NCBI GenBank assembly: GCA_902774115.1
Contig: CACYHH010000001.1
Span: 1 to 64,000, forward strand
Reading direction: 5' to 3'
DNA: 64,000 bases
Source: an uncultured Spirochaetales bacterium
GTDB lineage: Bacteria; UBP6; UBA1177
Of the stretch, positions 1-64,000 are shown piece after piece. Position numbers and translations under genes: made by a program. Numbering within the stretch: the stretch's first letter is position 1; each line of letters begins with the position of its first letter. Under the pieces are notes generated by a model. The model made no database searches. It was not told the DNA's origin and saw only the letters and a program-made list of their open reading frames with translations.

Positions 1-788
1 CCTGCTGTTAAAAGGCATGAAGTATTTCGTGAATATTGCGTTTGCCTCAGCTACAGAAACTTCGGTGCCGCCGAGAGTTACGTGACTTGCATCATTGATT
101 GTGTAAACCTTATTGCAGTTCTGGACCGGTGTATCAGGATTGAACCATGCGCAGACTAACTGATCGGGATTGAGAACAGCCGAAACCGAATTGAAATCAG
201 GTCCTTTCGAAGAAGTCGTGATGTAGTTTGCAAAAATCATCATTTCTTTCTTCGTGGCTGTGTATCTGTCGCCTGAATCTGAATTTCCTGTAACTGCACT
301 TTTTGCTTTCGAAGTATAATCTTCAGGAGTTGTGCCGCTGTAAGTAAGAGGAATCATTGACGAATCAAACATGTCTGCAAGATTTGAACTTCTGTTGTAG
401 GAAGTCGTTGCCGTGTAAAGTGCAGCAATCGCAGACCTGAGTTCAAGACCGTTCTTAACTGCCGCGACTGCGCCGCTTTCACGCTTTGCATTCATGCGGT
501 TGTAAAATTCCGAAACAAAGAAGAGGTTTTCGAAAAGGTTGAGGTTTCTCTGATAACCGATCTGTTTGTTCATAAGCTCGTAAAGGTCGTTTCCAAGATC
601 TCCGAACTTCTCACAGGTGAGATAGGGAAGAAGCGAACTTTCCGGTTTATACTTTTCAAAACCCTCTTTTATGAATTTGACCGGCGAATATCCGCGGTAG
701 AATGAGCCGTCGCACCATCTTGCAACAAGAGCATCAACTGAAACCGGAAGAGAAGCCGCTTCGACTGTGAATGTCGAATAGTGGTCCC
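1..788 (-). CDS. C-terminal part of a surface lipoprotein, out of frame with its N-terminal part
   Basis: From about position 788 to the left edge the minus strand is open without any stop for about 262 codons. It begins DHYSTFTVEAASLPVSVDAL. This frame is offset by one base from the repeat lipoprotein that ends at 734. Removing one G from the GGG at 786-788 would join the two frames cleanly, so I read this as the remainder of the same gene. The segment is soluble in character, with no membrane span and no family I recognise; it contains four scattered cysteines. The true C-terminus lies outside the window. The break could be a real mutation or a one-base sequence error. Confidence is high that the frame is coding and moderate that it belongs to the same gene. 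Confidence 0.7.
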
Positions 789-2503
789 ATCATGATGGGG
801 TCGCCTGCGGCAGAGGTCATGATAGGATCACCGGCTGCACTTGTCATGATCGGATCACCTGCCGCTGCCGACATGATAGGATCACCTGCAGCCGAAGTCA
901 TGATCGGGTCGCCCGCTGCACTTGTCATTATCGGATCTCCCGCAGCAGCAGTCATAATCGGATCGCCGGCTGCTGTTGTCATGATCGGATCTCCTGCCGC
1001 AGCCATCATAATCGGGTCGCCTGCTGCGGAATTGAGGACATCAACCGTACCGTTTGCATTCGTTCTCTTTGCTGAAAGAACCTGCGGATCGCCGCCGTAA
1101 ACGGTGCCGAGTTCGTGAACGAAGTACATCGTGTCGCCTTCGAAAACTGCTCCGGCAGGTCCGAACTCAAGTCTCGAAACCTGATTGCCGCCAGCTGAAA
1201 GAACAGTGTAACTTATTGAATTTATTTTGCTTCCGCCTTTTTTGACAACGGTGCCTTTGGGAATTACACCGTAAATACCGTCGTCGATTCTGAATGAAAT
1301 ATTCTTCGACGTGTCACTTACATAAACAGTGCCGCCGGTCTTTCTCTGAAGGAAAAGAACTGTCGCGGAATCGTTGGATAATGTGTCATTATCAGCTGCG
1401 AGTTTTGCTCTCGCTACATACTCTCCTGGATTTGAAGTCGTGAATCTGTAAGACGCAGCTTCGGCTGTCTTGTTCTGAACCGTCCAGCTGATTCTGAAAT
1501 TCGGAGCAACTTTCGTGCTGCCGCCTTCAACGCTGAAATTTGCACTGCTGTCGGCAGTTTCGCCGATCACGATTTCAGCTTTGTCGGAAACAACTCTGAA
1601 ACCGTTGAAAAGTTTTGAAAATTCGGGAGATTCCTTCTTCGCGTCTTCCGCTATCTTTTCTGAAAGCGTCTTCGCATCGTTTGAACCGATGAAGGAAGCG
1701 AGAAGTTTGAGTCCTTCCGCAATGCCTGAAAGTTTAGAATAGTCGAGCTCGCCCAGCCATTCGCCCGTTCCGAGTTTTGCGTAAGTTCTTATTTTTGTTT
1801 CGCTTTTGCGCATATCGGCACATGTTTTGTCAAGAAGATATGCCGCAGTCGTGATTTCGGAAATGTTCGCCGTGTGGTCGCTCATTCCTTTGAAGCAGCT
1901 TGCAAAATCTCCGGCTTTTACGCAGTAGGTCTTAGCTGCCGAAATATCTGCCTTGAACGAATATTTACCGTTTGCATCTGTGTCGGCTGAAGCTATTTTG
2001 TCGTTTCCGCCGCATTCATAAAGAGCTGCCTCTATGCCTGAAACATTGGTTCCTGCCTGAAGAATACCAGAAATTTTGTGTTTTTCCGTAGCTTCAGGAT
2101 TTTCAGGAGTGTCGTTGTCCGGAGTTTCGTCCGGAGTTTCGGGAATATCATTGTCTTCAGGTTCTTCCGGATTCTCATCGGGTTTTTCGGTATTGTCGGG
2201 CTCTTCGGGGTTGTCATCCGGCTTTTCAGTGTTGTCGGGCTCTTCAGTATTGTCATGGTCGTCAGGATCATCGTCCGGTATATCGATATCAGATATCCCG
2301 ATGTCATCATGATCATCGGAATCATTGCCGTCTGGCAGACAGACGTCGTTCTCCTCGTCGCAGACAAGCCCTTCGTTGCAGGTCTTGTTCGGATAGCAGG
2401 CGCCGTAAAGTTCTCCCTGCTTTTTGCCGCTGCTGCCGCTGTCGCCGCAGCTCATCATGAAAACCAAACTCAGCATTGCCAGAAAAACCAACAATCTCTT
2501 CAT
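734..2503 (-). CDS. Repeat-containing surface lipoprotein (frameshifted at its 3' end)
   Basis: This is a predicted outer-surface lipoprotein of 589 codons before the frameshift. A lipoprotein signal peptide ends at Cys19 (FMMSC). A short Cys module follows (CYPNKTC...GLVCDEENDVC), then an Asp/Glu/Pro/Asn linker of about 75 residues. A small beta domain (HKISGILQAGTNVSGIEAAL, then ALYECGG) resembles carboxypeptidase-regulatory or Cna-B folds. A long soluble region with no recognised family leads to nine AAGDPIM repeats at the C-terminal end. I chose ATG at 2503 because GGAG sits just upstream and the signal peptide starts there; an in-frame TTG at 2515 is less likely. After the repeats the frame runs 18 codons out of phase to a stop at 734, while the other frame continues openly to the edge. 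A paralogous N-terminal fragment lies at about 30964-31184. Function is unknown; adhesion or surface display is only an inference. Confidence 0.75.
   Translation of the reverse strand: MKRLLVFLAMLSLVFMMSCGDSGSSGKKQGELYGACYPNKTCNEGLVCDEENDVCLPDGNDSDDHDDIGISDIDIPDDDPDDHDNTEEPDNTEKPDDNPEEPDNTEKPDENPEEPEDNDIPETPDETPDNDTPENPEATEKHKISGILQAGTNVSGIEAALYECGGNDKIASADTDANGKYSFKADISAAKTYCVKAGDFASCFKGMSDHTANISEITTAAYLLDKTCADMRKSETKIRTYAKLGTGEWLGELDYSKLSGIAEGLKLLASFIGSNDAKTLSEKIAEDAKKESPEFSKLFNGFRVVSDKAEIVIGETADSSANFSVEGGSTKVAPNFRISWTVQNKTAEAASYRFTTSNPGEYVARAKLAADNDTLSNDSATVLFLQRKTGGTVYVSDTSKNISFRIDDGIYGVIPKGTVVKKGGSKINSISYTVLSAGGNQVSRLEFGPAGAVFEGDTMYFVHELGTVYGGDPQVLSAKRTNANGTVDVLNSAAGDPIMMAAAGDPIMTTAAGDPIMTAAAGDPIMTSAAGDPIMTSAAGDPIMSAAAGDPIMTSAAGDPIMTSAAGDPIMMGPLFDIHSRSGFSSGFS
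789..1030 (-). repeat. Nine 27-bp tandem coding repeats (AAGDPIM-xx)
   Basis: Nine consecutive 27-bp units encode AAGDPIM followed by two variable residues (TS, TA, TT, SA, MA). The units differ at many third codon positions (for example GAT/GAC and GGA/GGC/GGG equivalents), while the seven-residue core is invariant. That pattern indicates old duplication kept by protein-level selection rather than recent slippage. Because each unit is a multiple of three, copy-number change would not alter the frame. The frameshift lies directly at the downstream border. Confidence 0.9.
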
Positions 2504-2552
2504 TTTTTTCTCCAATATTAAAATAACAGTCTTTTTACCAAAAAATCGCGCT

Positions 2553-2580
2553 ATACTACTTAATTTAGGAAAAAAGGCAA
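2553..2580 (-). promoter_or_regulatory. Probable promoter of the repeat lipoprotein gene
   Basis: On the minus strand TTGCCT (2580-2575) is followed after 16 bases by TAGTAT (2558-2553). The same TTGCCT box with a 16-base spacer precedes the CotH lipoprotein and the polysaccharide operon. It lies about 50 bases upstream of the start codon. Confidence 0.5.
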
Positions 2581-2587
2581 GGGATGC

Positions 2588-3898
2588 TCAGAACAACCCG
2601 ATTTCTCTAAGGAAAACGACAAGCAGGAGCAACGGTGCTACATATTTTGCAGCAAAAAGAAGTATTTTATTGATCGGTTTTGAGCCGATTTCTGCATATT
2701 TCTGCTCATTTGATATCGCCCATGCGAAAACGAGAGCTGTACCGAGACCGCCGAGCGGAAGCATATAGCAGGAAGAGATTTTGTCGAAAATATCGAGAAA
2801 AGGAACTCCGCCGATATTCCATGATGAGACTGCTGAAAGGATTCCGAGTACCCAGATTACTGTTCCCATTATCAGAATCGCTTTTATTCTTGAGAATTTA
2901 TACTCATCAACTACAAATGAAACCGCTACTTCGAGAAGAGAAATCGCGCTTGTTATCGCGGCAAAAAGGACGAGGGCGAAAAAGGCAATGGAAACTATGT
3001 GACCTCCCGGCATCTTCGCGAAAAGGACTGGCAGGGTTTTGAAAATGAGTCCCGGTCCTGCGCTCGGTTCAAGCCCGTTCGAAAAGACTATCGGGAAGAT
3101 TACAAGCCCTGCCAGAAAAGCGATAAGCGTATCTACCGAAGCAATCTGAACGGCCGATTTCGTGATATTTACATCGCCTTTGAGGTAACTTCCGTAGGTT
3201 ATCATTGCTCCCATTCCGAGCGAAAGTGTGAAGAATGAAGTCCCGAGAGCTTCAAGCAGCGATCCGCCCGTTACTTTTGAAAAATCGGGGTAGGTGAGGA
3301 AATGCCACGCATCTTTCATTCCGTCGAGAGTCAGCGAGTAGCAGACAAGGACAATAAGAAGTATTCCGAGAGTCGGCATGAGTATCTTGCTTGCCTTTTC
3401 TATACCTTTCATAACGCCTTTCATAAGAATCAGCATGACAGTGACCATGACAAAAGTGTGCCACGCGACATTGAGCCACGGAGTAGCGTTCAAATGGTCG
3501 AAAATCGTGCTGATTTCGGTTTCAGTGCCGGAAAATCCGCGGAAACTGAGCATGAGATAATGGCAGATCCAGCCTGTAATTACCGAATAGTACGAAAGAA
3601 TCATGACCCCGCACAAAACTCCGGCATATCCGATTGGAGAAAACGGAACTTTTCCTTTCTGGAAAAATCTGAAAGCTCCGACAGGGTTCAACTGGCTCTT
3701 TTTCCCGATGTAGATTTCTGTGATAAGTATCGGAATTCCCACGAGAATTATGCAGGCAAGGTAAATCAGTATGAACGCGCCGCCGCCGTTTTTGCCGACA
3801 ACATAGGGAAATTTCCAGATATTTCCGAGTCCGACAGCGCTGCCTACTGCCGCTAAAATGAAACCGAGTTTGTTTCCCCAGTGATCTCTCGAAGACAT
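2588..3898 (-). CDS. Sodium-dependent transporter of the SNF/NSS family
   Basis: This is an inner-membrane Na+-coupled symporter of the neurotransmitter:sodium symporter family (LeuT/MhsT/TnaT type), most likely importing an amino acid. The N-terminus has the family's hallmark first unwound helix (GFILAAVGSAVGLGNIWKFP, residues 12-31), followed by the GGGAF turn. About 11 hydrophobic spans follow. At 436 residues it matches compact bacterial members. AAGGAGG lies just before the ATG at 3898. It stands downstream of rnpB, about 60 bases away, and seems to be transcribed alone. The substrate cannot be told from the sequence. Confidence 0.92.
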   Translation of the reverse strand: MSSRDHWGNKLGFILAAVGSAVGLGNIWKFPYVVGKNGGGAFILIYLACIILVGIPILITEIYIGKKSQLNPVGAFRFFQKGKVPFSPIGYAGVLCGVMILSYYSVITGWICHYLMLSFRGFSGTETEISTIFDHLNATPWLNVAWHTFVMVTVMLILMKGVMKGIEKASKILMPTLGILLIVLVCYSLTLDGMKDAWHFLTYPDFSKVTGGSLLEALGTSFFTLSLGMGAMITYGSYLKGDVNITKSAVQIASVDTLIAFLAGLVIFPIVFSNGLEPSAGPGLIFKTLPVLFAKMPGGHIVSIAFFALVLFAAITSAISLLEVAVSFVVDEYKFSRIKAILIMGTVIWVLGILSAVSSWNIGGVPFLDIFDKISSCYMLPLGGLGTALVFAWAISNEQKYAEIGSKPINKILLFAAKYVAPLLLLVVFLREIGLF

Positions 3899-3961
3899 TT
3901 TTCCTCCTTGATCTTTAAAATTGAATCAACAATTAATGAACTTTCGGGAAAAGTGGAGAAA

Positions 3962-4305
3962 AAGTAGCACATAAGCCGGATTCTGTTTTATCCAGTCATT
4001 CATCTGGAATTACAGTTACCTGCAATCTCAAGCGGTCAACCCGAATGCATCGGATGGGCGATCCTTATCTGCCTCGGCAGATGGCATTTCTATTAGACCT
4101 TGCTCCGAGGGGGGTTTGCCGTGCGGGCCGCGTCGCCGTGACCCCGGTGGGCTCTTACTCCGCCTTTTCACCTTTTCCCGGATAAACCGGGTAGTTTGTT
4201 TTCTGCTGCACTTTCCGTAGCATCACTGCTCCTGGCCGTTAGCCAGCCCTCTGCCCTGAAGAGTCCGGACTTTCCTCTGAAAATCAGCGACTGGAAGTGC
4301 TACTT
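3962..4305 (-). ncRNA. rnpB: RNase P RNA (bacterial type A)
   Basis: This is the catalytic RNA of RNase P, which removes tRNA 5' leaders. On the minus strand the 5' part holds the universally conserved AGAGGAAAGTCCGGACT segment (about 4281-4265) and GGCTAACGGCCAGG. The 3' part holds the AGGTCTAATAGAAATG-like segment and the closing ATCCGGCTTATGTGCTAC. GTAGCAC at 3964-3970 pairs with GTGCTAC at 4297-4303 to form helix P1, which sets the ends. The length of about 344 nt is typical. The gene begins less than 20 bases after the zinc-ribbon gene, so it may be co-transcribed with it or use a promoter inside that gene. Confidence 0.96.
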
Positions 4306-4323
4306 TTTCACAAAGTAAAAGAA

Positions 4324-5079
4324 CTAATTTTCGTCTTTGTCTGATGCCGGTTTTGAGTGGTTCTCACCGGGGATGAGGATGCACTGGCAGTTCGGACAGA
4401 CTTCGATTCTGACTGCACGGAGAACCATGTTGTAAAGTTCAGGCGGAAGCGTCATGTTGCAGCCGAGGCAGACTCTGTGTTCAGCCATGGCGATCGCTTT
4501 GCCGTTCGGTGAAGTTTCGATGATTCTCTGATATTTGTTGTAAACAGCCGGTCTGATGTTTTTCGAAAGTTTTTCCCTTTCGTCGTAGAGTTTGTCGATC
4601 GTTTTGTCGAGTTCGTCCATTCTTTTCGAGTTGATTTCGATCTGTTTTTTGAAACCTTCGATTTCACGGGAGAACTGTTCTTCGGTAATGTTGAGTTCTT
4701 CTGTTTTTGCTTCGATCTCTTTGTTGATTTCGGCAATTTCATCGCTGAGGTCGCGGTTGAACCTTTTGATGTTGTCGATCTCTCTCAAAAGAGCGTTGTA
4801 TTCTTCTTTGTTTCTGATGGCTGACTGCTTGCCGGTGATCGTTTTGAGTTTTTCTTCGCCTTTTTTGTAAATTTCGTCTCTCTTTTCTTTTTCGTCTACT
4901 TGAATGTCAATGGCGTTTTTAAGTTCTTTGATCTTGTTTTCCTTTTCAACGATCTGATCTTCAAGAGCGTCGTTTTTGTCGGGCAGAATATCCAACTCTT
5001 CTTCAAGTTTGAAAATCTCAGAGTCAACGTTCTGCAGACTTACAAGTTTTTTCAGTTCTTCAAGCAAAGGAGCCTCCAT
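4324..5079 (-). CDS. Coiled-coil protein with C4 zinc ribbon (CT398/HP0958 family)
   Basis: This is a cytoplasmic protein of 251 residues. It consists of a long Lys/Glu-rich alpha-helical coiled coil (about residues 10-195) followed by a zinc ribbon with CLGC at 204-207 and CPNC at 228-231. This layout is that of the PF02591 family, including Chlamydia CT398 and Helicobacter HP0958 (a flagellar and sigma54-related factor); the general role in other phyla is unclear. The start is uncertain. ATG at 5079 has no upstream ribosome site, while GGAGG within codons 1-3 lies five bases before an in-frame TTG at 5067, which I consider equally likely. rnpB follows directly. Confidence 0.85.
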   Translation of the reverse strand: MEAPLLEELKKLVSLQNVDSEIFKLEEELDILPDKNDALEDQIVEKENKIKELKNAIDIQVDEKEKRDEIYKKGEEKLKTITGKQSAIRNKEEYNALLREIDNIKRFNRDLSDEIAEINKEIEAKTEELNITEEQFSREIEGFKKQIEINSKRMDELDKTIDKLYDEREKLSKNIRPAVYNKYQRIIETSPNGKAIAMAEHRVCLGCNMTLPPELYNMVLRAVRIEVCPNCQCILIPGENHSKPASDKDEN

Positions 5080-5090
5080 TAGTTAAAAAG

Positions 5091-5123
5091 CAAAAAAAAA
5101 GCACTTGTTTTGAACAAGTGCTT
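5091..5123 (-). terminator. Rho-independent terminator downstream of the CAU tRNA
   Basis: AAGCACTTGTT (5099-5109) and AACAAGTGCTT (5113-5123) form a perfect 11-bp stem with a three-base loop. On the minus strand it is followed by a run of eight T (5100 downward into the A-tract at 5092-5099). The hairpin lies about 60 bases past the tRNA 3' end and before the zinc-ribbon gene. Confidence 0.85.
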
Positions 5124-5181
5124 TCTCAAATTTATGCCGGGAATTTTGTAAATAAACAGCAATCCAGCCTCCACAAAAAAG

Positions 5182-5257
5182 TGGTGGGCCCAAGAGGGTT
5201 CGAACCTCTGACCATCCGGTTATGAGCCGGGGGCTCTACCAACTGAGCTATAGGCCC
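5182..5257 (-). tRNA. tRNA with CAU anticodon, probably tRNA-Ile2 (lysidine type)
   Basis: This folds as a full cloverleaf: acceptor GGGCCTA paired with TGGGCCC, D-stem GCTC/GAGC, anticodon loop CTCATAA, T-loop TTCGAAC, with CCA encoded (5184-5182). The anticodon is CAU. It lacks initiator tRNA features. The acceptor pairs C4-G69 and C5-G68 together with U12-A23 match the known recognition elements of the lysidine synthetase TilS, so I favour tRNA-Ile2 over elongator tRNA-Met. That choice is an inference and depends on comparison with other CAU tRNAs of the genome. Confidence 0.9.
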
Positions 5258-5316
5258 GCAAAGCGCAAAAAGTATAGTCACTTTCTTTTTTAATGCAACA
5301 AAAAAGTGAAATTTTT

Positions 5317-6459
5317 TTAAAAAGCTTCGAGCAGATTGAAGTAGAATTTGTAGCCTTCGGGTGTAAAACCCATGTCAAAACGGAGATTTATCTTTTTCTT
5401 TTTCGCGAGTCTGACTCTGATTCCGAATCCGCCGCCGTATTTGATATCCTGAAAAATGAAATCGGTGAAATTATGCTGTACTTTTCCTGCGGCAAAGAAG
5501 AGGGTTCCGCCGAAACGCCAGTAGATCGGAAAGCGCCATTCTGTCTGAACTGCAAGCATGTAGTTGTCGCGGAATCGGTCGCCGATATAGCCGCGCATTA
5601 TGTCCTTGCTCCCTATTGTCGGGAGAAATGATAGCGGGGTGTTGCCGTGAACTCCCTCGAAATTGAGCTGAAATCCCAGAACCGATTCGAATTTCGGTAT
5701 CGGTATTTTTATGAAAGTGCGTCCGTCGATGAAAACTCTTGAAAAACTGTACTGGCTGCCGAGCCAGAAAGGGTGATACTGCCAGACGACTTCTGCAAAA
5801 CTGCCTGTCGTGGGATAAAAGGAGTCATCGGTGCTGTCGTAGCTGAGGCGCAGGCCGATTCCGGAGATAAAACCCTCTTTTCTGTGGTTTTCGAAATAAG
5901 ACTGCGCAAGTCCGTCCTTCTTTTTCTTGAGAAGCATGTGATAGCCCTGTGTAAGCGAAATCCCGGCATAGAAGGATTTCCAAACCCTGCGGTTTACAGA
6001 GTTTTCGAACTGGAAGGTAAAAGGCTCGAAAACTTCATGACTTGAAGCCTTTGTGTCGTTTCCGATCCCGTAAAAATCGGTCGGATACTTCTTGAATACA
6101 AGTTTGCTTTTCCAGTGCCAGTTTGCATTGTTCCAATAAAGATTTCCGACATTTGCGCTGAGCATCTGGTTTCTCAAAGTGTAGAAAAAGACGAGTGCGA
6201 GCGAATTCGACTTGCTCACGTATTCGTCTTTGTAGTGCTCCTTGTGGAGAACTGCCGAGGCACCGAACCCTGCACTGGTGTCGCTTGAATAAAAAACGAT
6301 CGGGAAAGCGATTATTCCGAGTTTCTTTTCATCATTTTCTTCTTTTGCTTCCTCTGTTTTTTCTGTTTTAAGCGGAGTTTCCCCGCTCGCTTTTTCTTCA
6401 GCTCTTACAATGAAAAATGAAAATAAAAAGATTAGAAAAATCAGTGACTTATGCGGCAT
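5317..6459 (-). CDS. Outer-membrane beta-barrel, D15/Omp85 surface-antigen-like
   Basis: This is a predicted outer-membrane barrel of 380 residues. The signal peptide (PHKSLIFLIFLFSFFIVRA) ends near residue 20, and a short charged Glu/Lys segment (about 22-45) follows. The rest alternates in the manner of barrel strands, with a late NYMLAVQTEWRFP-type strand seen in bacterial surface-antigen (PF01103) domains. The chain ends in Phe, the usual signal for barrel insertion. No POTRA domains are present, so it resembles short Omp85-like or patatin-associated barrels rather than BamA. It starts 26 bases after the lepA stop and is probably co-transcribed with it. Confidence 0.75.
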   Translation of the reverse strand: MPHKSLIFLIFLFSFFIVRAEEKASGETPLKTEKTEEAKEENDEKKLGIIAFPIVFYSSDTSAGFGASAVLHKEHYKDEYVSKSNSLALVFFYTLRNQMLSANVGNLYWNNANWHWKSKLVFKKYPTDFYGIGNDTKASSHEVFEPFTFQFENSVNRRVWKSFYAGISLTQGYHMLLKKKKDGLAQSYFENHRKEGFISGIGLRLSYDSTDDSFYPTTGSFAEVVWQYHPFWLGSQYSFSRVFIDGRTFIKIPIPKFESVLGFQLNFEGVHGNTPLSFLPTIGSKDIMRGYIGDRFRDNYMLAVQTEWRFPIYWRFGGTLFFAAGKVQHNFTDFIFQDIKYGGGFGIRVRLAKKKKINLRFDMGFTPEGYKFYFNLLEAF

Positions 6460-6485
6460 GGTCCGTCAGGATGCAAAATTTCTTG

Positions 6486-8291
6486 TCACTCTTCTTCGCC
6501 GGCTTCAAGGACGGCAAGGAAGGCTTCCTGCGGGATTTCGACGTTTCCGAGCTGTTTCATCCGCTTCTTTCCTTCTTTCTGCTTTTCGAGAAGTTTTCTC
6601 TTTCGCGATACGTCGCCGCCGTAGCATTTCGAGGTGACATCCTTTCTGTAAGCCTTTACGGTTTCGCGTGAAATTACGGTCGAACCGATCGCTGCCTGGA
6701 TCGCGACATCGTACATCTGTCTCGGTATTACGCGGCGCATCTTCATTACGAGCGAACGTCCCATCTGGTATGAATTGTCTTTGTGGACGATGACAGAAAG
6801 TGCGTCGACCGGTTCTCCGTTGATGAGAATGTCCATTTTGACGAGGTTTGACTTTTCGTAGCGGTCGAATTCGTAGTCAAGAGAAGCGAATCCGCGCGAG
6901 ATCGATTTCAGCTTGTCGTAAAAGTCGTAAACTATCTCGCTGAGCGGCATTTCGTATTCCAAAATAACGCGGTCAGCCGCCTGATAAATCATGTTCTTCT
7001 GCTTGCCGCGCTTGTCTAAGCAGAGTTTTACGAGTCCGCCGATAAATTCCGCCGGAGTGAATACCGACGCCTTTACGATAGGCTCCTCGATGTGTGCGAT
7101 TATCTGCGGTTTCGGAAGTTTGTCGGGATTTTCAACGATGACTTCCTCTCCGTTTGTGAGGACGACTTTGTATGCGACACTGGGAGCCGTCGTGATTAGT
7201 TCAAGCCCGAATTCGCGTTCAAGCCTCTCTTTTACGATCTCAAGGTGGAGCATTCCCAAAAATCCGCAGCGGAAGCCGTAACCCAAAGCTGTCGAATTTT
7301 CAGGTTCGTATGAAAAACTCGAATCGTTGAGGGCGAGCTTTTCGACTGCGCGTTTTACTTCCTCGTATTTCGAGGTTTCTACCGGGAAAACTCCGCAGAA
7401 AACCATCTGTTTCATCGGTTTGAAGCCGGGAAGGGGAGTAGTCGTAGGATCGTTTGCCAGAGTTATCGTTTCGCCGATCCTGACATCGTGGATCGTCTTG
7501 ATTCCGGCAGCTATAACGCCTACTTCGCCCGCGGACAGCGAGTCCACTTTCTTGAGGAAAGGCATATATTTCGCGATCTCGATGACTTCGTAATCGGCGT
7601 CCGAGTGCATGAGATGGATAATGTCGCCCGTCTTGATTTCGCCGTCGAACATCCTCACCATCATTCTTACTCCGACATAGGCGTCAAACCAGCTGTCGAA
7701 CACAAGAGCCCTTGTTTTCATCGAAGGATCCGTTTTCGGAGCAGGAATTTCAGTTACTATTTTGTCGAGAAGTTCTCTGACCCCGATACCGGTTTTTGCC
7801 GAAACGAGAGAAGCGTCTTCGGTGTCGATCCCGATGATGTCGGCGATTTCAGTCTTTGTTTTTTCGACGTCTGCGCTCGGAAGGTCGATTTTGTTGATGA
7901 CCGGAACGATAGCGAGGTCGTTGTCGATCGCCATATAGACATTCGCCAGAGTCTGAGCCTCGACTCCCTGTGTCGCGTCAACTACAAGCAGAGCACCTTC
8001 GCAGCTTGTCAGTGCGCGGCTCACTTCGTAGGAAAAATCGACGTGTCCCGGAGTGTCGATGAAGTTGAATTCGTATTTTTCGCCTTTGTATTCGTGAAAA
8101 ACCGTGACGGCGCGCGCCTTGATCGTGATTCCGCGCTCTTTTTCGAGCTCCATGTCGTCAAGAAACTGCTCCGTCATTTCACGCTCGCTTAAGCCCCCCG
8201 TCATTTCAAGAAGACGGTCTGAGAGAGTCGATTTGCCGTGGTCAATGTGGGCTACGATCGAAAAATTTCTGATATTTTTGATGTTTTTCAT
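6486..8291 (-). CDS. lepA: Elongation factor 4 (LepA), ribosome back-translocating GTPase
   Basis: LepA is a translation GTPase that acts on stalled ribosomes. The protein has 601 residues, the usual length. The P-loop is AHIDHGKST (14-22), the switch II region is DTPGHVDF and the base-recognition motif is NKID. Domains II, III and V and the LepA-specific C-terminal domain follow (ending in [20 protein letters not shown]). I chose ATG at 8291 because the family starts at MKNIRNF-type sequences; an in-frame TTG at 8309 would add six residues. A promoter is visible upstream at 8327-8355. The barrel gene follows in the same direction. Confidence 0.97.
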
Positions 8292-8326
8292 ACTAACCTT
8301 GGAATCCAAGTTAATAAAACCGCGCG

Positions 8327-8355
8327 TTTATATATGAAAAACTTTGATTTTACAA
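8327..8355 (-). promoter_or_regulatory. Probable lepA promoter
   Basis: On the minus strand TTGTAA (8355-8350), a 17-base spacer and TATAAA (8332-8327) form a sigma70-like promoter. The start codon is about 35 bases downstream. Confidence 0.5.
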
Positions 8356-8367
8356 GAAGTCCGACCT

Positions 8368-8431
8368 CACCGACCCCTCAGTCTGTCTGCGACAGCCAGC
8401 TCCCCTGCTTCAGGGGCGCCGAGAATCGGTG
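8368..8431. repeat. REP-like palindromic element with two inner hairpins
   Basis: An outer stem CACCGA (8368-8373) / TCGGTG (8426-8431) encloses two hairpins: CTGTC-TGC-GACAG (8383-8395) and CCCCTG-CTT-CAGGGG (8402-8416). The sequence, with CCCCTCAGTC before the hairpins, resembles the short interspersed palindromic elements found between genes in many gut bacteria. It lies between the divergent lepA and CotH-lipoprotein genes. Only one copy was noticed in this window. Confidence 0.5.
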
Positions 8432-8502
8432 GAATATCTGAGCCATCTCCAATGTGGCGATGGACTTTAAGCCGTCATCACAGCGAAACATCTTTTAGTA
8501 AT

Positions 8503-8530
8503 TTGCCTTTACAGAGTTTTTTTGTATCAT
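8503..8530 (+). promoter_or_regulatory. Probable promoter of the CotH lipoprotein gene
   Basis: TTGCCT (8503-8508), a 16-base spacer and TATCAT (8525-8530). The stretch around it closely matches the promoter at 10375-10402, including TAATTTGCCTTTA and the T-run before the -10 box. The ATG lies 36 bases downstream. Confidence 0.6.
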
Positions 8531-8566
8531 ACAGCGCTTTTTGTCAGGGTTGAAAGTGGTCGTTTT

Positions 8567-10333
8567 ATGAGAAAAAACAGACTTTTAATGTTGTTTTGCT
8601 CAATACTTTTTATTGCTTTCTGCGGATGCGGTTCAGCGAAATCGGGTAGTGACGATCCGGAAGATTCCGTTTCCGATGCAGACTCTGTTTACAACGATGA
8701 AATCAATGCCTCCGACGATGACGGAACAACTGATACGGAACCGGTGCCTGACGAAGAAGAAACGCCCGATGAACCGGCGGATGATGAAGATTCTGATTTC
8801 ACGGATTCTGATAATTCGGATGACGACATGCCTGAAATTTCCGATGACGATATAGTCTTAGAGCCTGTTTTTATCAAAAAGCCGAAGAGTATGAATGTCG
8901 CGCCGAAGAATAAAAGTGTCACTCTTTTCTGCGAGGTCGAAGCCGGAGGGCGCGAAGTTAAATACCAGTGGTATGAAACTCCGGAGCGCTCGACTGATGC
9001 CGGAAATGCGATATCCGGAGCAACAGGTACGGCTTTTGAAACGCCGGTATTCACAGAAAAAGGGATCCGTTACTACTACTGCACCGCCGCAGTTGAAAAT
9101 GTTTCTTTGGTTTCCAATGTCGCAAGTGTCGCTTTTACCGCTCTTCCGGCAGTTTACATCAATACACCGGGAGGCGCCGGGATCGAATCGAAGGAAGATT
9201 GGATAAAAAATGCCGGAATTTCCATTACCGGTGCGGCTGATGAAAGCTGGAATTTTGACGAAGCCGAGACAAGCATCAAGGGGCGCGGTAATTCGACATG
9301 GACTAATCCGAAAAAGCCTTACTCCCTCAAACTTAAACAGGCGCAGAAGGTCTTGGGAATGCCAGAGCACAGGCGCTGGGTTCTGCTTGCAAACTACAAA
9401 GACAGTTCGTTCATGCGCAACGAAGTCGCCTTTTATCTGAGTGAAGTCTTTGAATTTGACTGGACTGTTCACGGCGAATTTGTCGATCTTGTTCTGAACG
9501 GCGAATACCGTGGTCTTTACTGGCTCGGGGAAGCAATAAAAGTTGACGCAAACAGGGTCGGTATCAACGACGGAAGTCCCGATATGACAGATGACGAAGA
9601 CAAAGATTATCTTATTGAAATGGATGCTTTTTACGATGAAACCGTTCAGTTCAAAAGCGCTGTCAGGGAAATCCCGTATATGATTCAGAATGATGATTTC
9701 ATGGTCGATGAAAACGGCGGAATCACAAGCGGCGGCGCAGCGCGTCTTGAGCGTTTTCAGGCAAAAATAGAAAATCTGGAAAAGCTGCTTTACCCCGATT
9801 GGGAGAAAGGGATGAACACTGACGACTGCATTGCTCCCGATGAATCCTACTCGGCAACGATCGACATCGATTCATGGGTGAAATTCTGGTTTGTGAATGA
9901 AATCATGGACAACAGGGACTGCGTCGATCCAAGAAGCGACTTTTTCACTTTCGACAGCACAAACAATGTTTTCAAGGCCGGGCCTGTCTGGGATTTTGAC
10001 AGAACGCTTTTCCGCAAACCGACAGAGCCGCAGCTGAAAAAGATGATCTACTACAACGCATTGTTCAAGTCTCCGGCTTTCAAAATCCGCGTGAAGGAAC
10101 TCTGGAACGAATATTACGACCGCATCGACATTGAACCTCTTGTTGAATCGCTTCGCAGCGAACTTGACGTCGCGGCTCGGTACGACGCAATGTTCTGGGG
10201 GTATAACGACTATATTATCCTCGACAAGGATTCCAGAAATTTCAACGGTTATGCCGATTACCTGAAGGAAAGGTTCGAGAGCAAACTTTCTGTTGTAGAC
10301 AGCGATATCGGCAGTATCAGTGTTTCGCAATGA
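8567..10333 (+). CDS. Surface lipoprotein with Ig-like and CotH kinase domains
   Basis: This is a 588-residue lipoprotein. The signal peptide ends at a lipobox cysteine (about Cys21). An acidic Asp/Glu/Ser/Pro linker follows (about 25-100), then an Ig-like domain (about 105-195, KYQWYETP...YYYCTAAVENVS). The rest is a CotH-type domain (about 200-580). Its signatures are IKGRGNSTW, PYSLKL, ANYKDSSFMRNEVAFYLSE, LNGEYRGLYWLGE, YLIEMD and a late GPVWDFDRT. CotH proteins are atypical protein kinases first known from Bacillus spore coats, and similar domains occur in many secreted bacterial proteins. Phosphorylation of surface proteins is possible but untested. I chose ATG at 8567 because the signal peptide starts there. 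Promoter at 8503. Confidence 0.88.
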   Translation: MRKNRLLMLFCSILFIAFCGCGSAKSGSDDPEDSVSDADSVYNDEINASDDDGTTDTEPVPDEEETPDEPADDEDSDFTDSDNSDDDMPEISDDDIVLEPVFIKKPKSMNVAPKNKSVTLFCEVEAGGREVKYQWYETPERSTDAGNAISGATGTAFETPVFTEKGIRYYYCTAAVENVSLVSNVASVAFTALPAVYINTPGGAGIESKEDWIKNAGISITGAADESWNFDEAETSIKGRGNSTWTNPKKPYSLKLKQAQKVLGMPEHRRWVLLANYKDSSFMRNEVAFYLSEVFEFDWTVHGEFVDLVLNGEYRGLYWLGEAIKVDANRVGINDGSPDMTDDEDKDYLIEMDAFYDETVQFKSAVREIPYMIQNDDFMVDENGGITSGGAARLERFQAKIENLEKLLYPDWEKGMNTDDCIAPDESYSATIDIDSWVKFWFVNEIMDNRDCVDPRSDFFTFDSTNNVFKAGPVWDFDRTLFRKPTEPQLKKMIYYNALFKSPAFKIRVKELWNEYYDRIDIEPLVESLRSELDVAARYDAMFWGYNDYIILDKDSRNFNGYADYLKERFESKLSVVDSDIGSISVSQ

Positions 10334-10374
10334 CAAACAGTAATGCCGGGCGGCAGCGAACATATTTCACTAAT

Positions 10375-10402
10375 TTGCCTTTATAGAAGTTTTTTGTATA
10401 AT
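10375..10402 (+). promoter_or_regulatory. Promoter of the polysaccharide operon
   Basis: TTGCCT (10375-10380), a 16-base spacer and a perfect TATAAT (10397-10402). The ribosome site AAGGAG and the ATG at 10436 follow. The seven genes downstream overlap or nearly touch, so this probably drives the whole cluster up to 19253. Confidence 0.75.
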
Positions 10403-10435
10403 AATAGGCTTTAATTTTGTTCCTAAGGAGCTTGT

Positions 10436-12022
10436 ATGGAAAATATGCCTGAAAATACTGATAAAATCGGAAATGGTGAAGTAATAAAAAAAGAGACTGT
10501 CGAAATAACTCTTAAAGATCTCGTCAAAATTCTCAGAGATAACAAAAAGTTGTTTTTTGTTTCTTCTTTTATTGCATTTGCCGTTCTTTCCTTTGTTTTT
10601 CTTTTCATGCTGACACCTATCTATGACGTGAATTCTTCTCTTGAGATAAGAAGCCAGCAGAATGCTCCGTCTCTTTCGTTCGATGCTATATCAATGCTTA
10701 TGGGCGGCGGAATGGCGAGCGACAAAAGCATAGATCTGGAACTTCTCAAAAGCAGAACGATCCTGAAATCCGTCATTGAGGAGAACGGGCTTCAGATGAA
10801 TGTCAAAAGAAAAAACAATACGATGTTTGCGTATCTTTGGGACAGGGTCTTCGGCGAACTTCCTGAAGATGCTTTTGTGATTTTTAAAAAAATACCGGAA
10901 AACATTCAAAGCAAAAAAGGTGAGATCACGGCTTCAGAAGAAGGTTTCACGATAGAACACGGCGGAGAGAAGGCTGAATGCAGATGGAATACCGACTGTA
11001 GTTTCAGAGGCGGAACTGTTCTTCTCGAAAAACTGGGAAATTTTTCGGTTCCGGTTTCCTATAAGTTCGCATTCGAGCCGATAATTGATACCAGAGAGCG
11101 GGTCGCCGGGAATTTAAGTATTAAAAAGGCCGATGATTCCGAAATGATAAAACTTGTTTTTACTCATCAGAGTCCGCTCATGGCGGCGAAAATTCTTTCC
11201 GACATAACAAAGATTTTTATTCAGAAAAAAACAGAGTGGGAAGAGAATGACGCCGAATCAAAGAAAAACTACATCAACAACGTGCTGGCTGAACTTTCGG
11301 TAGGTATCGAGGAAAAAAGCCAGAAAATGATCATGTTCCAGCAGCAGGAGAAAACGATCATGCCGGAAGTCGAGGTGCCGGAGCTTCTGAAAAAGCAGGA
11401 AACACTGAAAATACAGATCGAAGAGTTCAAATTCAAACGTCAGATTCTTGTAAATACTTTGAAAAGTGTTGAAAGCGATCCTGGAAAACCGATAACTATC
11501 CCGATTGAGGAGGTTTCTGTTCAGGAAGCATTGAAATATCACAACTCTCTTCTTTTCAAACGTAACGAACTTGCTCAGAGGGTAACTGAGGAGCATCCCC
11601 TCAAAGTCGCAGCAGACGAAGAAATCAAAGAAAGCGAAAATGCCCTGAAAAACGTTATAAAAACAAGTATCGCACAGTATGAAAAAGGGGAGAAGCTCCT
11701 TAGTGATCTTCTCAACATGATAACGAGCGGGCAGGGAAAGATCCCCGAAACGCTTTTCACTTTCGCAAACCTCAAGCGTGATGTCGAACTTGCCGAAAAA
11801 GTTTACGTCACGCTTTCAGCGAAACTTTATGAATCTTCGGTTTCTCCGAATGTCGGTATTGTTCCGGTAAGAGTTATAGATGTTCCCGATCCTAATGTCC
11901 TTCGTTCGTTCCCGAAAGTGAGGGTCTTTGCTATAATAATCCTTGTGCTTACTGTTTTTTCCGGTTTTGTCGTTGTTTTTGCAAAGGAAGTTTTCAAATC
12001 TCTTAAAGAGAGTCTGAAATAG
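10436..12022 (+). CDS. Wzz/GumC-type polysaccharide co-polymerase
   Basis: This is an inner-membrane protein of 528 residues that controls chain length or export of a surface polysaccharide. The N-terminal membrane span is at about 39-60, followed by the Wzz-type periplasmic start (TPIYDVNSSLEI). The long central part is helical with coiled-coil character (about 270-410). The second span is at about 497-520, preceded by a Pro-rich VIDVPDPNVLRSFPKVR stretch typical of the family. There is no fused tyrosine kinase domain, and no BY-kinase gene is next to it. It is the first gene of the operon, with AAGGAG before the ATG. Confidence 0.88.
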   Translation: MENMPENTDKIGNGEVIKKETVEITLKDLVKILRDNKKLFFVSSFIAFAVLSFVFLFMLTPIYDVNSSLEIRSQQNAPSLSFDAISMLMGGGMASDKSIDLELLKSRTILKSVIEENGLQMNVKRKNNTMFAYLWDRVFGELPEDAFVIFKKIPENIQSKKGEITASEEGFTIEHGGEKAECRWNTDCSFRGGTVLLEKLGNFSVPVSYKFAFEPIIDTRERVAGNLSIKKADDSEMIKLVFTHQSPLMAAKILSDITKIFIQKKTEWEENDAESKKNYINNVLAELSVGIEEKSQKMIMFQQQEKTIMPEVEVPELLKKQETLKIQIEEFKFKRQILVNTLKSVESDPGKPITIPIEEVSVQEALKYHNSLLFKRNELAQRVTEEHPLKVAADEEIKESENALKNVIKTSIAQYEKGEKLLSDLLNMITSGQGKIPETLFTFANLKRDVELAEKVYVTLSAKLYESSVSPNVGIVPVRVIDVPDPNVLRSFPKVRVFAIIILVLTVFSGFVVVFAKEVFKSLKESLK

Positions 12023-12026
12023 TGGT

Positions 12027-13319
12027 ATGATGTTTGTCCGAAAGTTCAAAGAGAACGATTTCGCAAAAAATATACTTACTCTGCTTACGGGTACTACGGC
12101 GGCGCAGATCATTCCTTTCGCTGTTTCTCCGGTTCTTACAAGGCTTTATTCGCCTGACGATTTCGGTGTCCTTGCACTTTTTTTCAGTATTTGTTCGATT
12201 CTTTCGGTTGTTGCCGCAGGCCGCTATGAACTGTCGATAGTAATTCCGGAAAAAGATGAGGAAGCGGCGAATATTGTAGCTCTTGCGATATGGATTTCAG
12301 TTTTTTTCGCTTTGTTCATGCAGATCGTTTTTGCGGTTTTCAATTCGGGAATAGCGTCGCTTCTCGGAAATGAATCGATATCTTTCTGGCTTTATTTCGT
12401 ACCTTTAGTCGTTTTTATGATGAGTCTTTACAATATCCTGAGATACTTCAGCATACGCATCAAAGATTTTAAAAACGTGGCTGTGACAAGAGCCGTAAAG
12501 TCTGCTGCCGGAGCTTTCATAAAACTTGGTCTGGGATTTGCGGGATTCACTTCCGGCGGTCTTGTTGCGGGAGAGGTCGCATCTCATTTTTTCGGAAATA
12601 CTTCTTTAGTCAGAAATGTTTACAGGCGGAAAGAGCTTTTTTCCGGTGTCAACCGTGCAAAAATGGTGGAAGAGGCTAAAAAATATTCCGATTTTCCTAA
12701 ATTTTCACTGCCCGGTGCTTTGTCCAACGCTCTTTCTTTAAATCTCAACAGTTTTTTCCTGACATCGCTTTTTTCGCTTGCCGTGCTTGGACAGTATGCC
12801 CTCGTGAACAAGGCTGTAAGCGTTCCTCTGACCCTTCTCGGGTCTTCAGTTTCAGACGCCTATTTTCAGAGGGCTGCCCGGGAAAGAAATGAAACCGGTT
12901 CGGCTAAAAACGCTTTTATTCAGTCTGCAAAATATCTTTCCTTTATAGCCGTTCCTGTTTTTTTAGTTCTTTTCTTTTTCGGAAACGAATTTTTTGCATT
13001 CGTTTTCGGCGAATCATGGAGAATCGCCGGAAGTTATGCGAAAATACTCTCTTTTCTGGTTGCAGTACGTCTCGTGGCGTCTCCGCTTTCGGTAACGATG
13101 AGTACTTTCGAAAAGCAGAAGACAAGCCTTATGCTGACTTTGCTACAGCTGGTGCTTATGGTTGTAGTATTTGTCGTTTCAACTGTTTTTTCTTTGGAAA
13201 TGGAAAAGTTTCTTATGCTCTATACTGCTTTGATGACTTTGTATTACGTGCTGATGCTGGTCGTTTGTTTCAATATCGCGGTCAAAGGAAGGAAAAATGC
13301 AGGAAAAGCCGATAACTAA
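12027..13319 (+). CDS. Polysaccharide flippase (Wzx-like, MOP superfamily)
   Basis: This is an integral membrane protein of 430 residues with about 12 hydrophobic spans. The N-terminus (NILTLLTGTTAAQIIPFAVSP) followed by LTRLYSPDDFGVLALF is characteristic of Wzx-type lipid-linked oligosaccharide flippases. It would move undecaprenyl-linked repeat units to the periplasmic face for the polymerase encoded at 15630. It starts 4 bases after the Wzz-like gene; two adjacent ATG codons are possible. The next gene overlaps its end by 23 bases. Confidence 0.9.
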   Translation: MMFVRKFKENDFAKNILTLLTGTTAAQIIPFAVSPVLTRLYSPDDFGVLALFFSICSILSVVAAGRYELSIVIPEKDEEAANIVALAIWISVFFALFMQIVFAVFNSGIASLLGNESISFWLYFVPLVVFMMSLYNILRYFSIRIKDFKNVAVTRAVKSAAGAFIKLGLGFAGFTSGGLVAGEVASHFFGNTSLVRNVYRRKELFSGVNRAKMVEEAKKYSDFPKFSLPGALSNALSLNLNSFFLTSLFSLAVLGQYALVNKAVSVPLTLLGSSVSDAYFQRAARERNETGSAKNAFIQSAKYLSFIAVPVFLVLFFFGNEFFAFVFGESWRIAGSYAKILSFLVAVRLVASPLSVTMSTFEKQKTSLMLTLLQLVLMVVVFVVSTVFSLEMEKFLMLYTALMTLYYVLMLVVCFNIAVKGRKNAGKADN

Positions 13320-14235
13320 AGCCGAACTTGTCAGTGATTTGAAAAAACTCGGAGTTAAGGACGGGGATATTCTTAACGTCAAATGTTCGATGCGCTCACT
13401 GGGCAAAGTCGAAGGCGGTGCCGCTACTCTTATTGAAGCGCTTCTTGAGGCTGTAGGCGTTGAAGGAACGATAGTTACAGATTCTTTTATAAAAGTTTAT
13501 AAACCATATGTCGCGAAAAAGATGCCTCTTGCAGACGACAAATCCTTTTCGTACTGCGGAGTTCTGGCAAATGAAATGCTTAAGCACCCGAAAGTTGTCA
13601 GAAGCTCTCATCCAGTGCAGAAGTTTGCCGCTATCGGCAAGTATGCTGAAGAATTCTGTAAAAATCATACTGATGAATCGTATGCCTACGATATTTTGAG
13701 GATCATGGCGCTCAAAGGGGGAAAGAACCTTAAAATCGGAAGCGACGAACAGATTCCCGGTGTCGGAACGACTCATGTCGCGATAGGGATGCTGAAACTT
13801 AAAAACCGAAGACCGTATCTCGGTGTCTGCTATATGAAAAACGGCAGAAAGACGTTTTTCAGGCGCGACTGGGCGGGAATATGCGCTGCTTCATTCAACA
13901 AATTTCTTCCTTACTACGAAAAAAACGGCGACATTATTGCCCGCGGCAAAGTTGGGAACGCCGATTCCATGCTTACTTCCATGTACGGCACGTTGAAAAC
14001 CGAATACGATATTCTGAAAAAAGATCCTTCGTTTCTTGACTGCGGTGATCCGTTCTGCATTGACTGCCGGCTCAACTGGCAGTACAGCCGCGGGACGAAA
14101 ATCGGTTTCATACTGAAATCGCTTCTTCACGGAAAATTTATGAAAGCGGTCTTTGTGGCGCGTATGTTTTATAAAAAGTATGCCGAACTTCCGGATAAAG
14201 ACAGCAAACTGCCGCCGGACGATTTTGCGGAGTAG
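13297..14235 (+). CDS. AAC(3)-fold N-acyltransferase in the polysaccharide cluster
   Basis: This is a 312-residue protein of the antibiotic-NAT family (PF02522). It has the N-terminal LxxLGVKDGDILNVKCSMRSLG segment and the later SSHPVQKFAAIG and GVGTTHVA motifs; the latter histidine lies in the family's catalytic region. Family members acetylate aminoglycosides, but homologues inside polysaccharide clusters are thought to acetylate amino sugars or related substrates. The context here (flippase upstream, deacetylase-like protein downstream, overlapping by 23 bases) favours modification of a surface polysaccharide rather than drug resistance. A C-terminal cysteine cluster (DCGDPFCIDC) is present. 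The substrate is unknown. Confidence 0.8.
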   Translation: MQEKPITKAELVSDLKKLGVKDGDILNVKCSMRSLGKVEGGAATLIEALLEAVGVEGTIVTDSFIKVYKPYVAKKMPLADDKSFSYCGVLANEMLKHPKVVRSSHPVQKFAAIGKYAEEFCKNHTDESYAYDILRIMALKGGKNLKIGSDEQIPGVGTTHVAIGMLKLKNRRPYLGVCYMKNGRKTFFRRDWAGICAASFNKFLPYYEKNGDIIARGKVGNADSMLTSMYGTLKTEYDILKKDPSFLDCGDPFCIDCRLNWQYSRGTKIGFILKSLLHGKFMKAVFVARMFYKKYAELPDKDSKLPPDDFAE

Positions 14236-14238
14236 ATT

Positions 14239-15642
14239 TTGGAAAATAAGATTTTTATAAAATCTCCATCTTCTTTCGAAAACGAAAGACAATATATTTT
14301 TGACGTGATATTTTCGGAATTTCTGGGTCTCGAATACGAAGTTTCGTTTTCAGACAAAGCTGAAAATGTCGAAATCGTTTTCGAAAAAGGCGAGATCCTG
14401 CTCAGCGATACATTTTTTTCAATGGAAAAGTCATCGTGGCTGAAAGAGGCTTCGATGCCGGAGACTCCGCTCAAAAAGATAAATAAAAATGAAATCCCGT
14501 TTGAAACCAGATTGGTGAAAGATGAGCTTCCTGTGATTTACGGTGATGAAAATCTGGAAATAATTCGGGAAGATAACAAAATAAAGATCGGAATCGATAT
14601 TTTCGGCAGCGCATTTTTCATGCTGACAAGATACGAGGAAGTCGTTTTAAATGAAAAGGATATCCACGGGAGATTCCCTGCAACGGCTTCTCTTGCGTTC
14701 AAGGAAGGATTTCTGACGCGCCCGATAGTCTGCGAATATGTTGAGATTCTCTGGTCGGCGCTCAGTAAAATCGAGCCGTCTCTTAAGAGAAAGGAACGGA
14801 GATTTGGGCTTGTTCTCACCCATGATGTCGATCAGCCCTTTAAATTCCGGTTTATGAATCTGAAGGGATCGGTAAAAGTATTGGCTGTTGATATTCTTAA
14901 ACGCCGTTCACTGAAAAAGGCTTTCAGTGATTTTTGCTGCTTCATAGCTGTCAAAAGCGGAAAAACAGAGAGAGATCCTTACAATACTTTCAATAAAATC
15001 ATGGATTTAAGTGAAAGTGCAGGGGTTAAGAGCCACTTTTACTTTATTGCTGAAAACTACGGGAAACCATTGAATGGCATCTATGATTTTGAAAATGAAG
15101 AAATAGTCGAAATTATTGGAAGAATCCGAAAAAGAGGACACGAGTGCGGTCTGCATGTAAGCTACGACGCTGCAGCTGATGCCGGAAAAATGCGGAAAGA
15201 GGTCGAAAAATTCCGCAAAGTCTGTTCGAAAGCAGGTGCCGTTCCTGATCTTTTTGAAGCGCGTCACCACTTTTTGAGAGTTTCTGTTCCGGAAAGCTGG
15301 CGTATCATGGAAGAGTGCGGGATCCGCAGGGATCTTTCCCTCTCTTTCGCTGACCATGCGGGCTTCAGATGCGGAGTGTGCTGGGAATATCCGCTTTTCG
15401 ATCTTACTGCAGGAAGAAAACTTGCTCTTAAAGAACTCCCGCTTATAGTTATGGAATGTTCCGTAATCGATAAAAGATATATGGATTCAGGTGCTGGTGA
15501 AAAAAGTTTTGAATTTATAAAATCCTTAATGAATACAACGGCTTTGTTCAATGGTCAGTTTGTACTGCTCTGGCATAACAACAGATTCGAAGATGCTGCT
15601 GAAACGGAACTTTACGCTAAACTTATAAAATGCTTGAATTAG
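14239..15642 (+). CDS. Polysaccharide-deacetylase-like protein
   Basis: This is a 467-residue cytoplasmic-looking protein. The N-terminal half (1-180) resembles the accessory domain found before deacetylase domains in capsule clusters (DUF7033-like). It includes FGSAFFMLTRYEE and the DIHGRFPATASLA segment. The C-terminal half has the NodB-like entry motif LTHDVD (193-198) and a later HECGLHVSYDA, which places it in the polysaccharide deacetylase superfamily. It starts with TTG at 14239, with GGAG six bases upstream inside the previous gene. It overlaps the polymerase gene by 13 bases. The role is probably to trim an acetyl group from a sugar of the exported polymer; the substrate is unknown. 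Confidence 0.78.
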   Translation: MENKIFIKSPSSFENERQYIFDVIFSEFLGLEYEVSFSDKAENVEIVFEKGEILLSDTFFSMEKSSWLKEASMPETPLKKINKNEIPFETRLVKDELPVIYGDENLEIIREDNKIKIGIDIFGSAFFMLTRYEEVVLNEKDIHGRFPATASLAFKEGFLTRPIVCEYVEILWSALSKIEPSLKRKERRFGLVLTHDVDQPFKFRFMNLKGSVKVLAVDILKRRSLKKAFSDFCCFIAVKSGKTERDPYNTFNKIMDLSESAGVKSHFYFIAENYGKPLNGIYDFENEEIVEIIGRIRKRGHECGLHVSYDAAADAGKMRKEVEKFRKVCSKAGAVPDLFEARHHFLRVSVPESWRIMEECGIRRDLSLSFADHAGFRCGVCWEYPLFDLTAGRKLALKELPLIVMECSVIDKRYMDSGAGEKSFEFIKSLMNTTALFNGQFVLLWHNNRFEDAAETELYAKLIKCLN

Positions 15643-17060
15643 ATTTTAAACATAAGAACATTGTTCTGTCAGACGAAGTCAAACTGACGGTTTCACTGCT
15701 GTTTTCGGCTTTGTTTGCCGCTTCACTGATCAGCGGGAATGTTGCCTTTTATGCCATGACATCCTTTTTTGTTATGGTTTTTTTCGTGGTTACCGTTTTT
15801 CTGAAACCCTACCTTTTTCCGGCCGTCTTTTTTGCCGTTTCCTATCCGGTTTCGCAAACTATAGGTAAACTCGGGATAGACAATCTTGGTATGTTGTTTC
15901 TCCTTTCACTTTCACTGCTTTCCGTTGTATTTATTGCACAAAGGAAAAATTTTGCGGTAGACAGGAGAAAAATCGCTGTTTTTTCATATTTTTATGTGAT
16001 CGTGGCACTTATTGTTGCCGGTATTGTATCCGGATTTTTGCATTCAGGACCTGAATCGCTTGAGGTTTTGGTTAAATTTTTCGCCTTCGGGGCGATTCCG
16101 CTTTCATTTCTCATATTAATACCGCTCGATAAAGAAAATCTTATTCCTTTGCTGGAACTCTCATATTATTTGAATTTCATAATTTTTATGGGGTTTTCGA
16201 TAGCATACTGGTTTTTCAAGATATTGAATCCGGCTGCTTTCGATGATTTTTTCTACGGTTTTGACAATCCGATAGGAACATCGCTTTTTATGGTTGATTT
16301 TTCTGCGGTTTCTCTGATTTTTGTGACTTTCAAAGCTGTTTCCCAAAAGACTAAAATTTTTATCTATGCCACTGTCGCTCTCGCTATTTTGTATGTTGTC
16401 ATGACTTTTCAGAGAAGTTTTGTTGTCGCTATTTTTGCAACACTCTGCTATTTTGTCGTTTTCAAGTATAAAATCGGAATAAAAATGATTTTAGCTGTAC
16501 TGGCTGTTGCAGTGGTACTTTCATTGTTTGTATCCAATATTTCTCTTTTTCTTAGCAGCGACAGAATGGCTAAATTTGAAAAAACGATGGAATTTGTTGA
16601 AAAATTAAGTAAAAACAAAAACATTCTCAGGACTCAGGAAAACAAGGATACAGGAACGATAGGAATCAGAATCATAAAAATCCTCGCTTCGTGGGATAAA
16701 ACGAAAGAGCATATCTATCTTGGCAACGGAATAGGAACGTTCAGCGCAACAATAGGAGATGAAGGTTATAAGTATCCGCATAATATTTTTTATGAATTTC
16801 TTTATTCCACAGGGCTTGCCGGTCTTTTGATTTTTGTGTTCGCCATCGGAAAAATATTTTTAAAATGCCATTTCGGAATAAAGACGGTCAAAGACCCGAA
16901 ATTGAGGGCTGCATTGCTTGCTGCACAGCTGTTTGTAGTCCTGAGTTTTGTTGTTTTACAGTTTACGGGCGGTATTATGGGGATTTTCCCGAACGCTTTT
17001 TTTATAATGGGAAATATAGTGTTTATTCTTGATTATGTGTGCAGGCGGAATGAAAAATGA
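15630..17060 (+). CDS. O-antigen ligase / Wzy-type polymerase
   Basis: This is an integral membrane protein of 476 residues with about 12 spans. A large loop (about 315-385) holds GIRIIKILASWDKTKEHIYLGNGIGTFS-like sequence and YPHNIFYEFLYSTG, which match the Wzy_C/O-antigen ligase family (PF04932). It would polymerise lipid-linked repeat units or ligate the chain to lipid A. In this operon, with a Wzz and a Wzx, the polymerase role fits best. It overlaps its neighbours by 13 bases upstream and 4 bases (ATGA) downstream. Confidence 0.85.
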   Translation: MLELDFKHKNIVLSDEVKLTVSLLFSALFAASLISGNVAFYAMTSFFVMVFFVVTVFLKPYLFPAVFFAVSYPVSQTIGKLGIDNLGMLFLLSLSLLSVVFIAQRKNFAVDRRKIAVFSYFYVIVALIVAGIVSGFLHSGPESLEVLVKFFAFGAIPLSFLILIPLDKENLIPLLELSYYLNFIIFMGFSIAYWFFKILNPAAFDDFFYGFDNPIGTSLFMVDFSAVSLIFVTFKAVSQKTKIFIYATVALAILYVVMTFQRSFVVAIFATLCYFVVFKYKIGIKMILAVLAVAVVLSLFVSNISLFLSSDRMAKFEKTMEFVEKLSKNKNILRTQENKDTGTIGIRIIKILASWDKTKEHIYLGNGIGTFSATIGDEGYKYPHNIFYEFLYSTGLAGLLIFVFAIGKIFLKCHFGIKTVKDPKLRAALLAAQLFVVLSFVVLQFTGGIMGIFPNAFFIMGNIVFILDYVCRRNEK

Positions 17061-18154
17061 AAGTAGCTTTAGTTTCCTACTTTTTTGAACCGTTCACCGG
17101 TGTCGGAGCGATAAGGCCGACTTACTGGGCAAAGCATATAGGCGAGCTTGATCCGTCAATAAGCTGCGATGTAGTCACCGCGCAGGAAGATGCTCCGGAA
17201 GAATTAAATTCAGGAAAAGTCAAAGTAATAAAGATTCTGCCTGAAAAAAAGTCTTTTTTGTCAAAAATCAGAATTGATGCAGGAATGAGCTGGAAGAGAC
17301 CTCTGGATAGATTTTTCGCTGAAAACGGTGATAAATACGATGCCGTAGTCTTTACAGGCGGACCTTTCATGCACTTTTTCGCCGCATCGAAACTTAAATG
17401 CAGAGTCATTTTTGATTTCAGGGATCCGTTCGCGAACAATCCGAACCACAATCTGAATAAATTCAAAAGGCTCATCAAGAGATTCTGCGAAAGAAAACTG
17501 CTTTCTATCGCCGGTATTTCCGTAACAGTCAATGCGGTTTGCAGAGATCTTATGGAAAATCACGAAAAACACAGGATTGAAATCATTGACAACGGCTACG
17601 ACGAATCGGTTGTCGGCAAGTACGAAAAAAGCTGCGGCAGTGACGGGAGCCGGAAAAAGATAGTTTATGCAGGAAAATTCTATCCGGGTGTTTCGCCGGA
17701 AATTTTTCTCGGTGTTCTTGGAAAAGATGAAAATCTCGAAAGATTTTCCTTCGATTATATGGGACCTGAAAAAGAAAAGGTGACAGGTTTCGATCGTGGA
17801 AATTTCAATGTGACCGCATCGGTTCCTTATTCAGAGGCTGTTTCGAGAATCGCCGCAGCCGGTACAGGTATAATATTTACAGGCGGAAAGCCTTTTGAAT
17901 CGACCACGAAAATTTTTGACTATATCGGTCTGGAAAGAACCATTCTCGTTGTTACCGAAGGAGAGCCTTATACCGGAACGATACAGGAAATATCGAAAGA
18001 TTATCCGAATATTTTCTGGTGCAGGAACAACGAAGAGTCGATTCAGGACGCTTTGAATAAAATATGTGATTCGGAAAGAAAGCCTTATCCTGAAAAAATT
18101 ATGTTTTCACGAAAGGAAGGGTTGAAAAAACTTATAGGTCTGCTTCATGAGTAA
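17057..18154 (+). CDS. Glycosyltransferase, GT-B fold (family 4-like)
   Basis: This is a 365-residue cytoplasmic glycosyltransferase. It has an N-terminal Rossmann domain (MKVALVSYFFEPFTGVGAIR) with DFRDPF at about 118-123, and a C-terminal nucleotide-sugar domain (KKIVYAGKFYPGVSPE, then FESTTKIFDYIGLERTILVV). The retained DFRDP and P-T/S-K-F/I-F-D-Y patterns are typical of GT4-like enzymes in O-antigen and capsule loci. It probably adds one sugar to the lipid-linked repeat. The start codon overlaps the stop of the polymerase gene. Confidence 0.85.
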   Translation: MKVALVSYFFEPFTGVGAIRPTYWAKHIGELDPSISCDVVTAQEDAPEELNSGKVKVIKILPEKKSFLSKIRIDAGMSWKRPLDRFFAENGDKYDAVVFTGGPFMHFFAASKLKCRVIFDFRDPFANNPNHNLNKFKRLIKRFCERKLLSIAGISVTVNAVCRDLMENHEKHRIEIIDNGYDESVVGKYEKSCGSDGSRKKIVYAGKFYPGVSPEIFLGVLGKDENLERFSFDYMGPEKEKVTGFDRGNFNVTASVPYSEAVSRIAAAGTGIIFTGGKPFESTTKIFDYIGLERTILVVTEGEPYTGTIQEISKDYPNIFWCRNNEESIQDALNKICDSERKPYPEKIMFSRKEGLKKLIGLLHE

Positions 18155-19253
18155 AGTGCTTTTTCTTTCAGACGGTTCTTCGATCCACACGAAAAGGTGG
18201 ATAAACTCTTTGTCTGAAAAGGGGGTCAAGATTCATCTTTTCAGTTTGAAACCGGTCGAAACTTCGGAGTATCCCAAAGAAAATTTTTCTTTTACCTGTT
18301 TCAACCTGCAGAAAAGATTCGGCGGTTTGAGCAAGCTCGGCTATCTGAAAGTTCTGCCGGAACTGAAAAAAGTTATCAGAGAGTTCAAGCCGGATATCAT
18401 GCACGCTCATTTTGCCTCAAGCTACGGTCTGCTCGGCGCTTTGAGCGCTTTTCATCCGTTTGTTCTTTCGGTCTGGGGAAGCGATGTTTTCGACTTTCCT
18501 AAAAAGAGTTTTCTCCACAAATCCCTTCTCGGATACAATCTGAAAAAAGCGGACAAGATCCTTTCCACAAGTCATGTTATGGCGGAAGAGACGAAAATTT
18601 ATACTGAAAAAGAGATCGAAGTTACACCTTTCGGCATAAATACTGATCAGTTCAAGCCTGAAAAAGCCGACAGAGCCGCTTTAACGCCGTTTTCCGAAAA
18701 TGATATCGTTGTCGGAACGATAAAACTGCTTGAAGACAAGTACGGAATAAACTATCTCATCGAGGCTTTTTCAATAGTTTTGCACAGACATCCGGAACTT
18801 CCGCTTAAACTTTTAATCGTCGGAGACGGCAGCGAAAGGAAAAATCTTGAAAATCTGGCTGACGGACTCGGGATCGCGGAAAAAGTTTATTTCGCAGGCA
18901 TGGCGGACTATTCCAAAGTTCCGTATTTTAACAGAATGTTGGATGTTTATGCCGCACTTTCTAATTATGAAAGTTTCGGAGTGGCTGTCATTGAAGCGCA
19001 AAGTTGCGGAAAACCGGTTGTCGTTTCCGATGCCGGAGGTCTTCCTGAAGTTGTTGAAGACGGTGTGACAGGCTTTGTTGTAGAGAGAAAAAATGCGGAA
19101 GCCGCGGCTGAAAAACTTGAGAAACTTGTTCTTGACGCCGCTTTGCGTGAAAGAATGGGAAATGCCGGAAGAGAGCGCGTTCTCAAACTTTACGACTGGA
19201 ATGAGAATGTAGCTCAGATGATGAAAATATATAGTAAAATCAATAAACAATAG
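18147..19253 (+). CDS. Glycosyltransferase family 4
   Basis: This is a retaining GT-B glycosyltransferase of 368 residues. It has the N-terminal motif LFLSDGSSIHTKRWI, the HAHFASSYG and WGSDV segments, and the C-terminal NYESFGVAVIEAQSCGKPVV, which is the E-x7-E nucleotide-sugar motif of GT4. It closes the polysaccharide operon and overlaps the previous gene by 8 bases; dnaE starts 7 bases later and may be partly co-transcribed. No initiating phosphoglycosyltransferase (WbaP/WecA type) is in the window, so repeat-unit synthesis must start from a gene elsewhere. Confidence 0.92.
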   Translation: MSKVLFLSDGSSIHTKRWINSLSEKGVKIHLFSLKPVETSEYPKENFSFTCFNLQKRFGGLSKLGYLKVLPELKKVIREFKPDIMHAHFASSYGLLGALSAFHPFVLSVWGSDVFDFPKKSFLHKSLLGYNLKKADKILSTSHVMAEETKIYTEKEIEVTPFGINTDQFKPEKADRAALTPFSENDIVVGTIKLLEDKYGINYLIEAFSIVLHRHPELPLKLLIVGDGSERKNLENLADGLGIAEKVYFAGMADYSKVPYFNRMLDVYAALSNYESFGVAVIEAQSCGKPVVVSDAGGLPEVVEDGVTGFVVERKNAEAAAEKLEKLVLDAALRERMGNAGRERVLKLYDWNENVAQMMKIYSKINKQ

Positions 19254-19260
19254 GTGAAAA

Positions 19261-22200
19261 ATGGCGTTCGTCCACTTGCATTTGCACACGATCTATTCGT
19301 TTCTCGACGGTCTTGTAAAACCGGCCGAACTGGCGAAAAAGCTCAAAAAACTCGGTATGACGGCAGTCGCTATTACCGATCACGGGAATATGCACGGTGT
19401 CGTCGATTTCTACACGACGATGATCGGCAAAGATGAAAAAGGGAACTATAAAAAGCTCGAAAATGCCGATATAAAGCCGGTAATAGGCATGGAAGCATAT
19501 ATTTCAGCTCACGACAGAACTGAAAAAGTGAAGTCCGATGCGTTCCACATGCTCCTGCTTGCAGAAAACGAGAAAGGTTATAAAAATCTGTGCTATATGG
19601 CGTCAACAGCTTTTGTAGACGGGTTTTACTACAAACCGCGAATCGACCGCGCTCTGATAAAGGATCACGCCGAAGGGATCATTGCAACGAGCGCATGTCT
19701 CGGCGGCGAAATTCCGCGTAATTTAGTTGCCGGAAAATACGACGACGCAAAGCGGATAGCCCTTGAATACATTGAACTTTTCGGCAAAAACAATTTCTTC
19801 ATCGAGCTTCAGGTAAACGGAATAAAGGAGCAGGAAGAGGTCAACCCGCAGCTCATCAAACTTGCGAGAGAACTCGGAGTAGGGCTCGTCGCGACAAATG
19901 ACGTCCACTATCTGAGTCCTGAAGATGCCGAGGCTCAGGACATCCTTTTCTGCATAAACGAGAAGAAGAAAGTTACCGATACCGACAGGATGCACCATGA
20001 AACGGCGGCGTTCTACCTCAAAAGCGAAGAGGAGATGCGCTCTCTTTTCAGTGTTTACGGCGAAGCCGGAACCGAAGCGATAGACAATACCGTTAAAATT
20101 GCCGAAAGGTGCAATGTAGAGCTTGATCTCGGGCACAACTATCTGCCGGTTTTCGATACCGGGGACAAAAGCCCGGCTGAGTTTTTGCGCGATATGGCTG
20201 AAAAAGGGCTTGAAGAGAGATTTCTTGAACTCGGAACACCGGAAGAGAAGAAGCCGGCTTACCGCGAAAGGCTTGAATACGAGCTCGGCGTTATCATCAG
20301 AATGGATTTCCCCGGATATTTCCTCATAGTCTCCGACTTTATCCGCTGGGCGAAAAACAACGGGATCCCGGTAGGTCCGGGCAGAGGAAGCGGGGCGGGT
20401 TCGCTTGTGGCATACTGCACGAGGATCACAGATCTCGATCCGCTCAGATACGAGCTTCTTTTCGAGAGATTCCTCAATCCGGAGCGAATTTCTATGCCCG
20501 ATTTCGATGTCGACTTCTGCCAGGACAACCGCGAGCGCGTCATTGAGTATGTCGAGGGCAAATACGGTTACGAAAATGTCGCTCAGATCGCAACTTTCGG
20601 TCAGCTCAAGGCGAAGTCGGCAATAAAGGATGTCGCCAGAGCACTTGACATCCCGCTTTCCACCGCAGACAAATTAGCGAAAATCGTTCCCGATTCGTTT
20701 GCAGATATGTATTCACCGCAATACCTCAAAAATACTAAAGATATTACGAAAAAACTTGTTGAAGAGTACAAGATACCCGGCGATGTCGCTTCCGATCCCG
20801 ACAAACTTAGAAAGGCGGTCGCAGGATTGAATCTGGCTCCTGAAGATGCTGATAAGGTGAAAACGCTCAATGCCGCGATAGATACTTTTGCCAATGAGAG
20901 GCAGGTCATCCGCGACAACGAGGATTTTTCAAGGATCATAAATATCGCGGTTAAGATCGAAGGACTTCTCCGCCAGCCCGGCAAGCACGCATGCGGTCTT
21001 GTCATCGGTCAGAAGCCGATATACGAGTATTCGCCGATATTCGTCGATAAGGACAACTACCATGTCACGCAGTACGACAAGACGATGGTCGAACTTGTCG
21101 GTCTTGTAAAATTCGACTTCCTCGGGCTTAAAACCCTGACAATGATAAACCACGCGGTGACACTCGTCAGAAAGAAAGTTCCCGATTTTGACATATCGAA
21201 GATACCGCTTGACGATGCCGCGACGTACAGGCACATCTGCGAGAACAGTACGAAAGGGATATTCCAGATGGAAAGCGGCGGTTTTGAAAAGATGATCCAT
21301 CAGATGAAACCAGACCGCATTGAAGACCTGATCGCGGCGGTCGCCCTTTATAGACCGGGACCTATGGACATTATTCCGAACTACATCCGCAGAAAGCACG
21401 GAAAAGAGCCGATCGAGTACGACCATCCGTGGATGAGCGAGATCTTGAGCGAGACTTACGGGCTCATGGTCTATCAGGAACAGGTCATGCAGATATCCCG
21501 TAAACTTGCCGGTTTCTCGATGGGAGAGGCAGACGGTCTGCGAAAGGCTATGGGTAAAAAAATCGCCAAGAAAATGGCCGAGGCGAAGGTCAAATTCATA
21601 GATGGAGCTAAGAATAAAGGCATTCCCGAAAAGACCGCGCAACTGGTATTCGACCACATGGAAAAGTTCGCGAGCTACGGTTTCAACAAGTCTCACGCGG
21701 CATGTTACGGCTATATTTCGTACCAGACGGCTTATCTGAAAACGCACTATCCGACGGAATTCCTCACGGCGCTCATTACTTCCGAAGCCGGAGACGCAAA
21801 CAAGGTTTTCATGTATATCAGCGACGCCCGTGAACACGGGATCAAGGTATATCTTCCCGACATAAACAAAAGCTACAACAGTTTCAGTATCGAGGAAAAC
21901 GCTATAAGATACGGTTTCGGAGCCGTTAAAAACGTCGGTGAAGCTGCGGTGGACGAGATAATCAGGGAACGTGAGAAAAACGGCGACTTCAAATCCCTGA
22001 TCGACTTTACGAGCAGGATGAGCCAGTCGAAAGTCAATTCAAGGGCGATTGAGTTCCTGATAAAAGCGGGAGCCTTTGATTTCACCGGAATAAACCGCGG
22101 ACTCTTGCTTGCGATGCTTCCGACAGCACTGAAGGAGGGGAGCAAGGCGGCTGAAGACAAGGATAACGGGCAGCTCAGTCTTTTCGCGGCGTTTGCGGAA

Positions 22201-23010
22201 GAAATTTCCGACAGCGCTCCGGCGGCTATGACTGATGAAGATCTTCTCAAACAGGTCGGTAAAACTGCTGCATGGGATGTTTTTGATTCGCTTGCATTCG
22301 AGCGTGAAGTCCTTGGAATTTATCTTTCCAACCATCCTGCAAGGTTTTTCAGAAAGGATTTCCAGAATCTCGGACTAAGTTCGATAAACAGCGTCGTTGA
22401 AGACGTGGAATCGGGAAAGCGTTTTTACGGGCAGCGCAACGACAACTGGGTGCCGGGCATAATCACTACCGAAATCAAGCCTGCAAAGAGCAAGGACGGC
22501 AGGGAATACTATCTTAAAGGGATTCTCGAAAGTGAAGAGAGTTCGATCGAGTTTTCAATAAACAAAATCGGAAATCCGCAGGACAATCCCGATGTTGCAA
22601 AACTTGCTTCCAAAGTTCCGCTTATTTTCAAGGTTCGCGGAAGAGCTGTCCTTACCGGAGACGAAGAGGAGAAAACTCTTGAAAAAGTGGTGCTTTCCAT
22701 AAACGATATCAAAACCGATATCAAGACTGTTGATCAGTTCATGCTTTACTGTCGTGATGATGATCCGGATTTCGAGCCGGTACTGGTTTATGAGTGCACA
22801 GAAGAAGAATTTATGAAAAACGTGGCGAATTTAGAAAAGGTTTTTTCTGATGGTCCGGCTGCTTTCAGGATGAAGGTGCAGCTGAAGATAAATTTCGGTG
22901 ATTCCGGCGACAATGTAATCCTTGAAAAACAAGGTAATATAGATTTGTCGAGACTGGCTGAGTACAAATCGATATTCGGTTACGACCAGTTTTATCTGAA
23001 AGTGAAATAA
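19261..23010 (+). CDS. dnaE: DNA polymerase III alpha subunit
   Basis: This is the replicative polymerase catalytic subunit, 1249 residues. The N-terminal PHP domain has HLHLHTIYSFLDG and ITDHGNMHG, so its metal-binding residues look intact. The polymerase core shows GPGRGSGAGSLVAY and the catalytic aspartates PDFDVDF (413-419). Helix-hairpin-helix and OB-fold regions lie in the C-terminal third, and the acidic C-terminal tail resembles a tau/clamp contact region. The protein is somewhat longer than E. coli DnaE (1160). It starts 7 bases after the polysaccharide operon with no clear promoter between, so read-through from upstream is likely. Confidence 0.97.
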   Translation: MAFVHLHLHTIYSFLDGLVKPAELAKKLKKLGMTAVAITDHGNMHGVVDFYTTMIGKDEKGNYKKLENADIKPVIGMEAYISAHDRTEKVKSDAFHMLLLAENEKGYKNLCYMASTAFVDGFYYKPRIDRALIKDHAEGIIATSACLGGEIPRNLVAGKYDDAKRIALEYIELFGKNNFFIELQVNGIKEQEEVNPQLIKLARELGVGLVATNDVHYLSPEDAEAQDILFCINEKKKVTDTDRMHHETAAFYLKSEEEMRSLFSVYGEAGTEAIDNTVKIAERCNVELDLGHNYLPVFDTGDKSPAEFLRDMAEKGLEERFLELGTPEEKKPAYRERLEYELGVIIRMDFPGYFLIVSDFIRWAKNNGIPVGPGRGSGAGSLVAYCTRITDLDPLRYELLFERFLNPERISMPDFDVDFCQDNRERVIEYVEGKYGYENVAQIATFGQLKAKSAIKDVARALDIPLSTADKLAKIVPDSFADMYSPQYLKNTKDITKKLVEEYKIPGDVASDPDKLRKAVAGLNLAPEDADKVKTLNAAIDTFANERQVIRDNEDFSRIINIAVKIEGLLRQPGKHACGLVIGQKPIYEYSPIFVDKDNYHVTQYDKTMVELVGLVKFDFLGLKTLTMINHAVTLVRKKVPDFDISKIPLDDAATYRHICENSTKGIFQMESGGFEKMIHQMKPDRIEDLIAAVALYRPGPMDIIPNYIRRKHGKEPIEYDHPWMSEILSETYGLMVYQEQVMQISRKLAGFSMGEADGLRKAMGKKIAKKMAEAKVKFIDGAKNKGIPEKTAQLVFDHMEKFASYGFNKSHAACYGYISYQTAYLKTHYPTEFLTALITSEAGDANKVFMYISDAREHGIKVYLPDINKSYNSFSIEENAIRYGFGAVKNVGEAAVDEIIREREKNGDFKSLIDFTSRMSQSKVNSRAIEFLIKAGAFDFTGINRGLLLAMLPTALKEGSKAAEDKDNGQLSLFAAFAEEISDSAPAAMTDEDLLKQVGKTAAWDVFDSLAFEREVLGIYLSNHPARFFRKDFQNLGLSSINSVVEDVESGKRFYGQRNDNWVPGIITTEIKPAKSKDGREYYLKGILESEESSIEFSINKIGNPQDNPDVAKLASKVPLIFKVRGRAVLTGDEEEKTLEKVVLSINDIKTDIKTVDQFMLYCRDDDPDFEPVLVYECTEEEFMKNVANLEKVFSDGPAAFRMKVQLKINFGDSGDNVILEKQGNIDLSRLAEYKSIFGYDQFYLKVK

Positions 23011-23041
23011 TAGTGAAATTCGGGTAAACAGGCAAAACTTC

Positions 23042-23069
23042 TTTACTTTGAGATTTCTGTGACTATACT
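23042..23069 (+). promoter_or_regulatory. Probable mreB promoter
   Basis: TTTACT (23042-23047), a 16-base spacer and TATACT (23064-23069), about 40 bases before the mreB ATG. It lies in the 98-bp gap after dnaE. Confidence 0.45.
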
Positions 23070-23108
23070 TTTGCGTTTTTTGTTTTTGTTGGTTTAAAGG
23101 AAGGAAAA

Positions 23109-24149
23109 ATGTTTCAATTGGATAATGTTTTATCGGTTTTTACTAGCGATATAGCGATAGATCTGGGAACGGCGAACACATTGATATATGTCAAAGGCGA
23201 GGGAATCGTCGGCAACGAGCCGAGTGTCGTCGCTGTTCAGGAAAAGGATTCAAGAGGAGCAAAATCTGTCCGCGCAGTCGGCAGGGAAGCCAAGGAAATG
23301 ATAGGCAAGGCGCCTGTAAACATCAGTGTTATCAGACCTTTGAAAGACGGCGTTATCGCTGATTTCGAAGTCGCAAGCCAGATGCTCAGATATTTCATCA
23401 AACATGCATACAAACGCGGAAGTTTCATCAAACCGAGAATTGCGATAGGCGTTCCTTACGGCATTACCGAAGTCGAGAAAAGAACGGTCCGAGAAGCGGC
23501 TTTAGGAGCCGGTGCGAGAGAGGTTTTCCTTGTCGAACAGCCTATGGCGGCTGCGGTCGGAGCGAATATGCCCGTCACCGAACCGACGGGAAACATGATT
23601 GTCGATATCGGCGGCGGAACGACTGAAGTTGCAGTTATTTCTCTTGCCGGGATCGTTTATTCAAAATCGGTCAAGTCTGCCGGTGACAAAATGGACGAGA
23701 GCATCATCGACTATATAAAGAAAAAATACAATCTCGCGATAGGCGAAAGGATGGCTGAACAGATAAAGTGCACTATCGGAAATGCCTATCCCGACGAAAC
23801 CCGCGAATTTATGGAAGTCAAAGGTCTTGACCTTGTTGCAGGTGTTCCGAAGACGATCGAGATTCAGAGCGACGAAGTCAGAGAGGCTCTTTCGGAAGTC
23901 GTCAAAGCTATCGTTTCGGCAGTAAAAAGCGTTCTTGAAAACACTCCGCCGGAACTTGCTGCCGATATCGTCGACAAAGGTATCGTCCTTGCCGGAGGCG
24001 GCGCGCTTCTGAAAAATCTCGACATCCTCATCCGCGAAGATACGAACCTTCCGGTCATCATTGCGGAAGATCCGCTGAAATCCGTTGTTCTTGGAACCGG
24101 CAAAATACTTGAAAACATTTCGCTTTTGAAAACTGTATCCTTGTACTGA
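23109..24149 (+). CDS. mreB: Rod-shape-determining protein MreB
   Basis: This is a bacterial actin homologue of 346 residues that guides lateral cell-wall growth, which implies a rod-shaped cell. Motifs seen are phosphate 1 (IAIDLGTANTLIYVKG), connect 1 and the GIPYG-like segment VPYGITEVEKR, phosphate 2 (MIVDIGGGTTEVAVIS) and the adenosine motif GIVLAGGGALLKN. AAGGAAGG precedes the ATG. mreC follows after 2 bases. Confidence 0.98.
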   Translation: MFQLDNVLSVFTSDIAIDLGTANTLIYVKGEGIVGNEPSVVAVQEKDSRGAKSVRAVGREAKEMIGKAPVNISVIRPLKDGVIADFEVASQMLRYFIKHAYKRGSFIKPRIAIGVPYGITEVEKRTVREAALGAGAREVFLVEQPMAAAVGANMPVTEPTGNMIVDIGGGTTEVAVISLAGIVYSKSVKSAGDKMDESIIDYIKKKYNLAIGERMAEQIKCTIGNAYPDETREFMEVKGLDLVAGVPKTIEIQSDEVREALSEVVKAIVSAVKSVLENTPPELAADIVDKGIVLAGGGALLKNLDILIREDTNLPVIIAEDPLKSVVLGTGKILENISLLKTVSLY

Positions 24150-24151
24150 TA

Positions 24152-24979
24152 TTGAACAGAAAAAAAGTAGTCCGTTATATCTTTATTGCATCTTTCTTTC
24201 TTGTTCTGATAATTCCGCAGTTTTTTTTAGAGTATAATTCGCGATTTTATTTTATTGACGATCTCCAGATGCTTCTTCATGCCCAGATCGTGAATGTACG
24301 CGAAACTTTTAACATTATTTCAGATCTCAAAAATGTCGGCAGGCAGAACAAGATCCTGGAACAGGAAGTTTCGGAGCTTAAGGTCAGACTTCTTATGAAC
24401 GATGCCATAAAAAAGGAGAATGAAGAACTTTCCAAACTGCTGAGACTCAAGGACAGCTACGGCAAATATACGATTATCCCTGCAAAAATACTGAATTATT
24501 CCGAACTCAACCCGAACCGCATCACGATAAGTTACGAAGAGCAGTACGCAAAACTCATGGCTGAAAAATCGACGGTCGTTTCGAGCATGGGTCTGGTCGG
24601 GCTTGTTACGTCGTTTCATGGTGCAAGGGCGGAGGTCGAGCTTATCACTTCAAAGGAGTTCACGATCCCTGCGGTTCTTGAAAACAGGGAGGAATGCACG
24701 GCGATACTGCGCGGCAACGGTCAGTCGCTTTCTGTCCTTTTTCTCGACAAACTCTGCAACTCGCCTGAGGCAGACGGTAAAAAGATGCTGAGTGCGAATT
24801 TAAGTGAAAATTACACGATACCATATATTCCCATCGCGATAATCGGAAATCTGAAAGAAGACGAGAGCAATATTCTTTTCATGAAAGGCGAGGCGATACC
24901 GCTTTTCAAAAAGGGAAAGCTGAATCATATTTTCATCGTTGTCGGTGCGAATACAGGGGAGAACAAGTCGCTGTTTTAG
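24152..24979 (+). CDS. mreC: Rod-shape-determining protein MreC
   Basis: This is a membrane-anchored periplasmic scaffold of 275 residues. It has one N-terminal span (about 8-27), a coiled coil with LEQEVSELKVRLL (about 65-90) and a beta-rich C-terminal region (NRITISYEEQYAKLMAEKSTVVSSMGLVG) typical of MreC. The likely start is TTG at 24152, two bases after the mreB stop, so it is probably translationally coupled. mreD, pbp2 and rodA do not follow; a lipoprotein gene does. Confidence 0.92.
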   Translation: MNRKKVVRYIFIASFFLVLIIPQFFLEYNSRFYFIDDLQMLLHAQIVNVRETFNIISDLKNVGRQNKILEQEVSELKVRLLMNDAIKKENEELSKLLRLKDSYGKYTIIPAKILNYSELNPNRITISYEEQYAKLMAEKSTVVSSMGLVGLVTSFHGARAEVELITSKEFTIPAVLENREECTAILRGNGQSLSVLFLDKLCNSPEADGKKMLSANLSENYTIPYIPIAIIGNLKEDESNILFMKGEAIPLFKKGKLNHIFIVVGANTGENKSLF

Positions 24980-25008
24980 GGGGAATAGTGAATTTAGGGA
25001 GGTAAATT

Positions 25009-25782
25009 ATGAGAAAAGTTTCTTTGATTTTAGTGCTTTTTATCGCTTTTTTGTTTGCCGGATGCGGTGACGAAGATCCGAAGCCGACAGCTAACGGTGA
25101 CGAAAATGAAGTATCTGACGACAATACTGTCTTTGAAGACGTTGATGCTCAGAACGATGAAGAAAATGTCGAAGAACCTGACGAAACGGAGACTGATGAA
25201 GAAGCAGTCGTTGATGAGGAACCGACAGAACCGACCGAGCCGACGGAACCAACCGAACCGACAAATCCTGAATTTGATGTTATCGGCACGTTCAATCTCA
25301 GTTATTCCGGAAAGATAAATACAACTGTTGATCTGCAGAGCCGCGGCGGCAACGGAACGGTTGAGTTTACCTATAACGAAATGCCTAATACATTCAACGA
25401 AATAACTATTCCGATGGTCGGTACGCTTTTCCCGCTTGCGATGCTCAACAGCGGAAACATTATTATCGTATGGCTTGACAGCTTCGGTGCAGGCGATATT
25501 TCCGGTGCTTCACAAAAACAGGTTTTCGGAATCAGCGTTCCGCAGAATATTGAAATCGGTTCCGGGAATATGGCTAACGTAAATATGTATGCTTTTTACG
25601 GTGATATGACAGTCAATATTACCGGCGGTCAGTTTGAAATAAACTGTGTCCGTACAGTGACCAATGTCGGCAACTACGAAGTTACTGCAAACGACGGCGG
25701 CAGCATGACAATGGCTGCGAGCGGAGATCTGCTTGATCCTGCGGCGGGAGCTGCATATCTTCCTTATCCGGCTTGCCAGTAA
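25009..25782 (+). CDS. Small lipoprotein with acidic and PTE-repeat linker
   Basis: This is a 257-residue lipoprotein. The signal peptide ends at Cys19 (LFAGC). An acidic linker with four PTE units (EPTEPTEPTEPT) spans about 25-88. A beta-rich C-terminal domain of about 165 residues follows (FNLSYSGKINTTVDLQSR...), which I do not recognise. GGAGG precedes the ATG at a good distance. It lies 29 bases after mreC and may be in the same transcript. Its stop codon directly abuts the stop of the convergent ribF. Confidence 0.75.
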   Translation: MRKVSLILVLFIAFLFAGCGDEDPKPTANGDENEVSDDNTVFEDVDAQNDEENVEEPDETETDEEAVVDEEPTEPTEPTEPTEPTNPEFDVIGTFNLSYSGKINTTVDLQSRGGNGTVEFTYNEMPNTFNEITIPMVGTLFPLAMLNSGNIIIVWLDSFGAGDISGASQKQVFGISVPQNIEIGSGNMANVNMYAFYGDMTVNITGGQFEINCVRTVTNVGNYEVTANDGGSMTMAASGDLLDPAAGAAYLPYPACQ

Positions 25783-26739
25783 TCAATCAATATCCTGAAA
25801 AATATCAGGTAACTCTTTGATTTTATTTGATTCTATGAATTTGCGGCAGATTTCTTTGTCGTGAGAAATCGTTTCAGCAAGTTTCTCTTTTGAAGAAAAT
25901 CTGATTTCGTCTCTTACCTTTTTCAGGAAATAAACCGATATTTTTCTGTCGTAAAGTTCTCCGATTTCTTCGGAATCGACCCATGTTTCGATGATTTTCT
26001 GCTTTGATTCGGCGTCTATCGTCGGGTTTGTTCCGATATTAGTGAGAGAGGTGAACTGTTTCCCGTCAAAAACGGTCTGCGTGATGTAGACACCGTCCGG
26101 CGGCATTATTTTGTCCGGAGTTTCAAGGTTCAGTGTCGGGAAGTTCAGCGTTCTTCCTATCTGTTTTCCGCGTTTTACCGTGCCGCTGATGAGAAACGGA
26201 TAAACTAAAAGCGAAGCTGCGTTTTTCATGTGACCTGAAAGAATAAGTTCGCGGATCGCACTTGAACTGACTCTTGTTCCGTTTTTGAGGAACGGCTGGA
26301 CTACATTGATTTTTACGCCTGCGGAACGTCCCCACCAGAAGGCTATTTCGGCGTTTCCCTTCTGATTTTTGCCGAAAAAGAAATTGAAACCGATGGTTAT
26401 CTGCTTCAAATCAAGGTTTTTTTTCAGCGTGTCGAGGAATTTCAACGGATCCATTGAATAATATTCGGAAAACGGGAGTTCTATAACGAAATCGATGCCT
26501 AAGGTTTTGAAAAACGCGTATTTTTCAAAAGGCAAAGTCAGAGATTTCGGCGCAAATTCGGGATAAAGGAATTTTCTCGGATGAATGTCGAATGTGAGTA
26601 TCGCAGAGCGGCACGAACTTTCGGCTTTGCACTGCCTGATTATTTCGGCGTGGCCGAGGTGGACTCCGTCAAAGTTGCCTATAGCAAGTGAGATTGCCGC
26701 CTCTTTCGGAACAGATTCCAGTGATCTGAAAACTTTCAT
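25783..26739 (-). CDS. ribF: Bifunctional riboflavin kinase / FAD synthetase
   Basis: This enzyme converts riboflavin to FMN and then FAD. It has 318 residues. The N-terminal adenylyltransferase domain shows LAIGNFDGVHLGHAEII (GNFDGVHxGH) and later TRVSSSAIRELI. The C-terminal flavokinase domain shows GKQIGRTLNFPTLNL and PPDGVYIT, then the family's NIGTNPT. It starts 17 bases after the THUMP methyltransferase gene, in the same direction. Its TGA touches the TAA of the convergent lipoprotein gene with no bases between. Confidence 0.96.
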   Translation of the reverse strand: MKVFRSLESVPKEAAISLAIGNFDGVHLGHAEIIRQCKAESSCRSAILTFDIHPRKFLYPEFAPKSLTLPFEKYAFFKTLGIDFVIELPFSEYYSMDPLKFLDTLKKNLDLKQITIGFNFFFGKNQKGNAEIAFWWGRSAGVKINVVQPFLKNGTRVSSSAIRELILSGHMKNAASLLVYPFLISGTVKRGKQIGRTLNFPTLNLETPDKIMPPDGVYITQTVFDGKQFTSLTNIGTNPTIDAESKQKIIETWVDSEEIGELYDRKISVYFLKKVRDEIRFSSKEKLAETISHDKEICRKFIESNKIKELPDIFQDID

Positions 26740-26756
26740 TGCAGCCTCGTTATTCG

Positions 26757-27938
26757 TTATTCCTGATTTTCCTGGTTTTCAAGAGCCTGTTTTGAAGGCT
26801 TGTTGCTTCCTTTCACCATTTTAAATTCATACATCCGGCAGTCGAGGCTGCCGTTTCTGAAAGGAACTCTTTTTGTCGTTGCAAGCCCGATGAAACGTGG
26901 CATTTTGAGGTCACTAGTCAGGAAACACGCGTTCCAGCCGGCGAAGTTGCGTTTCAGCAGATCCCCGATTTTCGGGTAGAGTTTACGCATTTCGTCAAGT
27001 TCGCCCATGCGCTCGCCGTAGGGCAGGTTTGCGATCATGACCCCCGATTCAGCCGGTGCGTCAAGGTCGAGAATGTTCGCCTTTTTGAGCTTTACCATGT
27101 CGGCAAGTCCGGCGTTTTCGAGGTTGCTTTTCGCCGCTTCTATCGCTAAAGCAGAGACATCACTTCCAAATATCGGAAGGTCTGCATCGTCGAGTTCGTT
27201 TTCGAGAGCTGTCTGCAGTGTCGAATTCCAAAGATCGGGATCGAAATTCTTAAGCTTTTCAAATGCGAATTTTCTTGAACTTCCCGGCGCGATATTGAGT
27301 GAAATCCTTGCCGCTTCGATGAGGAATGTTCCGCTTCCGCACATCGGGTCAAGCAGCGGTATGCCTGGTTCCCAGCCTGAAAGAAAAAGAAGTCCGCAGG
27401 CTAAGTTTTCTCTTATAGGCGCGATATTCGTCTTTTCTCTGAAACCGCGTTTGAAAAGGGCGTCTCCGCTTGTGTCGATGAATATAATTGCTTGATTTTC
27501 ATCGAGAAATCCCCTGATTCTCATATCGGGAGTGTGCGGTTCGACATTCGGTCTGAGCCCGTCGGTTTTACGGAATTTGTCGCAGATAGCATCCTTTATT
27601 TTGAGTGCCGCGAAGTTAAGGCTTTTAAGCGGGCAGTTTGTTGCGACGACATCGACTCTGAAACTCTGCTTTACCGAAAACCATTCGTTCCACTCAACGG
27701 AAAAGGCGAGATCGTAGATATCCTGCTCTGTTCTGTAAACTTTCGAAGCGAGCGCTAAATATACTCTTCCGGCAGTGTGCGAATAGAGGTTCGCTTTGTA
27801 GCATGTTTCGAGGTCGCCTGAAAAGTGAACGCCGCCGTCGGTTATTTTGACGTTCGGTGCTCCCAATCTGGAAAGTTCGAGCGAAAGCGGAATTTCAAGC
27901 CCGCGCGGCGCTGAAGCGAAAAATTTGTATTGTTCCAT
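26757..27938 (-). CDS. THUMP-domain RNA methyltransferase (RlmL N-terminal-like)
   Basis: This is a class I SAM-dependent RNA methyltransferase of 393 residues. The N-terminal THUMP domain begins FFASAPRGLEIPLSLEL and covers about 1-155. The Rossmann domain has LLDPMCGSGTFLIEAA (SAM motif I) and the catalytic motif NLPYGERMG (motif IV, NLPY), which is that of N2-guanine methylation. This is the architecture of the 23S rRNA m2G methyltransferase RlmL N-terminal half and of YpsC-like proteins. The ATG at 27938 follows AGGTGG; a TTG two codons upstream is less likely. Operon order is GT39-type protein, this gene, ribF. Confidence 0.9.
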   Translation of the reverse strand: MEQYKFFASAPRGLEIPLSLELSRLGAPNVKITDGGVHFSGDLETCYKANLYSHTAGRVYLALASKVYRTEQDIYDLAFSVEWNEWFSVKQSFRVDVVATNCPLKSLNFAALKIKDAICDKFRKTDGLRPNVEPHTPDMRIRGFLDENQAIIFIDTSGDALFKRGFREKTNIAPIRENLACGLLFLSGWEPGIPLLDPMCGSGTFLIEAARISLNIAPGSSRKFAFEKLKNFDPDLWNSTLQTALENELDDADLPIFGSDVSALAIEAAKSNLENAGLADMVKLKKANILDLDAPAESGVMIANLPYGERMGELDEMRKLYPKIGDLLKRNFAGWNACFLTSDLKMPRFIGLATTKRVPFRNGSLDCRMYEFKMVKGSNKPSKQALENQENQE

Positions 27939-27957
27939 GATCAACCACCTGTAATTA

Positions 27958-29463
27958 TTATGGTTTTACTTTGTTTAAAATGCCGGGATCAACTTCGTAA
28001 ACATAAAAAAACGGGAGCTTTTTCTTCAAAGTCATTCCTTCCGGCGGATTTTTCCTTATTTTCACAAGTTCGTCTTTCGGGATGTAAAAACGGGAGACGC
28101 TTGCAGGCAGATTTTTGAGAATCAGGAAAATTCCGGGTTTTTTTATCTGTTTCAAAGATTTTATGTGCTTGTAATTTTTGTTGGTATAGCCTGAATAATA
28201 GGCGATTCTGCGGGCTGTATTCTTGTCCGGAATGTAAAAAAGTTCATTCGGATAATCTTTAAGAAGCTTGTCTACCGAGGATTTCTGGACAACTCTCCGC
28301 TCCTTGAATTTCAGACTGTCTTCAATTGAAAACGCTATGTTGCTTATGAAAAGCGTTAGAAAAATGAGGGCTGCGGTTATTTGTTGGGGTTTGTTCCTGC
28401 TTTGCAGCATTTTATTCAGGAATATTCCGTAGACAGCGCAGACCGGAAGGAGAAATATTATCGCGTATCTCGTGTTTCTTATCAAAGTTGTGTATGGCGA
28501 AAAACTTGTCGGAGCAAAGGTCATAAAAAGGAAATATGAGATAAACCAGATGAAGAAAATCACTTCTTTTCCAGCTTTTTTCATGCAGATAAGGATGACG
28601 CAGGCGATAGTCGAAGCGGCGATGAAATATCCGTTGAGACCGAACATCATCCAGTTTGCGAAATTGCCTTTGACAAACATCGTTCTGATGTAAAAAAACA
28701 GGTCTTTCGGGTCAACGTCGGACATTCTGTCCATATAATCGACCCCTTTTCTGCTTATCGTGATGTGGTGGAAAAAGTCATTGTGGACATTTAGATAAAC
28801 AAAACCCTGAACTATCGGCAGGATCAGCGAACATAAAGCCGCGCATACGATCCAGAGCGCCGTTTTTCTGTTGAACCCCTTGCGGTACCAGACGTAAAAA
28901 GAGGCGAGGGGAGCGATGAAAAGTCCTGTTGTTCTGGCAAAGAAAATGCCGCCTATTGCAAATCCGCCGAGCACGAACCAGCCGATCTTTTCGCTTTTTA
29001 TGCCGCGCTGGAACGAGTAAACGGTGAGAAGAGTAAAAAATTCAAGGGAAGGCGCGACCTGAAGAAAGTTGCCGTAGATCAGGATTATCGGAAATGAAAG
29101 GTAGAGCAGGGTCGCTATCGAAGCTGTAAGTTTGTCGGTTTCTTCAAGCACGATCTTGTATGCCAGCCACACGCCTGCGATGCCGTAAATAAAGGTCGGT
29201 GCAATAGATGTGATGTCATTCACGCCGAAAATTTTGTAGAGCAGCGCGACCGGAACAAAGACGACCCAGCGGATGTCGAAAATAAATCCTGCCGAGAAAT
29301 CGCCGTTTGCGAATTTGTGTGCCAGCAGAGTGTAGGAAAGGTCGTCTCCTTCCGAAATTCCCATGAATGTAACGAGTCTCAGAATGAATGAGATGATCAT
29401 GAAAATGTAAACCGGTTCAAAAGGTAATTTATTGAATTTTTCAGTGAATTTGCCGAAGTCCAT
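27958..29463 (-). CDS. Membrane glycosyltransferase, GT39/ArnT-like
   Basis: This is a multi-pass membrane protein of 501 residues with about 11 spans and a soluble C-terminal part (about 400-501). Early in the first periplasmic loop is GDDLSYTLLAHKFANGD, matching the Asp/Glu-containing catalytic loop of protein-mannosyltransferase/ArnT-type (GT-C) enzymes. These use a polyprenyl-phosphate sugar to glycosylate proteins or lipid A at the periplasmic face. The acceptor is not evident. A promoter is seen at 29500-29528. It heads an operon with the THUMP methyltransferase and ribF, a functionally mixed group. Confidence 0.75.
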   Translation of the reverse strand: MDFGKFTEKFNKLPFEPVYIFMIISFILRLVTFMGISEGDDLSYTLLAHKFANGDFSAGFIFDIRWVVFVPVALLYKIFGVNDITSIAPTFIYGIAGVWLAYKIVLEETDKLTASIATLLYLSFPIILIYGNFLQVAPSLEFFTLLTVYSFQRGIKSEKIGWFVLGGFAIGGIFFARTTGLFIAPLASFYVWYRKGFNRKTALWIVCAALCSLILPIVQGFVYLNVHNDFFHHITISRKGVDYMDRMSDVDPKDLFFYIRTMFVKGNFANWMMFGLNGYFIAASTIACVILICMKKAGKEVIFFIWFISYFLFMTFAPTSFSPYTTLIRNTRYAIIFLLPVCAVYGIFLNKMLQSRNKPQQITAALIFLTLFISNIAFSIEDSLKFKERRVVQKSSVDKLLKDYPNELFYIPDKNTARRIAYYSGYTNKNYKHIKSLKQIKKPGIFLILKNLPASVSRFYIPKDELVKIRKNPPEGMTLKKKLPFFYVYEVDPGILNKVKP

Positions 29464-29499
29464 GCCTGCCTGCCAGATCTTTAAAAGCTCAAACGGCTC

Positions 29500-29528
29500 A
29501 CTATACAGGTAAAAATCTTAAAAAACAA
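29500..29528 (-). promoter_or_regulatory. Probable promoter of the GT39-ribF operon
   Basis: On the minus strand TTGTTT (29528-29523), a 17-base spacer and TATAGT (29505-29500). It is divergent from the thiI promoter. Confidence 0.45.
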
Positions 29529-29556
29529 GAGATTTTGGGAGATTACAAACGCTCTC

Positions 29557-29585
29557 TTGACAAAAAAGCCCGATTTTTATTAAAT
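29557..29585 (+). promoter_or_regulatory. Probable thiI promoter
   Basis: A perfect TTGACA at 29557-29562 is followed after 17 bases by TTAAAT (29580-29585), a moderate -10 box. The thiI start lies about 40 bases downstream, with AAGGAAAAAAG before the ATG. Confidence 0.5.
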
Positions 29586-29622
29586 TCCGCGTTTTTTTGT
29601 TAATTAAACTTAAGGAAAAAAG

Positions 29623-30804
29623 ATGTTTACGCACATTTTGGTCCGTTACGACGAGATCGCTCTCAAAAAACGCAACCGCGCATGGTTCGAAGACCTGCTT
29701 TTAAGCAACATCAGATCGAGTGTGGCCGGAGTCGCTTCGGCAAGGAAGTTCCGCGGCAGGATGGAAGTCGAGCTCAAAAGCGAAGATTCGCTTGACGATG
29801 TCGTTAACCGTCTTTCGCTTATCCCGGGAATTTCAAGTTTTTCGCCAGCTTTCAGGCTTCTGCTCGACGCTGAATGGAACGATATCGTCGAAAAGGCGGT
29901 GGAACTCGCGAAAATCGCCGAAAAAGACGGCACGAAAGTCCTCAAAGTCATCTGCACCCGCTCCAACAAGGCTTATCCGGGCAATTCGATCGACATTCAG
30001 AAGAAACTTGCCGGTGCGGTCCTTTCGATAATGGACAAGGTTTTCACCGTTTCGATGAAAGACTACAACTTCGCGCTCGAAATGGAGATCGACAGTTCGG
30101 GAATATACCTTTTCAGCAAGAGGATCGCCGGAACACGCGGGCTTCCTGTCGGCTGTGCGGGCGAATACCTTTCGCTTCTTTCGGGCGGGATCGACAGTCC
30201 TGTTGCTTCCTATCTCACGATGTGCCGCGGCGGAAAGGTGAACTACTTAAGTTTTTATTCACCGCCTTATACAGGCGAAGAAAGTATGAAAAAACTTGAG
30301 GATCTGGCACGTCACCTCAAAAAATATCAGGGAGTTTCGACAAAACTTTACATCGCGCCGCTCATCGACATCCAGCTTCTCATCCGTGCGAGATGCTTCG
30401 AAGGTTACCGCACGATCCTTTTCAGAAGAATGATGTTCAAGATCGCCGAGAGGATAGCGACCGAAAACGGCTATCAGGCTCTGATCACGGGAGAATCGCT
30501 TTCGCAGGTCGCAAGCCAGACGATAGAAAACCTCACCTGCATCAACGACGCCGTCAAGACGATGCCGGTCATCAGACCGCTCATAACTTACGACAAAAAC
30601 GACACTATAAAAATTTCCGAAAAAATCGGCGCTTTCCCGATATCGATCAGAAACTGCCCTGACAGCTGCACCGCTTTTCTGCCTAAGTCTCCGATAATAA
30701 AGGGAAAACTTGACAGAGTTCTTGCCGAGGAAAAGAAACTTGAACCCGAAATTTTTGATCTTCTGGAAGAATCTCTGAAAAATCTGAAAGTTATTGAAAT
30801 TTAA
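29623..30804 (+). CDS. thiI: tRNA 4-thiouridine synthase ThiI
   Basis: This enzyme adenylates uridine 8 of tRNA for 4-thiolation and can also serve thiamine thiazole synthesis. It has 393 residues. A ferredoxin-like/THUMP region comes first (about 1-165), then the PP-loop SGGIDSP (187-193). A late CPDSCTAFLPK holds the family's conserved Cys. The rhodanese extension of E. coli ThiI is absent, as in most bacteria and archaea. It is monocistronic with its own promoter. A pair of short repeats follows the stop codon immediately. Confidence 0.95.
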   Translation: MFTHILVRYDEIALKKRNRAWFEDLLLSNIRSSVAGVASARKFRGRMEVELKSEDSLDDVVNRLSLIPGISSFSPAFRLLLDAEWNDIVEKAVELAKIAEKDGTKVLKVICTRSNKAYPGNSIDIQKKLAGAVLSIMDKVFTVSMKDYNFALEMEIDSSGIYLFSKRIAGTRGLPVGCAGEYLSLLSGGIDSPVASYLTMCRGGKVNYLSFYSPPYTGEESMKKLEDLARHLKKYQGVSTKLYIAPLIDIQLLIRARCFEGYRTILFRRMMFKIAERIATENGYQALITGESLSQVASQTIENLTCINDAVKTMPVIRPLITYDKNDTIKISEKIGAFPISIRNCPDSCTAFLPKSPIIKGKLDRVLAEEKKLEPEIFDLLEESLKNLKVIEI

Positions 30805-30877
30805 TCGTTACGCCGTCACGTCGTAACGTTGTCACGTTTTATTGTCGTTACGCTGTCACGTCGTAACGTCGTCACGT
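30805..30877. repeat. Two 33-bp direct repeats with internal symmetry after thiI
   Basis: Copies at 30805-30837 and 30845-30877 differ only at two C/T positions, with a period of 40 bases. Each copy contains CGTTACG and CGTAACG as inverted arms, and GTCACGT twice. The 7-base interval TTTATTG separates them. They lie between thiI and the decayed surface-protein locus. Confidence 0.8.
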
Positions 30878-30963
30878 GTTAGGTTTGAATTGTTTAAAAT
30901 TTGAATTTCCGGATTTTTTCTGTAAGCTGAACCGTTTTTTTTGATATTGTATTTTTTTATAAG

Positions 30964-31184
30964 GTTTGATTTGCGATGAAGAAAACGACACGTGCATCAA
31001 AGATCCGGGTCATACCGATGATGACGAACCGGCGGAACCGGATGAAGACACCGATACTCCCGAAACTCCCGACACCGATACTCCGGTAAATACAGAATCG
31101 GTTGCGAACCACAAGATTTCTGGTTTGTATCAGATCGGCAGTGATGTTTCAGGAATCGAGGCAGCACTTTACGAATGCGGCGGA
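30964..31184 (+). pseudogene. 5'-truncated N-terminal fragment of a surface lipoprotein
   Basis: The plus strand encodes GLICDEENDTC, an acidic Asp/Pro/Thr linker, then HKISGLYQIGSDVSGIEAAL and ALYECGG. This matches the N-terminal region of the lipoprotein at 734-2503 (GLVCDEENDVC and HKISGILQAGTNVSGIEAAL). The signal peptide and first Cys of the module are missing: upstream is only AT-rich sequence with no start codon followed by a signal. At about 31182 the similarity stops in the middle of a codon, and a DUF1566 sequence begins in another frame, so a deletion has joined two distant parts. Non-functional as it stands unless expressed in a way I cannot see. Confidence 0.75.
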
Positions 31185-31885
31185 ACTTCTCACGATCATG
31201 GATGCAGACAATGCAAGTCCGGCACTCGACAGCAGTTACTTCACGACTTACGGTCACACTTTCTGGGCAAAAGAAGATGCTAAAGTTTCAGGAAACGCAT
31301 GGAGAATCGATGAAAACGGCGCTCTTGTCAGTGTTTCCAAAGGAGAAGCAAACAGCGTTCTCTGCGTAAGAGTACACGACTACGACGCACCGGAAAGCCG
31401 CTTCACGGCAACTGACGAAACAGTAAAAGATAATGAAAGCGGCTTAATGTGGCAGAAACAGCCTGTTGCTTCAAGAACATGGGCTGAAGCTCTCAACTAC
31501 TGCGAAGAAGTCGCAACATCCGACAAGTTCGACTGGAGACTTCCGAACAGAAACGAGCTTGCTTCTCTCATAAATTACGAAAAAGCAAGCGGCGCAACAA
31601 GCGACTTCCCGGCAATAGCTGCAAAAGGTTTCTGGACTTCTACGACGGATATCAGCTCTGCTGCAAATGCATGGACAGTTGATTTTGCGACAGGAAGCCA
31701 ACTGAGAAAACTTCAACGAAGTACATAATCTGCGTAAGGAACGACGAACCCTGCTTCGGAGACGAATGCCCGAATGTATGCGGATTTGACCAGTGCAGAA
31801 ATATGGACAATTCAACAGGACTCTGCACCGCCGGCGACTAAGTGTCTCCTTGACGTAACGAGATACACTGCATGTACAAATCTTC
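31183..31885 (+). pseudogene. DUF1566 (Lcl C-terminal) domain remnant with frame breaks
   Basis: From 31183 the frame reads ELLTIMDADNASPALDSSYF, then a DUF1566 domain: ATDETVKDNESGLMWQKQ, WAEALNYCEE, FDWRLPNRNEL and GFWTSTTD. The frame shifts near 31700, where the natural ending TSTKYIICVR continues in another phase with an EGF-like stretch (NVCGFDQCRNMDNSTGLC). It shifts again near 31835 into CLLDVTRYTACTNLPDN. This last part is the first Cys-rich repeat of the large frame that starts at 31892. So this is the upstream part of the same original gene, now broken at two or more sites. DUF1566 is the domain of the Legionella collagen-like adhesin C-terminus. Confidence 0.75.
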
Positions 31886-31990
31886 CCGACAATGCAGTAT
31901 GGAACACCGTTTTCGGCATCAGCCAGACTTATGACGGCCGACAATGCAGTATGGAACACCGTTTTCGGCATCAGCCAGACTTATGACGGC
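31886..31990. repeat. 53-bp direct tandem duplication (period 52) that shifts the frame
   Basis: The sequence from CCGACAATGCAG to ATGACGGC occurs at 31886-31938 and again, identically, at 31938-31990. The period of 52 is not a multiple of three. Deleting one copy joins CTNLPDNAVWNTVFGISQTY directly to DGDKWYPSEVGSF in one frame, giving a complete repeat unit. It may be a recent duplication or an assembly join artefact. Confidence 0.92.
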
Positions 31991-34900
31991 GACAAGTGGT
32001 ATCCGAGCGAAGTCGGCTCGTTCAATAAAATCGCAAGCAGCACAGAATGCAGATTCATTTGCGCAACCAACTACAAGTGGGATGCAGACGAAGAAAAATG
32101 TCTTCCGGTTTCAAGAGTTACGAACTGCTCCGACAAAACACCTTACTCAGACTGGAACGTAGTTTCCAAGATATCTCAGACTTGGGACGGAGAAAACTGG
32201 ATTCCTTCGGCGACCTCTGTTTACAACACAGAATCAAGCGAAGAAGAGTGCCGCTTCGTCTGCAAGGAACACTACGAATGGCAGGGCGGCGAATGTAAAC
32301 CCGTAACGACTTCCGGCAACGTATGCAAAGGACTTCCTGCAAACGCACAGTGGGTAAGCCCGACCACAGTCGAGCAGACATGGAACGGAACGACATGGCA
32401 TCCGGCAACGACGGGAATCCATGCAACCGACGGCAACGCACAGGAATGCCGCTTCCACTGCATCGCGGAAAACGATCAGTACAAGTGGGATAACAACAGC
32501 AAGCTGTGCGTAGCCAACACCAAGACAGGTCAGCAGTGCATCGGTCTTAAAGATCACGCACACTGGAACCAGTACAGCGCTATATCCCAGACATGGAACG
32601 GAACGGAGTGGTTCCCGCCAACAGCCGGAACTTACAGCGCTACGGCTGACGAAACGAGATGCTACTTCACCTGTGATGAAAACTACGAATGGTACGGCAC
32701 TGCATGTGTCGGCGCGACAAAGACTGCAAACAGCACCGGACTTCCTGATCATGCAGTCTACAACACAGTTTCGAGCATAACGCAGACTTACAACGGAACA
32801 GCTTATATGCCTGAACTGACGGCATCCTACTGCGACAATGCGTCAACGGAAAAATGCTGCTTCAAGTGCCTTGAAAACTACACTGTTTCCAATGATCAGA
32901 AATCCTGCGTTCCTTCGACAAGACAAAGAGATTGCACCGGACTTCCCGACAATGCTGAATGGAACACCGCTTCAAGTATAGAACAGCACTGGGACGAAAG
33001 TGCTTCCGGATTTGTTCCGACTCTCACTCCGCAGTACGGCACTGAGGCGACGACAGCTTACTGCCGCTATAAATGCAAAGAAAATTACGAGTGGAAAAAC
33101 AGTGCATGCCAGCCTGCAACAAAAACCGCAGACTGCACCGGACTTCCGGAAAACGCACAGTGGAACTCGGTTGCGACAGTTCTCCAGGAATGGAAAGGCG
33201 CGGCATGGGAACCGAGCAGCACCGGAATTTTCAGCGAAGAGGAAAGCCGCTCAAAATGTCGTTTCAAATGTAAGGAAAACTTCACATGGGACGGTAACGG
33301 AACTTGCGTAGCGGATACGAGATTTGTAGAGTGTAATGCTCGTCCTGACCACTCTCTCTGGAATTATGTTTCCAGTGTGACCCAGACATGGAACGGAACG
33401 GAATGGTTCCCGAAACTTGAACCGGAATTCGATATCGCTGGAAGTGACAACAAATGCATTTTTGTCTGCGAAGAAAATTTTTATCTGTTGGATAATGAAT
33501 GTGTCGATCATCCATGTGATTATCGTCCATGTCGCTATGTCAGCAATTCTACCGATGTTTGCGAAGAAAAAGACGACATTTTGCTTTCATACTCTTGTAA
33601 GTGCGAAAACGGTTATTTATGGCAAAGATCTTCCGGATGTCATAAAGAAATTAGAAATCCTGGAAATATTTGCACAGAAGCTAAGAGATGCTTCGATAGC
33701 ACTACAGAAATAACCAGCCCCTCAAAAGGCGAGGCGTTTTATGGTCAGGATGCGCAGTATGCCAAAATGGGTTTTTGCACTCCTCACAACTTTGTTGTCA
33801 AAACAACAGAAATCAATGAGTCAACAACTCACCAAACAGTAATCGACAACAATACGGGAATTGAGTGGCAGAAAGTAAGCGGCGGTAATAAAAACTGGGA
33901 AAATGCGAAAGCTTATTGTGCCGGACTAAATAACATTGACGATACGAAAGTTGTATATGGAGGAGTATACGGCGGCCTTTCGGTTTGCGACCCTGCATCT
34001 TCGGATTATGATCCGGAATCTCCGGATTGTGAGTTGTGGAGACTTCCGACAGTCAAAGAGTCAATGACGATAGTTGATTATGAAAAATATAGCCCGGCAT
34101 ACGATACCGATTATTTTGACCCTAAAATAAATGGTTTATCGTATACTAGAATGTGGTCAATAAGCGATGAAAATCCTTATGTTATTAGTGAATATGGAGA
34201 AATTAGCAAGAGCTCAAGCACTTCTACGCAGTTACCAGTCCGTTGTGTCAGAGGTAAAGCGTTGTCCGAGAACTCGTTTACAACTTTTATTCAAAACGGA
34301 GATGAAATTATTAAAGATTTAACTACGAGACGTTATTGGCAAGCCAACAATTTTGATGAAAGATTAGAATGGGAAGAAGCTCTTGAATATTGTGAAAATC
34401 TTAACTATGGAGGGTATTCTGACTGGAGACTTCCTAACATCAACGAACTTTTCTCTGCGGCGATAGGTTCAGATTTAATCACAGGGCAAATCTGGTCTTC
34501 TACAACATATGCAAAAGATAATAGCTATGCTTTTAAGACTTTTCAGTCTGTAAGTGAAACAGGCCGAACCTTCAAGACATATATTGCCACTAAAGGAGGA
34601 AAAGACTTTGTCCGCTGTGTTCGTTCTGATCTGTGCGACGATGGTTATTTCTGGGACGGTTATTCTTGTGTTCAAAGCCCGTGTGAAGAAGATTCGTGTT
34701 CTATGGAATATTCCAACGGACAATGTATTCCAAAAACCGAAACTTCATACTCCTGCGGCTGTGTTGACGGTTATTTCTGGAATGGATCTAATTGTGTAAG
34801 CGACCCGTGTTTAAACCACGATTGTTTTTCCAGAGAAAACTCTGACGGAACATGTTATCATTCTGGAGGTAAGACAAATTTCAGCTGCGGCTGTATTGAC

Positions 34901-35782
34901 GGTTACTTCTGGAATGGTTCAAGATGCAGAAGGATAAATGCTTTCGGCAATATCTGTACCACTCAGACAAAATGCTACAACAACACAGCGGAAATCGCAT
35001 GCCCGGATGAAGGAGAGGATTTCTTCGGTCAGGATGCTCAATATAAACAAACCTGTAGAGATGCAGGACTTTATGAGCCACTGCCTGACAGCGAACATTC
35101 TGACCAGAGAGTCATTATAGATCGTAAAACCGGACTTGTATGGCAAAAGAATAATATCCAGAACTATACATTCATTCAAGCTGCGACACATTGTGCGGAT
35201 CTTGAATATGCCGGATACACCGACTGGAGACTGCCGAAACCGAAAGAGTTATTCACTGTTGCAAGCCGTTTCAGCGGTACTTTCTGGACTTCCAAAAAAT
35301 TTGGAGGCAATTCGGCTATGTCATGGATTGTTACCAGCGCCGGCGGGATAGAATACAAGTCAGCGGATTCGAGCTACAAAGTCGTCTGTGTCCGTGGAGA
35401 GCCTATGGCTGAGTCATCTTTCACAGATATTGAAATGAACGGAGGTGTGATCGTTAAAGATGATTTTACGGGGCTTATGTGGCAAAAAAGTCATTTCGGT
35501 GGTGGCAAGAAGAACTGGCAAGATAGCCTGAAACGGTGTGAAGATTTGGAATATGCCGGATATACGGATTGGAGAACACCTAATAACCGGGAACTCTTAT
35601 CGCTTGTCAATTTTGACGAATATAACGCAGCAAGTTATTTCCCGATGAATCGAGATCCTTATGTGTCTTCCACAACTGCATCTGATAAGGCAAAGGTCTG
35701 GGCAATAGATTTCACATATGGCGAGTTGAAAGTTTACAATAAAACATATTCCCCAGGTTTCTATGTTATCTGCGTCCGCTAA
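31892..35782 (+). CDS. Large Cys-rich repeat surface protein with EGF-like and DUF1566 modules
   Basis: This open frame of 1296 codons is the 3' part of a modular surface protein. Its own start (ATG at 31892) is an artefact of the 52-bp duplication, and no signal peptide is present. Residues about 18-560 hold eight repeats of 60-70 residues, the first completed from the upstream frame. The pattern is C-x-GLPDNAxWN, Q-T-W-N/D-G-T-x-W-x-P, C-R/Y-F-x-C, E-N-Y-E-W and C, giving four Cys per unit; the fifth unit lacks the first Cys. An EGF-like module follows (about 545-610), then two DUF1566 domains (about 650-930), two more EGF-like modules with CGCVDGYFWNGSNC and CGCIDGYFWNGSRC (about 935-1040), and two further DUF1566 domains (about 1090-1296) ending VICVR, the usual family end. 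Adhesion is a plausible role by analogy with Lcl. Codon use becomes AT-richer after about 33,460. Confidence 0.75.
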   Translation: MQYGTPFSASARLMTADNAVWNTVFGISQTYDGDKWYPSEVGSFNKIASSTECRFICATNYKWDADEEKCLPVSRVTNCSDKTPYSDWNVVSKISQTWDGENWIPSATSVYNTESSEEECRFVCKEHYEWQGGECKPVTTSGNVCKGLPANAQWVSPTTVEQTWNGTTWHPATTGIHATDGNAQECRFHCIAENDQYKWDNNSKLCVANTKTGQQCIGLKDHAHWNQYSAISQTWNGTEWFPPTAGTYSATADETRCYFTCDENYEWYGTACVGATKTANSTGLPDHAVYNTVSSITQTYNGTAYMPELTASYCDNASTEKCCFKCLENYTVSNDQKSCVPSTRQRDCTGLPDNAEWNTASSIEQHWDESASGFVPTLTPQYGTEATTAYCRYKCKENYEWKNSACQPATKTADCTGLPENAQWNSVATVLQEWKGAAWEPSSTGIFSEEESRSKCRFKCKENFTWDGNGTCVADTRFVECNARPDHSLWNYVSSVTQTWNGTEWFPKLEPEFDIAGSDNKCIFVCEENFYLLDNECVDHPCDYRPCRYVSNSTDVCEEKDDILLSYSCKCENGYLWQRSSGCHKEIRNPGNICTEAKRCFDSTTEITSPSKGEAFYGQDAQYAKMGFCTPHNFVVKTTEINESTTHQTVIDNNTGIEWQKVSGGNKNWENAKAYCAGLNNIDDTKVVYGGVYGGLSVCDPASSDYDPESPDCELWRLPTVKESMTIVDYEKYSPAYDTDYFDPKINGLSYTRMWSISDENPYVISEYGEISKSSSTSTQLPVRCVRGKALSENSFTTFIQNGDEIIKDLTTRRYWQANNFDERLEWEEALEYCENLNYGGYSDWRLPNINELFSAAIGSDLITGQIWSSTTYAKDNSYAFKTFQSVSETGRTFKTYIATKGGKDFVRCVRSDLCDDGYFWDGYSCVQSPCEEDSCSMEYSNGQCIPKTETSYSCGCVDGYFWNGSNCVSDPCLNHDCFSRENSDGTCYHSGGKTNFSCGCIDGYFWNGSRCRRINAFGNICTTQTKCYNNTAEIACPDEGEDFFGQDAQYKQTCRDAGLYEPLPDSEHSDQRVIIDRKTGLVWQKNNIQNYTFIQAATHCADLEYAGYTDWRLPKPKELFTVASRFSGTFWTSKKFGGNSAMSWIVTSAGGIEYKSADSSYKVVCVRGEPMAESSFTDIEMNGGVIVKDDFTGLMWQKSHFGGGKKNWQDSLKRCEDLEYAGYTDWRTPNNRELLSLVNFDEYNAASYFPMNRDPYVSSTTASDKAKVWAIDFTYGELKVYNKTYSPGFYVICVR

Positions 35783-35838
35783 GGCTGTCCTGAACGCTTT
35801 CCTGCAATCATGAACATATCCTAAAATCGTGGGTTGAG

Positions 35839-36210
35839 GGGTGGTATAATGGTCAAGTATTTCTGGACAAAAAAATTCTTCCAAAAGAGTTTTTTGCCAT
35901 AGCATGAACATCTATGCGTGACATCATGCTGTCGCTCCCGTTTTCCAAAATGTAGAATTTTCACTATAAACCTCTCACGGAGTCTTGTAACCGTGAGCCG
36001 AATGACCTCTTTTGTAGTCATAAAACCTGAAATATTTATCGAGTTCGTTCCTGACACGACGCTTGCCGTAAAACGGATAATCAAAATATATCTCTGAAAT
36101 CAACGCCTTAACCTACTATCGAACTCTTCTTTCTCCGAATTACGAACCTTTTTGTAGTAGCAGGTCGATCTCGGTATGCCGAGCAGCTCGCATTGTCTGT
36201 ATACCACTAT
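35839..36210 (-). mobile_element. Decayed IS3-family transposase (OrfB) with core deleted
   Basis: On the minus strand QCELLGIPRSTCYYKK (about 36195-36148) is the start of an IS3 OrfB, and EIYFDYPFYGKRRVRNELDKYF follows after a frame break near 36118. The sequence then jumps directly to FYDYKRGHSAHGYKTP (ending near 35978), the typical C-terminal end of the same protein. The central region with the DDE catalytic residues is missing, and a stop follows. The flank at 35839-35870 (TGTCCAGAAATACTTGACC on the minus strand) may be an element end. It is inactive. It separates the surface-protein locus from uvrA. Confidence 0.8.
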
Positions 36211-36219
36211 AGTCCGTGG

Positions 36220-39000
36220 TCAAATCAGTCCTTTCAGCCACTTTCCGGTGAGCGATTCCTTGTTTTTGACTATTTCTTCAGGTGTTCCAGCTGCGACTAT
36301 TCTGCCACCCTGGTCGCCTCCTTCCGGGCCGATGTCGATTATGTAGTCGGATGATTTGATAATGTCCAGATTGTGCTCGATGACGATGACGGTGGAACCT
36401 TTCTGAACGAGCTGGTTGAGTATGGCGATGAGTTTTTTCACGTCGTCGAAGTGAAGTCCTGTGGTCGGTTCGTCAAGGATGTAGATCGAGCTGTCGGAGC
36501 GTTTTTTTGAAAGTTCTTCGGCAAGTTTTATTCTCTGCGCCTCTCCGCCCGAAAGTGTGTGTGCCGGTTGTCCGAGCTTGATGTAGCCGAGCCCGATTGA
36601 GTTCAGAAGGTCGAGTTTCCGCTTTATCGCAGGGAAGGGGGCGAAGATCTCTGCCGCTTTCGCGACATCTGTTTCAAGAATGTCGTGGATATCGTAATCC
36701 TTGAATTTTATTTGCAAAGTTTCGTCGCTGAAGCGTTTTCCGCCGCAGTCGGGGCATCTGACGAATGTGTTCGGCATGAAGTTCATCTCGATCTTGATGA
36801 TCCCGGCTCCCTGGCAGGTTTCGCATCTGCCGCCTTTGACGTTGAAGGAGAAACGGCTTGCTTTGTAACCGCGCGCCTTTGCTTCGGGCATTGCGGCAAA
36901 GAGATCGCGGATGTATCCGAACAAACCGACATAAGTCGCCGGGTTCGAGCGAGGAGTCCTGCCGATGGGCGACTGGTCGATCTCAATTAGTTCGTCGATT
37001 TTTCCGTTTATTTTTATGCTCTTGAAGTCGGCTTTTTCCTTTCGCAGAGCGGGGATGAGCGTTTCCATGACGAGCGAGCTCTTTCCGCTTCCCGATACTC
37101 CCGTTACGGAACAGAAGACTCCGAGCGGGATTTCAGCATCGACATTTTTGAGGTTGTTGGTCGTGACTCCCGAAAGTTTGATCCAGCCTGCCGGTTTTCT
37201 GCGGGTTTTGGGGACTTCGATACTCTTTCTTCCGCTTAAATAGTCGGCTGTGAGCGACCTTTTCACGTCGAGAATGTCTTTCGAAACGCCAGCGAAAAGA
37301 AGTTCGCCCCCTTTTTCTCCGGCGCCGGGTCCTAAATCAACGAGAAAATCGGCTGCTTCGATTATTTCCTTATCGTGCTCGACAACTATCACGTTGTTGC
37401 CTATGTCGCGGAGATTCTTTAACAAATTCACCAGCTTATCGGTGTCGTTCGGGTGAAGTCCGATGCTCGGTTCGTCCAGAACATAGGTGACTCCGGTAAG
37501 AGCGGAACCGATCTGGCTTGCGAGATTTATCCTCTGCGCTTCTCCGCCCGAAAGCGAGTTGGTTTTTCGGTTCAGAGTCAAGTATCCGAGCCCAACCGAA
37601 TCGAGGAATTTAAGGCGTGAGCGGATCTCTTTGAGCGGTTTTGCCGCGACTTCGCGCTCGAATTCCGAGAATCCGAAAAATTTGTCGTCCGAAAGTTTTT
37701 TGTAAAGTTCGCGCACCGGGATCTCGCACATTTCGTAAATGTTGAGCCCGCCGATCGTAACCGAAAGGGCTTTTTTACTGAGTCTTTTTCCGCCGCATTC
37801 GGGGCATACGCCTTCGGCAAGGAATTTCGACAAGTCTTCGCGCACAGCCTCCGATTCGCTTTCTCTCCAGCGGCGTTCCAAAGACGGCATGAGCCCTTCG
37901 TATTTTTTTGTCATGTTGAATTTAGTGGTTTTTGTGCTTATCGAGAAGTCGATTTCGTCAGCCGAACCGTATAAAACCGCGTTCTGGACTGTTGTCGAAA
38001 GCTGGTCGAAGGGGAGTTTCGGGTCTTCGCCGTAGTGTTCGATCACCTGTTTTATATTGTATTTTGTGAATGCCCAGAGGTCGGGGAACGCTTTATTCAC
38101 AGGCTGTGACGGATCGACAAGCACTTTATTGACATCCATGTAAGTCCGCGTGCCGAGGCCGCTGCATTCGGGGCAGGAGCCTGCCGGGTTGTTGAAGGAA
38201 AAAGTGCGCGGCTCGATTTCATCGTAGTAGATGTCGCAGTATGGGCAGGCGAAATTCTCGCTGAAAAGTTTCTCTTCGCCGTCGATTTCTTTGACGATCA
38301 TTTTGCCGTTTCCTTTTTTGAGGGCCGTTTCGACCGAGGCCTGGACTCTTGCTGCATCGGTATCGGGTTTTATCGCGAGTCTGTCAACGACAAGGTTGAT
38401 GTCGTGCTTTTTGTATTTGTCCAGTTTAGGCATTTCTTCGTCAAGACGATATTCTGTTCCGTCAATGATTATGCGGAGATAGCCTTCCTTGTTCAAGTCT
38501 TCGAAAAGTTTTTCGTAAGTTCCTTTCCTGCCGCTGACTACTGGCGACAAAACGAGGATTTTCTTGCCGGTTTTGTTGAGGATGAGTTCGACGATCTTGT
38601 TTGCCGGGGTCTTTGTGATCTCGCGTCCGCAGTTGTGGCAGTGGACTTTGCCGGCACGGGCAAAAAGAAGACGCATGTAGTCGTAGATCTCGGTCGTCGT
38701 TCCCACGATCGAGCGGGGGCTTGCGTTGAGTCCGCGCTGCTGGATCGCGATAGAAGGAGACAAACCTTCAATTAAATCGGCTTCCGGTTTTTCCGAAAGT
38801 TCGAGGAACATTCTGGCGTAACTCGACAGGCTTTCGACGTATCTGCGCTGCCCTTCGGCATAGATCGTATCGAACGCAAGCGATGTTTTTCCGCTTCCAG
38901 AAACGCCTGTCACGACGACAAGCTTCTCGTGCGGGATTTCGATATCGAAATTTTTCAGATTGTGGTGTCTCGCACCTTTTATAATGATTGAACGAAGCAT
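36220..39000 (-). CDS. uvrA: Excinuclease ABC subunit A
   Basis: This is the damage-recognition ATPase of nucleotide excision repair, 926 residues. The first ABC half has Walker [10 protein letters not shown] (32-40) and a zinc module with CHNCG and CPYC/CPEC pairs; signature [14 protein letters not shown] and Walker [11 protein letters not shown] lie mid-protein. The second half has [10 protein letters not shown], a zinc module ([17 protein letters not shown]), [14 protein letters not shown] and LDEPTTGLH. It is complete and ends just right of the IS remnant. A promoter is at 39026-39053, divergent from nrnA. Confidence 0.98.
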
Positions 39001-39025
39001 TTTTACCTCCCGAAAACCTGCCGCT

Positions 39026-39053
39026 TTTATATTTTTTCCGGTCGAATATGCAA
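39026..39053 (-). promoter_or_regulatory. Probable uvrA promoter
   Basis: On the minus strand TTGCAT (39053-39048), a 16-base spacer and TATAAA (39031-39026). The uvrA ATG at 39000 lies 26 bases downstream, so the leader is short. No LexA-like dyad was seen. Confidence 0.5.
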
Positions 39054-39056
39054 GAT

Positions 39057-39084
39057 TTTACAAGAGTTCCGAAATAAATATAAT
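39057..39084 (+). promoter_or_regulatory. Probable nrnA promoter
   Basis: TTTACA (39057-39062), a 16-base spacer and a perfect TATAAT (39079-39084), 25 bases before the nrnA ATG, with GGAGG between. The divergent uvrA promoter is back-to-back, 3 bases away. Confidence 0.6.
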
Positions 39085-39108
39085 GCATCGCTTTTTTTGG
39101 AGGTGAAT

Positions 39109-40077
39109 ATGGATAATTTCAGTAAAATCAATGAGATTCTTGCCAGTGTGAAGAAAGTTGTGATCGCAGGGCACGTCAATCCCGACCCCGACTGCATGGG
39201 AAGTTCGCTTGCGGTTTACTCGATCCTGAAGTCGATGGGAAAGGAAGTCACCCTTTTCCGCAGCGACAAATATCCTTACAACGGCGCTTTTCTCGAATAC
39301 GCCGGTGTCGCGACCGAAACCGTTCCCGATTTCGAGCCTGACCTTTACTTCATTCTCGACAGCGCGACCCCTGAAAGGACAACAGAGCCGTTTTTCACAA
39401 AGATGGCGGCTTCAAAAAGCAGAAAAATTCTGTTTGACCACCACAGACACAAAGATAACGGCTTTTACGACGCCGAAGTTACCGACGAAGGGGCGAGCGC
39501 AACAGCCGCGATAGTCTACCGCTGGGCGAAAAGTCTTGGTCACGAGCTTACGAAAGGGGAGGCTGAGGATATCTGCTTCGGCATTTTCGGCGATACAGGC
39601 GGACTTCGTTATGCAAGCACCGACAAAGAGGCTCTGAGCATCGTCGCTGACCTTGCAGAAAAGATAAATTACGGCGATTTCTGCTCGAAATTCTTTGAAA
39701 ATCTTCCCGAAAACTGGTTCGCGATGTTCGCCGAAGTCCTTAACAGCATGGAAAAATACAAGGACGGCAAAGTCGTTTTCTTCGCGACCACGCTTGATCA
39801 GCTCAGAAGATTCAACCTCGCGATCGACGAGATCGATCCTTACGTCGAGGAGATCCGCAGGATCGGCACTGTCAAAATCATCTTCCGCATCCGTGAAGTC
39901 GAAGCGGGCAAAGTCTGGAAATTCAGCGTCAGAAGCCGCGGCGACATAGACTGCATCCCGATAGCGCAGAAATTCGGCGGCGGCGGACACAAAAACGCGG
40001 CCGGATTCACATTTTACGGCACTCTCGACGAAGGAAGAAAAGCCGTTCTCGAAATAGCGGAAACACTTGATCTGTAA
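39109..40077 (+). CDS. nrnA: DHH-family phosphoesterase (NrnA-like oligoribonuclease / pAp phosphatase)
   Basis: This is a 322-residue DHH-DHHA1 protein. Family members degrade very short RNAs and dephosphorylate pAp. Motifs seen are GHVNPDPDCMGSSLA (GHxxPDxDxxGS), a second Asp in YFILDSATPERT, the DHH motif in LFDHHRHKD, the later GDTGGLRYA, and the DHHA1 substrate motif GGGGHKNAAGF. ATG at 39109 follows GGAGG; an upstream in-frame TTG is unlikely. The convergent xseA ends 21 bases after the stop. Confidence 0.92.
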   Translation: MDNFSKINEILASVKKVVIAGHVNPDPDCMGSSLAVYSILKSMGKEVTLFRSDKYPYNGAFLEYAGVATETVPDFEPDLYFILDSATPERTTEPFFTKMAASKSRKILFDHHRHKDNGFYDAEVTDEGASATAAIVYRWAKSLGHELTKGEAEDICFGIFGDTGGLRYASTDKEALSIVADLAEKINYGDFCSKFFENLPENWFAMFAEVLNSMEKYKDGKVVFFATTLDQLRRFNLAIDEIDPYVEEIRRIGTVKIIFRIREVEAGKVWKFSVRSRGDIDCIPIAQKFGGGGHKNAAGFTFYGTLDEGRKAVLEIAETLDL

Positions 40078-40098
40078 ATTATCTTAAAAGGGGTGAGG

Positions 40099-41268
40099 TT
40101 ACCCGATCTTCACTTTTCCGTCACCGAATCTTATTTCAAACGGCGATTCAGGGCTTAGTTCAACGCTCTTTTTGACCGTTTTTCCGTTCTGCGAAACGAT
40201 GGCGAAGCCTCTTTGCAGCGGGGAGAGCGGGTTCACCATCTCAAGCTGCTTTTCGAGTTCCGAAAGTTCGGCGTTTTTTCTATTCAAAAGTTCTTTTAGC
40301 GTGGTTTCGGCGCGGAACATCAGCCTTTCGGTGCGGTGAAGGATCTCGTTTATGATCTCTTTCGGGTTTTTGAGCGACAGTGTTAGGTTGTCGAGGCGCA
40401 TGAACTTCGAGAAAAGGATGTTTTCGGTCTGTTTTTTCATGAGATGGAGCGAATGGTCGATGTTCTGCGTTATTTCAGAGCTGTCGGGGAATATGAGTTC
40501 TGCCGCGGCACTCGGTGTGGCGACGGAGAAACTTGCCGCAAGATCAAGTATTGTCGAATCTGTTTCGTGTCCGACAGCGCTTACGACCGGTTTTTCGCAC
40601 TTTATTACGGCGCGTGCCAGTTCTTCGGAGTTGAATGGCTCGAGATCCTCTTTCGAACCGCCTCCGCGCCCTACGATTATGACTTCGACTTCTTCAAGTT
40701 TCGAAAGTCTTTCAAATGCCGCAATTATGCTTGCAGGTGCCTCTTTGCCCTGGACTAATGCAGGGGAGAGAACGATTTCGGCTGCTGGGAAACGCTTTCT
40801 TGAAACTCTGATTATGTCGTGTATCGCGGCTCCGCTTTCAGCCGTGACTACTCCGATCGTAGCGGGATATTCGGGAAGCGGTTTTTTGTGAACCGCATCG
40901 AAAACTCCCTCTTTCTGGAGCTTTTCCTTGAGCATTTTGAGCTGCATCGCCGCCAGGCCTTCGCCGAAAGGAACGACGAGCGAGGCGACAAGGGTGATCT
41001 CAGTCCGCGGCTCGTAAACTGATATCCTGCCGTAAACGACGTATTCGGCATCGTTTTTGATCTCTACGCGGTTCATTTTCTGCTGGTTTTTGAAAAGGGC
41101 GCACTTGATCTGAGCATCGTTATCCTTCAAGGTGAAGTAGATGTGCCCTGAATAGGCGCGTGTCAGATTGCTTATTTCGCCTCTCAGCGCGACAAACCCG
41201 AAAGCCCCTTCGACCGCGTTTTTAAGGTCTCTGACGAAGGCTGATACCGGAACGACGATTTCCTGCAT
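40099..41268 (-). CDS. xseA: Exodeoxyribonuclease VII large subunit
   Basis: This is the catalytic subunit of a bidirectional single-strand DNA exonuclease, 389 residues. The N-terminal OB-fold has GEISNLTRAYSGHIYFTLKDN. The catalytic domain contains IGVVTAESGAAIHDIIRVS and IIVGRGGGSKEDLEPFN, followed by VSAVGHETDSTI and ATPSAAAELI. A C-terminal coiled coil and the ending SPLQRGFAIV follow. The ATG at 41268 has GAGGTGA upstream. The small subunit xseB is not adjacent. It starts 8 bases after cvpA and is co-transcribed with it. Confidence 0.96.
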   Translation of the reverse strand: MQEIVVPVSAFVRDLKNAVEGAFGFVALRGEISNLTRAYSGHIYFTLKDNDAQIKCALFKNQQKMNRVEIKNDAEYVVYGRISVYEPRTEITLVASLVVPFGEGLAAMQLKMLKEKLQKEGVFDAVHKKPLPEYPATIGVVTAESGAAIHDIIRVSRKRFPAAEIVLSPALVQGKEAPASIIAAFERLSKLEEVEVIIVGRGGGSKEDLEPFNSEELARAVIKCEKPVVSAVGHETDSTILDLAASFSVATPSAAAELIFPDSSEITQNIDHSLHLMKKQTENILFSKFMRLDNLTLSLKNPKEIINEILHRTERLMFRAETTLKELLNRKNAELSELEKQLEMVNPLSPLQRGFAIVSQNGKTVKKSVELSPESPFEIRFGDGKVKIG

Positions 41269-41276
41269 GATCACCT

Positions 41277-41750
41277 CTATTGAAAGAATAAAAGTCCGGT
41301 TTTATCCAGAGTTATCTTGACGACCGCATAGAGGACCGAATCTTCGGTATAAGGCTTCAACTCTGTGAAAATATTGTGTTTTACGAGTGAATCAAAAATG
41401 TAGATCATCACGAAAATGACGGCTAAACCTTTGAAAAATCCGAAAATGATCCCGAGAGTCTTGTTTGTTGCGCCGAGAGTTCCTTCTTTTTCTTTGATGA
41501 GGTCGCGGAGAGCGAAAAAGAGGACTTTGTAGATGATAAAATACGATGCAATGAAGGCGACAATGTAGAAAGTCGTGTAGAATTTAGGCCCTGCGAGTTC
41601 CTGCATCGCGCTTTCAAGGGAAGGGATCTTGAATGCGGCAAAAATCACGGCAAATATTATGAGTTTGAATATCTCTTTGAAACCGCCGCCAAGATATCCG
41701 GCAACCATCGCAAGAAGAATAAAAACCGCTAAAATTATATCCAAAGTCAT
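41277..41750 (-). CDS. cvpA: CvpA-family inner-membrane protein
   Basis: This is a 157-residue membrane protein with four hydrophobic segments (about 4-24, 26-44, 60-85, 100-125). The N-terminal MTLDIILAVFILLAMVAGYL and GGGFKEIF match the CvpA/colicin V production family, whose members affect envelope stress tolerance. I chose ATG at 41750 because GGAGG lies just before it; the upstream in-frame TTG lacks a site. It precedes xseA in the same transcript. Confidence 0.85.
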   Translation of the reverse strand: MTLDIILAVFILLAMVAGYLGGGFKEIFKLIIFAVIFAAFKIPSLESAMQELAGPKFYTTFYIVAFIASYFIIYKVLFFALRDLIKEKEGTLGATNKTLGIIFGFFKGLAVIFVMIYIFDSLVKHNIFTELKPYTEDSVLYAVVKITLDKTGLLFFQ

Positions 41751-41822
41751 CGTTTCCTCCGCCAAAAAAACGGCTGATAATAGCAGAAAAATTCGTAAAA
41801 TTAATTTTTCGGAAAATTTTTC

Positions 41823-41850
41823 TTGACATCAAAACCGATTTGGATACTAT
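41823..41850 (+). promoter_or_regulatory. Promoter of the tRNA-Phe gene
   Basis: A perfect TTGACA (41823-41828), a 16-base spacer and TACTAT (41845-41850). The tRNA begins 14 bases after the -10 box, so the leader is only a few bases long. Confidence 0.7.
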
Positions 41851-41863
41851 GCCGCCCGTTGGT

Positions 41864-41939
41864 GCCCAGGTAGCTCAGTCGGTAGAGCAGGGGACTGAAA
41901 ATCCCCGTGTGGGCAGTTCGATTCTGTCCCTGGGCACCA
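41864..41939 (+). tRNA. tRNA-Phe (GAA)
   Basis: The cloverleaf is complete: acceptor GCCCAGG / CCTGGGC, D-arm GCTC/GAGC, anticodon stem GGGGA/TCCCC with loop CTGAAAA (anticodon GAA), T-arm GGCAG-TTCGATT-CTGTC, discriminator A and encoded CCA. It is a single tRNA with a strong promoter. No clear terminator hairpin was seen after it. Confidence 0.97.
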
Positions 41940-42090
41940 CCTTTCCCGATGATTTCCCCGACAGTGTTTTTAAGATAATTACTGAAACTGATAAGTTTTG
42001 GTCTCTTTTCACCGCTTCATCCTAAATCCTTGCCATTCCAGCCAAACTCCTTACAATATTGCGTTTTTTGTGCTTTTTAAGATTGTTGAA

Positions 42091-43683
42091 ATGAAAAAAC
42101 TGATATTTTTAGCAATTTTCTTATTTTTGCTGATTTCCTGCACCTCAAATAGCGGAGAAAATCTGATAAAAGCTGTCAAAAATAATGATTTTGGCAAAGT
42201 TAAGAGAATTACAACGCAGGAAAATGTCAGTTTTATCGATGAAAACGGTGCGACACCAATGATGTGGGCTGCATTTAACGGTAATGTCGAAATCCTTGAT
42301 TTTCTGATAAAAAACGGGGCAGATGCCAGAAAGAAAGGAGTCCTTTCGGTTCAAAGAAAAGACAAATACGGGAAAGATGTGATAATTTCTTATCCTTCTC
42401 CATTGAATGCGGCAGCAGGTGAAGGGCATATTGAAGCAGTTAAATATCTGATTGAAAAAGCGGGAGTTTCGCCGAATGAAAAGACGATAAAAGTCAGAGA
42501 TTCTATAGATTCGAAGGGCAATCCCAGCTTTTTTGATGAAGAAGAAAACGATAAATCGGCTTTGATTGAAGCAGTCCTCTCGCACAAAAAAGATGTCGCG
42601 GAATATCTTTTGTCGAAAGGTGCCGACCCTGATTACAACGAATATGATCCGGAAGTAACGGCTCTTGAAGTGGCTTTTCTGACTTTCGACTATGAAATAG
42701 CGGAACTTCTGCTGAGAAACGGTGCGAGTGCTACCTTTTTCAATGCAAGGTCTGACGGTAGTTTAATAAAAATTTATCCGTTTTTTGCTGTTGTGCCGAA
42801 AGAATGTGTGCCTCCGGACACAGATAAAGCCGCATACAATCAAAGCGTTAAGAAGATTATCCCTCTTCTTCTGAAAAACGGAGCCACGCTTCGGAACTTC
42901 ATTTTTCCGGTTTCGAAAATGTGCGGATGCAAAAATCAGGAACTGGTAGAATTTATGCTTTCCATGGGTTTTGACCCTGAATGGCAGTTCAACGATACCA
43001 GCATAGGTGATTATTGCAGAAATCAAGGTGTTGAAATCACCCAAGAAATGCTTGCAAAATACAGTGCTGTCGAAAAAACAAGAGAAGAATACGAGTTAAA
43101 GCAAGATCTTCTTCTGAAAATCATCCGCCATCAGACACGCAACAACAGTAGAGATGGAACCTGCACTACAATAAAAATAAGAACACAATCTTTTCCTGAT
43201 GTGGCAAGAAAGAAAAGAGCCGAAGAAAATCAGCGTGACAGTTCTTCAATCGGAGCAAAAAGATCGAGGTTCTCGATAACAGCCTCGATTGAATGGTATA
43301 TAGGTGATGTGCCGGAAATAGGTAAAAACGGCAATATCGCTGAAGTTGTAAGAAATTTTTTTGCTGTAAATGAAGAATCAATGATTATCCGCGGACTTGA
43401 AAAATATTCGTGTGAAAAAGACGGTTTTACAAGTGATGCAGGTTGCTACAGGCAGGTTGCGGGACAGATGATCCGCACAAGTGAAGAGTGTATGGAACCA
43501 TCATGGGAACGCCCGGAGATCACATTCTCTGCACCTTATCTGGATCCGGCAACCAATCTGGTTTTTGTTTATGAACGTTGGTTCTGTGGTCCTTTGTGCG
43601 CAAGGATATCTCTGTTGGTTTATGAACTGAAAAGCAACGGCGAATTAGAGTATAAATACGGACGTACACTGCTTGTATCGTAG
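42091..43683 (+). CDS. Ankyrin-repeat lipoprotein
   Basis: This is a 530-residue lipoprotein with a signal peptide and lipobox ending at Cys17 (FLLISC). Ankyrin repeats cover about residues 20-310, for example ENGATPMMWAAFNGNVEILD, FLIKNGAD, SPLNAAAGEGHIEAVKYLIE and SALIEAVLSHKKDVAEYLLS. The remaining 200 residues have several Cys and a basic stretch (KKRAEENQRDSS) and match nothing I know. Ankyrin repeats mediate protein binding, so this may be a periplasmic or surface binding protein. It is AT-richer than its neighbours. I chose ATG at 42091 for the signal peptide. It converges on the AAA ATPase gene 74 bases downstream. Confidence 0.8.
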   Translation: MKKLIFLAIFLFLLISCTSNSGENLIKAVKNNDFGKVKRITTQENVSFIDENGATPMMWAAFNGNVEILDFLIKNGADARKKGVLSVQRKDKYGKDVIISYPSPLNAAAGEGHIEAVKYLIEKAGVSPNEKTIKVRDSIDSKGNPSFFDEEENDKSALIEAVLSHKKDVAEYLLSKGADPDYNEYDPEVTALEVAFLTFDYEIAELLLRNGASATFFNARSDGSLIKIYPFFAVVPKECVPPDTDKAAYNQSVKKIIPLLLKNGATLRNFIFPVSKMCGCKNQELVEFMLSMGFDPEWQFNDTSIGDYCRNQGVEITQEMLAKYSAVEKTREEYELKQDLLLKIIRHQTRNNSRDGTCTTIKIRTQSFPDVARKKRAEENQRDSSSIGAKRSRFSITASIEWYIGDVPEIGKNGNIAEVVRNFFAVNEESMIIRGLEKYSCEKDGFTSDAGCYRQVAGQMIRTSEECMEPSWERPEITFSAPYLDPATNLVFVYERWFCGPLCARISLLVYELKSNGELEYKYGRTLLVS

Positions 43684-43757
43684 GATTTAAATCTCCAAAA
43701 ACTTGCAAAAGTCATGTGAAAAATGTGGCGATTTTGAGGAAAGATGCAGGATTTCCT

Positions 43758-45086
43758 CTAATTCCCGAAAAATGATTCGATTTTTCTGTTGCCGGAAGCG
43801 TTTCTTGCGCGGTTTCTCGACCAGATTCTGAGTTCTTTGATGTTTTCTTCGTAGGTTTTTGAAAGGGGAACTGTTCTGCGCAGGATTTCTTCGAGGATTT
43901 TCTGCGTCAGTTCGCAGTTTCTTGAATATGCCGTGATGAGAGAGTCGATTACGACCTGCTCGATCTCGGCTCCGCTGAAGCCTTCAGAGTTGTAAGCGAG
44001 CTTGTCTGTGTCGAAATCTTCGGGATTGCGGCCTCTTTTTTTGAGGTGGATCTTGTAGATCTCTTCGCGCTCAGGTTTTGATGGAAGGTCAACGAAGAAT
44101 ATCTCGTCGAAACGCCCTTTTCTGAGGAGTTCCGGCGGCAGGAGCGAAACTCTGTTTGCCGTTGCGACAAGGAAAACGGGCTCCTTTTTCTCCTGCATCC
44201 AGGTCATTAGCCAGCCTAAAACTCTGCGTATTTCGGCCCCTTCGCCTTCCTGCGAAAGAGCTTTTTCGATTTCGTCTATCCAGAGAACTACAGGGGCGAA
44301 ACCTTCGATCGTTGCGATCGCCGATTTCAGAAGTTCTTCAACGCTCTGGCCTTTTCTGAAAAGGTTGATGAAGTCGAGCCTGACGAGCGGGAAGTTCCAG
44401 ATGTTCGAAATGACTTTGCTTGTGAGCGATTTTCCGCAGCCCTGAACACCGAGCATGAGCATTCCTTTCGGGAGCGGGATCCCGAATTTGCGGGCTTCGT
44501 CGGAGAAGTTGCCGCGTCTTTCGATTATCCACTGCTTCAGCTCTTCGTAGCCGCCGATGCCTGAAATTCCGTCATCGACATTGATGACTTCGAGAATTTC
44601 GTTCTGCATGAGGAGACTGCGTTTCGATTCAAGAACATATTCGACAGCCTTGGTTTCATCAAGTTCCGAAGCGTTTTTCAGAAGTTCGTCGATCCTTGAG
44701 AAAGGAAAGCCTTTCAGATTTTCGCGGATCGTGTTTTTCGTGCTTTCCGAAAAGGGAAGTCTGCTGATTTTTTCAGAAAATATCGAAAGGTCGGGTTTTA
44801 ATGTCTCTATCGCGGCGTAGCGCATGATCGCAGGGGAAAGGGCAGCTTCGCGGCAGAAAAGCGTTATCTCGGAAGTGCTTCCTTCAAGCGTTTCAAGCAG
44901 AGTGACGGCACGGGAATCGCTGTCGAAAAGGTATTCGCCGTAAGCGATGCTGAAATTTTTGTTCTGCCTTATGAAACCGAGGATCTGAGCGAAAAACTCC
45001 TCTTTTGAAGCGGCATTCCACGAAATTTTGTCCTTTCTCTCCTTGATGTAGAAAAGCGGATCGTCGCAAATAATGACTTTTAACAT
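43758..45086 (-). CDS. AAA+ ATPase, Ycf46-like
   Basis: This is a cytoplasmic ATPase of 442 residues. The N-terminal 170 residues form a Ycf46-type domain (SISYGEYLF-like FSIAYGEYLFDSDS, with LSPAIMRYAAIE). The AAA module has Walker A GVQGCGKS (213-220), Walker B VVLWIDEIEKA (266-276), sensor 1 FLVATANR, and the arginine-finger region ELLRKGRFDEIFFVDLP. Ycf46 homologues occur in cyanobacteria, plastids and many other bacteria; in cyanobacteria one has been linked to inorganic carbon use. The role here is unknown. It is divergent from glnA. Confidence 0.88.
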   Translation of the reverse strand: MLKVIICDDPLFYIKERKDKISWNAASKEEFFAQILGFIRQNKNFSIAYGEYLFDSDSRAVTLLETLEGSTSEITLFCREAALSPAIMRYAAIETLKPDLSIFSEKISRLPFSESTKNTIRENLKGFPFSRIDELLKNASELDETKAVEYVLESKRSLLMQNEILEVINVDDGISGIGGYEELKQWIIERRGNFSDEARKFGIPLPKGMLMLGVQGCGKSLTSKVISNIWNFPLVRLDFINLFRKGQSVEELLKSAIATIEGFAPVVLWIDEIEKALSQEGEGAEIRRVLGWLMTWMQEKKEPVFLVATANRVSLLPPELLRKGRFDEIFFVDLPSKPEREEIYKIHLKKRGRNPEDFDTDKLAYNSEGFSGAEIEQVVIDSLITAYSRNCELTQKILEEILRRTVPLSKTYEENIKELRIWSRNRARNASGNRKIESFFGN

Positions 45087-45203
45087 CGAAACCTCCGAAA
45101 AAACCGAAAAACGCAGTATTTTAATTCCGGTTATTCTTGAAATAAAGTTTTTATCTGCTACCGTGCTCCGATGCTTTTGTTAATTTTTTAATTGGAGGAG
45201 AAA

Positions 45204-46556
45204 ATGAACTTCAGAAAATTTGACGGTAATTTTGACAACATTGATTTCCTGAGCCTGCTTATGATCGACATAAACGGCTCAATCAGACACGTTACGCTTC
45301 CGAAAGGTTATATTTCAGACAAAATTTTTGAAAAAGGTATCGGTTTTGATGCATCGAACTTCGGGTATGCAAAAGTCGACAAATCAGACATGGTCGCAAA
45401 ACCCGATATGACGACAGCTTTCGTCGAAGAGAAGGAAGGACACACGATAGTCCACGTTTTCTGCGACGTTTATCTGACGACAGGCGAGCTGTTCGACCAG
45501 TATCCGCGCAGCATCGCGAAGAAAACCGCGGCTTACCTCAAGGAACAGAAGATCGCCGATGACGCTAAAGTCCTCATCGAGCTTGAGTTCCACGCTTTCG
45601 ACAGCGTCCGCTATTCAAGCGAATATTCCCACAGCTTCTACGAAGTCCAGAGCCAGGAAGGGATCGGTCCGGACTATGACGATTCTCCGCGTTTCGGCAT
45701 CCAGCAGGGCTACCACAGACTTGCTCCGGCTGACAAGTACTTCGACATGAGAAACGACATCGTCGCTGCAATGGGCGAAGTCGGAATCCCTGTTAAATAC
45801 CACCATCACGAAGTCAGCGCTTCCCAGCTTGAAATCGAGCTCAACTTCATCAGCCTTGCAGAAGCAGGCGACAAAGTTGCTCTCGCTAAATGGATAATCG
45901 TAAGCGTTGCCAGAGAGCACGGGATTTTCGTAACGTTCATGCCGAAACCTGTTTACAACATCGCAGGAAACGGAATGCATGTTCATCAGTTCCTTGTCAA
46001 AAAAGACGCTTCGATATTTGTCGGTGACGGTCTTCACGGCCTTTCGAAAGAGGCTCTTGCCTACACCGCAGGTGTTCTTGACCACAGCCTTACCGGCTCG
46101 CTCCTTGCTTTCTCGAACCCGAGCACAAACTCCTACAAACGCCTTGTTCCGGGCTTCGAAGCACCTGTCAGCGCAACTTTCGCAAAAGGATCCCGCGAAG
46201 CATCGATCAGGATCCCCGGCTATCTTGCAAAAGGCGAAGAGAGGATCGAATACAGGACCGGCGACGCTACCGCGAACATCTACTATTTCCTGAGCGCAAT
46301 GATCCTTGCAGGTGTTGACGGCATCAAAAAAGGCCGCGATCCGCTTGAAACGAATTATCACGACAAGGAAAACGGCAAAATGTTCCCGCTCAACCTCAAC
46401 GCTGTCCTTGACGGCCTCGCAGCCGACAACGAATACTTGATGCCTGCATTCCCGAAGGCTCTGATCGACCTCTGGATCAAGGCGAAAAAGGCGGAAGCAC
46501 GCTATGTCTACAACGCTCCGACACCTCAGGAATACGAACTTTACTTCAATATCTAA
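45204..46556 (+). CDS. glnA: Glutamine synthetase, type I
   Basis: This enzyme makes glutamine from glutamate, ammonia and ATP. It has 450 residues, which fits the shorter GSI-alpha class. It keeps GIGFDASN (Asp loop), ELEFHAF, HHHEVSASQLEIEL, NGMHVHQFL, YKRLVPGFEAPVSA and the late REASIRIPGY with EYRTGDATANIYY. The Tyr that is adenylylated in enteric enzymes (in NLYDLPPEE) has no counterpart: the region reads NGKMFPLNLNAV. Control by adenylylation is therefore unlikely. A few catalytic-loop positions differ from the consensus, so a related gamma-glutamyl ligase is a minor alternative. ATG at 45204 has GGAGGAG upstream. Confidence 0.9.
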   Translation: MNFRKFDGNFDNIDFLSLLMIDINGSIRHVTLPKGYISDKIFEKGIGFDASNFGYAKVDKSDMVAKPDMTTAFVEEKEGHTIVHVFCDVYLTTGELFDQYPRSIAKKTAAYLKEQKIADDAKVLIELEFHAFDSVRYSSEYSHSFYEVQSQEGIGPDYDDSPRFGIQQGYHRLAPADKYFDMRNDIVAAMGEVGIPVKYHHHEVSASQLEIELNFISLAEAGDKVALAKWIIVSVAREHGIFVTFMPKPVYNIAGNGMHVHQFLVKKDASIFVGDGLHGLSKEALAYTAGVLDHSLTGSLLAFSNPSTNSYKRLVPGFEAPVSATFAKGSREASIRIPGYLAKGEERIEYRTGDATANIYYFLSAMILAGVDGIKKGRDPLETNYHDKENGKMFPLNLNAVLDGLAADNEYLMPAFPKALIDLWIKAKKAEARYVYNAPTPQEYELYFNI

Positions 46557-46607
46557 ATCTAAAATCTGAATTCTTCGCCGTGCGCTGATCGGCGTTGCGG
46601 AGACAAT

Positions 46608-47624
46608 TTAATTCAATTTCAGTTCTCTATTCAAAAGTAGCGATTCTAACGTGTTCTTATAATTTGCAATTCCTTTGATTTCCAAGATTGTTGTGATCCT
46701 GTGCCCTGCATCTTTGCTGCTTGCGCCGCAGTGGTAGAGCCTTTCGTTTTCTGTTCTGAAATCAATAACGATATACCTGTCGTGGATTCGGCCCGAAGAA
46801 GCAATGAATTTTATATTTGTATTGGGATATTCTTTCAAAAAATCGTTGTATTCAGTGATTTTCAGCGGATTTTTCCCTTTGTTGTCGCTGATTATAGTAA
46901 TTCGGACTCCTTTTTTCGCACTTGCGAGATGGTGCAGAGTTTTCAATCCCAAATAATCGTCAATTACAATGATGTTCTTTTCTGCAGTCCCGTAGATTTT
47001 CTGATACGCGAAATCTGCTTTGAATGGCTCACCGTCAAGAATCAGTATTTCCTCGTTTCTGATTCCCGTGTCGAAAAGTTTGATAAAATCTGACAATTCA
47101 TCCTTTTTAACCATATTTTTTTCAATATCCTGAATTTTGTCGGATAGTTTTTCCTGTTTGTTTTGGAGCAGCTTCAATTCTTCATAAGGCAAAAGCGGAG
47201 TGTTTTGCAAAATATAATGCGCCACTTCGACAAAAACTTCCATTATCAAAATGCTTGCTTCTATCGCTCTGTCTGTGTGCAGCACGGATGTCAGCATCGA
47301 AAGTCCATGTTCGGTGTAGACATAAGGCAAATATTTTGAGTACTTGCCCTGTTCCAATTCTAAGATGCCAATTTGGCATCTTAGAATTTCGTGATACTCC
47401 TCTCTTGAAATTTGAAAGCAGAATTTTGGTGGAAATCGCTTGATATTTCGCTTCATTGCCCTGTTGAGAGCAGCTGTTTCAACCCCGAAATAGGCGGCAA
47501 TATCGCTGTCTAGCATGACGCGAAGACCGCGAATTTCGTAAATCTGAGATTTTACTTTTTTCCTGTCGATCTTGTTTAAGATTGTGGGCTCGTTTTTGCT
47601 AATGATTTCAAGTTGTTTTGACAT
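46608..47624 (-). CDS. ORF6N-domain protein with PLD-like C-terminal motif
   Basis: This is a 338-residue protein. The N-terminal ORF6N domain (about 28-115) has YEIRGLRVMLDSDIAAYFGV, LNRAMKRNIKRFP and YLPYVYTEHGLSMLTSVL. ORF6N is a DNA-associated domain of phage antirepressor-like proteins, also common as chromosomal single genes. A helical stretch (165-190) leads to a C-terminal domain containing HDRYIVID and then GASSKD. This resembles one HxK-x4-D half-site of the phospholipase D superfamily with Arg for Lys. Function is unknown; regulation or mobile-element defence is possible. It is AT-rich and stands alone. The coding sequence contains a perfect 33-bp palindrome. Confidence 0.8.
   Translation of the reverse strand: MSKQLEIISKNEPTILNKIDRKKVKSQIYEIRGLRVMLDSDIAAYFGVETAALNRAMKRNIKRFPPKFCFQISREEYHEILRCQIGILELEQGKYSKYLPYVYTEHGLSMLTSVLHTDRAIEASILIMEVFVEVAHYILQNTPLLPYEELKLLQNKQEKLSDKIQDIEKNMVKKDELSDFIKLFDTGIRNEEILILDGEPFKADFAYQKIYGTAEKNIIVIDDYLGLKTLHHLASAKKGVRITIISDNKGKNPLKITEYNDFLKEYPNTNIKFIASSGRIHDRYIVIDFRTENERLYHCGASSKDAGHRITTILEIKGIANYKNTLESLLLNRELKLN
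47356..47388. repeat. Perfect 33-bp palindrome inside the ORF6N gene
   Basis: Arms of 16 bases, AATTCTAAGATGCCAA (47356-47371) and its exact reverse complement (47373-47388), flank a single T. It lies wholly inside the coding sequence and encodes EILRCQIGILE. It could extrude as a cruciform or form a strong mRNA hairpin. Confidence 0.95.
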
Positions 47625-47879
47625 GGCAATCCATCCTGTTTATTGTTAGTCATGCATTTCTCGTGGACAAAATACCACTTTTCCATCTTTGCCAAACCAA
47701 AACTTTGATATTTTATAGATTTATTTTAAAAAATCTATGATAATTTTGCGAAACAATCCTCTGCCTTGTGAATTTTGTCGGAGCGCAGGCGGCCCGCCCG
47801 CAGTCATCTTAAACGATGTGAAAGAACTCAAAATTTTTTTCCAATATAGCTGGAACTTTTTAAGAGTATGAGTGCTGAT

Positions 47880-48191
47880 TTATCTATGAGATTTTGATCG
47901 TTTACGTGGCACTGAATGTTTTTTTGTTTTATTGGGTTTTCTGTTTTGAGGTGTCTCAGAAGATCTGTGCGCTTTGTGTTTTTCCAACTCTGCTTCTGCA
48001 ATAAAAGCACATTTCCCTTTTGGAAAATTCTTAAGATAATTTTCCCATACCTTTACATCATTGGCCTTTGTTGCGTATTCACAGGCTAAAGAATCAGCTT
48101 CCACTCTCTGTTGTAACTGAATTCTATTAGGTCGGCATCCAACAAAGAAAAATAGTGTAAAAAGCGTGAAAACAGCACAGAATTTTTTCAT
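47880..48191 (-). CDS. Small lipoprotein with basic tail
   Basis: This is a 103-residue lipoprotein. The signal peptide ends at Cys19 (FFFVGC). A short helical domain (about 25-70) has the motif WENYLKNFPKGKCAF, which resembles a repeated W-x-x-YL-x-x-FP-x-G motif found in periplasmic proteins. A Lys/Arg/Ser-rich tail ends the protein (KPNKTKKHSVPRKRSKSHR). I chose ATG at 48191 because GGAG lies six bases before it and the signal peptide begins there. The 255 bases to the ORF6N gene and the 200 bases to cca show nothing else I can name. Confidence 0.65.
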   Translation of the reverse strand: MKKFCAVFTLFTLFFFVGCRPNRIQLQQRVEADSLACEYATKANDVKVWENYLKNFPKGKCAFIAEAELEKHKAHRSSETPQNRKPNKTKKHSVPRKRSKSHR

Positions 48192-48391
48192 ACTAAACTC
48201 CATAAAACAAAAAAATGCTAAAATTATTAAAGAATTCTGAATTTTTCCGATAGAAAAACTTGACTTGAGTGAAACAGAGATACGCTTTTTTAATGTTGCG
48301 TTGCGTTGCAGTATCATTTTGTCTTCAAATTAAGTTATCAAGAAAACAACAAATAATAATAAAGAAGGTGGAACGAAAAACAAGTTTTTGA

Positions 48392-49582
48392 CTATCTTTT
48401 CGCCAGTTCCTTATATTTCAGAATTTTAAGCTGCATCAGGATTTCTGCGCTTTTTGGACCTGCGTTCCAGTATTTTTCGGGAAGTTTTACGTCAAGGACG
48501 GGAAGCATTTTTCTGATGAAGGAGCGTGCTTCGTCGTTCTGGCGGCCGTTGTCGGCTTTGACTGCGTCCATAAAGCCGTCGAATCCGCACGAGCATTTGA
48601 GGATATTCTGGATTATTGTGATCGCTTTTTTGGGGGTGATTTTGTCAATCTCCCGGACGATCATGTGGTATTTTGCGACTGTTTTTGCCGCAAATCTGTA
48701 ACGCTCCGGGACGTTTTTTATTCTTCGGCAGAAGTTTTCGATTATCGGAACTCCCGCTTTGTCGTGTCCGTAGTGGTGCGGGTAGTTGTCAGGCGAAGAT
48801 GCTGCCTTTCCCCAGTCGTGACATAATGCGGCAAACATGGCGACAGGGTCGTCGTTGCCTGAATCTTTAAGCCTGTCCATCGTTTCGATCGTGTGGATGA
48901 AGGCGTCTCCTTCGGGGTGATACTGGATCGGGCCTGCCGGAACGCCGATGAGATCAGCGACTTCCGGAAAGTGGAATTTCAGCAAATCCGCCTCTTTCAA
49001 AATTGTGAAAAAACGGCTCGGGCGGGGGTAGGAGAGTGCCTTTTCAAGTTCTTTCCAGACCCGTTCGTTCGAGAGAAAAAGAAGTTCGTCGCCGATTGAG
49101 TGCATCATTTCTATTGTCGAAGGATCGATTGTGAAATCGGGAAATTTCGCGGCAAAACGCGCGACTCTGTAAACACGCAGCGGGTCTTCGGCAAAAGCCT
49201 TCGAAACATGGACTATCCTTTTGTTTTTTATGTCTTCGATCCCGCCGAAAGGGTCGATGTATCCGCCTGGAGAATCGGGATCTTTCGCAATCGCGTTTAT
49301 CGTGATGTCGCGCCGCTTCAAGTCTTCTTCCAAAGTGATGTCAGGCGAAAACTCGACATCGAAACCTGTGTAGCCGCGGCCGTTTTTGCGCTCTTTTCTC
49401 GCAAAGGCGTATTCGCAGCCGTTTACAAGAAAAACAGGAAAGGATTTTCCGACTTTTTCAGCTTTAGAAAATTTTGCCATAAACTCGGCTTCGGTTGCTC
49501 CGACAACGACAAAATCCTTGTCGTTTGCTTCAATTCCCAAGATTTCATCGCGGACAGAGCCGCCGACAGCATAAATTTTCAT
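48392..49582 (-). CDS. cca: tRNA nucleotidyltransferase with HD domain (CCA-adding)
   Basis: This enzyme repairs or adds the CCA end of tRNAs. It has 396 residues. The N-terminus has the class II nucleotidyltransferase start YAVGGSVRDEILG, then DKDFVVVG, FARKERK and the RRDITINAIA motif (amino-acid template region downstream: EDPLRVYRVARFAAKF). A C-terminal HD domain has ALCHDWGKA (about 247-255) and HHYGHD, as in the gammaproteobacterial multifunctional enzyme. Both tRNAs in the window already encode CCA, so repair is the probable role. It is the last gene of a long minus-strand run, 10 bases after the nitrilase gene. Confidence 0.94.
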   Translation of the reverse strand: MKIYAVGGSVRDEILGIEANDKDFVVVGATEAEFMAKFSKAEKVGKSFPVFLVNGCEYAFARKERKNGRGYTGFDVEFSPDITLEEDLKRRDITINAIAKDPDSPGGYIDPFGGIEDIKNKRIVHVSKAFAEDPLRVYRVARFAAKFPDFTIDPSTIEMMHSIGDELLFLSNERVWKELEKALSYPRPSRFFTILKEADLLKFHFPEVADLIGVPAGPIQYHPEGDAFIHTIETMDRLKDSGNDDPVAMFAALCHDWGKAASSPDNYPHHYGHDKAGVPIIENFCRRIKNVPERYRFAAKTVAKYHMIVREIDKITPKKAITIIQNILKCSCGFDGFMDAVKADNGRQNDEARSFIRKMLPVLDVKLPEKYWNAGPKSAEILMQLKILKYKELAKR

Positions 49583-49592
49583 GATTCAGATT

Positions 49593-50378
49593 TTATTTGT
49601 AGAAAATTGTCCGTCTGTCGCCCAAAACATCATTGAAATCGTTGAGTTTTTTGTTTCTTGAAAGTTTCGTGTCGATTTCTGCCGTGAAAACGCCTGTTTT
49701 ATCGGAAGGAGCATCGACAAGGTAGTTGCCAAGCGGATCGACGATGACGCTTTCGCCTGTGTAGGTGAGTTTTTCGCCGTCGCGTTCCTCAGTTCCGATA
49801 CGGTTGGAAGTTGCGATATAGACTTTGTTTTCGATCGCTCTTGCAAACGCCGCACGCTGGAAGTAGGGCATTACGATATTTGTGCAGTGGGCGATGAGAT
49901 CGGCTCCAAGAAGGGCCAGAGTTCTGAAACTTTCAGAAAAATACCAGTCGAAGCAAATTGCCTGACCGATTCTGACTCCGTGCCATTCTTTGACGAAAAA
50001 TCCGGTGTTTCCGGGAGCATAGAAGATTTTCTCTTTGTAAAAAAGGTGCGATTTGCGGTAGATGTGCTTCTCGCCTTCAGGCGTTATGAAAACCGAGGAA
50101 TTGTAGATTTTTCCGTCTTCAGCCGCTTCCGGAAAACCGAGAATTACAGCGCTACCGTGAGCTTTTGACCACTCGGCAAAACGCATGATGTTGTCAGAAC
50201 CGGCCTTGTCGGCAAGCGCTGCGGCTTCTTCTTTGGAGACAAGCTGATACCCCGAATAAGACATTTCGGGGAGGATGTAGAGCTCGGCTTCCGTTGATTC
50301 CATCATTTTAAGCAAGTCATTGATATTTTTTTCTTTTTCGCCAAAAAGAGGGCTGTTTTGAACAACTGCGATCTTCAT
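49593..50378 (-). CDS. Carbon-nitrogen hydrolase (nitrilase superfamily)
   Basis: This is a cytoplasmic amidase of 261 residues. The Glu-Lys-Cys catalytic triad is visible: E38 in LPEMSYSGY, K109 in YRKSHLF and C142 in ICFDWYF. Length and motifs fit the omega-amidase/carbamoylase-like branches, but the substrate cannot be assigned. It lies 30 bases after pilT and 10 bases before cca in the same direction. Confidence 0.9.
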   Translation of the reverse strand: MKIAVVQNSPLFGEKEKNINDLLKMMESTEAELYILPEMSYSGYQLVSKEEAAALADKAGSDNIMRFAEWSKAHGSAVILGFPEAAEDGKIYNSSVFITPEGEKHIYRKSHLFYKEKIFYAPGNTGFFVKEWHGVRIGQAICFDWYFSESFRTLALLGADLIAHCTNIVMPYFQRAAFARAIENKVYIATSNRIGTEERDGEKLTYTGESVIVDPLGNYLVDAPSDKTGVFTAEIDTKLSRNKKLNDFNDVLGDRRTIFYK

Positions 50379-50408
50379 GAAAACTCCTTGATTTATTGTT
50401 GGGAAAAA

Positions 50409-51596
50409 CTATTTGTCGAATTCGAAATCGGTAGGTTCGTACTGCGGAGTCATACCTTCGGAACCAGTGTCGAAAGAACCCCAGTCTCCGCCGCCCGACA
50501 TGCTGACACCTTTCATTCTGAGAACGAGGTCATCCGGACTTGTTGCGTTTTCAAGAGCTTCCTGTTCGGAGATGTGACCGTCCTGGTAAAGCTGGAATAT
50601 CGACTGGTCGAAAGTCTGCATTCCGTAGTTCTGATGCCCTTTTTCGATAACGTCGGTAAGTTCCTTGAACCTTGAACCGTCAACGATTATCTCTTTGACG
50701 AGCTGCGATGCGACGAGGATTTCGACTGCCGGAACACGTGCTTTTCCGTCTTTTTTCTTGATAAGACGCTGGCTTATTGCAGCCGCAAGAACGCTTCCGA
50801 GCTGCTGACGGATCTGTCCCTGATTGTTCGGCGGAAATACCGAGATGATTCGGTTTATCGTTTCAGCCGCGTTCAGAGTGTGGAGCGTACTGATGACAAG
50901 GTGACCTGTTTCAGCCGCGGTGAGGGCGATTTCTATTGTTTCAAGGTCACGCATTTCGCCGACCATGATTACATCCGGGTCTTCACGGAGCGATGCTCTG
51001 AGAGCGGTCGAGAAAGACTTGGTATCGATACCGATTTCGCGCTGGCTGACGATACTTTTTTTGTCGCGAAGCAGAAATTCGATAGGATCTTCAATAGTTA
51101 TGATGTTACAGCCTCTTGTCGAATTGATGTAGTCAACAATTGAAGCCATTGTCGTCGATTTACCGCTTCCCGTTGTTCCCGTAACAAGGATAAGTCCGCG
51201 TCTGTTGTCGGCTATTTTTTTGATTGCAGGCGGCAGAATAAGTTCGTCAATCGATTTGACGGAGAAAGGAATCGTTCTGAAAACTGCTCCGAGCGAACTT
51301 CTCTGTTTGAAGACGTTGACCCTGAATCGGCCGACGCCGGAAACGCTGTGCGAAAGGTCGATTTCTGCGTTTTCCTTGAGAGCGCGGCGCTGCTCGTCGT
51401 TGAGGATTCCCGCGATCATCGGATTGAGTTTTTCAGGCTTGAGTATTCCGTATTTGTCCATTTTGTTCAGGACACCGTTGATTCTGAAAACAGGAGCGCT
51501 GTGTGTTTTCAAATGGATGTCGGATGCTCCTAAATTTGCCGCATCGTGCAGAAGTTCATTAAGAAACTGAATGTATTCCTGAAAAGCGTCGCTCAT
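50409..51596 (-). CDS. pilT: Type IV pilus retraction ATPase, PilT
   Basis: This is a hexameric cytoplasmic ATPase that retracts type IV pili, 395 residues. The N-terminal PAS-like domain has GASDIHLKT. The Walker A is GTTGSGKST (140-148), the Asp box is IITIEDPIEF, Walker B is LREDPDVIMVGEMRDLETI, and the His box is GHLVISTLHT. The retraction signature AIRNLIRE-type region is replaced by VDGSRFKELTDVIEKG. The C-terminal tail is acidic and Gly/Ser-rich. No other pilus gene is in the window. Its ATG overlaps the recA stop by one base (TAATG), so the two are translationally coupled. Confidence 0.94.
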   Translation of the reverse strand: MSDAFQEYIQFLNELLHDAANLGASDIHLKTHSAPVFRINGVLNKMDKYGILKPEKLNPMIAGILNDEQRRALKENAEIDLSHSVSGVGRFRVNVFKQRSSLGAVFRTIPFSVKSIDELILPPAIKKIADNRRGLILVTGTTGSGKSTTMASIVDYINSTRGCNIITIEDPIEFLLRDKKSIVSQREIGIDTKSFSTALRASLREDPDVIMVGEMRDLETIEIALTAAETGHLVISTLHTLNAAETINRIISVFPPNNQGQIRQQLGSVLAAAISQRLIKKKDGKARVPAVEILVASQLVKEIIVDGSRFKELTDVIEKGHQNYGMQTFDQSIFQLYQDGHISEQEALENATSPDDLVLRMKGVSMSGGGDWGSFDTGSEGMTPQYEPTDFEFDK

Positions 51597-52672
51597 TATT
51601 TGCCTCCGGTACTCTTTTTCTGTTTTTTATCTTCTTCGTTTTCAGCCGGTTTCTGCTCGTTTTTCGGCTGTTCGTCAGCATCTTTGAGTAAATTGTGTTT
51701 TTCTTTGATTTTGTTGACGATTTCCTTCATAAGTTCAGGATTTTCCTTCAGAGTTTTTGCCGCATTCGAGATGCCCTGACCGAGTTTTTCGTCGTTGTAG
51801 GCATACCAGCTGCCGCTTTTTACGATGATTCCGTCTGTTTCGGCAACGTTTATCATATCGGTAAGTCTGTCAATGCCTTTGCCGTAGATTATGTCGAAAA
51901 CAGCTTCTCTGAAAGGTGGGAACATCTTGTTTTTCTGGATTTTTACTTTTACCTGGTTGCCGATAACGGTTTCCTTTTCCTTGATGCTTGCGATTCTTCT
52001 TATATCGATTCTTATCGAAGCGTAGAATTTAAGGGCGTTTCCGCCTGTCGTGGTTTCGGGATTGCCGAACATTACGCCGATCTTGCTTCTGAGCTGGTTG
52101 ATGAAGATGAGGCAGGTTTTGGATTTGCTGACCGCTGCCGTGAGTTTGCGGAGCGCCTGCGACATAAGTCTTGCCTGAACGCCCATCTGGCTTTCGCCCA
52201 TTTCGCCTTCGATCTCGCTTCTCGGAACGAGTGCCGCGACGGAGTCTATAACAAGAACGTCGATAGCGTTGCTGCGGACGAGAGTTTCAGCTATTTCAAG
52301 AGCCTGTTCCGCGTAATCGGGCTGTGAAACTACAAGCGAATCAACTTGAATCCCCAGTCTTTTAGCATAGTTAAGGTCAAATGCGTGCTCGGCATCGATA
52401 AATGCGGCTGCACCGCCCTTTTTCTGCGCTTCCGCAATTGCATGAAGAGCGAGAGTCGTTTTTCCCGAAGATTCAGGACCGTAGATTTCGATGATTCTTC
52501 CTCTCGGATAACCGCCGATACCCATTGCAATGTCAAGGCTCATCGAACCCGACGGAATGACCGGAATATCGATGTTGGTCTCGTCTCCGAGAATCATAAT
52601 AGAGCCTTTGCCGTACTGCTTTTCAACGTTTCTGATAACGTTTTCGATCATTTCTTTTCTGTTTTCTGCCAT
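51596..52672 (-). CDS. recA: Recombinase A
   Basis: This is the strand-exchange protein for recombinational repair, 358 residues. The core starts with [15 protein letters not shown]. Walker A is GPESSGKTT (65-73), followed by [20 protein letters not shown]. Walker B is [15 protein letters not shown]; loop L1 includes [10 protein letters not shown], and loop L2 includes [21 protein letters not shown]. The C-terminal tail is Lys/Glu-rich ([15 protein letters not shown]). ATG at 52672 follows AGGGAG. It has its own promoter, with no LexA-type operator seen. pilT follows with a one-base overlap. Confidence 0.98.
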
Positions 52673-52704
52673 TTTTTTCTCCCTTGACAAATATTACATC
52701 TGAA

Positions 52705-52731
52705 ATTATAACAAAATTACCTGAAAATCAA
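52705..52731 (-). promoter_or_regulatory. Probable recA promoter
   Basis: On the minus strand TTGATT (52731-52726), a 15-base spacer and a perfect TATAAT (52710-52705). The ATG is 33 bases downstream. The spacer is short for sigma70, so regulation or a different -35 usage is possible. Confidence 0.5.
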
Positions 52732-52748
52732 CTTTTTAAAACCTGAAT

Positions 52749-53369
52749 TTAATTTTCTTTATTTCCGTTCTCTTTTTCACCTCTGAAAATAACGAATTTT
52801 TCCAGAGAAAACTCAAGTTCCGCAACGCTTTTTTCAGCGGTGTAGGTAAGGAATCTGTAAATTATGAGGCTCGGTATCGCGACCGTCAGTCCCGCAGCGG
52901 TCGTAATGAGTGCTTCCCAGATGCCGCCTGCTAAAATCATAGGGTTTCCCCCCGCTTCGGTGAATTTGTTGAATATCCTTATCATGCCGAGAACCGTTCC
53001 CAAAAGTCCGAGCAGAGGCGAAAGTGTTGCCATGACACCCGGAATCGACGTGTGGCTGTAAATCTCTTCCGTCACTTTTTTTGCGTATATTTCGGTGATT
53101 TTTTCTGTTTCAGTTGCAGACGAAGGATCGTCCAGAGTCATGTAAACCACACGTGAAAAGAGGTCATCGCTTTTTTTTGCCGCCTCTTTGAGATCGTTCC
53201 ACGCATGTTTTTCGGCAAGGTGCAGCAGAAGATCTCCGTTCGATATTATCCTGCTTTTTCTAAGTGCAAAAAGGCGCTCGAAAAGGATTGCCACACTTAC
53301 GATCGAGCATAGCAGGATCGGATACATGACGATTCCGCCTTTTGTGAAAATCGTAAAAATATCCATCAT
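52749..53369 (-). CDS. MotA/TolQ/ExbB proton channel protein
   Basis: This is an inner-membrane protein of 206 residues with three spans (about 13-33, 108-130, 150-172). The family pattern is clear: KGGIVMYPILLCSIVSVAILFERL at the first span, and IPGVMATLSPLLGLLGTVLGMI followed by AGGIWEALITTAAGLTVAIP. Family members form proton channels that drive TonB- or Tol-type complexes. The partner ExbD/TolR is not adjacent. An ATGATG pair allows a start at 53369 or 53366, with GAGG upstream. It sits 13 bases after the flavoprotein gene. Confidence 0.88.
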   Translation of the reverse strand: MMDIFTIFTKGGIVMYPILLCSIVSVAILFERLFALRKSRIISNGDLLLHLAEKHAWNDLKEAAKKSDDLFSRVVYMTLDDPSSATETEKITEIYAKKVTEEIYSHTSIPGVMATLSPLLGLLGTVLGMIRIFNKFTEAGGNPMILAGGIWEALITTAAGLTVAIPSLIIYRFLTYTAEKSVAELEFSLEKFVIFRGEKENGNKEN

Positions 53370-53382
53370 TTACCTCATAAAA

Positions 53383-54192
53383 CTACCTGATGCGGCACTG
53401 ATGATCTTTGTAAGTGCCTAATTTTTTTGCCAATTTTTCAAAATCAACCAGTTCGCCGTCAAATTCCGGACCGTCAACGCAGGCAAATTTCGTCTGACCT
53501 CCGATATTAACCCTGCAGCCGCCGCACATTCCGGTTCCGTCTATCATGAGCGGATTGAGGCTGACAGTCGATTTTATGCCGAATTTTGCAGCTTCGGAAA
53601 CCGTGTACTGCATCATTCTGACTGGACCTGCGATATAGACGTGGTCGAATTTTCCCCATTTTTCGATAGCCGGAGCGATAAGGTCAAGGGCAAGCCCCTG
53701 TTCGCCGATCGTGCCGTCGTCGGATGCTATCATGATGTTGTTTGCGACTTCGCGGACTTCCTGCCCGAGGATGAGATTTTTCTCTGTTCTGAAACCCATG
53801 AGAACAGTCGTCTGAACGCCGAGTTCGTGGTATCTCTGGATCAACGGGTAAAGCGGCGTGATGCCGATACCGCCTGAAACAAAGAGGACGCTTTTGAAGT
53901 TGGCGTCTATGTCGCTCGGCATTCCCAAAGGTCCAAGAACATCGCGGACATCAGTTCCTGCCGGACTTCCGCAGATCTCTCGCGTGCTTTCGCCTATAGC
54001 CTGAACGATGAGCGTAAGTTCTCCTTTTTCGACATTTCTTTTGCATATCGTGAGCGGGATCCTTTCGCTGTCTTCATTGAGATGGATGATGAGAAATTGT
54101 CCCGGCTGCCACATTTTTGCTATCAGAGGCGCCGTGATGACTATTTTGTGGATCCTCGGAGCTATTTCTTCAGTAGAGATGATTTTTTCCAT
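53383..54192 (-). CDS. FAD/NAD-binding electron-transfer protein (NfnA/PyrK-like)
   Basis: This is a 269-residue flavoprotein with a ferredoxin-NADP reductase fold. It has FAD-binding PGQFLIIHL and IPLTICKR, NAD-binding FVSGGIGITPLYPL, and a C-terminal 2Fe-2S site with GMCGGCRVNIGG, then KFACVDGPEFDGELVDF. This ending is typical of NfnA and sulfide-dehydrogenase/SudB-type subunits rather than PyrK proper. The usual partner (NfnB/GltD-like large subunit or PyrD) is not in the window. Neighbours are OmpA-like and ExbB-like envelope genes. Confidence 0.87.
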   Translation of the reverse strand: MEKIISTEEIAPRIHKIVITAPLIAKMWQPGQFLIIHLNEDSERIPLTICKRNVEKGELTLIVQAIGESTREICGSPAGTDVRDVLGPLGMPSDIDANFKSVLFVSGGIGITPLYPLIQRYHELGVQTTVLMGFRTEKNLILGQEVREVANNIMIASDDGTIGEQGLALDLIAPAIEKWGKFDHVYIAGPVRMMQYTVSEAAKFGIKSTVSLNPLMIDGTGMCGGCRVNIGGQTKFACVDGPEFDGELVDFEKLAKKLGTYKDHQCRIR

Positions 54193-54202
54193 GTTTCCTC
54201 TA

Positions 54203-55573
54203 TCAGTCTGTTACGACGAAGAATTCGACTCTTCTGTTTTTAACCATATCGGGTTCGGTGTCGCCGTTTGCAACAGGTTCAGCTGCGCCGATTATCTTGA
54301 TCTTTATCCTGTTCGCCTCAACGCCGTTTTTAATGAGAACAGCTTTTACCGCATTCGCACGTTTTTGGGCGAAAGATGCGTTTTCATGTCTGTCGGTGTG
54401 GGCTTCGATCCTGATTTTCAGCATGAAGTTTCTCGTCAGAATGAGAGCGACCTTTTCGATTTCGACAGTATCTGCGATGTAGTCGGATTCGTGCATGAAA
54501 TGGACTTCGTTCGGCAGTTTTTCGCCTGTTTTTACCGGCTGCATCGGAAGTGCAGCAGCTTCCTGTTTCGGAGCAGTTTTCTTCGGAGCCTTTTTAACTT
54601 TCTTTTCTTCAGGTTTTTTCTCTTCCTGCTTCGGCTGTTCTTCCTGTCTGACCTCTCTTTTTCTAAGTTTGAAGTCGTCCCTGTTGCGTTCGTCTTCGGG
54701 CGGAAGGACGTTCATATTCCACGAAATTCCGGCGTAAATGCGGTATTTGGGAACTGCTACCGCTTTGCCGAAACCGCCGAACGCACCTGCGATGACGTCA
54801 ATGTTTACAGGGGTTTTGAAGCGGACGCCGCCGCCAAATTCAATGTTGTCCTGAGCATCGTTCTTGAAAGGTGATTTTATCGAAGTTGCCGAATGAAATT
54901 CAGCGTTTATGTCAAGCAGTTTTTCTACTGCATGGATGTTGAGTCCGAGTTTGAGACCGAATTCGTCGTCGAATTTCGATGTCGCGAAAGTCTGTTTCGG
55001 AAGAACATGATAGTAAAGGTTGAGAGCGGCATCGACCCATTTTGTCTGCGTTCCGAGGGCGATTGCCGGACGGAATGTGAACTGGCCGCTGCCGAGCGCC
55101 GAGTGGATCTGTTTTCCGGTAGGAGCGGTTACTTCTGTGATTACCGACATCGAAATCGCCTTATCGAAAAGGCTGAAAAGCTGGAATCTCGGAACAAGTC
55201 TGAGGTCGCCGACACCCGCTTTTGCAAGAGAGTCATCCTTGTTCCAGCCGTCACCGTTTTCAAAAAGGATAACAGGAAGGGAGACGCCGATATCAAACCA
55301 CTTTACGACGCTGTAAAATAACGAAATATCGGCTGCGAGCTGGTTTGAAATAACTTCGCTTCCGCCTGAAACTATTATCGGTGCGTGCTGGAAATTCATG
55401 ATGAAATCAACGCCTAAAAGTCCTTCTTCAAGTCCTTCGGAACCGTAGACCGTTAAAAATCCGTCGGCGAAAGGCGAGGTTTTGAATCTGTTGCCGTCGA
55501 TCGCGAAATCAGCGGAAAGCCTTGCGACGAAAAGGAAAAGTACCGAAAACAGGAGAATCTTATTCAATTTCAT
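54203..55573 (-). CDS. OmpA-domain outer-membrane protein
   Basis: This is a 456-residue outer-membrane protein. The signal peptide ends near residue 21. The N-terminal barrel-like region covers about 25-300. A Lys/Glu/Pro-rich linker (about 305-345) precedes the OmpA/MotB peptidoglycan-binding domain (about 350-456), with KIRIEAHTDRHENASFAQKRANAV and VKNRRVEFFV. It should tether the outer membrane to peptidoglycan. GGGAGG precedes the ATG. It lies 10 bases after trpS and 10 bases before the flavoprotein gene. Confidence 0.9.
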   Translation of the reverse strand: MKLNKILLFSVLFLFVARLSADFAIDGNRFKTSPFADGFLTVYGSEGLEEGLLGVDFIMNFQHAPIIVSGGSEVISNQLAADISLFYSVVKWFDIGVSLPVILFENGDGWNKDDSLAKAGVGDLRLVPRFQLFSLFDKAISMSVITEVTAPTGKQIHSALGSGQFTFRPAIALGTQTKWVDAALNLYYHVLPKQTFATSKFDDEFGLKLGLNIHAVEKLLDINAEFHSATSIKSPFKNDAQDNIEFGGGVRFKTPVNIDVIAGAFGGFGKAVAVPKYRIYAGISWNMNVLPPEDERNRDDFKLRKREVRQEEQPKQEEKKPEEKKVKKAPKKTAPKQEAAALPMQPVKTGEKLPNEVHFMHESDYIADTVEIEKVALILTRNFMLKIRIEAHTDRHENASFAQKRANAVKAVLIKNGVEANRIKIKIIGAAEPVANGDTEPDMVKNRRVEFFVVTD

Positions 55574-55583
55574 ATCAACCTCC

Positions 55584-56564
55584 CTAATAAATATTGCCGA
55601 CCAAGCCGACTGTTTTTTTGACTTCTTTTATTGTTTCGACCGCGGTTTCACGCGCTTTTGCACTTCCTTCCGCGATAACTTTTCTTACGTAATCCATGTT
55701 TTTTTCAAGCTCGGCGCGTTTTGCCCTCATCGGGTCGAAAAATTCATGTACTGCCGCAAGGAGTTCTTTCTTGGCGTGTCCGTAGCCGTATCCGCCTGCT
55801 GAAAGTTTCTCAGCCATTTCTTTGGCCTTTTCTGCCGGGACTATGAGCTTGTAGATGTTGTATACATTGCATTTTTCGGGATCTTTCGGTTCTTCAAGCG
55901 GAGTCGAGTCGGTGACGATACCCATGATCTGTTTTTTCAGAACCGGATCGGTAGCGAACATTTCGATCGTGTTGCCGTAGCTTTTCGACATTTTCTGACC
56001 GTCGGTTCCGGGAACGATCGCAACGCTTTCGGGAATAAAAGGTTCAGGGATAACGAAAAGATCCTTCTGGTAGAAAAGATTGAACTTTTCTGCGATATCA
56101 CGGGCTATTTCGACATGCTGTTTCTGGTCTTTGCCGACAGGAACGATGTTCGATTTGTAAAGCAGGATGTCGGCTGTCATGAGAAGCGGATAGTAGAAAA
56201 GACCGACGTTTATCAGTTCGCCTTTCGCCGTTTTTTCCTTATAGCTGTGGGCGCGCTGCATAAGTCCCATCGGCGTGTAGTTTCCGAGAATGAAAGCAAG
56301 TTCAGCAACTTCCGGCACAAGCGACTGCAGAAAAATCACGCTTTTTTCGGGATCAAGTCCGAAAGCGAGGTAGTCCAGAACTATGTTCCATGTGTTTTCG
56401 GTAAGTTTTGCCGGATCGGGCAGAGTGTTCAGAGTGTGATAGTCTGCGATGAAATAGTAGCCTTCGTAGTTTTTCTGCTGCATTGCCGAAAACTGCTGCG
56501 CTGCACCGAAATAGTTGCCTAAATGCAGCGTTCCGGTCGGTTTTATCCCTGATAAAGCTCTCAT
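55584..56564 (-). CDS. trpS: Tryptophanyl-tRNA synthetase
   Basis: This enzyme charges tRNA-Trp. It has 326 residues, the usual bacterial length. The HIGH-type motif is TGTLHLGNYFG (10-20), KMSKS lies at 191-195 (GQKMSKSYGNTI), and the Trp-binding region has FIADYHTLNT. AAGGAGG precedes the ATG. It is in the minus-strand run between the barrel gene and the OmpA gene. Confidence 0.98.
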   Translation of the reverse strand: MRALSGIKPTGTLHLGNYFGAAQQFSAMQQKNYEGYYFIADYHTLNTLPDPAKLTENTWNIVLDYLAFGLDPEKSVIFLQSLVPEVAELAFILGNYTPMGLMQRAHSYKEKTAKGELINVGLFYYPLLMTADILLYKSNIVPVGKDQKQHVEIARDIAEKFNLFYQKDLFVIPEPFIPESVAIVPGTDGQKMSKSYGNTIEMFATDPVLKKQIMGIVTDSTPLEEPKDPEKCNVYNIYKLIVPAEKAKEMAEKLSAGGYGYGHAKKELLAAVHEFFDPMRAKRAELEKNMDYVRKVIAEGSAKARETAVETIKEVKKTVGLVGNIY

Positions 56565-56577
56565 TTTTCCTCCTTTT

Positions 56578-57513
56578 TTAACCGCCGAATGAGGGTTCCC
56601 AAACGACGTTTATCGAAAAAGTAATGTAGTTTGATTCGTTATACATGAAATTACCGTAAATTCCTCCTGCACCCGGTTTGTAAAAGGCGAGAGAGAAGGT
56701 TTTCGTCGTCGTGTACCATGTCAGTTTTTTGCTGAAAGATATGTTGTTGAAGCCGAGTCCGGCGCGGAAAAGCGCGTATCTGAACTCGAAACCGGTGTAA
56801 AAATCGAAACCTTTCAGCGTGGTACGCTTGTTCTTGAACTTCTCTTTGCCCTGCTGCAGATGGTACTGCCAGCCGGTGTTTATGAAAAACATCTCTCTTA
56901 TGTTGGTCTCGAAGTTCCAGCTGAGTTTTCTCGGAATGTCGCGTCCGTAGAATGTCCAGACGTCGAGAGCGGCAAATCCCAGATTCACGAAAGGGGTTAT
57001 CTGCGCCGCGATACCGATATCGAAAGAGTGCGAGTTTGTGTCGTCGTTTTGAGTCGGCTCGAATTTGCCGATGTAGTTGTTCAGGTTTATACCGCCGTAA
57101 ATGTAGCCGGGATATATCGGAAAGCCGAAGTTCGTTTTGATGTGGTGAAGTCCGTAGTTGTAGGAGTACATTATTCCGCCGCCTACGACCGAGGTCTTCG
57201 AGTCGCTGACCGATACCGACATAGCCTTTATGAACTGGTAAAGTGCCGTTACGCTGAACATTTTGTTGATCATCAGCGCCGCCGGATTCATAACGAAGTG
57301 TGCATTGTGGCTGAGCAGCGCACCGCAGCCTTTGCCGCAGTTCTGCGTATCTATCGCATGTCTCAGCTCACGGGAGCGGTTGCCCCACGAAGTATCCGAA
57401 ACCGGAGAAAGGGGATCTTCCATATACACTCTGTCATCGTCCGCAAAAACGGCGGATGAGATCAGAAGAAAAGCGATAAGGAAAAATATTTTTCGTCTGC
57501 TGATAAATTCCAA
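56578..57513 (-). CDS. Predicted outer-membrane beta-barrel protein
   Basis: This is a 311-residue exported protein. The signal peptide (IFFLIAFLLISSAVFA) ends near residue 24. A short segment with two Cys (CGKGC) follows. The remainder has alternating aromatic strands and an early HFVMNPAALMINKMF that recalls the NPA motif of FadL/PorV-like barrels. No strict family can be named. It starts with TTG at 57513, preceded by GGAGG, and overlaps the 3' end of the HATPase gene by 52 bases. trpS follows 13 bases later. Confidence 0.72.
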   Translation of the reverse strand: MEFISRRKIFFLIAFLLISSAVFADDDRVYMEDPLSPVSDTSWGNRSRELRHAIDTQNCGKGCGALLSHNAHFVMNPAALMINKMFSVTALYQFIKAMSVSVSDSKTSVVGGGIMYSYNYGLHHIKTNFGFPIYPGYIYGGINLNNYIGKFEPTQNDDTNSHSFDIGIAAQITPFVNLGFAALDVWTFYGRDIPRKLSWNFETNIREMFFINTGWQYHLQQGKEKFKNKRTTLKGFDFYTGFEFRYALFRAGLGFNNISFSKKLTWYTTTKTFSLAFYKPGAGGIYGNFMYNESNYITFSINVVWEPSFGG

Positions 57514-58079
57514 GTGAAACCTCCTTCTTTTGAAGCGAGTTCAATTATATACAAACCGAGTCCCGAGCCTTTTGAGAAAGCTCCTTTGACAAACGGTTTT
57601 GCGAGTTCTTCTTTCGTTCCGCCGACATTTTTCAAAGAGGCGGGATCGTAGTCGTTTTTGAATACGATCGTCTTTTCGTCGGCAATATTTATCGAAAATT
57701 CACTTTTGCCGTGCATTTTCCAGTTGGCAAGTATTTCGTCGATCACGTTCGACAACAAATTTTTTCCTTTTATCGTGTTGATCGAGTTGTAGTTTTTGTT
57801 TTCTGCCGAAACTTTTATTCCAAGACTGCGGCATTTTTCCTTGATGTTGTAGATAAATTCGCTGAATTCGTAAGGCTCGTTTCCGTTTTCGCCCGAGATC
57901 AGCCTGCCGATCTTTCCCAGCTGTCTTCCGAGCCTTTCGCCGCGGGTGATTCGCGCCGACACAACTTCTTCTTCCAGATATTCGATATGTTCGAGCGGCG
58001 TCATGATATTGACGATTTCATGCCCTGTTTTGACCAGGAAATCGCAGAAAGCGGTTTTGTCTGTATTGTCACTTTTCAT
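57462..58079 (-). CDS. Small histidine-kinase-like ATPase protein without sensor
   Basis: This is a 205-residue cytoplasmic protein. It has a possible dimerisation helix with His20 in GHEIVNIMTPLEHIEYLEEE, and a HATPase domain with an N-box-like IDEILANWKMHG (113-124), a D-box-like FKNDYD and a G-box GSGLGLYIIE (171-180). It has no membrane span and no receiver. It could be a minimal histidine kinase or an anti-sigma-type ATPase. It overlaps the secreted transglutaminase gene by 11 bases upstream and the barrel gene by 52 bases downstream, so the three are probably one functional unit. No response regulator is nearby. Confidence 0.78.
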   Translation of the reverse strand: MKSDNTDKTAFCDFLVKTGHEIVNIMTPLEHIEYLEEEVVSARITRGERLGRQLGKIGRLISGENGNEPYEFSEFIYNIKEKCRSLGIKVSAENKNYNSINTIKGKNLLSNVIDEILANWKMHGKSEFSINIADEKTIVFKNDYDPASLKNVGGTKEELAKPFVKGAFSKGSGLGLYIIELASKEGGFTWNLSADEKYFSLSLFF

Positions 58080-59448
58080 TTGAAAAGCCTCTTACAAAAA
58101 TTTTTGTGTTATTCAGAAATCTCAGAACGGAAACGGAAACCTGCTCGCGCGATCTGCTGTCCGATCCTCCGTAAATAAGCGTGATTCTTGAAGAATCAGC
58201 CGGAATCAGATTGAAAGTGGAGTCGACGGTGATCCATTTTCCGTCCGCAAAGACTTCGTTCCAGTTGTGGAAGAAAAATTCCCCGCCCGGGTTCAGGACG
58301 ACGCCGAAAACCATCTTTGCCGGGATCCCCGCTGCACGCGACAAAGCCGCAAAAAGGGCGGAGTGTTCGGTGCAGTCGCCGCTTTTTGTACGCAGAACTT
58401 CGCTTGCCGACATATTTCCGTGGTTGTAGTTTTTGTTGTTTATGTGCTTGTAGACGAATTTTGTGATCCGTTTCACCATTTCATGCTGATTGGGTGCGCC
58501 GAGGACGATTTTCTGTGCAGCTCTCACTATTTCCGGATTCGCGCTGTCTTCGATAATGTTTGGCTGAGTATCCTGCGCTTCGGGGAGATTTTTACAGTTC
58601 GCCGCGTCAGTGCAGACCGTAATAGTACCGTTCCCTTTTTTCTGGAAGCATGTTTCCGGGATCGACGCGAAATCTGCGTTTTCGATCCGGAAGACCGTGC
58701 TATGCGTTTTCCTCGGCGATTTTATCGAAATTCCCTCGTTGAAAAGTTTCGTATTCTGCAGAATGTCTGGAGTTCCTGAAGCGGGAGCAGTTTTTGTTTC
58801 AGGCAGAGATTCGAGAGTATAGACGATAAGACCGTTCTGGATCTCGGAACGAAGCATTTTTTTGTTTGAAACAGTGTATTTTATCGGGATCCCGTGAAAA
58901 ACGACCGTAGCCGTAACTGTTCCGTCGGCATTTTTCTGTGCGGAGTATGAAATTTCGCTTTCAGAAAGGCTTTCTTCGGAAATTATTGAAGTTTTACCTC
59001 CTTTGAGAAGCTCTTCAGAGCTCAGTTTGCGGAAAATCATCCCGAAAAACACGGAATTTTTCTTAACTTGGAAACTTGAAGTTTCTTTATTTCCGTTTTT
59101 TGTCAGGCTTGTCTCGAAAAAGCCGTTTCGGTTCGTTCCTTCGACAAAAATTTTTGAACCTCCTTCCGATATTTCGCCTTTTATCCTCTTCGGTTCGAAC
59201 GTTTTGCAGTCTGCGGCGAGAGTCGTGTCTGATTTCACTGTCATCGAATCCATGCCGCGTGCCAGACTCATCTCGGAAACGGAATGCAAAGTGATCTCGC
59301 AGTGTCCGTCAGGATTTTTTTTCTCTTCCCAAGTTTCGGTGCTTTTGCCGATTTCAGCTCCCATCATCGAGATTTTGTAGACATTTGTTTCAGCAAAAAC
59401 AAAAAATGAAAAAAAGAGAATTAAAAACAGAAAAACCGGCTTGCTCAT
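58069..59448 (-). CDS. Secreted transglutaminase-like (papain-fold) protein
   Basis: This is a 459-residue exported protein with a signal peptide ending near residue 19. The N-terminal half is a beta-rich domain of unknown family. The C-terminal transglutaminase-like domain has GDCTEHSALFAALSRAAGIP, HNWNEVF and ITVDSTF, giving an intact triad of C359, H394 and D409. Such domains act as proteases, amidases or cross-linkers. A likely site of action is the periplasm. It heads a cluster with the HATPase gene and the barrel gene, with its own promoter at 59473-59500. Confidence 0.85.
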   Translation of the reverse strand: MSKPVFLFLILFFSFFVFAETNVYKISMMGAEIGKSTETWEEKKNPDGHCEITLHSVSEMSLARGMDSMTVKSDTTLAADCKTFEPKRIKGEISEGGSKIFVEGTNRNGFFETSLTKNGNKETSSFQVKKNSVFFGMIFRKLSSEELLKGGKTSIISEESLSESEISYSAQKNADGTVTATVVFHGIPIKYTVSNKKMLRSEIQNGLIVYTLESLPETKTAPASGTPDILQNTKLFNEGISIKSPRKTHSTVFRIENADFASIPETCFQKKGNGTITVCTDAANCKNLPEAQDTQPNIIEDSANPEIVRAAQKIVLGAPNQHEMVKRITKFVYKHINNKNYNHGNMSASEVLRTKSGDCTEHSALFAALSRAAGIPAKMVFGVVLNPGGEFFFHNWNEVFADGKWITVDSTFNLIPADSSRITLIYGGSDSRSREQVSVSVLRFLNNTKIFVRGFSNEK

Positions 59449-59472
59449 TGATGCCCCGTCAAAAAACTGGCT

Positions 59473-59500
59473 ATTATCCTTAAAACAAAATTAAAAGCAA
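59473..59500 (-). promoter_or_regulatory. Probable promoter of the transglutaminase operon
   Basis: On the minus strand TTGCTT (59500-59495), a 16-base spacer and GATAAT (59478-59473). It is 25 bases before the ATG at 59448. Confidence 0.5.
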
Positions 59501-59530
59501 ATAAATAAAGCGCGCGCGAGGCTCAAGGGC

Positions 59531-60319
59531 TTAAATGTCTTTTGCAAGAATTTTTCCGATTTCGGCTAACCCTTCGGCACAGTTTCCGCTGTTGAAGAAG
59601 CGGCAGTTTCCTTTTGCCGCGACGGGAACGATTTTGACGACTCTTGTCGGGCTTCCCGAAAGACCGAGTTTTTCCGTTTCGCAGCCGGCGTCTTTCGCGC
59701 TCATTATTTCCGGTTCGTATGAAAATGCACGGATCGCGTCAGTGAGTGAAGGCATTCGTCTGTTGTTCGAGCCTTTACGCACGGTGAGCAGAACCGGAAA
59801 TTCCGCTGAAAGGGTCAGTTCCTTGTTGTCAAATTCGCTTTTTACGGTGAGAGATTTATCTGAAATTTCAACAATTTCAGTGATGTAGGGAATCATAGGA
59901 ATGCCGAGCATCTGGGCTGTTTCGCCGGGAACCTGTGCGGTGTCTCCGTCAATCGCCTGCCTTCCGCAAAGAATTATTTCAGGATTCCCGAGCGCCTTTT
60001 TTATCCCGCAGGAAATTGCGTAGGCTGTTGCCCGGCAGTCCGATCCTGCAAAAGCTCTGTCGCTCAGAATGATCCCTTCATCGGCTCCGAGGGCGACCGC
60101 GCGTTCGATGACAGCTTTAGCACTCGGCGGTCCCATCGTAATGACGGTGATTTTTGTGTTTTTAAGCTGTTTTTTTATTGAAAGAGCGGCTTCGAGAGCG
60201 TATTCGCAGTAAGGATTTAAAATCGATTCAACCCCTTTTCTGATGAGGGTTCCCTTTTCTTTGTCGATTTTTATTCTGTCGGTTCTCGGAACCTGTTTGA
60301 TTAAAACGGCGATATTCAT
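59531..60319 (-). CDS. etfB: Electron transfer flavoprotein beta subunit
   Basis: This is a 262-residue AMP-binding ETF subunit (FixA/EtfB). Signatures are MNIAVLIKQVP, LNPYCEYALEAALSIKK, GADEGIILSDRAFAGSD, CGRQAIDGDTAQVPGETA and the late RMPSLTDAIRAF. ETF shuttles electrons between flavin dehydrogenases and the quinone pool or butyryl-CoA dehydrogenase. The expected EtfA gene is not next to it. Its ATG overlaps the stop of the 330-residue unknown gene by four bases (ATGA). Confidence 0.92.
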   Translation of the reverse strand: MNIAVLIKQVPRTDRIKIDKEKGTLIRKGVESILNPYCEYALEAALSIKKQLKNTKITVITMGPPSAKAVIERAVALGADEGIILSDRAFAGSDCRATAYAISCGIKKALGNPEIILCGRQAIDGDTAQVPGETAQMLGIPMIPYITEIVEISDKSLTVKSEFDNKELTLSAEFPVLLTVRKGSNNRRMPSLTDAIRAFSYEPEIMSAKDAGCETEKLGLSGSPTRVVKIVPVAAKGNCRFFNSGNCAEGLAEIGKILAKDI

Positions 60320-61308
60320 TTTAATTTGAAATTCCTCAGTTCGCAGTTGTGGAGAAAATCTTTTATTTTTAAGAACGCTTCCTTGTCCGGAGCAGACGTG
60401 ATCAGCTCTGCCGGAGACTTTGTTTTCGGGTCAAAAAGTTTGGCTGAGAGGGATTTTGTCATCGGTATCGGTCTGCAGCCGTTTTTAAGAAGCGAGAAAA
60501 AACGTTTTGCCGACCATGTCAGGACTGTCGTTCCGGATGGCAGTTCCGAAAAATCGGAGAAAGTTTTTCCGCGTGCCCCCAAAAGCCTGGTAAACTGCGC
60601 CGTTCTTTCGGAAGCCGTGTAGCAGTCAGCCGTTTTTTTCGGCGAATATACTAAAATTTTTCCGTGTCTTTCATCCGGAATATAGGAGTTGTAAAAGCGG
60701 ATGAGTGCTTTCGTGAGCTGGAGCGGACTTCTGAAAAAACGCAGATATCTCGCCGGAACGGAATCGGGCGGCGCGTCTATCGCAATGATCCCGTTGAATT
60801 CAGGAAACTGCGGCACTTTTGCTGCCTGAAACGCCGGTTTTGCAGCGTCTTCGAAATCCAGAAACGAAGCCTCGTGAAAACCGAGATCGAGTGCGCCGCG
60901 GACGATCGATAGACCTGATTCCGGAGCGAGCCTGCCGAAGGAAAAGAAAGTCTTTCCGCTTCGGAAAAGGGCTTTTCTGATGTAAAAACTTTCGGGAACA
61001 AAGCTTTCTTCGACAAAGAAAACGGTGCTCTTGTCTGCATCCGAAAGAATTCGGTCAAGAATTATCTTCTGTATCGAAAGGAGTGCAGCCGGATCGGTTT
61101 TTCCGTCACGCAGATAGGCTTTTTCAAGCGGGTCAGCCTGAGTTTTGTCAAAAACGAAATACTCTGAAATATCTTCTGTGATGATGCACTTCTTCACCGG
61201 GAAAAGTTTCGTTTTTATTCCGGAGCACCCGAGCTTTTCAGCTATTTTTTCGGCATCGGCTTTTCCCGAAAAATAAATGATGTTTGCATTGTAAATCATT
61301 GTATTCAC
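60316..61308 (-). CDS. Unknown protein in the UbiA-EtfB operon
   Basis: This is a 330-residue protein I do not recognise. It has no signal peptide and no membrane span, and is rich in Phe, Lys and Ser. Segments such as FFSFGRLAPESGLSIVRGALDLGF and FNGIIAIDAPPDSVPARYLRFFRS suggest alternating beta-alpha structure. It probably starts with GTG at 61308, overlapping the UbiA-like stop (GTGA), or ATG at 61299. It overlaps etfB by 4 bases. Such tight packing implies a shared function. It lacks the EtfA FAD motifs, so I do not call it EtfA. Confidence 0.7.
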   Translation of the reverse strand: MNTMIYNANIIYFSGKADAEKIAEKLGCSGIKTKLFPVKKCIITEDISEYFVFDKTQADPLEKAYLRDGKTDPAALLSIQKIILDRILSDADKSTVFFVEESFVPESFYIRKALFRSGKTFFSFGRLAPESGLSIVRGALDLGFHEASFLDFEDAAKPAFQAAKVPQFPEFNGIIAIDAPPDSVPARYLRFFRSPLQLTKALIRFYNSYIPDERHGKILVYSPKKTADCYTASERTAQFTRLLGARGKTFSDFSELPSGTTVLTWSAKRFFSLLKNGCRPIPMTKSLSAKLFDPKTKSPAELITSAPDKEAFLKIKDFLHNCELRNFKLK

Positions 61309-62177
61309 TTGATTAAATTTGCAAGATCAAAAATTTTCGCCGCTATGAAAACTATTCCGGCGGCAAAGTAAAGTATTCTGTAAAAACGTCTCTCTTCAAG
61401 GAATTTCGCCTGAGCCGGAAACTTTTTGAAAGTGCATATTTTGAAAATTATGTGGATAAATCCCGCGATTATGAAAGGAAAATATGTAAAAAGAAGCTCT
61501 TTTTCAATTAGCGGAAGAATCGAAATATAGAGCGTGGCGAGCGTAAAAAGTGCGAAGGAACCCTTTTCCCATGCGGAGACTCCGAAGCAGACCGCTCCCG
61601 TTTTTATTCCGCTTTTTTCATCGGCATCGTGGTCTATAAGTTCGTGGTTTATGTGTCCGGCTGAAAAAAGGAGCGCGAAATAAACGGACGCGGCGGCACT
61701 TTTTCCGTCAACAGGTGCGAGAACGGCGTAACCCATGAGAAAGTGTATGATCTGACCGATGAAATGTATCAGCGTTCCGAGGAGCGGACGGTATTTGAAC
61801 CCTTTTTTCGGGAAGGAATAAAGGCACCAGAGCAGAAAACTTACGGCTGAAAACGCGGCAAGGACCGGTTTTATCAGAAAGAAAAGAACAAACGAAAGCA
61901 GAAGCGAAACCGCAAGAGTCGCGATGAAGGAACGGCGTTTCCCTGCGAGGTCGGCAAGGCGCGAATTGTTTTTATCGTCTTCAGTTCCTGACAGACCGTT
62001 GAATGCGTAAATCGCCGTAAAAAGCGAGAAGATCGCCGCTGCAAAAAGGAAAACAGGGAGCGAAACAAGCTCTTCAGCCGATTTGAATGCAAAGAAAAGA
62101 CCGATCATCGGAAATCCCAAAAGTATTGAAACTTCGGCGAAACGGGCCGATTTTATAAAGGCGGAAACGTGCTTCAT
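61305..62177 (-). CDS. UbiA-like prenyltransferase family membrane protein
   Basis: This is an integral membrane protein of 290 residues with about eight spans. The second Asp motif is plausible (NHELIDHDADEKSGIKT, with D182, D184, D186). The first motif, normally NDxxDxxxD, reads NGLSGTEDD (60-68), so two aspartates are replaced by Gly. Canonical UbiA enzymes move prenyl groups to aromatic rings or sugars and need both motifs, so activity is doubtful or altered. ATG at 62177 follows GGAGG. It is the first gene of the three-gene operon. Confidence 0.78.
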   Translation of the reverse strand: MKHVSAFIKSARFAEVSILLGFPMIGLFFAFKSAEELVSLPVFLFAAAIFSLFTAIYAFNGLSGTEDDKNNSRLADLAGKRRSFIATLAVSLLLSFVLFFLIKPVLAAFSAVSFLLWCLYSFPKKGFKYRPLLGTLIHFIGQIIHFLMGYAVLAPVDGKSAAASVYFALLFSAGHINHELIDHDADEKSGIKTGAVCFGVSAWEKGSFALFTLATLYISILPLIEKELLFTYFPFIIAGFIHIIFKICTFKKFPAQAKFLEERRFYRILYFAAGIVFIAAKIFDLANLIK

Positions 62178-62270
62178 CAAACCTCCGAAAAGCATTTGCT
62201 TATACTTCAAAAATAAAAATAGTAAAGAATGGTTTGTTCTCATTTTTCCGCGTAACGGACCGGCTGATTT

Positions 62271-62299
62271 TTGACTAAATTATTTCTTTGGTATATAAA
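62271..62299 (+). promoter_or_regulatory. Promoter of the 5'-nucleotidase-family gene
   Basis: TTGACT (62271-62276), a 17-base spacer and TATAAA (62294-62299), 28 bases before the ATG at 62327, with GGAGG between. Confidence 0.65.
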
Positions 62300-62326
62300 A
62301 CCTCCGTTTAATTTTTGGAGGTCTTT

Positions 62327-63871
62327 ATGAAAAGAAATTTTTTGGTTTTTCTCTTTGTCTGCGGTCTCAGTTTTTCGCTTTTTGCGGAGCCGAGACTCCT
62401 GACGATCCTTTTTACAAACGATTCCCACGGCATGGCTTGGGCGTTTGACGCTCCCGACAGTCCGAAAACAGGCGGTCTTGCAGCACAGAAAACCCTCATC
62501 GAGCAGATCAGAAACGAAGTCCAGCTGACAAACGGCGACGTTGTGGTGCTTAGCAGCGGAAACGTAACGATGGGTGATCCGAGAAGCAATGTCTGCGAAA
62601 ACCTGCCGATGATAACAGGCATGAACCTTATCGGCTACGACGGAATGCTTATCGGAAGCCATGAATTCGACTTCGGAATGAAGACTTTCGAAAAAATGCA
62701 GAAAGAGGCGAGATTCCCGTTCATGGCGGCCAACCTTTTCTACAAAAACAACAAACAGGTCGGAAAATCCTTCATCCAGAAAGAGATGATAAACGGCGTT
62801 AAAGTCGCTTTCGTCGGCATCACGACTCCAGAAATCGAAAAAATCTCCAACGCCGGCGTTGAAGGGCTCGTAAAAGTTCAGGATCCGATCGAAGCAGCGA
62901 AAAAAGCTGTCGAAGAACTCAAGAAAAACAACGATTTCGTAGTTGTTCTTTCAAACCTCGGCTACTCTGACAAAGATAAGGATGCGGACGGTTATCCGAG
63001 CGACAGAATGCTTGCTAAAGAAGTTCCGGGAATAGATCTTATCATCGGCGGACGTACGAAAATCCAGATGGATGAGCCTGTTTACGTCAACAATGTTCCG
63101 ATAATCCAGACGGAAGGACTCGGAAAGTGGGTCGGCAGATTCGATTTCTACTTCGAAGGCAAGGAGCTCGTTCAGAAAAATTTCAAACTTTACCCGATAA
63201 ACATCAAGGAAAAGATAGTTAAAAGCAACGGCAGCGTAACTTACGAAAACAGAGGCAAAGACCTCGTTGAGAACGAAGCTATGCTGAAAATGCTCAATGA
63301 TTTCAACTGCGAATTTTCGACTCAGGTTGTCGGCGAACTTTCCGACTCTTTCAACGGCGAAAGAAATTTCGTCCGCAATAATCCTTCGACTTTAGGCGTT
63401 TTCATTGCATCGGTCATGAAGGAAAGAGCAAATGTCGACATCGCTTTTGCAAACGGCGGAGCGATAAGACAGGGGCTCAACCGCGGCATAGTCAACGAAA
63501 TGGATATCTACAGCGTTTTCCCGTTCGAAGACACGATTGTTACGGGCTCTATCTCCGGTTCACAGCTTGAGGAAGTCATCAACCAGTCAATTAAAAACAA
63601 AGGACAGGGCGGTTTCCTTCACTTCTACGGTGTTGACTTCTCTGTTTCGGGCGGCAAAGCTTCGAACATTAAAGTCAACGGCGCTTCACTTGATGCAGGC
63701 AAAACCTACACATTTGCAGTCAATTCCTTTGTTGCAGGCGGCGGTGACGGCTTCGAAATGATGCCGAAACTCAAACTCAACGACACAAAAATTTCGGTTC
63801 CGGCAGCTGTAATCGAGTACATCAAACGCGAAAAATACATCGAACCCCCGAAAGTTTCAGCCGGGAAATAG
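62327..63871 (+). CDS. Secreted 5'-nucleotidase-family protein with degenerate metal site
   Basis: This is a 514-residue exported protein with a signal peptide to about residue 20. The fold is that of UshA/YfkN 5'-nucleotidases. The N-terminal metallophosphatase domain starts LLTILFTNDSHG (D32 and H34 kept). The C-terminal substrate domain has NGGAIRQGLNRG, YSVFPFEDTIV and AGGGDGFEM. Most metal ligands are lost: GDxxxG reads GNVTMG (N79), GNHE reads GSHE (S111), SHLG reads SNLG (N210), and GGHTH reads GGRTK (R243, K245). It is probably a substrate-binding or structural pseudoenzyme. It is monocistronic. ATG at 62327 has GGAGG upstream. Confidence 0.9.
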   Translation: MKRNFLVFLFVCGLSFSLFAEPRLLTILFTNDSHGMAWAFDAPDSPKTGGLAAQKTLIEQIRNEVQLTNGDVVVLSSGNVTMGDPRSNVCENLPMITGMNLIGYDGMLIGSHEFDFGMKTFEKMQKEARFPFMAANLFYKNNKQVGKSFIQKEMINGVKVAFVGITTPEIEKISNAGVEGLVKVQDPIEAAKKAVEELKKNNDFVVVLSNLGYSDKDKDADGYPSDRMLAKEVPGIDLIIGGRTKIQMDEPVYVNNVPIIQTEGLGKWVGRFDFYFEGKELVQKNFKLYPINIKEKIVKSNGSVTYENRGKDLVENEAMLKMLNDFNCEFSTQVVGELSDSFNGERNFVRNNPSTLGVFIASVMKERANVDIAFANGGAIRQGLNRGIVNEMDIYSVFPFEDTIVTGSISGSQLEEVINQSIKNKGQGGFLHFYGVDFSVSGGKASNIKVNGASLDAGKTYTFAVNSFVAGGGDGFEMMPKLKLNDTKISVPAAVIEYIKREKYIEPPKVSAGK

Positions 63872-63992
63872 CCCGTTCTCTGTTTTTTTCATCAATATTT
63901 ATTTTAATTTCAAAAAATATTGTTAAGATACTTCGCTTTTGCGCTTTTGTGCTTATATTGAATGAGCGTTGCTTTTTAATTTAGGAGAAATA

Positions 63993-64000
63993 TATGAGAT
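63993..64000 (+). CDS. Start of the next gene (truncated by the window)
   Basis: TTTAGGAGAAATAT followed by ATGAGAT at 63993 gives a good ribosome site and start codon. Only three codons are visible, so nothing can be said about the product. Confidence 0.5.

Follow-up and report, generated by a model that had tools for sequence, protein, structure and literature searches.

A conserved UshA paralog of candidate phylum UBP6 with a stepwise-lost di-metal centre

The window, by which we mean the whole 64,000-nucleotide stretch of DNA analysed here, encodes near its end a secreted UshA paralog in which most ligands of the di-metal centre are replaced. The altered copies replace catalytic or cofactor residues of their active relatives, are under purifying selection and make up a clade of pseudoenzymes inside the UshA family. 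Pseudoenzymes are already known among metallophosphoesterases: VPS29, a component of retromer, has the calcineurin fold and is not an active metallophosphatase, and weak metal binding at its altered site persists in vitro even though activity is lost (PMC3101248). VPS29 shares with the altered paralog the metallophosphoesterase fold and a changed metal site, which in VPS29 has Asn at position 39, and its fold is kept for a non-enzymatic role. However, it is a eukaryotic, cytosolic protein of a distant superfamily branch, without the 5'-nucleotidase C-domain. No described metal-less secreted member of the 5'-nucleotidase family was found in the open-access literature. The gene and its signals were located as follows.

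62271..62299, + strand: promoter TTGACT (62271-62276), 17-nt spacer and TATAAA (62294-62299), from a genus footprint
62317..62321, + strand: ribosome-binding site GGAGG, from the sequence, invariant in 12 species
62327..63871, + strand: coding sequence of the metal-site-less UshA paralog, 514 aa, ATG start, orthologs in 18 genomes
62327..62386, + strand: signal peptide, residues 1-20, predicted cleavage between SLFA and E, same pattern in orthologs
63326..63763, + strand: 5'-nucleotidase C-terminal domain with kept R346, R350, R381, F400, F468 and D474, from Pfam and alignment

The reading frame runs from the ATG at 62327 to a stop at 63869-63871. A longer start, the TTG at 62315, is unlikely and overlaps the ribosome-binding site. 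The TTGACT-N17-TATAAA/G footprint was conserved in most members of the genus, and the DNA farther upstream diverged. The preliminary description had spoken of a good promoter, which is reasonable as a genus-conserved footprint, but a strict consensus scan reported none upstream of the altered gene because the -10 element, TATAAA, lacks the T at position 6. The signal peptide, also proposed there, has a typical n/h region ending in the SLFA-E pattern common to the orthologs; it was read from the sequence and not with a dedicated predictor, and the AF2 model placed a helix at residues 2-16 with low confidence. An Rfam search of 61000-64000 gave no structured RNA match.

E. coli UshA (PF00149 and PF02872; structures 1ush and 4wwl) is a 5'-nucleotidase/UDP-sugar hydrolase. 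The altered paralog is likewise a secreted protein with a Metallophos N-domain (PF00149, 27.7 bits, cut-off 21.5) and a 5_nucleotid_C domain (PF02872, 110 bits), and shares with UshA whole-length homology, the signal peptide, the H117-D120 dyad, D41/H43 and the nucleotide pocket. Its closest solved relative was 1ush (E=1.6e-68, residues 24-479), and the AF2 model (mean pLDDT 82.5, pTM 0.74) best matched 4wwl, an intermediate form of UshA, with a TM of 0.83. The fold and the C-terminal domain are therefore kept, as had been claimed. In contrast to E. coli UshA, five of seven metal-ligand positions are replaced (by N, S, N, R and K) and the NCBIfam UshA score is about half, 319 bits against a cut-off of 600 for the equivalog NF007109. 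This shortfall alone is not decisive, because the intact paralog of the same genome also fell short (387 bits). The altered paralog also falls outside the divergent UshA-like PCGU (seleno)protein family NF041198, which it matched weakly (106 bits, far below the cut-off of 275).

The ligand and dyad positions were placed by alignment.

62420..62428, + strand: kept ligands D32 and H34 (UshA D41, H43)
62561..62563, + strand: N79 (UshA D84, the bridging metal ligand), in all 18 orthologs
62657..62659, + strand: S111 (UshA N116), in family f1 only, N in f3
62660..62671, + strand: kept catalytic dyad H112...D115 (UshA H117, D120)
62954..62956, + strand: N210 (UshA H217), in all 18 orthologs
63053..63055, + strand: R243 (UshA H252), in family f1 only
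63059..63061, + strand: K245 (UshA Q254; H in CD73-type enzymes), in all 18 orthologs

Ligands were numbered on E. coli K-12 UshA from NC_000913, in whose sequence the positions were checked. The alignment gave D84 to N79, N116 to S111, H217 to N210, H252 to R243 and Q254 to K245, exactly the five metal or catalytic changes that had been noted earlier; of the di-metal set (D41, H43, D84, N116, H217, H252, Q/H254) only D41 and H43 are kept. Octahedral two-metal coordination by two Asp, three His and one Asn is the defining feature of extracellular 5'-nucleotidases, and in a modelled member Asp101/Asn135/His238/His269 bind one metal, Asp55/His57/Asp101/His271 bind the other, and the phosphate is contacted by His136 and Arg437 (PMC11708047). 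With ligand roles taken from that model, the UshA equivalents are Asp84/Asn116/His217/His252 for one metal and Asp41/His43/Asp84/Q-or-H254 for the other. On this map none of the four ligands of one metal survives in the altered paralog and only two of the four of the other do; the phosphate-touching His and Arg are kept.

The preliminary description had allowed that different residues might supply the ligands. At the sequence level no replacement ligands were found: the clade comparison revealed no invariant D, H or C that only the altered clade has gained, evidence against a relocated metal site, and no clade-specific D, E, H or C in the N-domain as migrated metal ligands. The only new invariant E residues, E337 and E502, both lie in the C-terminal part, and the polar residues specific to the clade are N69, N79, K140, N210, K245, Q333, E337 and E502. 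Metal ligands were over-represented among the positions fixed differently in the two paralog clades (Fisher p=0.008 for the whole clade, p=0.002 within f1), although a looser enrichment test counting majority changes was not significant (p=0.06). Judged from the sequence, it is almost certain that the di-metal centre does not work in the normal manner, and canonical catalysis has likely been lost.

A contig scan recovered 13 loci, mostly in ruminant rumen or gut MAGs and two of them titled UBP6; the UBP6 genus UBA1177 has been reported from the rumen (PMC7820578). We compared 28 genomes of the candidate phylum, a poorly known set of bacteria from guts and from the environment, and these contained two classes of UshA copy. 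The altered class was present in 12 of the 15 genomes of the genus, in one of the four other genomes of family f1 and in all five of family f3; 17 of these 18 copies were full-length, and one f3 copy was truncated at a contig end. Intact copies were found in 23 of the 28 genomes, including 17 of the 18 with the altered copy. The intact paralog in the window's genome (G000:C3:104972-106477, L045) is 48-50% identical to the altered copy, belongs to its sister clade, shares its domains and secretion, and keeps every ligand. That genome also encodes three more distant proteins of the 5'-nucleotidase family (L003-L006) with 24-26% identity, at G000:C3:78240-78791, C2:37843-38343 and C2:43300-43632.

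A further three genomes of the family yielded no altered copy. Its syntenic site upstream of ftsH is present without the gene in G022 and G015, which marks it as an accessory, sometimes lost gene; the two genus genomes without it at this site are 97% and 84% complete. About 165 genomes outside the phylum yielded only five matches (33-36% identity), none with the altered residue set. UshA relatives from other phyla keep the ligands, except G124, with E at D41 and at Q254, and plasmid and phage relatives were under 60% identical. One locus titled Candidatus Sumerlaeota in GenBank (L018) has the same sequence as G012, which the genome collection puts in the window's own family, and its GenBank title is probably outdated.

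N79, N210 and K245 were identical in 17 of 17 full-length orthologs and in the truncated one, across several genera and two families, and S111 and R243 were confined to family f1. Intermediates with N at 116 and H at 252 (the set N, N, N, H, K) were seen in G005 and four full-length f3 sequences. In a maximum-likelihood tree built without the ligand columns and rooted on UshA homologs from other phyla, the altered copies formed one clade (support 99/93) with the intact copies as its sister (99/98); an earlier tree with poorer, distant outgroups had weaker support (95/79 and 90/92). Since each clade spans f1 and f3, the duplication predates the f1/f3 split, and the two copies arose by a UshA-type duplication in the ancestor of a UBP6 order. 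Ligand loss was stepwise: D84N, H217N and Q254K preceded the f1/f3 split, and N116S and H252R followed in f1. Single ligand deviations also occur in the intact clade, H43 to Gln in G004 (L037) and Q254 to Ser in G014 and G020 (L054/L055).

Selection was estimated by pairwise Nei-Gojobori dN/dS among ten genus members, whose 45 pairs share ancestry and are not independent. The altered copy had a median dN/dS of 0.048 and the intact copy one of 0.063, and dN was lower in the altered copy in 39 of the 45 pairs. Orthologs write R243 as CGT, CGC, AGA or AGG; K245 is AAA or AAG, N79 and N210 are AAC or AAT, and S111 is AGC or AGT, these four residues showing only synonymous changes within their clades. 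The use of several synonymous codons indicates that the replacement residues themselves are maintained. A pseudogene or sequencing error was ruled out by the intact frame, the 18 genomes and an omega of about 0.05. Loss of the di-metal centre and, as previously proposed, selection on the altered protein are upheld by clade-wide fixation, the intact paralog in the same genomes, a dN/dS of about 0.05 and the lack of replacement ligands. That the gene is a decaying duplicate heading for loss is highly improbable and, for the genus, already refuted by purifying selection. Its absence from some family genomes and its longer root-to-tip distance in f1 (0.77-0.93, against 0.63-0.76 for the intact copy) would fit decay, but the frame is intact in all 17 full-length orthologs, omega lies below that of the intact paralog, the replacement residues are fixed, and the promoter and ribosome-binding site are conserved.

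Outside the metal site, the His-Asp dyad (H112, D115) was retained in every member of the altered clade. The UshA nucleotide-pocket residues R375, R379, R410, F429, F498 and D504 correspond to R346, R350, R381, F400, F468 and D474, positions of nucleotide contact in UshA structures. The Phe residues that stack on the base are thus kept, as is the interdomain architecture. In family f3 the first of these six positions is K and the fifth Y, and most g1 genomes have D or E at the position of R346 in their intact paralog. Conservation is lower in the C-domain, the seat of the nucleoside site, than in the N-domain: the two paralogs of the window's genome are 58% identical in the N-domain versus 40% in the C-domain, and within the altered clade f1-f3 identity is 56-61% versus 47-52%. 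In family f3, all four intact copies (L056, L057, L059, L060) have Phe at the dyad Asp (UshA D120) and His at the Q254 position, with the other metal ligands kept, so that the dyad partner is gone from the "active" copy and kept in the metal-less one.

The preliminary description had proposed a non-enzymatic role such as nucleotide sensing or binding. Its premises of di-metal loss and selection are well supported. Sensing or binding of nucleotides is plausible, because the C-domain contact positions are kept, but no more than that. On the best reading, the altered paralog probably binds a nucleotide-like ligand. Our preferred explanation, which we regard as somewhat probable, is that it is a pseudo-5'-nucleotidase secreted to the periplasm, which gave up its di-metal centre step by step and now serves as a receptor or reservoir for nucleotides that needs no metal. 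Without metals the protein would be unable to perform canonical phosphomonoester hydrolysis. Its two domains would still close on a nucleotide- or phosphate-bearing ligand in the interdomain cleft, where H112, R381 and the new K245/R243 may hold the ligand phosphate in the kept pocket, K245 (with R243 in f1) supplying the positive charge formerly given by the metals. Such a protein could signal or compete beside the catalytic paralog. A more specific version, in which side-chain cations replaced the metals of such a receptor in order, K245 first at the D41/H43 metal site and R243 later at the other site (both placed by sequence alignment), is conceivable but doubtful.

Several observations count against the receptor explanation. 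The altered gene is dispensable in some genomes of the family. VPS29 retains weak metal binding in vitro although its metal site is altered (PMC3101248). The lower conservation of the C-domain is not predicted by a role resting only on nucleotide binding; with the metal-less N-domain the better conserved, the protein must do more than bind through its C-domain. The kept H112-D115 dyad could mean residual chemistry.

This last observation is the starting point for the view that the protein is still an enzyme, with the dyad and K245/R243 acting on a different phospho-substrate by chemistry that uses a single metal or none. No altered member lacks the dyad, though the intact f3 paralogs have lost its Asp; D32 and H34 are also kept, and pseudoenzyme reviews warn of migrated catalytic residues (PMC10211241). 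However, one metal has lost the bridging Asp and all its other ligands, and the clade has gained no invariant D, H or C. In the enzyme model, H117 also contacts the substrate phosphate (PMC11708047), so that binding alone explains its retention. We therefore regard continued catalysis as quite unlikely.

The domain conservation makes a scaffold or protein-interaction role the main rival: the dead metallophosphoesterase fold would serve as a protein-binding surface, located, for instance, on the intact UshA paralog or an envelope protein, or close to FtsH. Such a role is also suggested by the intact paralog alongside in 17 of 18 genomes and by the precedent of VPS29, with its Asn in the altered metal site (PMC3101248). 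In the genus, ftsH is the next conserved gene downstream, starting at 63994 in the window's genome (L061) and lying about 20 bp from the altered gene in L011 and L012. However, the linkage is broken by inserted genes in several other species and was not seen in the searched flanks of G012 or family f3, and the link to ftsH is only a lead. The nucleotide-pocket residues, kept throughout, would be needless for a pure scaffold. We consider the scaffold role unlikely, if still to be taken seriously.

Other features of the neighbourhoods were also recorded. A small insertion hot spot separates the altered gene from ftsH (L007-L017; e.g. L013:7611-8459): species of the genus have acquired different genes there, and the spacing varies between about 20 bp and more than 5 kb. 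In two f3 genomes a putative ankyrin-repeat lipoprotein gene (L063:8713-9870, L064:6187-7326) lies next to the altered copy in divergent orientation; two other f3 genomes have only a 35%-identical ankyrin match about 2 kb from the altered copy. In f1, f2 and f3 the intact paralog is flanked by a hexapeptide-repeat (gamma-carbonic-anhydrase-like) gene on one side and a PfkB kinase gene on the other. The best solved match of this kinase was adenosine kinase 3ubo (1.1e-46), which suggests a salvage route from extracellular nucleotide to nucleoside and re-phosphorylation. An operon of the altered copy with these salvage genes was ruled out, as it never adjoins the PfkB or carbonic-anhydrase-like genes.

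The altered clade has an intact sister copy alongside it in the genome, shows two living stages of ligand loss and conserves its replacement residues tightly, which makes it a clean natural experiment in turning a di-metal enzyme into a binding protein. If side-chain cations did replace the metals, the sister-family intermediates (N, N, N, H, K) would make the conversion traceable step by step. The clade is also a warning for annotation, as rumen genes called UshA need not be nucleotidases.
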